In this document: piece by piece, positions 1 to 64,000 of the stretch
Numbering within the stretch: position 1 is the stretch's first letter
Layout of the letters: each line of letters starts with the position of its first letter
Assembly (NCBI GenBank): GCA_003167495.1
Contig: PMSX01000342.1
Span: 82,122 to 146,121, forward strand
Direction of reading: 5' to 3'
Source: Bryobacterales bacterium
GTDB taxonomy: Bacteria; Acidobacteriota; Terriglobia; Bryobacterales; Bryobacteraceae
DNA: 64,000 nt
Notes under the pieces: model-generated
What the model saw: the letters and a program-made list of their open reading frames with translations, nothing else
The model's database searches: none
What the model was told of the DNA's origin: nothing
Program-made: the position numbers and the translations under genes

Positions 1-620
1 TTCGCATCCACGCGGTAGACAGCTTCCTTTAGCTCAGACTTAGCTTGGTTGCCTTCATAGTTCCCCAGAATTCCGTACGGTGGGTCCGTGAACCAGATGG
101 AACCATCCGGGTGTACGACGATATCGTTCGGCGAATTGAACAGCTTGCCATTGTACTTGTCGGCGATCGTCGTCACTGCGCCCGTATGCTCGTAGCGCAC
201 CACTCGCCGCCCGGCGTGCTCGCAGGAAAGCTGTCGCCCTTCGAAGTCGAACGTGTTACCGTTGCTATAACCCGACGGGCTGCGGAACGTCGTGACGTGC
301 TCGTCCTCCTCAAGGAAGCGCAATTGGCGGTTGTTCGGAATGTCGCTCCACATTAGATACTGCCCCTGGCCGCACCACGCGGGCCCCTCTGCCCACCTTG
401 TCCCCACGTAGTGCCGGTAAAGGATCGCATTAAATAGCTGGTACTTCGCGAAGCTCTTGTCCACCGCTACTACGTCCGGGTCCGGATAGCGCATGGGCTG
501 AATGTTGTCGGCCCAGTCGCGTTGTGTCTGCGCCAGCACCGGAGTGGCGGCGGCCAGTGTCAGAAACGATCTACGGCCCAAGCCAGATTTTTCAGAATGA
601 TTGGATGGCATCGGCGTCAT
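1..620 (-). CDS. SMP-30/gluconolactonase-like protein, truncated at window edge
   Basis: Reverse-strand reading (not in ORF track because it has no stop in the window) gives ...MPSNHSEKSGLGRRSFLTLAAATPVLAQTQRDWADN...WAEGPAWCGQGQYLMWSDIPNNRQLR...FNSPNDIVVHPDGSIWFTDPPYGI; typical SMP-30/lactonase repeats and a Tat-like RRSFL signal. Start uncertain (611, 620 or 635). Confidence 0.85.
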   Translation of the reverse strand, partial: MTPMPSNHSEKSGLGRRSFLTLAAATPVLAQTQRDWADNIQPMRYPDPDVVAVDKSFAKYQLFNAILYRHYVGTRWAEGPAWCGQGQYLMWSDIPNNRQLRFLEEDEHVTTFRSPSGYSNGNTFDFEGRQLSCEHAGRRVVRYEHTGAVTTIADKYNGKLFNSPNDIVVHPDGSIWFTDPPYGILGNYEGNQAKSELKEAVYRVDA

Positions 621-667
621 TGTATGCCATTTCATTTTCGATTCGCTGCGCCACGCACGTGCCGCGC

Positions 668-2347
668 CTAATACATCACGAACGCCCAGAGTGTATCGCC
701 CGTGGCCGCGATCACGTATTGACGGCCATCAAGCAAGTAGGTCTGCGGCGGATTGCTCACATAGCCGATGCGCGTATTCCACAAAGCTTTGCCCGTGGCC
801 GCATCGTGAGCCACTAAACTCCCAGCCCCATCGCCGCCAAAGATCAGTCCACCAGCAGTGGCCAAAAGACCGCCGCCACCACCGCCGTCGCTGTAGTAAG
901 GATGCCGCCACGCTACCTTGCCTGTTTTATAGTCAATGGCGGTTAGGTAGGTTCCTCCCGATCCAATCTCATCCTCTTGCTTTCCTCCCAGACCCATCGA
1001 ACCCCGCGGATCCAGATCGGTGAGGTAGAACTCCGAAAAGGTATTGTGCTCCGAGACATATAGGAGACCGGTGTCCGGCGAGTAAGCCGGCGGCTCCCAG
1101 TTGATAGTTCCGTCTGAACCAGGTGAAACCAGTGAACCTCCCACTGTCGCATATTTTTCCGGATTCACTTTCGGCCCGCCTAAACTGTTCTCGCCCTCCC
1201 CCCAATTTGTGAATTTGCCCCATTTGCTGGTGACAAGATGTTCCCCCGTTGTCCGATCAAGCGTGAAGTAATATCCGTTACGCGCAGCCGTTAGCACGAG
1301 TTTCCTCATTTTGCCGTCGAACATTGCGTCTATCAAGACGGGAGTCTGCGCTGAGTCGTAGTCGTGCATGTCGTGAGGGGACGTCTGGTAATACCAAGCC
1401 ATCTTGCCGGTGTCTACGTTCACGGCGATTAGAGAGCAAGTGTACAGGTTATCGCCCGGGCCACGGGTGCCGTTCGTAAAGGCCGGAGTGGGGTTGCCGG
1501 TACCAAACATGTACAGCTTCGTTTCCGGATCGTATGCGCCCGAAATCCATGCCTGGGCGCCGCCGTGTCTTGCGGCATCGAGACTCGCCCACGTATCAAG
1601 TCCCGCGTCGCCTTTCTCCATCGGCACCGTATAGTGCTTCCATTGCAGTTCGCCCGTCTCTGGATCGAAGGAATCCAGAAAGCCGGGAGCATCGATGTCG
1701 TCGCCCGTTCCCACCAGCACATGATTACCTACTACAACGGGAGCTGTTGTCGAAAAGTAACCGTTGTCCAAGTCGGCAATGACCTTATGCCAGCGCTCCT
1801 TGCCCGTTTTCGCGTCGAGCGACACCAGAAAATCGTCCGGCGTCTCCATGAACAGATAGTTGTTCCACATGCCAAGGCCGCGGTTCCCTATATGCGTGCC
1901 GCCCTTGGTCTTCCAGAAGTAATGCCACAATTCATGCCCGTCGCGGGCGTCCACCGCCCAGGCGTTGTCGGGCATCGTGAAGTACAGAGTGCCATCTACT
2001 TCGAGCACCGATGCCTTGATGGTGCCACTCTGAAGATTGATATCGCCGGGTCCCTCGCCTCCAACAATCACCGGCGGAGTGCGCTGATAACGCCTCCCGC
2101 GGCGGTTGCCTTCACCGGTGCCAGGAGTGACCTGCGTCATCCAGGCGAGCGTGAGGTGCTGGACGTTGGAACGATCTACCTCCTTGAGCGCGCTGTAGCG
2201 CTTGCCGGAATAATCGCCACTGTAGGTTGGCCACGAATCAGAGAGCGGTTTGAGAATGTCGGCTGGATTCAAGCCGTTGCCTTGCGCCTGCACAAATAGC
2301 GGCGCAACGAGTAGACCGGCGCCGAAAACGATTGCGTTGAGTTTCAT
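668..2347 (-). CDS. PQQ-binding beta-propeller dehydrogenase-like protein, secreted
   Basis: 559 aa with signal peptide; repeated W-propeller blades (WPTYSGDYSGKRYS, AVDARDGHELWHY, DAKTGKERWHK, GGLIFGGDGAGSLVAHDAATGKALW). Confidence 0.88.
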   Translation of the reverse strand: MKLNAIVFGAGLLVAPLFVQAQGNGLNPADILKPLSDSWPTYSGDYSGKRYSALKEVDRSNVQHLTLAWMTQVTPGTGEGNRRGRRYQRTPPVIVGGEGPGDINLQSGTIKASVLEVDGTLYFTMPDNAWAVDARDGHELWHYFWKTKGGTHIGNRGLGMWNNYLFMETPDDFLVSLDAKTGKERWHKVIADLDNGYFSTTAPVVVGNHVLVGTGDDIDAPGFLDSFDPETGELQWKHYTVPMEKGDAGLDTWASLDAARHGGAQAWISGAYDPETKLYMFGTGNPTPAFTNGTRGPGDNLYTCSLIAVNVDTGKMAWYYQTSPHDMHDYDSAQTPVLIDAMFDGKMRKLVLTAARNGYYFTLDRTTGEHLVTSKWGKFTNWGEGENSLGGPKVNPEKYATVGGSLVSPGSDGTINWEPPAYSPDTGLLYVSEHNTFSEFYLTDLDPRGSMGLGGKQEDEIGSGGTYLTAIDYKTGKVAWRHPYYSDGGGGGGLLATAGGLIFGGDGAGSLVAHDAATGKALWNTRIGYVSNPPQTYLLDGRQYVIAATGDTLWAFVMY

Positions 2348-3261
2348 TTCAAGGTCACCAAATATGCGGTTACATCGTGAATATTTCTGTCGCTGTATTC
2401 CGAGAGCAGATCTCGATGCGCTTTTAAGGGGTCGTGAATCGTCACATTCGGCGTGTCTCCACTCCTCTGAAAGGTCCTTTGCGATCCGTCAGGAAGAGAC
2501 ACCGTAATCAGGAACTCGTCAATGCGCACCAGTTTGCCTTCCACCGTTTCCCCGGAAGGCAGCGAGATTGTAGCCCTCACTGTACGAGCAGCCGGCGCGT
2601 TGGGTCTCATCTCTTCTTCGCGTGTGCCGCCCGCGAGCCAAGCGTCTTGCAGCCGCTTCTGATCTGGGATTCGCGTGGCTATCTTATTAAGGTCGTCGGT
2701 CGCGGAATGGCAGCCGCTGCATTTCGTTGCAAAGTACGCCTTCCCTTCGCTCGCATTGCCAACAAGGATGCTCGGTACCTCGCGTCCAGCGGACGGCGGG
2801 GCACCTTGTCCTTGAATAGTTTCGATGACGCTGCGCACGTAAGCGGCCACCGCATTGGCGTCCTCGTCACTCATCCCAATGGCCGGCATTCCCATGTTCT
2901 GGCGGCTCCCATGAATGATGGGTACTATCAACTCGCCATTTCGATCACTCAGCGCAACCTGCGAACGCAAAAGATTCGGGCCTCCCAGATCGCCTCCCCT
3001 CAAATCTGGACCGTGGCACCCCCGGCAGTCGACAGAGAACAGAGTCTTACCGCGTGCGATCTGCGCCGGATCGCCCGGCGGCCGCTTCTGCCCTGGTACA
3101 AATCCACCCCTTCGTGCAGGTTGGGGCGGAGGGACGCTTTGCGTGGCGGGAGGCTGTGCCGTCTGCGCTTCGGCAATTCGGGTGGAAGAAAGCACTAATG
3201 AGAGCAAACAGGCTCCGGCGATTGCTGGTTTTGTCAAAATGTTTACCTCAGTCGGTACCAA
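2344..3261 (-). CDS. Diheme cytochrome c-like protein, secreted
   Basis: 305 aa; two CxxCH motifs (CRGCHG, CSGCHS); 4-bp ATGA overlap with the downstream PQQ gene. Confidence 0.87.
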   Translation of the reverse strand: MVPTEVNILTKPAIAGACLLSLVLSSTRIAEAQTAQPPATQSVPPPQPARRGGFVPGQKRPPGDPAQIARGKTLFSVDCRGCHGPDLRGGDLGGPNLLRSQVALSDRNGELIVPIIHGSRQNMGMPAIGMSDEDANAVAAYVRSVIETIQGQGAPPSAGREVPSILVGNASEGKAYFATKCSGCHSATDDLNKIATRIPDQKRLQDAWLAGGTREEEMRPNAPAARTVRATISLPSGETVEGKLVRIDEFLITVSLPDGSQRTFQRSGDTPNVTIHDPLKAHRDLLSEYSDRNIHDVTAYLVTLK

Positions 3262-3355
3262 GCGCGATCAACAGTATTGTACACAGCGCAAGGCGGTGCC
3301 AATCTCTCGACCGCAAGAGAGTCTCTATGCCTGCGGCCCACCGATGATGATGAAA

Positions 3356-3439
3356 AGAAAAAGGGGCGACACTCCGGGCCCCTGGGAGAGCCACCCGGTA
3401 GACCAGTTCGGCAGGCGTGTCCCCTCTTTTTCGCTGCCC
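3356..3439 (+). repeat. Copy A of an ~85-bp imperfect inverted-repeat/hairpin element
   Basis: agaaaaaggggcgacactc...gcaggcgtgtcccctctttttcgctgccc; arms form an inverted repeat and both ends match copy B (53068-53152) in opposite orientation. Confidence 0.75.
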
Positions 3440-3637
3440 ACCGGAGAGCGTTTTTCAACGGGGTGCTACGCAAGCCGCTTGCTCCACTTTTGTTCGCACC
3501 CCCGACGGCAGCCAAACGCTCAACAAGGATCGAGCGGTGCCAAAGCGTAGCAGACTTATTCTGCAAAGCCCTCACTCAGCAGCGCTCGCGGACAAAGTAA
3601 GTATGATGTAAAGGGTTCCCGCTCAAGAGGAGCAAAG

Positions 3638-6600
3638 TTGATGTCTCGATTCCTGGCGATCTTCTTTTCATTGACAGTAGTCTGTCTGTTCCCGCTCAAC
3701 GCTGGCCGCGCTCAGACAACCGAAAAACTTGACTTGGCCAAAGAGCCGACTCTTTATGTCGTCGGCTACGCCCACCTGGACACAGAATGGCGCTGGGAGT
3801 ATCCACAGGTAATCAGTGAGTACATTCGCAAGACCATGGAAGATAACTTCCGTTTGTTAGACAAATATCCTCACTATGTCTTCAATTTTAGCGGTGCAAA
3901 CCGCTATCGCCTGATGAAAGAGTATTTTCCCGCCGATTTCTCAAAGTTGAAGACCTACGTTGACTCAGGACGCTGGTTTCCGGCGGGCTCATCCATGGAA
4001 GAGGGCGACGTGAACGCTCCAAGCGCCGAGGCCATCATCCGGCAAATCCTCTACGGTAATAATTGGTTCCGCAAGGAGCTTGGTCGAGCAAGCGCGGAAT
4101 ACATGTTGCCCGATTGCTTCGGATTTCCTGCGTCGCTGCCGACGATTCTGGCCCACTCGGGTGTCAAAGGCTTTTCGACACAGAAGCTGGTATGGGGCTC
4201 CTCAGCCGATGCTGGCGGACCCGATTCGCGCGAAAAGACTCCGGAAGGAACCCCGTTTGACGTGGGCATATGGGTGGGACCCGATGGCGAGAGTGTCCTT
4301 GCCGGTCTCAATCCAGGCAGCTACAGCGGCGGAATTGACACTGATCTTAGTAAGCCCTTGCCACCAGCGGCGGCTAACGAAGCGCTTGAAGAAATTCAGA
4401 GGAAAATTCTTCTTTTGCGCCAAAAGCTTGAACACGAACAAGAAAGCGGGCAACAGTTAGATAAAAAGGAAATACAGGAGTTCTTCGCGTTGAATAGTCA
4501 GGCGGAAGCCTTGACCAAGATTCAGCATGATCGAGACCAGGATCGCTATCAGGATAATTGGGCCGCGCGGGTCGAAACCAACGGCAAGGCTAGCGGAGTT
4601 TTCACAGACTACCACTATTTCGGCACGGGCGACGTCGGCGGAGCACCGGATGAGGATTCAGTGAAGCGCCTTGAAGCCATCGTCACGAAGGGGACAACTA
4701 GCCTTCCACCCGATGGGTACTTCTCAACGGGGCCAGCGCATCCTGAGTGGCCGCCCGTAAAAGTGGGTGATGGTTCGGTTCACGTCATATCGGCAAATGC
4801 TGAGCAGATGTTCCTGAACATCACCGCTCCCGAAGCCGCTGGGCTTCCTCGTTATACCGGTGAAATGGAACTAACCAATCATTCGGCTGGCTCACTTACG
4901 TCGCAGGCTTATCAAAAACGTTGGCTGCGGAAGGAAGAATTATTGGCGGATGCAGCGGAGAAATCATCGCTCATCGCTGAATGGCTCGGTGCACGTCCAT
5001 ATCCACTCGCGCGCTTGAATGACGCCTGGACACTCGTCATGGGAGGTCACTTCCACGACATCGCCGCCGGGACTGCTACGCCCAAGGCCTACGAGTTCGC
5101 TTGGAACGACGACGTGATCGCCATGAACCAGTTCGCGGGCGTATTGAATAACGCCACAGAAGCCGTGGCCACCGCCCTCGCTACCGATACCAAAGGCGTG
5201 CCGGTTGTAGTCTTCAATCCTCTCAACATCGAGCGGGAAGATGTGGTGGAAGCCACACTGAACTTTCCCGAAGGAATGCCTAGCTCGGTGCGCGTGATGG
5301 ATCCGAAAGGAGGCGAGGTTCCGGCCCAAATTTCCGACGGTAAGATTGTATTCGTGGCTCGCGTGCCGCCAGTAGGTTATGCGGTTTATGACGTGCAGCC
5401 AGGTACGCCTGCGAATGGAGAGCTACAGATATCCGAGAACTCGCTCGAGAACCGGTACTATCGCGTGAAGCTCAATGCCGATGGCGACGTCGCTAGCATT
5501 TTCGACAAATCGACCGGTAGAGAACTATTATCCGCCCCGGCACGCCTTGCCATCTCCTACGACAACCCAGCTCAATGGCCGGCCTGGAATATGGATTGGG
5601 ACCAAGAGCAAGCCGCTCCCAAAACCTATGTCAGTGGCGCGCCGCATATTCGAGTGGCTGAGAACGGTGCGGCGCGCGTGTCTTTGGAAGTATCGCGCGA
5701 AACGGCTGGCTCTAAATTTGTACAAACGATCAGGCTCTCGGCAGGTGATGCCGGTAAGCGCGTAGAGTTCAAGAACGCCGTCGATTGGAACACGCGAGAG
5801 TCAAACCTCAAGGCAACTTTCCCACTGACGGCTTCAAACCTGATGGCCACCTACAACTGGGACATCGGTACCATCGCGCGGCCCACCGCCGAGCCGAAGA
5901 AATTCGAAGTGCCATCGCACCAGTGGATTGACTTAACTGACATTAGCGGTGAGTTCGGCGCCACTGTACTGACAGACTGCAAGAACGGATCAGACAAGCC
6001 TACCGATAACACAATCCGACTCACATTAATCCGGACCCCGGGCACCCGCGGTGGCTTTCCCGACCAAGCCACCCAGGACATCGGGCACCACGAATTCGTC
6101 TATGGCATTTCCGGGCATGCGAATGGTTGGCGCGAGGCGGAAACCGATTGGCAAGGTCAACGTCTGAATGCTCCTCTCATCGCCTTTCAAGCTCCGAAAC
6201 ATAGCGGAATCCTCGGTCGCGAGTTTTCGTTTCTGAAAGTCAGTAGCTCACGAGTTCGAGTCTTAGCTCTCAAAAAGGCTGAACAGGGAGACGAGGTGAT
6301 CGTCAGATTGGTGGAGTTGGATGGAAGACCTCAGCCGGGAGTTCGAGTGTCATTCCTGGCACCCATCACTTCAGCCCGCGAAGTGAACGGACAGGAGCAG
6401 GAACTAGGACCGGCGACTTTGACCGATGGCATTCTTGTCACCAGCTTTTCCGCCTATCAGCCGCGCACCTTCGCGGTCAGGCTCGGCGCTTCGCCGACTA
6501 AGGTTACGGGAGTGCGTTCCACGCCCATCGCGTTGCAGTATGACATAGCAACGGCCAGCAACGACGGGATGCGGGCGGGTGTCGGCTTTGACGGCAAGGG

Positions 6601-7210
6601 CAACGCCCTTCCGGCGGAAATGCTGCCGCGGGAGCTTACGTTCGATGCGGTCGATTTCCATCTCGCGCCCGCGAAAACAGGTGCTGCCAACGCTGTCGTC
6701 GCAAAGGGCCAAATCATCAATCTGCCGGGCGGCCGCTACAACCGTGTCTATGTCTTGGCCGCGTCAACCGCCGCCGACCAAACAGCAACGTTCGTAGTGG
6801 GAGGCAAGAGCATCGAGTTGAACATTCAGGGCTGGAGCGGATTCGTCGGTCAGTGGGACAACAGGAAATGGATCGCCAAAGACACTCCAGTCCCGGCGCG
6901 TCCAGGACGCCCAGCCGAAACGCATCATGATGATTACGCGGAGATGACTGGCATTCAGCCCGGCTACATCAAGCGCGCGAACCTGGCGTGGTATTGCTCC
7001 CATCACCACAATGCTGCCGGGGAAAATGTGCCATACGCCTATTCCTACTTGTTTGCGTACCCCATAGATCTGCCGGCTGGAGCCAAAACGATCACCCTCC
7101 CGCACAACGAACAAGTCCGCATTCTCGCAGTGTCGGTGGCCGAAGCGAACCCTGAGGTGAAACCTGCGCAGCCTTTATATGACACCCTCAGTAACGAACG
7201 ATCACCGTAG
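3638..7210 (+). CDS. Alpha-mannosidase-like glycoside hydrolase (GH38-like), secreted
   Basis: 1190 aa; signal peptide; GYAHLDTEWRWEYPQVISEYIRKTM and GGHFHDIAAGTATPKAYE typical of GH38. Confidence 0.88.
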   Translation: MMSRFLAIFFSLTVVCLFPLNAGRAQTTEKLDLAKEPTLYVVGYAHLDTEWRWEYPQVISEYIRKTMEDNFRLLDKYPHYVFNFSGANRYRLMKEYFPADFSKLKTYVDSGRWFPAGSSMEEGDVNAPSAEAIIRQILYGNNWFRKELGRASAEYMLPDCFGFPASLPTILAHSGVKGFSTQKLVWGSSADAGGPDSREKTPEGTPFDVGIWVGPDGESVLAGLNPGSYSGGIDTDLSKPLPPAAANEALEEIQRKILLLRQKLEHEQESGQQLDKKEIQEFFALNSQAEALTKIQHDRDQDRYQDNWAARVETNGKASGVFTDYHYFGTGDVGGAPDEDSVKRLEAIVTKGTTSLPPDGYFSTGPAHPEWPPVKVGDGSVHVISANAEQMFLNITAPEAAGLPRYTGEMELTNHSAGSLTSQAYQKRWLRKEELLADAAEKSSLIAEWLGARPYPLARLNDAWTLVMGGHFHDIAAGTATPKAYEFAWNDDVIAMNQFAGVLNNATEAVATALATDTKGVPVVVFNPLNIEREDVVEATLNFPEGMPSSVRVMDPKGGEVPAQISDGKIVFVARVPPVGYAVYDVQPGTPANGELQISENSLENRYYRVKLNADGDVASIFDKSTGRELLSAPARLAISYDNPAQWPAWNMDWDQEQAAPKTYVSGAPHIRVAENGAARVSLEVSRETAGSKFVQTIRLSAGDAGKRVEFKNAVDWNTRESNLKATFPLTASNLMATYNWDIGTIARPTAEPKKFEVPSHQWIDLTDISGEFGATVLTDCKNGSDKPTDNTIRLTLIRTPGTRGGFPDQATQDIGHHEFVYGISGHANGWREAETDWQGQRLNAPLIAFQAPKHSGILGREFSFLKVSSSRVRVLALKKAEQGDEVIVRLVELDGRPQPGVRVSFLAPITSAREVNGQEQELGPATLTDGILVTSFSAYQPRTFAVRLGASPTKVTGVRSTPIALQYDIATASNDGMRAGVGFDGKGNALPAEMLPRELTFDAVDFHLAPAKTGAANAVVAKGQIINLPGGRYNRVYVLAASTAADQTATFVVGGKSIELNIQGWSGFVGQWDNRKWIAKDTPVPARPGRPAETHHDDYAEMTGIQPGYIKRANLAWYCSHHHNAAGENVPYAYSYLFAYPIDLPAGAKTITLPHNEQVRILAVSVAEANPEVKPAQPLYDTLSNERSP

Positions 7211-7885
7211 AAAGCCGGCGTCCCGCAAGCCGTTTAAGACGAACTGCACCGCAATGGCCGTCAGCAGTAGTCCCATCATGCGTGTGAGAATCCGGATGCC
7301 GGTTTCTTTCAGATACAAGCTCACTCGATCCGCGGCGGCCAGGATCAGAAAGGAAACGGCAGCCACAGCCGCAATCGCGCAACCGACTACAATGTCGTGC
7401 GGCCAATCCGGATTTTGGCTCGTGAGGACCATCACAGTGGAAATCGACCCTGGCCCCGCCAGCATTGGAATACCGAGAGGGATGATGCCCACATCTTCCT
7501 TCTCAGCACCTTCTTCTGTTTCTCCGGGCGTCTCCTTCGTAGGCGACCGTTTGGCCTTGAGCATGTCGAGCCCGATCAAACCCAAGATCAATCCACCAGC
7601 GATCTTAAAGGCTGCCAGAGTGATGCCGAACAGCTTGAAAATGAAAGTCCCGGCAATCGAGAACGTTAGCAGCACTATAAAGCACGTCCACGCCGCCCGC
7701 ACCGCCATATGACGCCGCCGAACGCGGTTCGAATCTCCAGTCATGGCAAGGAATGTCGGCACAGCCGCTATCGGATCCACCAGGACAAAGATCGAGGTAA
7801 ATGCAATCAGCCAGAATTGGAGCAGTGCCATCATCGGAGTCGATAGGGGAGAATGCGATCCCCGTGGCCCATTGTAAACTCGCAA
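7202..7885 (-). CDS. MarC family integral membrane protein
   Basis: 227 aa hydrophobic; LLQFWLIAFTSIFVLVDPIAAVPTFLAMT, GLDMLKAKRS, IPLGIPMLAGPGSISTVMVL; start may be internal (MMALLQF). Confidence 0.87.
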   Translation of the reverse strand: MRVYNGPRGSHSPLSTPMMALLQFWLIAFTSIFVLVDPIAAVPTFLAMTGDSNRVRRRHMAVRAAWTCFIVLLTFSIAGTFIFKLFGITLAAFKIAGGLILGLIGLDMLKAKRSPTKETPGETEEGAEKEDVGIIPLGIPMLAGPGSISTVMVLTSQNPDWPHDIVVGCAIAAVAAVSFLILAAADRVSLYLKETGIRILTRMMGLLLTAIAVQFVLNGLRDAGFLR

Positions 7886-8314
7886 ACTCGGGGACGTGCC
7901 ACCCGTTACACCAATTCCTTTCTTACCAGTTCAAAACTTGAAAATTTTTCCTCTCCCTTAGAATCAACACCTTACCGCAAAAATACAGCTTGCCCCGAAC
8001 GCCCGCATTTCATACTCACTATGGAAAGCCATCGTATGCTCACACACCGGAAACTCGAAATCGCCGCCAATCTCCCTACTACGCGTACCTGTATTGGCCT
8101 CCCATCACCCTCGATTGAACCCACGCTCGCCACCTCCCCGAACCCCGCTCGAATGCCTGGCTTTTTCCACCCATCCCTCGCGGTAAAAACCCTCCGCCGC
8201 TGTCCGAATTTTTGCGCTTACTCCGCACTTATATTTATAGAGCTCAAAAATTCCCCAAGTTTCGCCGCTTCTTCGCCGAGTTTTTACCCTCGAGCCATCC
8301 CCCTTTTTCGACCC

Positions 8315-9799
8315 TCAAACCGCCTTCAAAAACAGCGCGAACTCCGAAAGCACCGGACAAGCCGCACTCTCCGTTATTTTCAATCTCACCCGATTCGCAC
8401 TCACCGGCTGAGTCGACCGCAAAATACGGCAAGCTCCCACACTCGTGCCTTTACCGAACACCTCCCATGCACTGTCCTTCCAATATTCGACCGAGAATCC
8501 GCCAATCCGCTGACCAAGCGCAATGGTTTCTCTCACTCGGACCAGATCGAACCGGATAGGCCGTGGGAGATCGAATACGATCTCGGTCTGAGTCACGTTG
8601 TCGTCGGTGGTCCAGTAAGTGTGGCGGTTCTCGTCCAGCAAGTGAATGGGCTGGTATCCATGCCGCGTGTTCGAAGCCTTCACACGCGCTCCGAATGCCA
8701 GATTACGCGCAAATGTGGCGTTCATCATGCGCCCAAATCCGCGCAAACTCTCGGCATCGGTTTCGTAAATGAGTCCACGCCGGTCAGGCGGCACATTGAG
8801 CAGGAAGCTGGCGCCGCGGCCAGTCGATTCGCAATACAGATCGAACAACTGTTGCGGACTTTTGACTTTATCGTTTTCGGCTGGATGCCAAAACCAGCCA
8901 GGTCGGATAGAGACATCGCATTCGGCGGGCAGCCAGAGCTTGCCATTGCGCGTACCCACAGTGGATGCTTCCGCGCGGACGTTCCCCGGTACAGCGGGTC
9001 CGCCATCTTCGGCGACGGGCGAGTAGGTGGCCCAGCAGGTCTCACCGGCGATCCCATGTTCGTTGCCTACCCAGCGAATGTCGGGGCCCACGTCGCTGAA
9101 GATCACACCGTCGGGCTGCAGTTTGTGGGTCAGCGCCCAAGTGGTGGGCCAATCGTAGTAATGCAATTTGTCAATCGTGCGTGTCTCCTTCGCGCCACCG
9201 TAATAGCCGCTGCCTCCGTTGGCGCCGTCGTGCCAGATTTCGAAAATGGGGCCGTAGTCAGTAAGCAGTTCGCGCAGTTGGCTGCGGTAGATGTCCAGAT
9301 ACGCGGGCGTGCCATAGGCGGCGTTATTGCGGTCCCAAGGCGAAAGATAAACGCCAAATTTGAGACCGGCGCGCGCAGCGGCATCGGAAAGTTCACGCAC
9401 AATATCGCCCTTCCCGTTTTTATAGGGGCTGAAGCGGATCGAGTGTTCGGTGGTTTTCGTCGGCCAAAGGCAGAAGCCGTCATGATGCTTGCAAGTAAGA
9501 ATGATGCCCCTGCTGCCGGCGTCCTTGAGCACCGAACAGATGGCTGCGGGGTCGAAGGCCGTCGGGTTGAAGATTGCCGGATTTTCGTCGCCGTCGCCCC
9601 ATTCTTTGTCGTTGAAGGTGTTGACGGTGAAGTGCAAAAAGTTATAGAAGCCAAGTTCGCTCCAGTGAAGTTGAGGCAATGAAGGGAGTACGCCGTAAGG
9701 TGCCGGCGGGGTGGCCGTGCTGGCCAAAGACGAAGCCGCTGAGGCTAAACCAAGCAGAAAGGAGCGTCGGCACGGCTGATATATGATCGATGAGGCCAT
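8315..9799 (-). CDS. Alpha-L-fucosidase-like protein (GH29-like), Tat signal
   Basis: 494 aa; RRSFLLG signal; LGFYNFLHFTVNTFNDKEWGDGDE, GIILTCKHHDGFCLWPTKTTEHSI, YLSPWDRN, EIWHDGANGG characteristic of GH29. Confidence 0.88.
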   Translation of the reverse strand: MASSIIYQPCRRSFLLGLASAASSLASTATPPAPYGVLPSLPQLHWSELGFYNFLHFTVNTFNDKEWGDGDENPAIFNPTAFDPAAICSVLKDAGSRGIILTCKHHDGFCLWPTKTTEHSIRFSPYKNGKGDIVRELSDAAARAGLKFGVYLSPWDRNNAAYGTPAYLDIYRSQLRELLTDYGPIFEIWHDGANGGSGYYGGAKETRTIDKLHYYDWPTTWALTHKLQPDGVIFSDVGPDIRWVGNEHGIAGETCWATYSPVAEDGGPAVPGNVRAEASTVGTRNGKLWLPAECDVSIRPGWFWHPAENDKVKSPQQLFDLYCESTGRGASFLLNVPPDRRGLIYETDAESLRGFGRMMNATFARNLAFGARVKASNTRHGYQPIHLLDENRHTYWTTDDNVTQTEIVFDLPRPIRFDLVRVRETIALGQRIGGFSVEYWKDSAWEVFGKGTSVGACRILRSTQPVSANRVRLKITESAACPVLSEFALFLKAV

Positions 9800-20084: not shown

Positions 20085-20516
20085 TCAGTTCCCCGAAACG
20101 GGAATGTTGGCAAAATTTTCGCTGATCTGCACGCGGCGGCTCGGCTTTGGTGTTCTGAAAAAGAAAGTAAGGGATCTCGATCCCTCCTCGAACTTCTTCA
20201 CGAAATACTTACCATCTACGTTGACAAGCTGCAGATAGTCTTTAGCAGGCGGTATTGAACGTGAGCCATAAGCATCGGCAGTCGTCGGCAGGATGAGGCT
20301 TGTTCCGGCCGGGCCGTGAACCACAAAAGTGGACCTTCCCATAGCTACATCAGGTAGGCTCATCCGGTAGTCACCGGGCGGCAGGACGACTCCCCCCCAC
20401 TTCGCCTCTACCGGCAAATGGAATTGCGCTTGCTGCGCTGAAGCCGTTGCTGCAGCCCCTGCCATCAAAGCGGCGCCAATAGCAACACCAAGAATGCGAT
20501 TTCCAAAAAAATTCAT
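20085..20516 (-). CDS. Small secreted protein, paralogue of 22061-22486
   Basis: MNFFGNRILGVAIGAALMAGAAATASAQQAQFHLPVEAKWGGVVLPPGDYRMSLPDVAMG...; AGGAG Shine-Dalgarno upstream; ORF track start 20597 is probably too long. Confidence 0.8.
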   Translation of the reverse strand: MNFFGNRILGVAIGAALMAGAAATASAQQAQFHLPVEAKWGGVVLPPGDYRMSLPDVAMGRSTFVVHGPAGTSLILPTTADAYGSRSIPPAKDYLQLVNVDGKYFVKKFEEGSRSLTFFFRTPKPSRRVQISENFANIPVSGN

Positions 20517-20639
20517 AAACCAATCTCCTTCTGCTTGACTTGAACGGCGGCAACTCAACGGCTCCCAATCCGTACAAGCCATATGACGGTGAACCAAGGT
20601 GACCGATTGGTCAAGAAAAACTCAAGAAATCATCCGCCT

Positions 20640-21947
20640 CTACGCAACCCTAAGATCGCGGCGGAGGGTTAAGAAATCGGGTTCGGAATGCAGGGTGGCC
20701 AAGCGCGGATCGACGCCTGCCCATAATAACAGCGGTTCGCGCTGCGCACGAGCTTTTTCTAACGCTTCCAGGGCCAAGTGCGGTTGATCGAGTCCAGCGT
20801 GTACCAGCGCGGACCAATAAGTCGAGACGTGACGGCGTTGCGATTGCGTTACGAGTTCATCGAGAGCGCTTTGCGCTTTATCAACGAAGCCGGCGGCTCC
20901 GTAGACGTAGCCGAGCGAAGCAACGGCAGCCGGATGTCTATCTGAGCAGACGCACGCGTTTTCAATTTCAGTGAAGGATTCATCGAATGAGCCGAGCTGA
21001 AAATAAGCGAGACCCAAAATCGTCTGCGCAGGAGCGCAAGAAGGTTCGAGAGTGAGCACTCGCCACGCCTGCGTTACAGCCTCATCGAAACGACGCGACA
21101 GATACAGAAGCCAGGCACGTTCGAAACCGATGGGAAGGGAGAGAGGCTCGATGTCAAGCGCGTGACAGATTTCGCGGAGTGCATCGTCATGGCGGTGTCC
21201 CGCCGCGGCCAAGAGCGCGCGAGCGCGATGGACCTCTGCTAGAGAAGGATTTAGATCACTGGCACGGCTCCAATCGTCGGCCGCTTTGCTCCAATCCCAA
21301 TCGAAGATCATGCGAACCCGGCCCATTGAGATGTGCGCCTCCGGCAGATTAGGTTGCGTCTTCAGGGCGGCAGTTGCAGATTCGCGAGCGGTAACGCAAA
21401 CATCAGCAGCGCAGACGGTTCCGCTCAGAGCGAGTTGACAATAGCAGTCGGCTAGCCCGCTGTGGGCCAAGGCGCAGCTGGAGTCTTCACTAAGCGCGGA
21501 TTGAAAACAGCCGATCGCCTGTTGAACGCCGTCACTGGTCATCTTATTAAGGAAGAATCGCCCTCGTAAGTAGTCGTCGTGGACGTTGGTCTTCGCGCTT
21601 GAAGACGTGGGGCGGCCAGGAATGGCTATCTCTTCGACCGGAGCAATGAAGCGGTAGCCCAAGCCGGAACGCGTTTCGATAAAGCGGCATTCGCGCGGCG
21701 AATCGTCGAGTGCTTGCCTAAGACTATTGACAGCGGAATTTAAGCTGTGTTCGAAATCGACATGAAGGTTCGGCCAGAGTTCTTTGGCGAGTTCTTGCCG
21801 GCTAACCAGTGCTCCCGGTTGGCGCAGCAACATTTCAAGAATACGAAAGGGCTTGTGCTGCAAGGGAACCCGGTTCCCCGACTTGCGCAGCTCGCGCTGT
21901 TCGAAATTAACCTCGAACCGAGCAAAACGAATCATTTTGGGCTGCAT
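20640..21947 (-). CDS. Winged-helix (OmpR/CadC-type) DNA-binding protein with TPR repeats
   Basis: MQPKMIRFARFEVNFEQRELRKSGNRVPLQHKPFRILEMLLRQPGALVSRQELAKELWPN...RFIETRSGLGYRFIAPV, then TPR-like repeats; start at 21947 preferred over the TTG at 22061. Confidence 0.85.
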   Translation of the reverse strand: MQPKMIRFARFEVNFEQRELRKSGNRVPLQHKPFRILEMLLRQPGALVSRQELAKELWPNLHVDFEHSLNSAVNSLRQALDDSPRECRFIETRSGLGYRFIAPVEEIAIPGRPTSSSAKTNVHDDYLRGRFFLNKMTSDGVQQAIGCFQSALSEDSSCALAHSGLADCYCQLALSGTVCAADVCVTARESATAALKTQPNLPEAHISMGRVRMIFDWDWSKAADDWSRASDLNPSLAEVHRARALLAAAGHRHDDALREICHALDIEPLSLPIGFERAWLLYLSRRFDEAVTQAWRVLTLEPSCAPAQTILGLAYFQLGSFDESFTEIENACVCSDRHPAAVASLGYVYGAAGFVDKAQSALDELVTQSQRRHVSTYWSALVHAGLDQPHLALEALEKARAQREPLLLWAGVDPRLATLHSEPDFLTLRRDLRVA

Positions 21948-22060
21948 AGTCTGCGTGAGGAATTCTTGATTATTTCTTGACCAATCCTTTACTCTAGTCG
22001 CCCGTAAGACAGTTATACGGACCTCGAAATAGAGTGGTTCCGTAAAAGAGGAGACGAGCA

Positions 22061-22486
22061 ATGAGCATAAATCGCATATTTAATCTTGGCCTTCTGGTTA
22101 TGACGGTCGCCGTAGGGGCTGCGCATGCAGGAGTGCAAGCAGAGTTCCATTTGCCCTTTGGAGCGCGCTGGGGCCAAATGACTCTGGCCCCCGGTGATTA
22201 CAAACTTACACTCCCGGAGATGGCCCTTGGACATCGGCAGTTCACCGTGACAAGCAATGACAGGACCGGATATGTACAGCCGATGGTGGCTGACTACGGT
22301 CAGAGTTTAGAGGGCGATTCGGGTCATAGTTATCTGAAACTCGTCAAGGTCAACGGTACCTACTTCGTCGCAGAATATCGATCTGGGGTGACCGGCAAGA
22401 CGTTCAATTTTGCAGTCCCGAAACAGAAACACAATCTGGAAATGACTGATCAGGATGTGACCAAGGTGGAGGTTTCGGGCAACTGA
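22061..22486 (+). CDS. Small secreted protein, paralogue of 20085-20516
   Basis: MSINRIFNLGLLVMTVAVGAAHAGVQAEFHLPFGARWGQMTLAPGDYKLTLPEMALGHRQF...VSGN. Confidence 0.8.
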   Translation: MSINRIFNLGLLVMTVAVGAAHAGVQAEFHLPFGARWGQMTLAPGDYKLTLPEMALGHRQFTVTSNDRTGYVQPMVADYGQSLEGDSGHSYLKLVKVNGTYFVAEYRSGVTGKTFNFAVPKQKHNLEMTDQDVTKVEVSGN

Positions 22487-22503
22487 GACCAGCGACGCTG
22501 GTG

Positions 22504-22543
22504 CTGGGAACTGCCCAATTGCGGAATTGGGCGTCCCAGTTTT
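22504..22543 (+). terminator. Probable two-tier hairpin terminator after 22061-22486
   Basis: CTGGGA actg CCCAATT gcgg AATTGGG cg TCCCAG TTTT; nested perfect 6-bp and 7-bp stems followed by T4. Confidence 0.6.
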
Positions 22544-22606
22544 GAGACTAGAAGCGTAGTGTCTTTGCAGGACTCGCGGCTAGATCCAAAAGCGATGGTG
22601 CCACGT

Positions 22607-25363
22607 CTATGGCACCAATTCCTGTGTCAGCACAGCTCCGCCCATAGACCCCAGCACCGCGGATTCTTTGATAGCTTTGTGGGAATCCCTGGCCACCCAA
22701 AGCGTTTCCTTATCGGCACCGTCGGCTGAAGAGATTTCCACTTTGTACGCTTCAAAATCGCCGGCAGGCACCGTTACTTTCTCGACGCCCGAAACCTTCA
22801 ACTGCATCAGCTTCACTTTTTGTTTTTGCACGTCGAAGTTACGAAACGCAGTGCTGTAGCCCTCCGCCAAGGGTAGGCAGGAGATGGACTGTTTAGCAGC
22901 GGCTCCATCGGCGAATAACGGTCCGCCCAGATCGACTGAGATGGGTCGGTCCTGTCCGTTCATGTTCATGTTGCCGGTGGCCTTATCGCCACTGAAGTTG
23001 AGATCTACTGCTACGGGTCCCGGTTTCAGGTTGAGTTTGCGAAGGATCAAAGTCCCTTTTTCGAGTGTTGATACTTGCGTCACAGTTCCGTTAGGTGTAT
23101 CCATCACGTCCGTGGCGGTCCAGGCGCCACCGTTCTCCGCTATGGTAGTCGAGACTTTGAGCGCTATCTGTTGGCCACCGATCTCAAGCTTGGCCTGATA
23201 TTTGAACGTGCCAGGCTGCAGATCCACTGACGGCTTGGGAACACCCACTGAACCCGCATCTACCTTCGTTACCAGAACCACGGTTTTGGGATCAACGGTA
23301 ACCTCTTTCAGACGCGCAGTCACTTCCGGCGTACCACCCTCCTGGTAGCGTCCGTCCAGATATTGGGCCAAGAATTTCTCCGTCGCCATCAGCGCGGCCA
23401 TACTGTTCACGGGACGCGCAAAGCCATGGCCCTCGTCGGGAATCAGCAAATATTCCACGGGGAAGCCACGGTCGCGAAGGGCGACCACAATCTGCTCCGA
23501 CTCGGCATGATTGACCCGCGGATCGTTAGCACCCTGCGCAATCAGTAACGGCGTCTTGATCTTATCCGCGGACGTCAGCGGAGAGCGCTCAATCAGTAGT
23601 GCCTTGCCCTCAGGAGTCGTCGGGTCACCCATGCGCTGGTGGAACATCTGCCGAATCGACTCCCAGTAGGGTGGGATCGACTCCATGAGTGTGATGAGGT
23701 TCGATGGGCCGAAGAAATCTACCGCTGCGGCGTAAAGATCTGGTGTGAACGTTACGCCGGCCAGCGTGGCGTAGCCTCCGTAGGAACCGCCGAAGATGCC
23801 TACTCGCTTCGGATTCGCAATACCCTCATCGACTAGGTATTTCACGCCCCAAGTCACATCGTCTTGCATCCTGCGACCCCATTCCTTGTTGCCGGCATCG
23901 AGGAATTTCTTGCCATACCCAGTGGAACCGCGGAAGTTCATGCTTAACACCGCGTAACCTCGATTGGCAAAGAACTGGGCAACTCCGTTATAGCCCCACA
24001 TGTCACGGCCCCACGGCCCGCCATGCGGAAAAATAATCGTGGGCAAGTTCTTGCCTGGGATGCCCTTGGGCAGAGTAAGATACGCCGGGATCTCCAGCCC
24101 ATCGGACGACTTGTAGTGCACCGGCTTCATCTCCGCAAGGGCCTCGCGGGGCAGCTTCTCCCGAACCTTATATTGCAGAGTGAGCTTGTGGGTTTTTCGG
24201 TTTAAGATATAGGTCTCGCCCGGCTCCGTGTCGCTAGCGGCATTCACTAGCCAGACTTGCTCATCTATCGTCGACGAAATCCGGCTGATTTCCTTTCCGG
24301 GCAACTTCTGTTTGAGCCATTTGAAATCGGTCTCAAACCCCTTATCTTTGAAATAGAAGCGCACACGGTCGTCCACATATGCGGTCACCGCTAATTCCTC
24401 GGTCAACTCAGAAAAGATGGCCCCACCGAAATCCACCTTCTTGAGCGGATCAGATTCCACTGTCTGCGTGTTTCCGGTTTCGGGGTCGAGCAGCACCAAG
24501 GCGCTCAGGTCTCGATCCGCTCCTTTATTGGTGTCCATATACGCCCGCTTGCCGTCTTTCTCGAAACGCATTGTGTTACAAGACTCAAAAACATTGCAAG
24601 AATAAATCTTGGTGAATTTGTCGGAGTCCACACGCAGAATTTCAGTGTCGCCATTTTCCGCCGAGCGTGTTGCCAATCGCAAGTTGCCTTTGAGATCGAA
24701 ACCCCAACTCGTAATGCGCTCAGTGTTTTTGCGCACCAGTGTCTTTTCGCCGGTCGAAAGTTTCAGCTTGTAGAGGTCATGCCACGCTTTATCGCGATCG
24801 TTCAAACCTATATAGACTGTGTCCGCATCGTTCCTCGGCACATCTACTAACATCACGCGCACGCCTTTGAGGCCAGTCAGGTCGCGCGCAGCGGGAGCAT
24901 CGGCGCCGGTCGCGGGCGTGGCTCTTGGGTCGACGGCATAGACGTTGAAGTTTTCATCGCCGTCGTTGTCTTTTGCGAAAAGAATGTATTTACTGTCGCG
25001 GCTCCACAGATAACCTGCAATCGGACGCTTAGGTTCGGCGGTGAGCAGCCGCGCCGCGCTGAACGGCTCGTCCACACCCTTTACATAAATGTTGCGTGTG
25101 CCTTTCCATGGCTTTTGAAAAGCCAGATACTTTCCGTCGGGGGACAGTTGCGCGCCTGAGATTTCCGGATCGCCGAAAATCAGCTCGCGGTCAATCAGCT
25201 GCGGCAGGCCACTTAGAGGATCTTTCGTGTCTTTGACATTCTGCGCTCCAATGGTTGACACAGCAAACGTCAGGCACAAGAGACTCTTGAACACCTTTTT
25301 CATAAACGGCAAATTCCTTTCTGGACCGAAGCATAGAAGCACATTGCTGACAAATTCTATCAA
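22607..25363 (-). CDS. S9 family (prolyl oligopeptidase-like) peptidase
   Basis: 918 aa; GIFGGSYGGYATLAGVTFTPDLYAAAVDFFGPSN, LLIAQGANDPRVNHAESEQIVVAL, IPDEGHGFARPVN; signal peptide near MKKVFKSLLCL. Confidence 0.9.
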   Translation of the reverse strand: MIEFVSNVLLCFGPERNLPFMKKVFKSLLCLTFAVSTIGAQNVKDTKDPLSGLPQLIDRELIFGDPEISGAQLSPDGKYLAFQKPWKGTRNIYVKGVDEPFSAARLLTAEPKRPIAGYLWSRDSKYILFAKDNDGDENFNVYAVDPRATPATGADAPAARDLTGLKGVRVMLVDVPRNDADTVYIGLNDRDKAWHDLYKLKLSTGEKTLVRKNTERITSWGFDLKGNLRLATRSAENGDTEILRVDSDKFTKIYSCNVFESCNTMRFEKDGKRAYMDTNKGADRDLSALVLLDPETGNTQTVESDPLKKVDFGGAIFSELTEELAVTAYVDDRVRFYFKDKGFETDFKWLKQKLPGKEISRISSTIDEQVWLVNAASDTEPGETYILNRKTHKLTLQYKVREKLPREALAEMKPVHYKSSDGLEIPAYLTLPKGIPGKNLPTIIFPHGGPWGRDMWGYNGVAQFFANRGYAVLSMNFRGSTGYGKKFLDAGNKEWGRRMQDDVTWGVKYLVDEGIANPKRVGIFGGSYGGYATLAGVTFTPDLYAAAVDFFGPSNLITLMESIPPYWESIRQMFHQRMGDPTTPEGKALLIERSPLTSADKIKTPLLIAQGANDPRVNHAESEQIVVALRDRGFPVEYLLIPDEGHGFARPVNSMAALMATEKFLAQYLDGRYQEGGTPEVTARLKEVTVDPKTVVLVTKVDAGSVGVPKPSVDLQPGTFKYQAKLEIGGQQIALKVSTTIAENGGAWTATDVMDTPNGTVTQVSTLEKGTLILRKLNLKPGPVAVDLNFSGDKATGNMNMNGQDRPISVDLGGPLFADGAAAKQSISCLPLAEGYSTAFRNFDVQKQKVKLMQLKVSGVEKVTVPAGDFEAYKVEISSADGADKETLWVARDSHKAIKESAVLGSMGGAVLTQELVP

Positions 25364-25459
25364 GTATTTGTGGTCGTGGCGAGGCGATCAGAATGGAATC
25401 ACTTGTCGACCCCGTCCGTTGGTCGAGGAGTTTTCTTGCTGCTTACTCCGAGTTAGAAT

Positions 25460-28400
25460 CTAAAAAACGATCTTGGCAGACAGTTGAAACTCACGCGGCG
25501 TGCCTCGTCCCGCCGCGTAATTGCTGATCGTAGTTGTAATGGCGCCGAAGTTGCTTTGAGAAAGATCCGCATTGGGCGCTCCAAACTGTGCTCTGTTGAA
25601 CGCGTTGAATAAATCCGCGCGCAAACGGATACTCAGCCGTTCTGTAAGAGGCACGAACTTCGAGAGCCCGACATCCAATTGCGAAATTCCCGGGGCCCGG
25701 AACGCGTTTCGTCCGAGATTGCCAAACGTTTGTGAGGCAGGCGTCGAGAACGCGTCGGCATTAATCCAACCGGCCGGCGTCGGACCTCCACCAGGGATCA
25801 GCGAAACGCCAGAATTGTAGTTCGGCCGCTCTTCACCACTGATGGCGTAAAGACCAGGAACGGCACTATTCGAACGGTCGATTGTGATGTTCACCGGCAG
25901 ACCGGTTTGTGCTGTCCCGATTGCGCTTAATTCCCAGTTTCCCAACACTGTCCGGGCAACGCCGGGGTTGTTCATATATGGTTTCCCCCTCCCGAAAGGC
26001 AGGCCGTAGATCGCGGAGAGGTTGAATACCTGCCGCACATCGTCATCGCTACTGGCCTTGTCGCAAGATCTGCAAAAGGAATTCTGAGGCGTATCCGACT
26101 CGCCTCCGCCGATGCTGCCGTCATTGATAGAATGCGACCACATATAGTTTGCTGAAAGTAAGAATCCGCTTTGAAAGGCTCGACGAGCATTGAATTGCAA
26201 AGCTTCGAAAGTGGCGTTGCCTACGTCTCCGCGCCACGATACAGGACCAAATGCCGGGTATGGCGCGAAACCGGTCGCCGGATTCACCAGGTTTGTATAG
26301 GTGGTAGTCAGGACATCGGTGGCTTTGTTGCCTAGGTACGCAACAGTTCCCACCATATTCAACGGCAGCTTCTGCTGAACGGACAAGGTCCAGGCGGCGA
26401 CGTAGTCATCCTTGCGATTGCGGTCGAGGTCCCGCGGCGAAACGACTCCCAAGCCGCCATTTTCTGCATATGTCAGGAACGGAGTTAAAGGATAAGAAAG
26501 CGTTGGAAACGCCGTGTTACTGAATGAGTAACGGTTGACTGTATTTGATATCGGCAGGTTTTGGTCGTCTTCTTGCCCGTCGGTATGATAGATTCCGCCA
26601 CCGGCGCGCAGAACCGTGTTGCCGTGCGACCATGCAATTTCTAGCCTCGGGTCAATATCGTCATATCTTGGATGGAAAAATGAATCGGTGCGCGGGCAAT
26701 AGCCGCCGCATGTGCCGAAGTCAAACGGCACATCGTCGTTGTCGATAGCGTGCAAAGCATTGAAGAAGTTATAGCGGACGCCGGCCGTGATCGTCAGATT
26801 ACTCGTCACCTTCCACTCGTCTTGAAGGTAACCCCAATACTGCGCTTTACGTTGTCTTACCAGAGGCAAGATTGCCGTGTACGAGGCTGAGCCCATGTCG
26901 TTGTTCAGGAAATTGTTGGGCGAAGTGTAAGTCAGTGTTCCGCTCTGGGAGGTACCCTGGTTGAGAAAGATCCACCTGACTTCAAGACCTAACTTTAGCG
27001 TGTGCCTGCCTTTCGACCATGCTAAGTCTTCCACTAAGTCGAAACTCTTCGACGGGTAATCGGTTGTGGAAGAGCCGGTAAGAGCACTAAATCCTGAAAC
27101 ACTCACACCAAAGGGAAGTGGAGAAAGGGTCGCCGTGTGATAAAGGGTTTGATTCACGCCGAACTTGATGTCATTGACCAGAGTGGGTGTGAAAACATGC
27201 ATCAGCTCAGCTACGCCATTGTTGTATTTGGTATCGTACTCGGTTTTTACTGTGAGATTGCCGTTGGGAGTTTGCTCCACAGCCTCGTCTGAATTGAAGC
27301 GCAGGAACGCCGTGGTCCGGTCGGAGAAGTGTTCGTCCAGCCGGATCATGCCGGAGTCCTCGTTATCAATTTGCCTGCCGGGGGCCACGTAATTCCAAAC
27401 GTTCGCATTAGACGTAGCGGATGTTCCAAGGGGATAGGCGTTCAAGATGGGCATCAATACCGGGGACTTAAGCTCTGCTTCCGTCATAAGGCTTGGGCTC
27501 GGCACCAATCCAATCTGGGTTCCGTCCAATCTCTGCCGCAGACCCTCATAGTTTGCGTAGAAGAATATTTTGTTATGCATGATGGGGCCGCCCACTCCCG
27601 CACCGAATTGGTTCAGCAGGAAGGGGTTCGGAGAGGGTCCGTTGAAGGGCGTACGAGCCTCCAACGCATCATTTCGGAAGTAATCAAATAGATCGCCGTG
27701 AAAACTATTTGTGCCCGCGGGCGAAACCACCGCGACTTGCCCACCGGCGGTGCCGCCTTGCACGGCCGCTCCGAAGTTTTGCGATTGCACCTGAAACTGA
27801 TCAATGGAGTCGAGCGGCACATTCAACCGCATGTACTCTCTTTGCTCCTGGTTGTAAATGGCCGTGGCATCCACCCCATCCAACGTTAGATTGTTGTCGT
27901 CCAAACCATGGCCGGCAAACCGAATGGTCCGCTGATCGCCGGCTCCATTGTCGATAGCTCCCGGAGCGAGGGAGGTCAAGGTAGCCCAATTGCGACCATT
28001 AATCGGCAGTTCGTTGACCTGCTGCTGTTCGATGGGCGCGCCCACCGTAGCATCGACCCTGTCCAACTGCACAAGCGGTTCCGTGATGTTTGTTTGTTGT
28101 CTCCCGCCCGACACCTCCAGCGTTGCGTTCAGCGTTCGCGTTTGTCCCACCATCTGCGAAACGCCATCGACTTGAAATATTGAGAAGCCGTCCCTTGAAA
28201 TCTGAACAGAAAACATGCCTGCCGGCAAATCGACTAATTCGTAGTCGCCTTGTGATCTCGTTTCCGTTTCGCGCCGAAGCCCTGTGTTAGTCTCTATGAC
28301 CCTTACTTTGGCGTGCGGAATGCGCTTGCCCTGCTGGTCGGTAACTGTGCCGGTCAGCGATGAACGCTCAACCTGTGCCCATGTGGTTCCGCCAATCGAA

Positions 28401-28531
28401 ATGAATAACAATACGCAAATAATCTGACGCGAAAGCAAGAAGCAAGTTTTCATAGAATCCCGGCAAAGAGCGTACAAACAATATCGGTAAGTAACCGATT
28501 GCAGTGGTAGCAATTGTGGAGCGTAAAACAA
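25460..28531 (-). CDS. TonB-dependent receptor (Oar-like) with carboxypeptidase-regulatory N-terminal domain
   Basis: 1023 aa; SLTGTVTDQQGKRIPHAKVRVIETNTGLRRETETRSQGDYELVDLPAGMFSVQI; plug and barrel features; terminates in an aromatic F. Confidence 0.9.
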   Translation of the reverse strand: MFYAPQLLPLQSVTYRYCLYALCRDSMKTCFLLSRQIICVLLFISIGGTTWAQVERSSLTGTVTDQQGKRIPHAKVRVIETNTGLRRETETRSQGDYELVDLPAGMFSVQISRDGFSIFQVDGVSQMVGQTRTLNATLEVSGGRQQTNITEPLVQLDRVDATVGAPIEQQQVNELPINGRNWATLTSLAPGAIDNGAGDQRTIRFAGHGLDDNNLTLDGVDATAIYNQEQREYMRLNVPLDSIDQFQVQSQNFGAAVQGGTAGGQVAVVSPAGTNSFHGDLFDYFRNDALEARTPFNGPSPNPFLLNQFGAGVGGPIMHNKIFFYANYEGLRQRLDGTQIGLVPSPSLMTEAELKSPVLMPILNAYPLGTSATSNANVWNYVAPGRQIDNEDSGMIRLDEHFSDRTTAFLRFNSDEAVEQTPNGNLTVKTEYDTKYNNGVAELMHVFTPTLVNDIKFGVNQTLYHTATLSPLPFGVSVSGFSALTGSSTTDYPSKSFDLVEDLAWSKGRHTLKLGLEVRWIFLNQGTSQSGTLTYTSPNNFLNNDMGSASYTAILPLVRQRKAQYWGYLQDEWKVTSNLTITAGVRYNFFNALHAIDNDDVPFDFGTCGGYCPRTDSFFHPRYDDIDPRLEIAWSHGNTVLRAGGGIYHTDGQEDDQNLPISNTVNRYSFSNTAFPTLSYPLTPFLTYAENGGLGVVSPRDLDRNRKDDYVAAWTLSVQQKLPLNMVGTVAYLGNKATDVLTTTYTNLVNPATGFAPYPAFGPVSWRGDVGNATFEALQFNARRAFQSGFLLSANYMWSHSINDGSIGGGESDTPQNSFCRSCDKASSDDDVRQVFNLSAIYGLPFGRGKPYMNNPGVARTVLGNWELSAIGTAQTGLPVNITIDRSNSAVPGLYAISGEERPNYNSGVSLIPGGGPTPAGWINADAFSTPASQTFGNLGRNAFRAPGISQLDVGLSKFVPLTERLSIRLRADLFNAFNRAQFGAPNADLSQSNFGAITTTISNYAAGRGTPREFQLSAKIVF

Positions 28532-28595
28532 CTTGTCGTTTCATGATTGTTAACTCCGTAGGGGCTGATTAAGCAACTCGATCCACCATGCCGAG

Positions 28596-29423
28596 CTACG
28601 CGCACGGATCGTTTCGCTCCGAACCCCTGATCCAGCGTTGTCCGTCGAATTTGTCGCCTGCTTTTCCCCAGGTGCCGAACTTACTCGCCATCTGCCCGCC
28701 ATCAACCAGAAGTGACGCGCCGGTGATGTAGGATGCCAGATCGGAAGCAAGAAACAGAATCGCTTGGGCCACCTCTTCGGGCTCGCCTCCACGGCCCAGC
28801 GGCACCTGTTTAAAATATTCCGAAAGTACCTGCGGATCCGAAAAACTTTGCGCGGTCAGTCTCGTTCGGATCAGGCCGGGACAAACAGCATTGACGCGGA
28901 TACCGTACGGACCGAGCTCGTTCGCAGCCGTGTGCAGGATGCCGAGCAAGCCTGCCTTACTCGCGTTATATGCGATCAGATCCGGTTCACCGTCGTATGA
29001 ATTGGTTGATGCGGTCAACACGATCGACCCTTTGCCACGCCGCTGCATTTTCTCCGCGGCGATCTGGACTGTATGAAAAGCGCCACGCAGATTGACAGCC
29101 ATTATCCGCTCCCAGACGTCGCGTGCCGTTTCAAGCATGGAATGGCACGAGCCAATGCCGGCATTTACGACGACTATCGAAGGATCGGGAATCCGCGCAA
29201 ACGCCTCTCTGATCGAATTATCATCGGTCACATCCGCTTCGCACGCCTGCGCGCCTATCGAATGGGCGGTGTCTGCGAGACTGGCACTCGGTAAATCTAT
29301 AATCCAGACGGACGCTCCAGCCGTGGCGAGCTCTCGGGAGACGGCCAGCCCAATCCCGTTTGCGCCTCCCGTAACCACTGCCTGTTCACCTTTAAAGTCC
29401 AATTGCATGGCCATAGCCTTCAA
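28596..29423 (-). CDS. SDR family oxidoreductase
   Basis: 275 aa; VVTGGANGIGLAVSRELA, VVNAGIG, YNASKAGLLGILHTAANELGPYGIRVNAVCPG. Confidence 0.92.
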   Translation of the reverse strand: MKAMAMQLDFKGEQAVVTGGANGIGLAVSRELATAGASVWIIDLPSASLADTAHSIGAQACEADVTDDNSIREAFARIPDPSIVVVNAGIGSCHSMLETARDVWERIMAVNLRGAFHTVQIAAEKMQRRGKGSIVLTASTNSYDGEPDLIAYNASKAGLLGILHTAANELGPYGIRVNAVCPGLIRTRLTAQSFSDPQVLSEYFKQVPLGRGGEPEEVAQAILFLASDLASYITGASLLVDGGQMASKFGTWGKAGDKFDGQRWIRGSERNDPCA

Positions 29424-30265
29424 ACGGTCGTCGCACGCACGACGTGCCCGCCCTTGTCGCCCGACGAGCTTCCACGGTTTGCAAAGTAGCGCGCTCGGAT
29501 CGACGCCGGACCGAGATCTTCGATTTCACGAAAGCCCAAGTCCGTTAGTTTGATATGCAGTTCGTGAGTGTTGAAATAACTCCGAAAAGACTCGCCCAGT
29601 GAGTTGACGCGCTCCGCCAGCGCCGCTCGCTCGGCGGCCTGTTCATCTCGAACGGCTTCCATCTCCAGGGGATTGCTATAGTCAAACACAACATGACTGC
29701 CGCCACGCAGACTGGCGATGAAGCCAAGCGTTGAAAAGACGGCCTGCTCCGTCAGATAGGGTACGACGCCTAGCCACGTGAAGAAGGTTTGCCGCGCTGC
29801 ATCGAAGTCATTTGCGGCTAAGGCCTCTGCCAAAGTCTCTCGCTCGAAATCGATCGGAACGAAGGTGAGCGTGTCAGGCTGTGGAATCGCCGCCTCGGCG
29901 AGCCGCTGGCACTTCCAAGCTTGTGTCGCTGGGTGATCTACTTCGAAGACCCGCAGGTTTTCACCGAACGTGGTTCGGTAGGCGAAAGTGTCGAGACCTG
30001 CCCCAAGCACCACTAACTGGCGGACACCGTGTCCCACCACTGTTGCCAAGGCATCTTCGGCAAAACGTGTTCTTACCGCAATGAACAGACGTAGTCTTCG
30101 TTTGGATGCATCGCTCCTCGCTTTCTCTACCGCCGCTTCCGCGTCCGCCCCCAAAATGCGCTCGGCTAACGGATCGGCAAAGATATGACCGCGCTCCAGC
30201 ACTTGATGTACCGCGCGATGAGTAGCCGCGGCTAGCGCGGTGCGGCTGGGTTGTCCCGACTGCAT
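29420..30265 (-). CDS. Class I SAM-dependent methyltransferase (LCMT/TcmP-type)
   Basis: 281 aa; [52 protein letters not shown]. Confidence 0.88.
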
Positions 30266-30398
30266 TTCTCAAACTTACCAGTTCTTTGTCGTGACCCCAT
30301 GTGGTCAAATAAAGTGATCGGCCCTCCGATCAACCGCATCCCCCTTGCGGCTAAACCCAAGTTTAGGAGCCTATCGGTTGCAGCCAGCAGTTTCCTTA

Positions 30399-30428
30399 TC
30401 CGCGTTGATCTGCGTTCATTTGCGGCTA
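30399..30428 (+). repeat. Three degenerate 10-bp tandem units in the carB leader
   Basis: TCCGCGTTGA TCTGCGTTCA TTTGCGGCTA. Confidence 0.6.
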
Positions 30429-30451
30429 ATTGTCTTGGAGAGCTCGCGCTA

Positions 30452-33400
30452 GTGCCCAAGCGTACAGATCTCAAACGCATCATGATCATCGGCTCTGGTC
30501 CCATCGTCATCGGCCAAGCCTGCGAATTCGATTATTCCGGCGCGCAAGCCTGCAAAGCCCTGCGCCAGGAAGGATATGAGGTCATCCTAATCAATTCCAA
30601 CCCAGCCACTATCATGACCGATCCCGAGCTCGCCGACCGCACCTACGTCGAACCACTCAGCGTCGCCTATGCCACGGAAGTCATTCGCAAAGAACGCCCC
30701 GATGCATTGCTATCCACCGTCGGCGGTCAAACCGCTCTGAACCTAGCTGTCGAACTCGCCGAAGCAGGTGTGCTCGATGAATACAAAGTCGAACTCATCG
30801 GCGCCAAGATCGAAGCCATCAAGAAGGCCGAAGACCGTCTGCTTTTCAAAGACGCCATGCGCAAAATCGGTCTCGATATGACGCAGTCCCAACTCGTCAA
30901 TAATCTCGAAGACGGCCTCAAATTCGCCGAGCGCATGGGTTATCCCATCATCCTGCGCCCCAGCTTCACTATGGGTGGTACCGGCGGCGGCATTGCTTAC
31001 AATCGCGAAGACCTCGAAGAAATCCTCGAACGCGGCATCGATCTCTCGCCCGTGCACGAAGTTCTGATCGAAGAAAGCGTTCTTGGTTGGAAAGAATTCG
31101 AACTCGAAGTGATGCGAGACCTGGCAGGCAACGGCATCATCGTCTGCTCTATCGAAAACTTCGATCCCATGGGCGTCCACACCGGCGATTCCATCACTGT
31201 CGCTCCCGCGCAAACACTCACCGATCGCGAATATCAGATGATGCGCGACGCGGCTTTACGCTGCCTTAACGAGATCGGCGTCGATACCGGCGGCTCCAAC
31301 GTGCAGTTCGCCATCAATCCGCAGAACGGCCGCATGGTGATTGTTGAAATGAATCCGCGCGTCTCGCGGAGTTCCGCTCTCGCCTCGAAAGCCACCGGCT
31401 TCCCCATCGCGAAAATCGCCGCCAAGCTGGCTGTCGGCTACCGTCTCGACGAAATCAAGAACGATATCACTCGGGCCACTCCCGCGTGCTTCGAACCCAC
31501 CATCGATTACGTCGTCGTCAAAATTCCGCGTTGGCAATTCGAAAAGTTCCCGGGCGCCGAACCCGTTCTCGGCACGCAGATGAAATCCGTGGGCGAAGCC
31601 ATGGCCATCGGCCGCACCTTCAAGCAGGCTCTTGGCAAAGGTCTGCGCAGTCTCGAAACCGGTAAAGCCTCCGGCGCCAAGCTCGATCCTGCGCTCATCG
31701 CTAAACGGCTTATCACGCCTAACCCCGAGCGTCTCAATTACATCCGTTTCGCCTTCGACCAAGGCTATGCCGTCGGAGAAGTTTTCGAAATGACCAACAT
31801 TGATCCCTGGTTTCTCCAGCAAGTCTACGAAGTTGTCCATCTCGAAAAAACTCTCAACGGCCGCGCGCTCTCTTCCATTGGCGCACGCGAATTCCGTAAG
31901 CTCAAACGCGATGGTTTGGGCGATCGCCAAATCGCTGAACATCTCGCCGTCGAGCCCATGGCCGTCCGCGAAGCCCGCAAAAACTTAGGCGTCGAAGCGG
32001 TCTTCAATCGCGTCGATACTTGCGCCGCGGAATTCGAAAGCTTCACGCCTTACATGTATTCGAGCTACGAATCGGAGAACGAAGCGTCTCCGTCCAATCG
32101 CAAAAAGGTCATGATTCTCGGCAGTGGCCCCAATCGCATAGGGCAGGGGATTGAGTTCGATTACTGCTGTTGCCACGCGTCGTTCGCGCTGCAGGATTTC
32201 GGCGTTGAATCCATCATGGTCAACTGCAACCCCGAAACCGTCTCCACCGATTACGATACGAGCGACCGCCTTTACTTCGAGCCTCTCACGCAAGAAGAAG
32301 TTCTCAACATCTACGACACCGAGAAGCCCGACGGGCTCATCGTTCAGTTCGGCGGCCAGACGCCTCTTAATCTCGCGATGCCTCTCAAGGAACTCGGCCT
32401 GCCCATTATCGGGACCGATCCTAGCTCCATCGATCTTGCCGAAGACCGCAAGCTCTTCGGCAAACTTCTAACCGATCTCAACATTCCTTCGCCGCCGCAC
32501 GGGACGGCTACCAGCGTCTCCGAGGCGTGTGAAGTGGCCGCGCGTCTGGGCTTCCCCGTGCTGGTTCGTCCCAGCTACGTGCTCGGTGGCCGCAACATGG
32601 TCATTGCTTATAACGAAGAAACCGTACGCCGCTACATGCAGGAAGCTACCAATCTTTCCGTCAAGCGCCCTGTGCTGATCGATCGTTTTCTCGAAGACGC
32701 CACCGAAGTTGATGTCGACGCGCTTTGCGACGGCCAAAACGTTCTCATCGCCGGCATCATGGAACACATTGAAGAAGCAGGCGTCCATTCGGGCGATAGT
32801 TCCTGCGTTCTTCCTGCCATCTCCATTGCCAAGAAGACCATCGCGACCATCGAAGAATACACCGCCAAACTCGCCCGCGCCCTCAACGTTATCGGCTTGA
32901 TGAACGTTCAGTACGCGCTCAAGAATGGCGATGTCTACGTGCTCGAAGTCAACCCGCGCGCCTCGCGTACTGTACCGTTTGTCAGCAAAGCGACCGGCGT
33001 GCCGCTGCCCAAAATCGCAGTCGGGCTGATGCTCGGCAAAAAGCTCGATGAATTCCAATCTGTTACGGGCGGCATCGTCAACGGCACTTTGCCGGTACGC
33101 AGTTTCTTCGTCAAAAGCCCCGTCTTTCCGTTCAACAAATTTCCCGGTGTTGACCCAGCCCTCGGACCTGAAATGCGATCTACCGGCGAAGTCATGGGCG
33201 TCGGCGAAAGTTTTGGCGAAGCCTTTGGCAAAGCGCAACTGGCCGCTGGCTCGCCGATTCCCGATTCCGGCGCGCTCTTCATCAGCGTGAACGATCGCGA
33301 CAAGAACGCCGCCGTGGAAGTCGCGCGAAAATTCCACGATTTCGGATTCACCCTCTTCGCTACGCGCGGCACCGCGGGCGCGTTGAAAGCTGTGGGGCTG

Positions 33401-33670
33401 CCTTGCAAAACGGTCTTCAAAGTCAATGAAGGCCGCCCCAATGCCGTCGATCTTCTCAAAGCCGGCAACCTCAAGCTCGTCATATACACAACAACCGGCA
33501 GCCATTCTTTCCCCGACGAACAAACGATTCGCCGCAATGCCGTCACTTATCGCATCCCGTGCATCACTACCATGAGCGGCGCACGTGCCGCAGCCGAAGC
33601 CATCGCCTCTCGCCGGCGCGACCCGCTCCGTGTGTGGAGCTTGCAGGAACTCCATGCTGCCAACTCGTAG
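30452..33670 (+). CDS. carB: Carbamoyl-phosphate synthase large subunit
   Basis: GTG start: [59 protein letters not shown]; duplicated ATP-grasp halves; C-terminal MGS-like domain. ORF track start 30251 lies upstream. Confidence 0.95.
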
Positions 33671-35024
33671 AACAGTTCTTTCTTCTACTGCCTCCGCCGC
33701 TCTACTTAAGACCGCCCAATCCATCAGCCCCAATATCGTCATCATTATCGCCGACCAAGTCCGCTACGACGCAGTCGGCGCATATGGGCAAAACCCGATG
33801 GACGTCACACCCAACATCGACGCCCTGGCCCACGCCGGCACCCTTTATCGTCATGCTTTCGTCACCCAACCCGTTTGCAGCCCTTCGCGTGCCAGCATGT
33901 TCACCGGCCAATATCCGGCTCGTCACGGAGTCTGGCGCAACACCGGCGGCGGTGTCGCGCTCAATCCCGCCACGCCTACCATTGCCACTGAACTGACCAA
34001 AGCCGGTTACTCCGCCAACTACATCGGCAAATGGCATCTCGCCGACGGCCCAGCCGGACCAGTCGCAGCGTCCGCCCGCGGTGGCTTTCTTGGTCTCTGG
34101 GAAGCTGCCAACCTGCTGGAATTTACTTCGCATCCCTTCGAAGGGGAACTCTATGACGGCGACGGCCAACCAATCCCATTCAAAGACGAATACCGGGTTG
34201 ACTTCATGACGGGTCGCGCCAAACGTTTCCTCAACAACGTTTCCACCAGTTCACCGTTCCTGCTGGTCGTATCATTTCTCGAACCGCATCAACAAAACGA
34301 CATGGGTCGCATGGTAGCGCCCAAAGGATTTGCCGAAAAATATAAGAATCCTTATGTGCCGCTAGATCTGCGACCATTTCCTGGCGACTATCAGCAGCAA
34401 TTACCCGACCATTATGGCTGCATCAAAAGCATAGACAACGCTGTTGGAGAGATCAATAAGACCCTCAAAGACCGCAACCTCCTAGAAAACACAATTGTTG
34501 TTTTCTTGAGTGATCACGGCTGCCACTTCATGACTCGGAACAGCGAATACAAACGCAGCGGGCATGATTCTTCTATTCGCATCCCCTTGGTGCTGAACGG
34601 GCCAGGCTTCTCCCGCGGCCAGGAAGTTCAAAGCCTTACGTCCACAGTCGACCTCATGCCGATCCTTCTTAAAGCCGTCGGCCAACCCATTCCCGCGTCT
34701 GTCCAACTCAGCAAGACGCCCGACGAAATCTTCGTTCAGATGTCGGAATTCTGGAATGCGCGCGCCCTTCGAAATGCGAAATGGACGTACGTCGTTGCAG
34801 TTCCTCGCGCTGGCGAGAAGCATGTCGCACAGCCCAATTCGCCGCGCTACAGCTCCTTTCAGCTCTATGACAACCGGGCCGATCCTTATCAGCAAGTTAA
34901 TCTTTGCGGCCGCCAGGAAACCGTGGCCGTCGAACAAGAACTTCGTGAGCGGCTTCTTGCTCGCATGTCCGAAGCCGGCGATCCACCAGCCGAAATTCTT
35001 CCGTGTGAGTTTCCCTATGCTTGA
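33654..35024 (+). CDS. Sulfatase (arylsulfatase-like)
   Basis: [97 protein letters not shown] formylglycine-type motif. Confidence 0.92.
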
Positions 35025-35028
35025 GGAA

Positions 35029-35808
35029 CTATATAGTAATTCGGCCCTTGAGATACAGCACAGCGTGACCGGCGATTTCTACCCGGTCGCCAGCGAATTT
35101 GCAAAATAATTCGCCGCGGCGAGCCGAAACTTGCCACGCGTGGAGGGAGTTCTTAGCCAGTTTCGCTGCCCAATATGGAATGAGCGCGGAGTGCGCCGAA
35201 CCTGTTACCGGATCTTCCGGTACGCCCAGCTTCGGAGCAAAGAAGCGCGAAACAAAATCGCAATTTCTGCCTCGCGCTGTCGCGATAAACGCCGCCTTCT
35301 CGAATCGCGCGAGCGCTCCCATATCTGGTTGCAGGGAAAGCACTTCGTCTTCCGTTTCGTATACCAGAAAGTAGTCGCGCGATGCCAATATTTCCGTCGG
35401 TTTGCCACCCATCGCAGCCCCGAGGCCAGCGTCGGCCGCAATCGGTTTGGGCGGTCGGGAAGGGAAGTCCATCACCAACAAATCGCCATCGCGTTTGACC
35501 GTTAATTCCCCAGACTTCGTATCAAAGTATACAGTCTCGTCCTGGTAATCCAACTGATGGAACAAGACATAAGCCGAGGCGAGGGTGGCATGACCGCACA
35601 AGTCCATCTCAACTGCAGGCGTAAACCAGCGCAGATGATATCTGTTCTCCGTCCGCACAAAGTACGCCGTTTCAGATAGGTTATTTTCTAAGGCGATGGA
35701 TTGCAGCGTTGCGTCCGGAAGCCAGTTATCGAGTGGACAAACAGCCGCGGGATTGCCGCCGAAAACCTTGCTGGAAAAGGCATCAACTTGGAAGATGGAT
35801 AGCTCCAT
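35029..35808 (-). CDS. PhzF family isomerase
   Basis: 259 aa; FQVDAFSSKVFGGNPAAVCPLDNWLPD, LRWFTPAVEMDLCGHATLASAYVLF, EDPVTGSAHSALIPYW. Confidence 0.93.
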   Translation of the reverse strand: MELSIFQVDAFSSKVFGGNPAAVCPLDNWLPDATLQSIALENNLSETAYFVRTENRYHLRWFTPAVEMDLCGHATLASAYVLFHQLDYQDETVYFDTKSGELTVKRDGDLLVMDFPSRPPKPIAADAGLGAAMGGKPTEILASRDYFLVYETEDEVLSLQPDMGALARFEKAAFIATARGRNCDFVSRFFAPKLGVPEDPVTGSAHSALIPYWAAKLAKNSLHAWQVSARRGELFCKFAGDRVEIAGHAVLYLKGRITI

Positions 35809-35817
35809 CCACCTAGT

Positions 35818-36084
35818 TTAGTTCACGCGAACACGGAACTTCTCTTTCAGCACCAGTTCGTCGAAAATTGCTAAAACCTTTTTCCGGTAAGTATACATTT
35901 GGCGCAACGAATCGCGGAAATCTTCCTCATAGCGGCGGGGTTGAAGCCATTTATGCAAAAGAGGCCGGGGAACGTCAATATCGCGGCGCAAATCGTCCGC
36001 TGAATGTCCCCTTAGGAACAACCCGTAGAAGATCGCCGCCTCGCGTTGCGGGGCCAGCGGGTCGAACTCTTCGCGGCCTATCAT
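35818..36084 (-). CDS. Hypothetical protein (88 aa)
   Basis: MIGREEFDPLAPQREAAIFYGLFLRGHSADDLRRDIDVPRPLLHKWLQPRRYEEDFRDSLRQMYTYRKKVLAIFDELVLKEKFRVRVN; HTH-like helical segment. Confidence 0.6.
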   Translation of the reverse strand: MIGREEFDPLAPQREAAIFYGLFLRGHSADDLRRDIDVPRPLLHKWLQPRRYEEDFRDSLRQMYTYRKKVLAIFDELVLKEKFRVRVN

Positions 36085-36267
36085 AACCTTGCCAGAATTG
36101 CTTAATTCCGTATCGTACTACCAAAAGAGGAACTATAGATATGAAAATCTTCTTCCTCACAAGCGCAAAGGGCGCGGCGGCTCGCCGCCAAACAACAAAG
36201 AAACTCATAAGAACTCAGGGCGGCGTACCGTGACGCCGCGCCCACCTTGCGCGACTTCTTCCAAAGA

Positions 36268-36798
36268 TCAGTCTAACAACGCTGTCAAGTGCGGCGCTAC
36301 CGCAGTTTCAATCTGTGCAGAAAGGCGGCTGGGGTCGCTCGAATCGCCGTCAAAACTACCTACCCATACCTGGCTGCCGTCACGAGTGCTCACTATTTGG
36401 ACGCGCACGCGCACTTGCCCGGCCAGCTTTTCGACCTTGCCAATGATTATCATTTTGACGCCAAGTTCGAGCCCAACCAGAATGGGATCGGCATCGGTCT
36501 CAACGGCTGGTACTTCCACGCGAGAGACGCGCGTTAGCCCGCTAATCAGCGCATTTGTGAGCTTGTGGTCAAACTGAATATCGTCTGGGGCGGCACTCAG
36601 CGAATGGAACGGCAGCACGGCAATGCGGGGAAGTAGTTTGCCGGCTGTGGTAGCCGGACTCGCGTGCAAGAAATGAAACGCCCAAACTGCGAGAGTCGTG
36701 CCCGCCACTGCCGCTAGGACGAAAAGAAGCATGGATCCCAGGTTCAGCCGCTCGGGCGTTTCGTCCAATTCCTCGCTTACCGAAGGGTTCATTTGCAA
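36268..36798 (-). CDS. Membrane-anchored TolB-N/FlgO-like domain protein
   Basis: 176 aa; one TM segment then LPRIAVLPFHSLSAAPDDIQFDHKLTNALISGLTRV...VQIVSTRDGSQVWVGSFDGD. Confidence 0.75.
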   Translation of the reverse strand: MQMNPSVSEELDETPERLNLGSMLLFVLAAVAGTTLAVWAFHFLHASPATTAGKLLPRIAVLPFHSLSAAPDDIQFDHKLTNALISGLTRVSRVEVPAVETDADPILVGLELGVKMIIIGKVEKLAGQVRVRVQIVSTRDGSQVWVGSFDGDSSDPSRLSAQIETAVAPHLTALLD

Positions 36799-36841
36799 AT
36801 TAGTCTTCGGTGTTTCGAAATCTTCTCTTTAGATGTGCGGC

Positions 36842-37771
36842 TTACGGCTGTTCGCCATTCTCAGCGCCAGGCATTCCTTTGCCGATTTTTTCGGAGATTT
36901 TTGTTGAAAGGCCGGCAATGTCGTCGGAATTGCCCTCAAATCCGTTTGACCAGACTTGGCTGCCGTCCGCGGTGTTGATCAATTGCACTTTTACAAGAAT
37001 GTGTCCAGCTAGCCGCTGCGCCATCCCTCGGACGATCAATTGGGCACCCAATTCGCGGCCAGCAGTCACTGCGTCGGCCACTCCGGATTCCAGGTAATGC
37101 TGCACCGAAGATTCTGGCACAACCTGCAGTTGTGATTGCTTGGCGAGAGCGGTGACGATTGCTTCGGTTAAGCTTCGATTAAAACTATCGTCGTTCGCCG
37201 CTCCGGTCAGGGATTGAAAAGGCAAGATCGCAACTTGTGTAATCCCTTTGCTCGCGCTGAGCCGTGTAGGCATGAAGTGCCAAACCCCGATGCCGATTGC
37301 AGCAATCAGAATCACTGCCACCGATATACCCAATATGCCGACACCTTCCTTTTTTTTGGGAACCGATGTCTTGGAGAATTCGCGCTGCGGCTCCGCTTCT
37401 GGGATCTTGTTCCCAAATTGCGCATCGCTTGCCGAATCGCCCAGGTATTCAGTAACCTCGGCCTCGAATTGATAACCTTTCCCCAATATGAACCGCACAA
37501 TCGGGGCATGTTTGGAGGTGTCGTCGAGCAAGCGTTTCAGCTTGAGGATTTCGCTGGTTAGCTCTTCCTCGCCAAAAGACGATTTCGAAAAAAACGTCTC
37601 TACCAGTTTCTCCGCGGAAACTACTTGATCGCGATTTTCTATCAACTTTATCAACAAAGGAAGAGTTTTTCCCGGCGTAGCAACCAACAATCCGTCGCGG
37701 GTTAGCCGCTGATTCTCCCGATCCACCCGGAATCGATCGAATTCAAAAATTACTGTGAGAAGTGATGACAT
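36842..37771 (-). CDS. CadC-type winged-helix regulator with TM segment and TolB-N-like domain
   Basis: 309 aa; FEFDRFRVDRENQRLTRDGLLVATPGKTLPLLIKLIENRDQVVSAEKLVETFF...ILGKGYQFEAEV; TM; ITQVAILPFQSLTGAANDDSFNRSLTEAIVTAL. Confidence 0.85.
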   Translation of the reverse strand: MSSLLTVIFEFDRFRVDRENQRLTRDGLLVATPGKTLPLLIKLIENRDQVVSAEKLVETFFSKSSFGEEELTSEILKLKRLLDDTSKHAPIVRFILGKGYQFEAEVTEYLGDSASDAQFGNKIPEAEPQREFSKTSVPKKKEGVGILGISVAVILIAAIGIGVWHFMPTRLSASKGITQVAILPFQSLTGAANDDSFNRSLTEAIVTALAKQSQLQVVPESSVQHYLESGVADAVTAGRELGAQLIVRGMAQRLAGHILVKVQLINTADGSQVWSNGFEGNSDDIAGLSTKISEKIGKGMPGAENGEQP

Positions 37772-37831
37772 TAGTCCTCTGCAGTCCTACAACTTAGTCT
37801 TCGGCTGTATGTAATGGTTCCTCCAGACCCG

Positions 37832-37873
37832 AACGCAAAAAAGGCGGTTTTCTTTCGAAAGCCGCCTTTAGCG
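37832..37873 (-). terminator. Intrinsic terminator downstream of the TonB receptor
   Basis: On the minus strand GGCGGCTTTC GAAA GAAAACCGCC TTTTTT: 10-bp stem with one wobble pair, followed by a T-run. Confidence 0.8.
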
Positions 37874-37899
37874 TTTTGGATTGTTAAGGATAGCGGTAT

Positions 37900-40800
37900 C
37901 TAGAACGTCACCTTCGCTCCGAGCTGAATGGCTCGACCGCCACCAGTGCCGTTCACACCGCCGTTGCCGCTGCCCAAAGTGCTGTTCACGTAACCGAACG
38001 TCGCGCTGGTTAGTGAATTACTTGGGTTGTTGAACTGCGGCGTATTGGTGATTTGGAATGCTTCACCGCGAATTTCCAGATTGAAGCGCTCGGTGATCTT
38101 GAAGTGCTTGAACAACGACAGATTCAGTCCAAACAAGCCCGGTCCGAACATGTTATTGCGGCCCACATTCCCGAATACGACCCCCACCGGCTGCGCGAAG
38201 CTAGCAGTGCTAAACCATGGGTTGCCTATATTAATTCCCTTTGGATAACTCACAGGCGCCACCATGTTCGCCGTCTGGGTGCTGCCTGGAGAGTTCAACG
38301 TTCCGCCATTGGCCGTTACGTAGAACGGTATGCCGGAATCGAGCGTGAGAATGCCAGAAACTTCCCAGTTCCCCAACACCTTGGAAACCACGCCAGAGCT
38401 CAGCCACTTTTTCCCATAGCCAAACGGCAACTGGTAGATATAACTTTGCACGAAACCGTACTGGCGGTCGAAATCAGTCGGTGCGTAGTTGCGTCGCTGG
38501 TTGATAAAGAACGTCAAACCACCGTCGTCGTCCGACTGGTATCCCAAAGCCTTCTGCCAGCTAAACGAAGTGGTAATCAGCAGTCCACCGGCAAAGCGGC
38601 GATCCAACTTGACTTGCAGCGCGTTGTAAGTGGACGAATAGGCCGAGAAATATTGGGTTGTACTCGCAGTACGGTGAAAAATGGCTCCAGGTTCACCGGT
38701 TGTCCCCGTGCCGATTACAGAGACCGAATTGATGCTGGTGGAGGTGGGATTGTCCACCCCGTGATTGCCCACATAAGCCATATCCAACGAGAAGTGGAAT
38801 GGCAACGCCTGTTGAACCGCGAAATTCCACGAAATGACGTGCGGGTTCTTCCAGTTCAGCGGAATATAGTTATACGATTGGCTGTCGAGCGGGCCGCTAT
38901 TCGGGATTTGAATGATTCCGTTGGAAGGAATCGCAATCGGAACAGGCAGCGGGAAACCGGCTTCGAAGCTAGCAGGCGTGACGTTGTCCGCCAGTACTGC
39001 GGGACCGTATCCGTTACCCAGCGGGTTGTACGCGTTGTTAGCGCGCACGGGATAGTTATACGCGTAGTTGTTGTCCGTAAAGGGAACATACGATACCCCG
39101 AAACCTGAGCGGATGACCGTCTTTTCACTCAAGCGATAAGCCAATCCAAGGCGCGGCGCCCAATTGTTATAGCGGGTTTTCATTCCCAGGTTCAGCGGAT
39201 TACCGCCTACGCCCGCAATCACCAGCGTGTTGTTGTTCGGGTCGTAGTTCGAGAACGCTCCAGCGAATTCAGGGGTGGCCGGAGGATAGAATTCCCAGCG
39301 CAAACCCAGATCCAGGGTGAATTTCGGCGTGACCTGCCACTTGTCTCCAGCAAAGCCGAAGAACTGCCATTCGCGATAAGCCGGGAAATAGGTATTCAAA
39401 TCGCGGCCCACTTGACTCGGACTGTCGAGCAGAAAGCTAGCCATGTCGTTCCCAAAGCCGGCAGACGCGCCGGGAATCGAAGTCTCGTTGGTGCTAAACG
39501 TATACACTCCGCGCGGACTGTACGTTTGATCTTGCAGCAAGTCATCGCGGATGCGCCGCAAATCGCCGCCGAATTTGATGGTGTGATTCCGCAAAATCTT
39601 TGTCCAAACATTAACCGCGTCTACGTTTGCCTCCGCACGTACCCACGGAATGCTCGCCGAGTACCCAACCAGCGGACTGGTGAAGTCGCCAATGCTGATT
39701 CCCACCATGCCGCTGGTGAACGGGCTGATGTTGACTCCGGGAATACCAACTTTCGTCGCATCATCGGATCCGTAATCCGTAGGCACTGAGACATTATGGT
39801 AGTGCGCCACCCCAACTCGCGCCTCGGCGATGAGGGTGGGGCTGAACACGTGAACGTAGTTCAATCCGCCGCTGTAGGTCTTCTGCGTTCCGGTTCCTTC
39901 GAAGGCTCCATTGGCATCGCCTCCCGCCGTGCCAAAGATAGGCGCCTGGTAAACAACCGGCCGGTTAAAGCTGAATCGTCCGCTGAACCGGTCCTTGTCC
40001 GTTGTCACCCAATCCATCTTGTAGTCCATTGAATCTGTAGTTTTGGTGAAGGCTGGCGCGGCGTAATAATTGTTAGAGGGCTTCGCGGCATTGTAGGGCT
40101 CGTTCGGCGCCGGCAAGAGCGCGAGAATATTCTCGGCAACGGGATTGAGCCGGCTAGTCGGAATAATGTTCCCCGCAAACGCAGTGCGGCCCACGCCTGT
40201 GATGTTGTTACCGGTCGCCGGATCGTAGACGATATGCGTGTCGGCGCTCAGATTCCCGGCATCGAAGGCTGGCGACGGAATGGTCTCCAGTGTGGCCGTT
40301 CCTTCCACATCCATCGTGCGCAGGTAATCGCCAAAGAAAAACAGTTTGTTCTTCTTAATGGGTCCACCGAAATCTCCACCCACGTAGTTGTAGTGAAGCG
40401 GCGGTACCGAAGGGTTGAAGAAACTGCGCGCATTCAGGTCGCTGTTCTGTAAGAATTCGTAGGCGCCTCCATGAAACGTATTTCCGCCCGATTTCAGAAT
40501 CACGTTGGTCACCGCGCCCGACGCCCGACCTAATTCCGGATCGAAGTTGCTGGTGACCACGTCCACCGTCTCAATCGCTTCGATCGGCGGCACCATAATC
40601 TGCAACAGGCCAGTCCGCTCGTTGTCGTCCGTCCCTTCAATCAGGTAGTTATTACCTTCGCGCATTTGGCCGTTGACTTCAGTCTGTAGTGAACTCTCAG
40701 CATTGAAAAACTGTGAATGCTGGAAAGTGGCGGGCGTTGTTCCGGGTACGAGATTCAAGAGCGACTGAAAATTCCGGTTGTTCCCTAGTGGCGCATCTTC

Positions 40801-41241
40801 CACCAACCGTACTTCCACTTTACGGCCGACGTCTGCCCGATCGGTCTCTAGCAGCGGCGGCACGCCACTCACCTCAACGGATTGGCTCAAACTGCCCGGT
40901 TGCAACACAAGGTCAACTCGCGTGCTGCTATTGACCAGCACGTCCACCTCTTTGCGGGTTTCTTTAGCAAAGCCAGTTGCTTCCACCTCCACCGAATAAC
41001 CACCTGGCGGCAATTGCGGAAAAGCGTAGTAGCCGCTCTCATTTGTTTGAGAGGTGTGACTGATGTTGGTATTTGTTTCGGTGATGGTGACTTTGGCGTT
41101 CGGAATAAGACCGCCCGACACGTCTGTTACCATACCCAGCAAGGTGGCGTTCACCGCCTGGCAATAGAGAGATTGAGAAGAGAAACAAATGGTGAGAGCA
41201 TAGAAAGCCCAAAGCCCCCACACCACTCGCAGGTGTTTCAT
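37900..41241 (-). CDS. TonB-dependent receptor (Oar-like) with carboxypeptidase-regulatory N-terminal domain
   Basis: 1113 aa; ATLLGMVTDVSGGLIPNAKVTITETNTNISHTSQTNESGYYAFPQLPPGGYSVEVEATGF; C-terminal aromatic F. Confidence 0.9.
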   Translation of the reverse strand: MKHLRVVWGLWAFYALTICFSSQSLYCQAVNATLLGMVTDVSGGLIPNAKVTITETNTNISHTSQTNESGYYAFPQLPPGGYSVEVEATGFAKETRKEVDVLVNSSTRVDLVLQPGSLSQSVEVSGVPPLLETDRADVGRKVEVRLVEDAPLGNNRNFQSLLNLVPGTTPATFQHSQFFNAESSLQTEVNGQMREGNNYLIEGTDDNERTGLLQIMVPPIEAIETVDVVTSNFDPELGRASGAVTNVILKSGGNTFHGGAYEFLQNSDLNARSFFNPSVPPLHYNYVGGDFGGPIKKNKLFFFGDYLRTMDVEGTATLETIPSPAFDAGNLSADTHIVYDPATGNNITGVGRTAFAGNIIPTSRLNPVAENILALLPAPNEPYNAAKPSNNYYAAPAFTKTTDSMDYKMDWVTTDKDRFSGRFSFNRPVVYQAPIFGTAGGDANGAFEGTGTQKTYSGGLNYVHVFSPTLIAEARVGVAHYHNVSVPTDYGSDDATKVGIPGVNISPFTSGMVGISIGDFTSPLVGYSASIPWVRAEANVDAVNVWTKILRNHTIKFGGDLRRIRDDLLQDQTYSPRGVYTFSTNETSIPGASAGFGNDMASFLLDSPSQVGRDLNTYFPAYREWQFFGFAGDKWQVTPKFTLDLGLRWEFYPPATPEFAGAFSNYDPNNNTLVIAGVGGNPLNLGMKTRYNNWAPRLGLAYRLSEKTVIRSGFGVSYVPFTDNNYAYNYPVRANNAYNPLGNGYGPAVLADNVTPASFEAGFPLPVPIAIPSNGIIQIPNSGPLDSQSYNYIPLNWKNPHVISWNFAVQQALPFHFSLDMAYVGNHGVDNPTSTSINSVSVIGTGTTGEPGAIFHRTASTTQYFSAYSSTYNALQVKLDRRFAGGLLITTSFSWQKALGYQSDDDGGLTFFINQRRNYAPTDFDRQYGFVQSYIYQLPFGYGKKWLSSGVVSKVLGNWEVSGILTLDSGIPFYVTANGGTLNSPGSTQTANMVAPVSYPKGINIGNPWFSTASFAQPVGVVFGNVGRNNMFGPGLFGLNLSLFKHFKITERFNLEIRGEAFQITNTPQFNNPSNSLTSATFGYVNSTLGSGNGGVNGTGGGRAIQLGAKVTF

Positions 41242-41309
41242 AAAGCCCCTCCACTAAAATCGTTTGTTGATTATATAAAAGCTATTTCGACTTAGCGACA
41301 ATATGACTT

Positions 41310-42077
41310 ATGCCTGACCTTCTTAGTCTTTCTAACCAAACCGCCCTTATCACGGGCGGGTCCTCCGGCATAGGCGCCGCTACCGCTCGTTTGTTTGCGC
41401 AATTGGGCGCGCGGGTAGCGATCAGTTACAACCGCAATCCACAGGGCGCGGTAGAAGTACAGAAATCGATTGAACAAGCCGGTGGGACAGCTGTTTCGGT
41501 CCAAGCCGAGATGTTGAAAGCGTCTGAAATCAGCCGCCTGGTGCAAGAGACCGCCGCCAAACTCGGTGCGATCGATATTCTGGTAAACAACGCCGGCTCG
41601 CTCGTGGAACGCGTGACGTTTGACAAGATGAGCGAAGCGCTCTGGGATGAGGTGATCGATTTGAATCTCAAAAGTGCCATGCTGGCGGCGCAGGCCGCTG
41701 CACCAGGTATGATCTTGCGAAAACACGGCAGCATTATCAATATTGTTTCGATTGCCGGACGCAACGGCGGAGGGCCGGGCGCCGGGGCTTATGCAACAGC
41801 CAAGGGCGGGTTGATCACTCTGACAAAAGCGTTGGCGAAAGAGTTTGCCCCCTATGGTGTTCGTGTGAATGCTGTTTCGCCAGGGGTGATCGACACGCCG
41901 TTTCATGAGGTGTTTTCGACGCCCGAAATGATTGCTACTTTCGTGAAAGGGATACCGCTGGGCCGCGTGGGGACGTCGGAGGAAGTGGCGAACGTGATTG
42001 CGTTTCTGGCTTCGGACGCGGCGAGTTATGTGACCGGCGAGACGATTGAAGTGAATGGCGGGCAGTTGATGCTTTAG
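41310..42077 (+). CDS. SDR family oxidoreductase
   Basis: 255 aa; ALITGGSSGIGAATARLFAQLGARVAISYN, ILVNNAGSL, YATAKGGLITLTKALAKEFAPYGVRVNAVSPGVIDTPF. Confidence 0.93.
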   Translation: MPDLLSLSNQTALITGGSSGIGAATARLFAQLGARVAISYNRNPQGAVEVQKSIEQAGGTAVSVQAEMLKASEISRLVQETAAKLGAIDILVNNAGSLVERVTFDKMSEALWDEVIDLNLKSAMLAAQAAAPGMILRKHGSIINIVSIAGRNGGGPGAGAYATAKGGLITLTKALAKEFAPYGVRVNAVSPGVIDTPFHEVFSTPEMIATFVKGIPLGRVGTSEEVANVIAFLASDAASYVTGETIEVNGGQLML

Positions 42078-42131
42078 ACAGCCCAAGTTTCGTACGAAGC
42101 GCGTCTTGCTTTGGGTGTCTACTGGAACGCG

Positions 42132-42959
42132 CTAAGCACTGACGCCAACCTCAGCTTCATCATAGGTCCAGACTTTGAAACTCTCGAGTATGTTAGGACC
42201 GAATGTTGTGGCGATGGCGACGTCGGAGGCATCGCGGCCGCGCGCGATCAGAACGCGGCCGATGCGAGGCACGTTGTTGCGGGGATCGAAGACGTGCCAG
42301 GCGCCGCTGAGGTAGACTTCAAACCAAGCGGCGAAATCGCCCACAGCCCAGGGCGGCGGTGTGCCCATGTCCCCCAGGTATCCGGTGCAATAGCGGGCTG
42401 GAATGTTTAAGCAGCGGCACAGGGAAATGGCCAAATGCGCGTAATCGCGGCACACGCCGACTCCTTCGTTGAAGGCTTCCCAAGCCGTTCGCGTAGGGCG
42501 GGCTTGGTTGTAATCGAACTTGATCCGCTGATTCGCAAAATCACATACCGCCTGCACGCGCGCCCAGCCCTGTTGCGGGGAATGTCCGAAAAGATCCCAA
42601 GCGGCTTGTGACAGCAGATCGGTGTCGCAGTAACGGCTGCCTAGGAGGAAGACCAGCGTCTCTTCGGGCAGGTCTTCGACAGCGTGTTGCTGAGCGTACG
42701 GCACCACTTTGTCCGGTAGACCCGTGTCGCGCACGAGCGCATCGGTTTTAATTTGTATTCGGCCGGCCGGGGCGACGAGGCGGGTACACCAGTTGCCGAA
42801 GCCGTCGCGATAACCGCTGACGGGCACCGCAGGGTCGGTGGTCAGATAGTCGGGGATGATGATATCGGAGGCGCGCGAATAGTGAATATTCAACGCCAAA
42901 ATCATGGGAGTTGGTTGGGGAAGACTATAGATGAGTTCGTAGCCGAGCCGGATTTGCAT
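42132..42959 (-). CDS. Transglutaminase-like cysteine protease-fold protein
   Basis: 275 aa; AWEAFNEGVGVCRDYAHLAISLCRCLNIPARYCTGYLGD, FEVYLSGAWHVFDPRNN. Confidence 0.9.
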   Translation of the reverse strand: MQIRLGYELIYSLPQPTPMILALNIHYSRASDIIIPDYLTTDPAVPVSGYRDGFGNWCTRLVAPAGRIQIKTDALVRDTGLPDKVVPYAQQHAVEDLPEETLVFLLGSRYCDTDLLSQAAWDLFGHSPQQGWARVQAVCDFANQRIKFDYNQARPTRTAWEAFNEGVGVCRDYAHLAISLCRCLNIPARYCTGYLGDMGTPPPWAVGDFAAWFEVYLSGAWHVFDPRNNVPRIGRVLIARGRDASDVAIATTFGPNILESFKVWTYDEAEVGVSA

Positions 42960-43066
42960 GTGGTTTCCTTCCAGCGATCAGAGAGTTGCCCTGGCAAAAC
43001 TGACGGCCCAATTAATGATAGCTCGATTGGCATTGTGAAATTGATGCCGGGCTTTAGACTAAAGAG

Positions 43067-43255
43067 ATGAAGGAGCGGGCGGCGGAAGATCGAGACCCGG
43101 TGGTCGAGGCGTATAAGAAGGATGTTGACCGGACTCTGATTCGCGAGAACCTGAAGCTCACTGTGGAAGAACGCTTTCTCAAGGCGATGGCGCACATGCG
43201 TTTTGCAGAGGAGATGCGGCGGGCGGGGCGTGAGGCACGGCTTAAAACGAAATGA
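43067..43255 (+). CDS. Hypothetical protein (62 aa), partner of the nucleotidyltransferase-like gene
   Basis: MKERAAEDRDPVVEAYKKDVDRTLIRENLKLTVEERFLKAMAHMRFAEEMRRAGREARLKTK; 4-bp ATGA overlap with next gene. Confidence 0.7.
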   Translation: MKERAAEDRDPVVEAYKKDVDRTLIRENLKLTVEERFLKAMAHMRFAEEMRRAGREARLKTK

Positions 43256-43734
43256 CTGATTTCGCGTCTTTGCTGGCGCTGCTTGGTAATCACCACGTTG
43301 AGTTTATTGTGGTGGGGGGTGCTGCGGCCATCGCGCACGGCTCGGCGCGACTCACGCAAGATTTAGACATTGTGTATGATCGGTTGCCTGAGAATCTGGA
43401 GCGTTTGGTGGCTGCGCTCAAGGATCAGAAACCATATCTCCGCGGAGCGCCGCTCGGATTGCCGTTTGTTTGGGATCGGTTGACGCTGACTCGCGGGCTG
43501 AACTTTACTCTGACCACTTCGCTGGGAGACATCGATCTCTTGGGGGAGATTCCGGGCGGGGGAAGTTATCAGGATCTAAGAGCCACCGCGATTGAGTTGA
43601 ATGTGTTCGGGACGCGATGCCTCTGTTTGAGCTTGACGCAATTAATTCGGGCGAAACGGGCTGCGGGACGTCCCAAAGATCTCGAGGCTCTAGCCGAATT
43701 GGAAGCGATTGAAGAAACGCGGTCGGAGGAGTGA
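43252..43734 (+). CDS. Nucleotidyltransferase-fold (MNT-like) protein
   Basis: 160 aa; VEFIVVGGAAAIAHGSARLTQDLDIVYD resembles the GG..A..G...T.DID nucleotidyltransferase motif. Confidence 0.78.
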   Translation: MTDFASLLALLGNHHVEFIVVGGAAAIAHGSARLTQDLDIVYDRLPENLERLVAALKDQKPYLRGAPLGLPFVWDRLTLTRGLNFTLTTSLGDIDLLGEIPGGGSYQDLRATAIELNVFGTRCLCLSLTQLIRAKRAAGRPKDLEALAELEAIEETRSEE

Positions 43735-43740
43735 GATTCT

Positions 43741-43817
<77 letters not shown>

Positions 43818-43834
43818 GCGCGATATTCACTAGT

Positions 43835-46800
43835 TTACTCAATCACGAGAAGCAAATCGCGGGCTTCGACGGCGTCGCGGGGCTTGACGCAAACCTCTTT
43901 TACGGTGCCGCTGATGGGTGCGTAAATGCTCGTCTGCATTTTCATAGCTTCCAGCACGAGTAGGCGGTCGCCCTTGCTCACCTTTTCGCCAGCTGTCACA
44001 TGCAGCAGAGTCACCGCGCCGGGAATTGGGGCGCTTACATCGCCTGGCTTCGCGGGGTCGGCTTTGCGTTTGGCCGGCACTTCTTCTTTGATGGAGCGGT
44101 CACGGATCTCAACTTCGCGCGGTTGGCCGTTGAGTTCAAAGAAAACGGTGCGCATGCCATCTGGGCGCGGGTCGCCGATGGTCAAGAGGCGTATTATCAG
44201 CGTTTTGCCGGGTTCGAGTTCAACTGTCACTTCCTGCCGTTGTTCGAGGCCGTAGAAAAATACCGGAGTTGGCAAAATCTCCAGTTCACCATAGCGCTCG
44301 CGGGCTGCGGCAAAGCTTTCATAAACCTCCGGATACATAAGATAACTCAGGAGATCGGTCTTGGTGAATTCCGGTTGATTGAGGTCGGCGGGAGGGAGGG
44401 TTTCACCCGGACGGCCAGTCACTGGTTTCTCGCCGCGCAGAATGACAGCTTGCAATTTCGGTGGCCAGCCGCCTTCGGGTTGACCGAGCGAACCCATGAA
44501 CATGTCCACCACCGAATTGGGCAGCGTGAGGTGATGATCGGGTGGCAGATTTTCTAATTCTTTGACGGTCATGCCGTGACTCAGCAGATACAGCGCGAGA
44601 TCGCCGACAACTTTGCTCGAAGGCGTGACTTTGACGATGTCGCCGAACGCGAGGTTCACGTCGGCGTACATGCGAGCGACTTCGGGCCAGCGGCCGCCGA
44701 GCCCCATCGCTTCGGCTTGCGCTTTGAGGTTGGTGTATTGGCCGCCGGGCATTTCGTGAATGTAGACTTCGGCGGTGCCGGATTTCGGGGCTTCATCGAA
44801 CGGCGCATAGTAAGTGCGAATGGTTTCCCAATAATCGGAGCAGCGGTTCAACGCTTGGAAACTGAGGCCGGTATCGCGATCTGTGTGGGCGAGAGCCGCA
44901 ACAATTGAGTTGAGATTCGGTTGGCTCGTTGTACCGCTCATGGAAGAAATGGCGGCGTCGGCAATATGCACGCCGGCTTCGGAAGCTTTCAAGATTGTGG
45001 CTGCGTTGATGCCGCTGGTGTCGTGGGTGTGCAGGTGAGTTGGCAGGCCGATTTCTTCGCGCAAAGCTTTAACTAATTGAGAAGCGGCGTAAGGGCGGAG
45101 CAGACCAGCCATGTCTTTGATGGCGAGTGTGTGAGCGCCCATCTTCTCGAGTTCTTTGGCGAGGCGAAGGTAATATTGCAGCGAATATTTGCTGCGGGCA
45201 GGGTCGAGAATGTCGCCGGTATAGCAGATGGCGGCTTCGCAGACGCGGCCGGTTTTGACGGCAGCTTCAACCGCTACCTTCATATTGGGCAGCCAGTTGA
45301 GTGAATCGAAAATGCGAAATATGTCGATGCCTTGGACGGCGGCTTCAGCGATGAAGGCTTCGACAGCGTTATCGGGATAGGCGGTGTAGCCGACGGCGTT
45401 TGAGGCGCGCAACAGCATTTGGAAACAGATGTTTGGGATGCGTTTGCGAAGTTCCGCTAGACGGTTCCAGGGATCTTCGAGGAGAAAGCGCATGGCGACA
45501 TCAAAGGTGGCGCCGCCCCACATTTCGAGACTGTAAAGTTGAGGTAATTCTTTAGCTACGTAATCGGCGATTTGCAGGAGATCGTAGCTGCGGACGCGGG
45601 TCGCCATGAGCGATTGATGGGCATCGCGAAAGGTGGTATCGGTGAGCAGCAAACGTTTTTGTGAGCGGCTCCATTCGGCGAATTTGGTGGGTCCGAGAAG
45701 ATCGAGAAGCTGGCGTGTTCCTTCGGGTGCGGTGTGGAGGGTGGAGTGCGGGACGGGAGCTTCACGGATGACGGCGGGTTTCGGACGTCCCGCCACTTCC
45801 GGGTTGCCATTTACGGTGACGTCGGCGAGATAGTTGAGGAGTTTGGTGGCTCGGTCGCGGCGGGCCGTGAAGGTGAAGAGCTCCGGAGTTTCGTCCAGGA
45901 AGGACGTGGTGGTGACGCCGCTTTGGAAGGCCGGATGCTTGACTACGTTTTCGAGAAACGGGATGTTGGTTTTGACGCCGCGTATGCGGAACTCGCGGAG
46001 GGCGCGGTCCATCCGCTGGCAGGCTTGCGAAAAGTTGCTGCCCCAGGCGGTGACTTTCACGAGCAGCGAATCGTAGAACGGTGAGATGACCGCGCCGCCA
46101 TAAGCTGAGGCGGCGTCGAGCCGGATACCGAAGCCGGCGGGTGACCGATAGGTGTGGATCTTACCGTAATCAGGGACGAAGTTGTTGGCGGCGTCTTCTG
46201 TTGTGACGCGGCATTGCAGGGCGGTGCCGTAGAGTTGGATGGCGTCTTGTTGCGGCAGGCCGATTTCGGCGCCGTGGAGGCTGAAGCCTTGCGCGATTTG
46301 AATTTGTGAGCGGACGATGTCGATGCCGGTTACCACTTCCGTAACCGTGTGTTCCACTTGGACGCGCGGATTGACTTCGATAAAGAACCATTCGTGCGTG
46401 TCGACATCAACGAGGAATTCGACGGTGCCGGCGTTGTAGTAGTTGGCGGTGCGCGCTAGCTTAACGGCAGCGGCGCAGAGCTCGGCGCGAACTTTCTCCG
46501 GGAGGCCGATGGCGGGTGCGATCTCGACAACCTTCTGATGGCGGCGCTGGACGGAGCAATCGCGCTCGTATAAGTGGATGATGTTGCCGTGGGTATCGCC
46601 GAGAATCTGGACTTCGACGTGCTTCGCGCGGCGGATGTAGCGTTCGAGGAAGACGGCTGCGTTACCGAAGGCTGCGCCGGCTTCTTGGCTGGCTTCGGCA
46701 AGTTTTGCGTTGAGAGATGCGGGCGAATCGACGACGCGCATGCCGCGGCCACCGCCACCGAAGGCGGCTTTGATGATGAGGGGAAAGCCGATTCCTTTGG

Positions 46801-47233
46801 CTAACGCTTCGACATCAGCGCCGACTGCGGTTGTGCCTGGAACGACGGGAATGCCCGCGGTTTGTGCTAACTTGCGGGCGGCTGTTTTATCGCCGAGGGC
46901 TTCGAGCATCTCGGGATTCGGACCGATGAAGGTGATGCCGGCGCGCTGGCATGCCCGTGGGAGTGCTGGATTTTCAGAGAGGAAGCCGTAGCCGGGGTGA
47001 ATGGCGTCGACGTTTTTGTCGATGGCGAGATCGACGATGGCGTCAATGTCGAGGTAGGCTTCAACCGGTCCTTTGCCCTGGCCGATGAGGTAGGCTTCGT
47101 CGGCTTTGAAGCGGTGGAGACTCAGGCGGTCCTCTTGTGAGTAGACTGCTACGGTGGTGAGTCCGAGTTCGGTGGCTGCTCTAAAAATGCGGGTGGCGAT
47201 CTCGCCCCGGTTCAACGCGAGAAGTTTTTTCAT
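43835..47233 (-). CDS. pyc: Pyruvate carboxylase
   Basis: 1132 aa; biotin carboxylase N-terminus (KKLLALNRGEIATRIFRAATELGL), carboxyltransferase (LLTDTTFRDAHQSLMATRVRSYDLL), biotinyl EAMKMQ at C-terminus. Confidence 0.95.
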   Translation of the reverse strand: MKKLLALNRGEIATRIFRAATELGLTTVAVYSQEDRLSLHRFKADEAYLIGQGKGPVEAYLDIDAIVDLAIDKNVDAIHPGYGFLSENPALPRACQRAGITFIGPNPEMLEALGDKTAARKLAQTAGIPVVPGTTAVGADVEALAKGIGFPLIIKAAFGGGGRGMRVVDSPASLNAKLAEASQEAGAAFGNAAVFLERYIRRAKHVEVQILGDTHGNIIHLYERDCSVQRRHQKVVEIAPAIGLPEKVRAELCAAAVKLARTANYYNAGTVEFLVDVDTHEWFFIEVNPRVQVEHTVTEVVTGIDIVRSQIQIAQGFSLHGAEIGLPQQDAIQLYGTALQCRVTTEDAANNFVPDYGKIHTYRSPAGFGIRLDAASAYGGAVISPFYDSLLVKVTAWGSNFSQACQRMDRALREFRIRGVKTNIPFLENVVKHPAFQSGVTTTSFLDETPELFTFTARRDRATKLLNYLADVTVNGNPEVAGRPKPAVIREAPVPHSTLHTAPEGTRQLLDLLGPTKFAEWSRSQKRLLLTDTTFRDAHQSLMATRVRSYDLLQIADYVAKELPQLYSLEMWGGATFDVAMRFLLEDPWNRLAELRKRIPNICFQMLLRASNAVGYTAYPDNAVEAFIAEAAVQGIDIFRIFDSLNWLPNMKVAVEAAVKTGRVCEAAICYTGDILDPARSKYSLQYYLRLAKELEKMGAHTLAIKDMAGLLRPYAASQLVKALREEIGLPTHLHTHDTSGINAATILKASEAGVHIADAAISSMSGTTSQPNLNSIVAALAHTDRDTGLSFQALNRCSDYWETIRTYYAPFDEAPKSGTAEVYIHEMPGGQYTNLKAQAEAMGLGGRWPEVARMYADVNLAFGDIVKVTPSSKVVGDLALYLLSHGMTVKELENLPPDHHLTLPNSVVDMFMGSLGQPEGGWPPKLQAVILRGEKPVTGRPGETLPPADLNQPEFTKTDLLSYLMYPEVYESFAAARERYGELEILPTPVFFYGLEQRQEVTVELEPGKTLIIRLLTIGDPRPDGMRTVFFELNGQPREVEIRDRSIKEEVPAKRKADPAKPGDVSAPIPGAVTLLHVTAGEKVSKGDRLLVLEAMKMQTSIYAPISGTVKEVCVKPRDAVEARDLLLVIE

Positions 47234-47270
47234 GGCGCAGGAAAGACAAAGTTAACATGATGAGGTTGGT

Positions 47271-47987
47271 ATGAAAGTGGATTCTAGAGAAGTATTGGCG
47301 AAGCTCCAGGGTGAGCCGGCGCCGCTTACGTGGCCGAAACTGAAGAAGGCGTTTGTCAGCAAGAAGTCCGGAGTAACTGAGGGGGACCTGCGCGAAGCGC
47401 TGGCGGCTGAGGGCATTTTCGCCTGGACCAAACCGAAGAATAGCTACTGGTACGTCGATCGCCCGGCGTGGTTGGAGACGGAAATCTTAAAGCTGTCCGA
47501 ACGCAAGGCACTGCCAAAGGTTGCGGTGAAGGGCGCCGGTAAGAAGGAGGTTGAGGATGCTGTCGCACGGTTGGTGGCGGCGAAGAAGATAGTGGCGTAT
47601 CCGGCGGTGGAAGGGAAGAAGAAGGTTTTGGTGGCGGTGGGTGGCCACGACACGTATTGGGCGTATGTGCGGGAGACCATAGCGGAGAAGTTGAAAGAGG
47701 CGGGGATTGAGGAAGCTGGGTTGGAAGAGAAGATTTGGGAGATTTTGCCGACCTTGGAGCCCGAGAAAGATGTGCCAGTATCAACGTCACGGTTGCGCAG
47801 AGCTTTGGGCTTGACACAGGTGGACAAGAAACGTTTTGACGAGGCGGCTCTGCGGTTGCGCGAACAACGGAAGATTTACTTGAGCCAGCATGACCACCCG
47901 CTTGGATTGAGCGCAGAGGACAGGGACTTGCTGATTGACGGGAAGGATGGGAGATACTATGTCGCCATCGCACGCCGAGAGCAGTGA
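47271..47987 (+). CDS. Winged-helix-like basic protein, first gene of putative ATPase/nuclease-translocase module
   Basis: 238 aa, Lys/Arg rich; MKVDSREVLAKLQGEPAPLTWPKLKKAFVSKKSGVTEGDLREALAAEGIFAWTKPKNSYWYVDRPAWLETEIL; wHTH assignment by eye only. Confidence 0.7.
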   Translation: MKVDSREVLAKLQGEPAPLTWPKLKKAFVSKKSGVTEGDLREALAAEGIFAWTKPKNSYWYVDRPAWLETEILKLSERKALPKVAVKGAGKKEVEDAVARLVAAKKIVAYPAVEGKKKVLVAVGGHDTYWAYVRETIAEKLKEAGIEEAGLEEKIWEILPTLEPEKDVPVSTSRLRRALGLTQVDKKRFDEAALRLREQRKIYLSQHDHPLGLSAEDRDLLIDGKDGRYYVAIARREQ

Positions 47988-49770
47988 GGCAGCGAAACGC
48001 GTGCGGAATCCATTCCTGAGTGCGGTGCTTGGGAATCCGCTGGAGGAGAACCCGACGGATGTCCCGGAGATCAACGCGGAGGCGTTTAGAAAGTGCCTGA
48101 GGTTGATTGACGATGTGAGAGAGCAACGGATTACGCTGGCGTTGTTGCTGTTCGGCGAACCGGGGGCTGGCAAGACGCATTTGCTGAGCCGGCTGCGAGC
48201 GACGTTAGAGAGGGAATCACTGGAGGAGGGGCGGGAATCGGTTTTCATTCCGATCCGCATGGTGACCAGCGCGAACATGCTGTGGCGGTTTCTGCGCAGG
48301 CATTTGGCGGTGGCCCTATTGCGACAGCGGACGTTCGCGAGGGTGATCCGGCAGACGCGCGATGAGATTGCAGAGCAGGATCGGAACCTGGCGGTCATAT
48401 TGGGGAACTTGAACGAAGGTGTCCACTTTGCAGATTCGGCGGCTTGGCTGCGTGGACAGGAGTTGCCGGAAGATGTATTGAAGACGCTTGGGGTTGTGTC
48501 GGCGAGTGATGACGAAGAGCAGGAGGCAGTGAGCCGGCAGTTTATTACGACGGTTTGTGGACTGGGTGAGCCGGTTCCTTTCGTTTTTTGTTTTGACCAG
48601 TTGGAAGCTTTGCGGAGTTATCAAGACGATACGGCGGGGTTTTTCAAGCTAGGACAGGTGATTTCGGATTTGCATGATAGTACGCGCAGTGTGGCGCTGT
48701 TTTCTTGTTTGCAGACTTCGATGCTCCCGGTGTTGGAGACTGCTGTACAGAGCGCAGACCGCGACCGGATGCTGGGGAAGCGTGCGGCGCTGAAGGCGCT
48801 GGATTTCGAGCAGGCCCTACAGTTGATCGCAGCGCGTCTACGTACCGTGCCTGAGCTGCAGGGGCAACACCCGATAAAGAAAAGTGACATTAAAGATCTG
48901 TTTGAACAGGACGGGCTTTGTGTCGCGCGCAAAGTGATTGTGCGTTGTCAGGAGGTTTTCGAGAAATGGTCTCAACAGCCGCCGCCCGCCGTCAAGGCGT
49001 TGCCGGAAGACTTGGAAGACAAACTTCGGAAGCTAGAGCGAACTCCGCGTAGTGAGGACGCGGGGGGTATTCTGCGAACCGGGTTACCCGCTATGCTTCA
49101 TCTGCGGGGGATGAAGTTAATAGCGGCCGAGCGACCAAATTCCGCGTTGGATGGCGTGGTTCAAGGCAAGAAGCCGACCGCGATTGCGGTTGCGAATCAG
49201 AAGGCGGGCTGGGTTTTGATTAAGCGATTGGAGGGCGTGCACAAGGATTGGCAAGCATCCGGTGCACCGGGTTTGGTGATTCTGCGGGATGCGCGAAATG
49301 GGATCGGTGTTGGGGCGGCGAAGACTCGCGAGGCGTTACAAAACCTGGAAAAGGCGGGCGCACGCGTGGTGTCAGTGAAGCCGGAGGCGCTGGCCGTGTT
49401 GGAAGCGATCAGCCGTTTGCTGGCGAATGCGCGGAGCGGCGACCTGTCTTACCGGGGTGATTCCGTGCCGGCTACGACAGTGGAAGAGTGGCTGCGGGGC
49501 AGCATGCCGAGAGCGGTGGATGAATTGCTGGATGAGATCGGCGGAGAGAGGGAAGTGGCGCGGGATGAGTTGGCCAGCATGCTAATGGATTTGCTGGCGA
49601 AGGCAAAAGTAATCTCAGTGGAAGATGCGGCCTCCCAATTGGGTAGAAGCGCGGAGGAGGTAGAAGCGTGTGGGCGGCGCAACGCGTCGCTGGTGGGCTT
49701 TGCCGGTGGGAGCAAGCGCGTTTTGTTCCGTGTTATTGAGCGGCAACCGGCGAGAGAAGCGCGAGAGTAG
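47959..49770 (+). CDS. P-loop ATPase (AAA/ORC-like) with C-terminal wHTH-like region
   Basis: Walker A LFGEPGAGKTHLLSRL, Walker B-like PFVFCFDQLEAL; overlaps the preceding gene by 29 bp. ORF track start 47935; 47959 preferred. Confidence 0.82.
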   Translation: MSPSHAESSEAAKRVRNPFLSAVLGNPLEENPTDVPEINAEAFRKCLRLIDDVREQRITLALLLFGEPGAGKTHLLSRLRATLERESLEEGRESVFIPIRMVTSANMLWRFLRRHLAVALLRQRTFARVIRQTRDEIAEQDRNLAVILGNLNEGVHFADSAAWLRGQELPEDVLKTLGVVSASDDEEQEAVSRQFITTVCGLGEPVPFVFCFDQLEALRSYQDDTAGFFKLGQVISDLHDSTRSVALFSCLQTSMLPVLETAVQSADRDRMLGKRAALKALDFEQALQLIAARLRTVPELQGQHPIKKSDIKDLFEQDGLCVARKVIVRCQEVFEKWSQQPPPAVKALPEDLEDKLRKLERTPRSEDAGGILRTGLPAMLHLRGMKLIAAERPNSALDGVVQGKKPTAIAVANQKAGWVLIKRLEGVHKDWQASGAPGLVILRDARNGIGVGAAKTREALQNLEKAGARVVSVKPEALAVLEAISRLLANARSGDLSYRGDSVPATTVEEWLRGSMPRAVDELLDEIGGEREVARDELASMLMDLLAKAKVISVEDAASQLGRSAEEVEACGRRNASLVGFAGGSKRVLFRVIERQPAREARE

Positions 49771-49774
49771 TTCT

Positions 49775-51628
49775 ATGGTGGAACTCTCTATCTCCGATGT
49801 GAGACGGGCATTGTGGCTGGAGATGCAGGGGAGAGAGTCGGAGGGGGAAGCATCGAATCCGCTCCTGGGGCAAATGTTCCACGAAACGATAGCGGAGCTG
49901 TTGGGAGACGACAAGGCCAGTCAGTGGCAGGCCACGTTAGATCAAGAGACAGTGTCGAGTAGCTCTGCGTTAGAAGAACATATTTACGAAAGATTGATTG
50001 GTCCGAGACTGACGGCGCGGCAGGGAGCACTGCAAGAGGCTGGAGAACAGGTGCTGGCTTTGTGGAAAGCCGTGGGCGAGTTCAGCCGTTGGTTAACCCG
50101 TTTGCTGAGTGATGCGGAGAAGACAGGACGTATTCAGTTCGATAGAGAGACGCGGCAATGGACGGGCGACCTGCAGTTCTGTTTGCCTGAGCAGGTTTTG
50201 ACGTGGGATGTTTGTGAGCGGGGATGGCAAGCGGCGGTGCGCGTTTCGGGAATAGCGGATTCGCTTTGGAAAAACCCCGCGACGGGGCGCTGGTGCGTGG
50301 TGGAGTACAAACTGGGTCGAGGCATGTACAAGATCGACTTAGCCCAGGTATGCCTGTATCACGAAATGTTGACGGCCGCGGGTTTGGCAGATACTAGCGG
50401 CGCGGTGGCGTTGATTGCGTTCAAGCCGGAGTTGGAAGAGACGTTTTTCCAGAGCGATGAATTGAACGTAGTGAAAGCGGAGTTGCGGCAATTGATCGGC
50501 AGCTTAGCGGGAGTTTCGGGAAATGGGAAAGCCGCTGTGACCCCGCCCGAAGTCGGAGATGAGGCCGCGTTTGCGGGGCGCAGATTGGTGGAGATATACG
50601 CGCAATATGGTGTGGGAGTGATGTTGATGGGCGATCCTATTGTCGGCCCCTCGTTCATTCGCTATGGCGTCATGCCCACTGGGCGAGTGAAAGTGAGTGA
50701 GATTCGAAAGCGCGCGGACGAGTTGCAGGTACACATGAATCTGGAAACACCTCCTATGATTCACACTGACCGCGGCCGTTTGGTGATTGATGTCAAGCGT
50801 GCGAAGCCCGAGCCGGTGATATTCAGGTCTGTTTTTGGAAAGCGGCCTAAGCGGTTACCCCTGGAGGGTTCCGCGGAACTGCCGCTTGGCGTAGATTTGG
50901 AGAGATACCTACATTCTGTCGATCTCTCACAGAACAATTGCCCGCATCTGCTGGTTGCGGGGACGGCGGGGTCGGGGAAAAGTGAGTGGATGAGATCGGC
51001 CTTAGCTGGCTTGTTACTCGTGAATGTTCCGTCTACGTTGCAATTGGTTTTGATTGATCCAAAGCGCAGCGCGTTTAATGGAATGGAAGGTTCGCCATAT
51101 CTCTTCCAAGGATGGGATGTGTTGCATCCGGGTGATCGCTCCATTTCGGAGGTATTGGACGTCTTGATTGAAGAGATGAATAATCGGAATCTCTTGTTCA
51201 AGCAACAAAAGGCCGACGATCTAGCGGATTACGTCACCAAAACGGGCAAGCCGTTAGCGCGGATTGTCTTGCTGTGTGACGAGTACTTCGACCTGATTGC
51301 AGACAAGAAGACGCGTTCGGAAATTGAAACACGAGTAGCGCGGCTGGGTTCTAAAGGCCGCTCGTCTGGAATTCACTTGATCCTCGCGACGCAGTATCCG
51401 AAAGCCGACGTGGTAACGGGAGTGCTTAAGGCGAACCTTTCCGGTCGAGTGTGCTTACGCATGACCGACGCGAGACAGTCACAAGTAGTGTTAGGCCAAT
51501 CGGGCGCGGAACGGCTTTTGGGAAAAGGCGATTTACTGTTTCAGGACATCGGCGAGCCCAAGCGCCTCCAGGCCCTTTTTCTTCCCGAGGCGGACCGCCT
51601 ACGCATCTTCAAGACAGGCGAATACTAA
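49775..51628 (+). CDS. PD-(D/E)XK (Cas4/RecB-like) nuclease fused to FtsK/SpoIIIE-type DNA translocase
   Basis: N-terminal GIADSLWKNPATGRWCVVEYKLGRG nuclease motif; C-terminal HLLVAGTAGSGKSEWMRSAL (Walker A), IVLLCDEYFDLIA (Walker B), GIHLILATQYPKADVVTGVLKANLSGRVCLRMTDARQSQVVLGQSGAERLLGKGDLLF (FtsK signature). Confidence 0.85.
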   Translation: MVELSISDVRRALWLEMQGRESEGEASNPLLGQMFHETIAELLGDDKASQWQATLDQETVSSSSALEEHIYERLIGPRLTARQGALQEAGEQVLALWKAVGEFSRWLTRLLSDAEKTGRIQFDRETRQWTGDLQFCLPEQVLTWDVCERGWQAAVRVSGIADSLWKNPATGRWCVVEYKLGRGMYKIDLAQVCLYHEMLTAAGLADTSGAVALIAFKPELEETFFQSDELNVVKAELRQLIGSLAGVSGNGKAAVTPPEVGDEAAFAGRRLVEIYAQYGVGVMLMGDPIVGPSFIRYGVMPTGRVKVSEIRKRADELQVHMNLETPPMIHTDRGRLVIDVKRAKPEPVIFRSVFGKRPKRLPLEGSAELPLGVDLERYLHSVDLSQNNCPHLLVAGTAGSGKSEWMRSALAGLLLVNVPSTLQLVLIDPKRSAFNGMEGSPYLFQGWDVLHPGDRSISEVLDVLIEEMNNRNLLFKQQKADDLADYVTKTGKPLARIVLLCDEYFDLIADKKTRSEIETRVARLGSKGRSSGIHLILATQYPKADVVTGVLKANLSGRVCLRMTDARQSQVVLGQSGAERLLGKGDLLFQDIGEPKRLQALFLPEADRLRIFKTGEY

Positions 51629-51637
51629 AATAGGCTT

Positions 51638-51991
51638 GTGAAATCAATCTGCCTAGTTCTTGCTCTTGGTCTGACGGCCTTTGCGGGCCGCGAGGGAAAT
51701 TTCGTTATTCGCTTTGAGCCAAAGGCAATTTTGCAAACGGAGGCCCAGATTCCGTTTGAGATTACCGTATTGAACGATTTGAAGCAGCCGCTACACGAGG
51801 CGAAGGTAACGCTGCAGATTGAGACCAAAGATCATAAGAACGTCAAGGTGTTCAAAGCGCCAGAAACGACGGCGGGTGTGTATCTGGCCAAGCCGGTGTT
51901 TCCAGAACCGGGCGAATGGAGCGTTTACGTAGAAGTGCACCGTAACGACCAAGTGACCGCTCGCACTTTGGAATACACGGTTCCGAAATAA
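51638..51991 (+). CDS. Secreted YtkA/FixH-like domain protein
   Basis: 117 aa; signal peptide; FEITVLNDLKQPLHEAKVTLQIE...AGVYLAKPVFPEPGEWSVYVEV. Confidence 0.7.
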   Translation: MKSICLVLALGLTAFAGREGNFVIRFEPKAILQTEAQIPFEITVLNDLKQPLHEAKVTLQIETKDHKNVKVFKAPETTAGVYLAKPVFPEPGEWSVYVEVHRNDQVTARTLEYTVPK

Positions 51992-51994
51992 ATC

Positions 51995-52786
51995 TTAACT
52001 GATAGCGGCGGTAGCGATTTTGCCAGCGAGCGGACTGCTCGCGACTGCGTACTCGCGGCGAGGCATGCGACCCGAAAGAAACGCGGCACGGCCCGCTTCG
52101 ACAGCAAGCTTCATAGCGAGCGCCATACGTTCGGAATCTTCAGCCTCGGCGATGGCGGTATTGAGCAGGACGCCGTCATAGCCGAGTTCCATGGCGATGG
52201 CCGCATCAGAGGCGGTGCCGACCCCAGCGTCGACGATCAATGGCACGTCTGTGATTGCTTCGCGCAAGATTTTCAAGTTCGTGACATTCTGGATGCCCAG
52301 ACCAGAGCCGATGGGAGCGGCGAGCGGCATGACAGCCGAAGCGCCGGCATCGATGAGTTTGCGGGCGTTGACTAGATCGTCACTGGTGTAGGGCAGAACG
52401 ATAAAACCTTCCTTGACTAACAGGCGAGTGGCTTCGAGGAGTCCGGCGTTATCGGGGAACAAAGTTTTCTGATCGCCAATAACTTCGAGCTTGATCCAGT
52501 TGGAAAGACCAACTTCCTGCGCAAGGCGGGCGGTGCGAATGGCTTCGTCGGCGGTGTAGCAGGCGGCGGTGTTGGGCAGGATGTGGATTTTCGAGCGGTC
52601 GATGAAATCGAGTTCGGATTCCTTGGTGCGATCGGTGAGATTCACGCGGCGCACGGCGAGCGTGACCATTTCGGTGGCGGCTGCGGCGTGACAGCGCGCC
52701 ATGAGTTGTTTGCTGCGGTACTTTCCGGTTCCTAGGAAGAGGCGTGAGTGGAAGGTGCGGCCGGCAATCGTCAAAACGTCTTGCAT
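51995..52786 (-). CDS. thiG: Thiazole synthase
   Basis: MQDVLTIAGRTFHSRLFLGTGKYRS, VTLAVRRVNL, ILPNTAACYTADEAIRTARLA, VDAGVGTASDAAIAMELGYDGVLLNTAIAEA. Confidence 0.95.
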   Translation of the reverse strand: MQDVLTIAGRTFHSRLFLGTGKYRSKQLMARCHAAAATEMVTLAVRRVNLTDRTKESELDFIDRSKIHILPNTAACYTADEAIRTARLAQEVGLSNWIKLEVIGDQKTLFPDNAGLLEATRLLVKEGFIVLPYTSDDLVNARKLIDAGASAVMPLAAPIGSGLGIQNVTNLKILREAITDVPLIVDAGVGTASDAAIAMELGYDGVLLNTAIAEAEDSERMALAMKLAVEAGRAAFLSGRMPRREYAVASSPLAGKIATAAIS

Positions 52787-52854
52787 AATTTCATTATCGC
52801 CGCGCCGGTGGGTGCACGAGTGCCGATAGCCCACGATAGTCGCTTTTTTGCAAA

Positions 52855-53229
52855 AGGCGAAGGAAAGGCGTTTTTTGCGAAACGAGATTTTGGGCTTGCA
52901 GTGGATTTACGCGACGAACCCAAGAGATTCACGGTGCGAGGCGGCCTGGAGGCGAAGAAAAAGCGTTTTTTGCGAAACGAGGTTCGGCGCGGTTGGTGGT
53001 TTTGCGCTTCGAACCCAATTCGCATGGACGCGACGGTTTGAAAATACGAAGCCAAGCGTTGGTTCGAGGGCAGCGAAAAAGAGGGGACACCCCTGCTGGA
53101 TTTGATTGAGTGGAATGGTTTGCGGGGAGCCCAGAGTGTCCCCCCTTTTTCTTCGGGTCAGTTCGAAAATACGAGCCCAAACCTTCCGGAGCCCCGCAGG
53201 CGAAGAGAGGGCGTTTTTTGCGAAACGAA
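52855..53229 (+). repeat. Three irregularly spaced copies of a 32-bp repeat
   Basis: aggcgaagGaaaggcgttttttgcgaaacgag at 52855-52886, 52950-52981 and 53198-53229 with a few substitutions. Confidence 0.8.
53068..53152 (-). repeat. Copy B of the ~85-bp imperfect inverted-repeat/hairpin element
   Basis: Reverse complement agaaaaaggggggacactctgggc...gcaggggtgtcccctctttttcgctgccc matches 3356-3439 at both ends. Confidence 0.75.
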
Positions 53230-53603
53230 CCCAATCCTCGCAACAGTGGCACGGGCCTGCGTGGTTATGATTCAGATTGTCAAACAACCGTGGGCCGACG
53301 CTTCGAACACCTTGCGGCGAGGAGAGATCGGCGCGTACCTCGAATAGGTCCACTGGATAGACGTTACCTTGCGGCGGGTTTGGCTAAGAAGGATGGAAGT
53401 TGCTCGGGCTCTTGTTTTGAGTGAGTTAGGGACCAAGAAAAAGTTTGGTAGAGGCGTGATCGGGAGCGGGGGCCCGTCGCCTCCGAGTTCGACGGGCCAA
53501 GGAAGTTGATCTCCACTCACCTATACACGGCGGGAAAGCGTGGCAAAAACTCTAACGGGGCCTCGAAATTTTTTCTTGGGGGATATAATCAGGCGTAAGC
53601 GCG

Positions 53604-54182
53604 ATGACCGATAGCTCTGCCGTGGATGTGACCGGACTGCTGCGGGCTTGGACGGGCGGCGACAGCAGCGCCCAGGAAAAGTTGGCGCCAATCGTCTGGA
53701 ACGAGTTGCGCCAGAATGCGCGCGCCTACATGCGCAAGGAGCGTGCCGGGCACACTCTGCAGGCTACCGCGCTGGTGAACGAGGCGTTTCTGCGGCTGGT
53801 GGATCTGCGCCTTGTCGAATGGCGAGACCGATCGCATTTTTTCGCCATGGCTTCGCAAATGATGCGCCGCATTCTGGTAGACCACGCGCGGACGCGTGGC
53901 TACCAGAAGCGCGGGGCGGGACAAACGGTATTTCCACTGAACGAGGCGGCGATGGCGGTGAGGGACCGCGCTAGTGAATTGATCGCTCTCGACGATGCGC
54001 TCGAAGCCCTGGAAAAACACGATCAGCGGAAAGCGCGGGTCATCGAGATGCGGTTTTTCGGAGGTCTTTCGGTAGAGGAAACCGCCGAGGCGTTGCAAGT
54101 CTCAAGCCAAACGGTGCTGCGCGATTGGAGCCTCGCTAAAGCTTGGCTCACGCGGGAGATGACCAAGCCTCCCCATGGATGA
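53604..54182 (+). CDS. ECF-type RNA polymerase sigma factor
   Basis: 192 aa; VTGLLRAWTGGDSSAQEKLAPIVWNELRQNARAYMRKERAGHTLQATALVNEAFLRLVD; VEMRFFGGLSVEETAEALQVSSQTVLRDW-type region 4. Confidence 0.93.
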   Translation: MTDSSAVDVTGLLRAWTGGDSSAQEKLAPIVWNELRQNARAYMRKERAGHTLQATALVNEAFLRLVDLRLVEWRDRSHFFAMASQMMRRILVDHARTRGYQKRGAGQTVFPLNEAAMAVRDRASELIALDDALEALEKHDQRKARVIEMRFFGGLSVEETAEALQVSSQTVLRDWSLAKAWLTREMTKPPHG

Positions 54183-57100
54183 CATTCGCTGGAAGCTGGT
54201 TGAAGATCTCTATCACGCTGTCCTGGAACGCGAACCGGACGAGCGGGAGCCGTTTCTCGGGTCCGCCTGCCGGGACGATTTGGAACTGCGGCGGGAAGTA
54301 GAGTCGCTGCTCGAGAATAACAAGACTAATACGCTCTTCGCGGAACCGGTGTGGTCGGCGATAGACGAAGCAGAAGAGCTTTCGCCCAAGACGAAAGAGG
54401 TGCTCAGCAAGGGCGCCATCCTCGGACCTTATCATGTGATCGACATCATCGGCGCGGGTGGTATGGGCGAAGTGTATCGAGCCAGAGACGCTAAGCTAGG
54501 CCGGCAAGTTGCGATCAAGGTCCTTCCTAGTCATCTGGCGGCGAATGCTGCCGCGCGCGGGAGATTGCGCCGGGAAGCGGCGGCCGCTGCGGCGCTGGAC
54601 CATCCGTTTATCTGTAAGGTTTTCGAGATCGGCGAGGAAGGCGAAATGCTGTTCCTGGCGATGGAGTTTATCGACGGAGAGACGCTTTCCCGGCGGTTGC
54701 GTTCCGAGACTCTGCCGCTCGCGGAAGCATTGCGGTTCGCCGGCGAAGTGGCGGAAGCGCTAGAAAAAGCGCATGATCTGCGCTTCGTACATCGCGACCT
54801 CAAGCCCGCCAACGTGATGATTGCGCAAGGCCACGTCAAGGTGATGGACTTCGGGCTGGCCAAACCATTCGACGCCATCCAGCCGGTGGCGGACTCCGGG
54901 GCTACCACGACCAGCGTGGGCCCGCTGACCCAGTTCGGTACCGCGATCGGCACTCCCGATTACATGTCACCCGAGCAGATACGAGGCGAGTTACTCGACC
55001 AGCGTTCTGATCTGTTTTCGTTTGGCATCCTGCTGTGCGAATTACTGGGAGCTCCGCACCCATTCCACCGCGATTCTGCGTATGAGACGATCGCAGCGAT
55101 CCTGCGCGATCCGCCGGAACTAACCGGCGATTTGCCGGCTGGGCTGTTGCTGCTGATCCGGCGGTTGTTGGCGAAGTCACGCGAGGACCGATACCAGTCG
55201 ATGGCGGAAGTGCGCGCCGATTTGGGCCGGCTGGCGACAGGCGCGCTGACGCTGGAGCCGCAGAGAGAAGCCGAGGGGCGCCTCCCTCTGATCGGCCGCG
55301 AAGTGGAATTCAAGGAGTTGCTGCGGCATCTTGATCACGCGCAGGGCGGGAGCGGCTCGATGATTATGATTGGCGGTGAGCCGGGCATAGGCAAAACGCA
55401 CCTCATTACGGCCGTGCTTGAAGAAGCGCGACGCCGCGGAGTTTATGCCAACATTGGGCACTGCTACGAGATGGAAGGTGCGCCGCCCTATACGCCATTC
55501 ATCGAAATGACGGAGCACACGGCGCGGATCGCTCCCCGAGAAGGCTTTCGCCGCGCTCTGGGCGACGCCGCATCGGAAATGGCAAAATTGGTGCCGGAGC
55601 TGCGGCGGGTGTATCCGGATATTCCTCCGGCCATTGAACTGCCGCCCGAACAGCAGCGCCGATATTTGTTTAACGCCTATCGCGCCTATCTTGAGCGCGG
55701 GGCAAAGGTTACGCCGGTGGTTCTAGTGTTTGAAGACCTGCACTGGGCCGACGAATCGACGCTATTGCTGTTGCAGCACATTGCGCCAACGCTCTCCAGT
55801 TCGCCGATATTGGTGGTCGGCACATATCGCAATGTGGGAGTGGAAGTCGGCAACCCATTCGCGAAGATGCTCGAAACGTTGCTGCGTCAGAAGCAGGCCG
55901 GGCTGATTTCGCTGAGGCGCCTGGCCGTGGACGGAGTGGAAAGCATGCTTGCGGCCATGAGCGGGCAAGAGCCTCCGCCATCGCTGGCGCGCGTGGTGTG
56001 CGACGAGAGCGACGGCAATCCATTCTTCGTAGAAGAAATCTTTCGCCATCTTTCCGAGGAAGGCAAATTGTTCGACGAGGCGGGCCATTGGCGGGCCGGG
56101 CTGCGTGTGGATCAGCTGCAGGTTCCCGAAAGCGTACGGCTCGTGCTGGGCCGACGACTGGATCGCTTGGGCAGCGACACTCGCCGCGTGCTCACAACGG
56201 CCGCAGTCATAGGACGAAGCTTCAGCCTACAGTTGCTCGAAGAACTGGAAAACCAGGAGGCCGACTTCGCGCTGCATGCCGTTGAAGAAGCCGAAGCCGC
56301 GCATCTGGTGTCGGCCGAACCGGCGGGCCGTGACGCACGGTACCGGTTCGTACATGAGCTGGTGCGGCAGACGCTTTCGGAAACTTTGTCGCTCGCGCGC
56401 AGGCAACGGCTGCACGCGCGCGTGGCGGAAGCGATGGAACACGTGTACGCGACGAACCTGGAAGCGCAAGCATTGCCCTTGGCTCACCATCTCTATCAAG
56501 CCGGGGCCGCGGCCGATCCTGAAAAAACTGCAACGTATCTGATGTTGGCGGCCAAGAGAGCCAGCGCGGGCGCGGCACATGAGGACGCATTGGCGCATCT
56601 GGACAATGCTCTGGCGCTGTGGGAAGACGAGCGGAGTGTCCGGGTGGCCGAACTGACGGCGCAGAGAGCCGGGGTATTGCGGAGCATCGGACGGCGCAGT
56701 GAGGCCGTAGAAGGTTACCGGAAGGCCATTGCGCTGTTTGAAAGCGTGGGCGCGGTGGCGAAGGCCGCCCAGACAGGTCTTATGTTGGCGATGGATCAGG
56801 CATGGCACGTGGAACACGCGGCCGCACATCGAAGCGTAGACCGGGCGCTTGAGCATCTCGGCTCAGCGAGCCCTCAGCTGAAGATTAGTCTTGTAGCGGT
56901 GCGGGCGGCGGTGATGTCGACCGAAGGCAATGTATCCGAGGCGGCTGGCCTCTTAGCGGAGGCGAAGGCGCAACTGAAAGCCGCGGAAGGCCGGCCTCAC
57001 AATGCCATTGTCGAAGGGATGGAGATGATTTGCCACTTTCATTCCATGCAATTCGAACAGATGCTGACATCGGCGCGACAATTTGTGGAGACCCTACGAG

Positions 57101-58083
57101 CGGCCGGCGATTTGTTTCGCGTGGCCGGGGCGGAGTGTTTCTTGATTACGCCCGAACTGTGCGGCGGCAGGATAGCGGAAACCGAAGAACGCCTCCCCGG
57201 CGTGCAGCGTTTAGCGGCGAGGGTTGGACACGATGTCGCTGTGTGGATGAACAAGCGCTCTTTGGCCATGCTGAGAGTGGTGCGCGGCGACCTGGCGGCG
57301 GCGGAACGGGAGATGGAAGAGGCGCGGACGTTCGGCGAAGCGCATCGGGTTCCGTGGCGTTTCCTTAGCTCCCTATCGTTGGGCATGCTGGCGTTTCTGC
57401 GTGGAAATTTCGCCGAGGCAGAGCGCCGGTTGTCCGACCGTACCGAAATCGGCGAGCAGACGTTTTGGTCAGGATACTGGGACGCGTGCTTGTTCGCATT
57501 CCGGGCGGAGGCGGGCACAAGAGAAAGCCGCGTCATGGAGAACCATGGACGAAACGGGGACGTGAGCAACACGCGCGCCGGGAAGGCGTGGGCGGAGCGC
57601 CGTTGGAAGCTACCGCGGACAGGGCAACGGAATCCGATTGGCTCGTGGCTTGCGCTGGAACGATCGGTGATCGGCTTGGCTTGGACGGGCAGGAACGAGG
57701 AAGTAGCGGCCCTACGGCCGCTTACCGAGGAGGCGCTGCTGACGGGGGCATGGATGACATGGGATATGTCTCCGTTCCGGACTGCTGCGGGTATTGCGGC
57801 CGCCTGCGCGGGCGATTGGTCCGCGGCAGAGCAGCATCATCTGACGGCGATCCACCAGACGGATGCGGCTCCGTATCGAGTGGCCCAGCCGACGGCGCGA
57901 GAATGGTACGCGATGATGCTGCTGAATAGAAACGGCACTGGGGATGCAGTGAAAGCGCGCGGTTTGTTGAGCGAGGCACTAACGATGTATGAAGGGATGG
58001 GGATGCCGTTCCATGCTAGCCGGACGAGTGAAAGGCTGGCGAAGCAGCTGCGGCAGGAGATGACGAAGCAGGGACGTGGATGA
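54175..58083 (+). CDS. Serine/threonine protein kinase fused to AAA ATPase and TPR region
   Basis: 1302 aa; LGPYHVIDIIGAGGMGEVYRARD, FVHRDLKPANVMI, KVMDFGLAK; then GGEPGIGKTHLI and VLVFEDLHWADESTLLLLQ. Confidence 0.93.
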   Translation: MDDIRWKLVEDLYHAVLEREPDEREPFLGSACRDDLELRREVESLLENNKTNTLFAEPVWSAIDEAEELSPKTKEVLSKGAILGPYHVIDIIGAGGMGEVYRARDAKLGRQVAIKVLPSHLAANAAARGRLRREAAAAAALDHPFICKVFEIGEEGEMLFLAMEFIDGETLSRRLRSETLPLAEALRFAGEVAEALEKAHDLRFVHRDLKPANVMIAQGHVKVMDFGLAKPFDAIQPVADSGATTTSVGPLTQFGTAIGTPDYMSPEQIRGELLDQRSDLFSFGILLCELLGAPHPFHRDSAYETIAAILRDPPELTGDLPAGLLLLIRRLLAKSREDRYQSMAEVRADLGRLATGALTLEPQREAEGRLPLIGREVEFKELLRHLDHAQGGSGSMIMIGGEPGIGKTHLITAVLEEARRRGVYANIGHCYEMEGAPPYTPFIEMTEHTARIAPREGFRRALGDAASEMAKLVPELRRVYPDIPPAIELPPEQQRRYLFNAYRAYLERGAKVTPVVLVFEDLHWADESTLLLLQHIAPTLSSSPILVVGTYRNVGVEVGNPFAKMLETLLRQKQAGLISLRRLAVDGVESMLAAMSGQEPPPSLARVVCDESDGNPFFVEEIFRHLSEEGKLFDEAGHWRAGLRVDQLQVPESVRLVLGRRLDRLGSDTRRVLTTAAVIGRSFSLQLLEELENQEADFALHAVEEAEAAHLVSAEPAGRDARYRFVHELVRQTLSETLSLARRQRLHARVAEAMEHVYATNLEAQALPLAHHLYQAGAAADPEKTATYLMLAAKRASAGAAHEDALAHLDNALALWEDERSVRVAELTAQRAGVLRSIGRRSEAVEGYRKAIALFESVGAVAKAAQTGLMLAMDQAWHVEHAAAHRSVDRALEHLGSASPQLKISLVAVRAAVMSTEGNVSEAAGLLAEAKAQLKAAEGRPHNAIVEGMEMICHFHSMQFEQMLTSARQFVETLRAAGDLFRVAGAECFLITPELCGGRIAETEERLPGVQRLAARVGHDVAVWMNKRSLAMLRVVRGDLAAAEREMEEARTFGEAHRVPWRFLSSLSLGMLAFLRGNFAEAERRLSDRTEIGEQTFWSGYWDACLFAFRAEAGTRESRVMENHGRNGDVSNTRAGKAWAERRWKLPRTGQRNPIGSWLALERSVIGLAWTGRNEEVAALRPLTEEALLTGAWMTWDMSPFRTAAGIAAACAGDWSAAEQHHLTAIHQTDAAPYRVAQPTAREWYAMMLLNRNGTGDAVKARGLLSEALTMYEGMGMPFHASRTSERLAKQLRQEMTKQGRG

Positions 58084-58096
58084 AGGAGTAACAACC

Positions 58097-58131
58097 TAGG
58101 AGCTAAGGAGATAGGAGCTAAGGAGATAGGG
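58097..58131 (+). repeat. 15-bp tandem repeat (about 2.3 units)
   Basis: taggagctaaggaga taggagctaaggaga taggg just after the kinase stop codon. Confidence 0.8.
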
Positions 58132-58247
58132 ATCGCTGTGAGTCTGGCGGCGGATTGAACAGGATGTAACTTTTGACGATGGCGCGATGAGGCGGCGAGC
58201 AACGCAAAAACGATTTTTGCTTGGTCGAGGCTCGAGATGTACCCCAG

Positions 58248-64000: not shown

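Follow-up and report, generated by a model that had tools for sequence, protein, structure and literature searches.

The window examined here (the whole stretch of Bryobacterales DNA that was analysed, 64,000 nucleotides in length) contains a 4.4 kb module of three co-directional genes on the + strand, which we term A, B and C. Gene A runs from an ATG at 47271 to a stop at 47987 (238 aa), gene B occupies 47959-49770 (ATG start, 603 aa) and gene C occupies 49775-51628 (ATG start, 617 aa). The overlap of 29 bp between A and B and the gap of 4 bp between B and C are exactly those given in an earlier, sequence-only reading of this DNA. These genes are the sole content of an inserted islet (47234-51637), recognized by the direct adjacency of pyc and a YtkA-like gene in same-genus genomes that lack the module at this site. 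On the left, pyc lies on the minus strand with its start at 47233; on the right, the YtkA-like gene (51638-51991) is followed by thiG (51995-52834). The previous description of an islet between pyc and thiG was therefore right about pyc, while the immediate right-hand neighbour is the YtkA-like gene with thiG beyond it.

The right edge of the islet falls on a conserved ACTAAAATgAGG...GTG segment upstream of the YtkA-like gene, which is possibly the promoter of this gene with a near-leaderless start. The stop codon of gene C lies inside this segment (window 51622-51640), which other species also have ahead of their YtkA-like gene. No convincing direct or inverted repeats were found at the islet borders. 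There was no clear difference in GC or GC3 between genes A-C and their neighbours, and composition is thus uninformative on transfer.

Gene C encodes a fusion of a nuclease with an FtsK motor, as the sequence-only reading had proposed from the motif GIADSLW...CVVEYKLG, which is present in the protein. The RecB/Cas4-like PD-(D/E)XK nuclease domain (49832-50500, + strand) matches PDDEXK_1 above the Pfam cut-off (2e-5) and has weak matches to Cas4. Its active-site residues H36, D162, E177-x-K179, Q191 and Y195 are conserved among homologues, with D162, K179, Q191 and Y195 each present in 30/31 C proteins, E177 in 31/31 and H36 in 29/30. An FtsK-alpha domain (50531-50779, + strand) scores below the cut-off (PF17854, 5e-4), and lies inside an alignment of PDB FtsK (2iuu) to aa 253-610 (E 6e-37). 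The motor domain follows at 50870-51589 (+ strand; FtsK_SpoIIIE, 8e-27) with its Walker A, GTAGSGKS, at 50960-50983; all 31 homologues have K402 and E503, and at position 502 there is a D in 27 of them and an E in 4. Because the nuclease domain begins right at the start of the protein, there is no room for an FtsK membrane part, and a search of C for the FtsK-gamma domain found none. In these two respects C differs from cellular FtsK, which it resembles in its FtsK-alpha and motor domains, while the pairing of a translocase with a nuclease recalls HerA-NurA. A separate FtsK-like protein is encoded elsewhere (C59) by an 838-aa frame, and is 29% identical to C over the motor.

Gene B encodes an AAA+ ATPase of Orc/Cdc6/BrxC-like type that carries an extra alpha/beta domain and ends in a wHTH. 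The protein matches Pfam AAA_16 (2e-11) and carries the Walker A sequence GEPGAGKTH at 48154-48180. An AF2 model (nine sequences, pLDDT 85) comprises an AAA+ core, an alpha/beta domain and a C-terminal winged helix, and a Foldseek search with this model placed ORC/Cdc6 and BREX BrxC structures among the leading matches. In B homologues the Walker A lysine K72 is invariant, E216 is present in 34/34, and D213 and Q214 in 33/34. The C-terminal wHTH (49567-49731, + strand; aa 537-591) is modelled as three helices and a two-stranded wing, and together with the Walker A this bears out the proposal of a GEPGAGKT ATPase with a wHTH-like tail. Between the AAA+ core and the wHTH lies an alpha-beta-beta-beta-alpha-beta domain (49051-49437, + strand; aa about 365-493), whose order of secondary structures in the AF2 model fits a PD-(D/E)XK core. 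It contains no D/E-x-K, homologues having C/A-N-Q/E at this point. Three viral restriction-endonuclease models were among its weak Foldseek matches, and comparisons with Pfam and with a profile of the C nuclease gave no match. An inactive restriction endonuclease (REase) is a plausible identity for this domain given its modelled fold.

Gene A probably encodes a multi-wHTH DNA-binding protein, since its AF2 model (pLDDT 84) contains three helix/wing units. Its best PDB profile match is a BlaI-like wHTH (weak, E 0.004), and the model has only weak structural matches to winged-helix proteins. Internal wHTH similarity was detected by alignment of the first part of A to its last part (hhalign P 72%, E 3e-5). 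Homologues of A were found in 29 loci, 27 of which are complete three-gene loci. In each pair tested A had the highest dN/dS of the three genes (0.17-0.29, with ranges of 0.09-0.27 for B and 0.04-0.21 for C), making it the fastest-evolving member of the module.

A profile search with B detected the module in 31 of the 237 genomes of the family (13%), representing 18/76 genera, and in very few genomes elsewhere in the phylum. The order and strand of A-B-C were identical in all 27 loci in which the three genes were found. This recurrence, combined with dN/dS values of 0.04-0.29, indicates that the arrangement is not due to chance, and the sampled A, B and C genes are under purifying selection. 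Examination of gene neighbourhoods, as the sequence-only reading had advised, thus revealed a conserved unit whose homologues do not share a single core locus for chromosome maintenance.

The site occupied in the window is empty in six same-genus genomes (G016, G001, G014, G009, G010 and G005), in which the YtkA-like gene lies immediately upstream of pyc and A-B-C is absent from the junction. One of these, G010, carries A-B-C at another place. In G008 the YtkA-like gene is also upstream of pyc, but another stretch of ~1 kb separates them. A second carrier of the pyc/A-B-C/YtkA arrangement is G007, where the locus is split over two contigs. The module moves horizontally among genomes of soil Acidobacteria, as the trees of C and of RpoB disagree at nodes that are strongly supported in each. 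Gene C of G526 groups with that of G044 (99/96) in the C tree, whereas RpoB of G526 groups with its own genus (G529/G531/G532; 100/99), and the C of G526 is only 40% identical to the C of that genus. Similarly, the C of the window groups with that of G608 (99/98), whereas its RpoB groups with that of G535 (100/98). The distances of B and C correlate strongly (r=0.97), which together with the conflict between the C and RpoB trees indicates that the operon travels as a unit.

Some placements of the module recur. Five members of genus g295 were found to have it at a similar place. In three genomes of genus g43 (loci L059/L060/L061) C ends 7 bp from thiG, and these modules and that of the window fall on separate branches of the C tree, such that thiG is found beside the module in two genera with modules of different branches. 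The vicinity of thiG may be a preferred site, or this pattern could be due to chance. In same-genus genomes that lack the module, thiG does not have a YtkA-like gene as its neighbour. In G576 and G602 the module is present in a second copy (loci L077 and L078), with gene C frame-split and either decaying or misassembled.

The flanks of the module consist mostly of housekeeping genes. PADLOC (1e-10) was applied to 107 flank proteins and, as controls, to 108 proteins of carrier genomes and of one relative. Positives were few in the flanks (a UvrD-type helicase and two mad3-like proteins among the first 25 of 47 families listed, with no BREX families among those 25) and few in the controls, and hence there was no defence-island signal. 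The enrichment for defence genes that the sequence-only reading had put forward as a check was not found; the module is a solitary islet and not part of a defence island. Neither B nor the nuclease part of C had a match in phage and plasmid collections or in IMG/VR at the sensitivity used. When a distant homologue of B served as query, a single weak match (3e-4) was obtained on a Tolypothrix plasmid, next to a HerA-NurA pair. On this plasmid (NZ_CP050441.1; L128:3603-9992) a DUF87/HerA protein, NurA and an exonuclease-AAA protein are encoded in a row, the last being the matched protein.

The closest counterpart in the literature is a class of Orc/CDC6-coupled HerA/FtsK capture systems, described in silico from comparative genomics (PMC10853773, NAR 2024). 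Neighbourhoods of this class contain an Orc/CDC6 ATPase into which an inactive REase is inserted ahead of the C-terminal wHTH, together with an active REase and HerA/FtsK; there are two REase families, FtsK-alpha occurs in one HerA/FtsK set and a fast-evolving multi-wHTH protein in a subset. An anti-invader role was proposed, and related neighbourhoods were linked to mobile elements. Five of six features of this class are present in our module, namely an Orc/CDC6 AAA+ protein, an active REase, FtsK with FtsK-alpha, a multi-wHTH gene and a mobile neighbourhood; for the sixth, the inserted inactive REase, the alpha/beta domain of B is a plausible candidate. The likeness extends to the extra domain before the C-terminal wHTH of the AAA+ protein, the PD-(D/E)XK type of the active nuclease, and the separate coding and fast evolution of the multi-wHTH protein. 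Compared with the main text of PMC10853773, which does not mention Acidobacteria, the module differs in the direct fusion of a RecB/Cas4-like nuclease before FtsK-alpha and in being a three-gene islet with no visible mobile-element genes. From its domain make-up the module therefore fits a compact member of this predicted class, and the suggestion of an undescribed system does not stand as the combination of domains had already been reported in silico. No experiment on the class was found in the literature other than most subscription journals.

Several better-known systems share parts of this architecture. The nearest tested machine of similar working principle is DUF4297-HerA, an experimentally confirmed anti-phage system in which a nuclease acts with a hexameric HerA/FtsK motor (PMC11291478); it differs in having two genes, with nuclease and motor as separate proteins, and in having neither an Orc/Cdc6 partner nor a wHTH gene. 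BREX BrxC and the HerA-centred BREX-related capture (BRC) systems, in which HerA/FtsK is recruited (PMC12839542), resemble the module through an Orc/Cdc6-type AAA+ protein with a wHTH, and the fold of B has BrxC as one of its best matches. There is, however, no PglZ, methyltransferase or BrxA/BrxB in the islet, and we rejected a BREX identity as PglZ and methyltransferase genes are missing from an islet of A, B and C alone. SspFGH (PMC8092258) likewise has three genes, a P-loop ATPase and FtsK at the C-terminus of the third protein, but this protein has ~1,760 aa in the PADLOC model as opposed to 617 aa here, A and B are unrelated to the SspG and SspF models and there is no DndC-type phosphorothioation (PT) partner. 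In PADLOC the FtsK part of C matches the SspH C-terminus (9e-51); as this match covers the motor part only, SspFGH identity was rejected. DndFGH/DptFGH share an REase with a HerA/FtsK motor and a multi-wHTH DndG-like subunit, but the compact module has no DndF kinase-like protein and no SF2, DAM or TRD domains of DndH. The earlier judgement that the genes do not correspond to DptFGH, BREX, Wadjet or Zorya is in line with these missing DndFGH and BREX parts and with the lack of any Wadjet or Zorya model match in PADLOC.

We favour, with a probability of about 0.6, an interpretation of the operon as a self-contained and modification-independent machine of the Orc/CDC6-HerA/FtsK capture class that degrades the DNA of invading phages or plasmids. 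In such a machine A and the wHTH of B would recognise some feature of foreign or replicating DNA, and B would assemble on the recognised DNA as an Orc/Cdc6-like ATP switch and load or license C. C would then form an FtsK-type hexamer that draws dsDNA through itself and delivers it to the RecB/Cas4-like nuclease domains of the same protein. We infer the target, the loading step, the direction of movement and the defence role, the last from analogy and from the evolutionary behaviour of the module. This anti-invader reading is supported by a domain make-up in which nearly every element has its equivalent in the published class, by conserved active sites and purifying selection, by the patchy spread, horizontal transfer and empty site, by the split-C copies, by the rapid evolution of A and by DUF4297-HerA as a working analogue (PMC11291478). 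Counting against it are the housekeeping neighbours with no defence-island signal, the lack of carriers among the phage, plasmid and IMG/VR sequences at the sensitivity used, and the retention of the module at a similar place in g295, as might be expected of a stable useful gene.

The main rival is a dispensable machine for DNA repair or end processing, in which B recognises breaks or stalled forks and C resects ends. RecB-type nucleases act in the processing of breaks. HerA-NurA, to which such a machine would be similar, acts in end resection, as described in PMC9960219. Flanks of housekeeping rather than defence genes and the stable retention in g295 are also consistent with repair, but a repair function accords poorly with a presence in 13% of the family, with the strong conflict with the RpoB tree, with a DNA-binding subunit that evolves faster than its partners and with copies in which a split C may reflect decay (or misassembly), and we consider it unlikely. 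Less probable again is that A-B-C is the remnant or core of a selfish element stuck in the chromosome, such as one built from an initiator of Orc type, a processing nuclease and an FtsK-like motor for transfer or segregation. The Orc/Cdc6 fold of B, the precise insertion at a site that is empty in relatives and the ties of related neighbourhoods to mobile elements (PMC10853773) would suit this origin; however, no recombinase, transposase, relaxase, terminal repeats or target duplication were seen at the islet, the compact three-gene unit is without replication genes and plasmid or phage carriers were not found. A phosphorothioate-dependent restriction module (SspFGH or DndFGH) is highly improbable despite the SspH-like motor, the same gene number and the DndG-like multi-wHTH partner, since the other ~1,440 residues of SspH have no counterpart in C, PADLOC gave no match for A and, for B, none to the SspF, SspG or Dnd models, and PT dependence was rejected as a DndC model detected nothing in the carriers searched (0/14).

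A natural variant of the module bears on the division of labour within the proposed anti-invader machine. In genus g282 (L076:8902-12727, + strand) gene A is missing and B is preceded immediately by a gene identified from its sequence as thyX-like. All four of the residues D, K, Q and Y in the nuclease of C are replaced in this locus, and Q214 of B is changed to R, turning DQxE into DRxE. The B frame of g282 is open and under purifying selection (dN/dS of 0.16 between two species); a relative, L079, has also kept B. The joint loss of A and of the nuclease site in one lineage suggests that A may matter for cleavage and not for the motor. A tentative and somewhat unlikely scenario would combine these elements: an immune machine that works without modification, in which FtsK hexamers that bear nucleases are loaded onto foreign DNA by an Orc/Cdc6-type switch together with a wHTH reader that evolves fast, and whose chassis, with motor and switch kept but reader and nuclease site lost, may have been repurposed into a non-cleaving DNA pump in g282. 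The module of the window is a compact 4.4-kb, three-gene version of a predicted anti-invader class with active-site residues that can be mutated, and both a same-genus empty site and a natural variant without reader and nuclease are available for comparison, making the HerA/FtsK capture hypothesis directly testable. A further B homologue stands alone, with neither A nor C (L026:8731-10905, minus strand), and in this protein the wHTH is replaced by a short-repeat tail of the PSGxLK type (LPTGGLKMPSGDLRLPSGGLKVPSGDLKF...).
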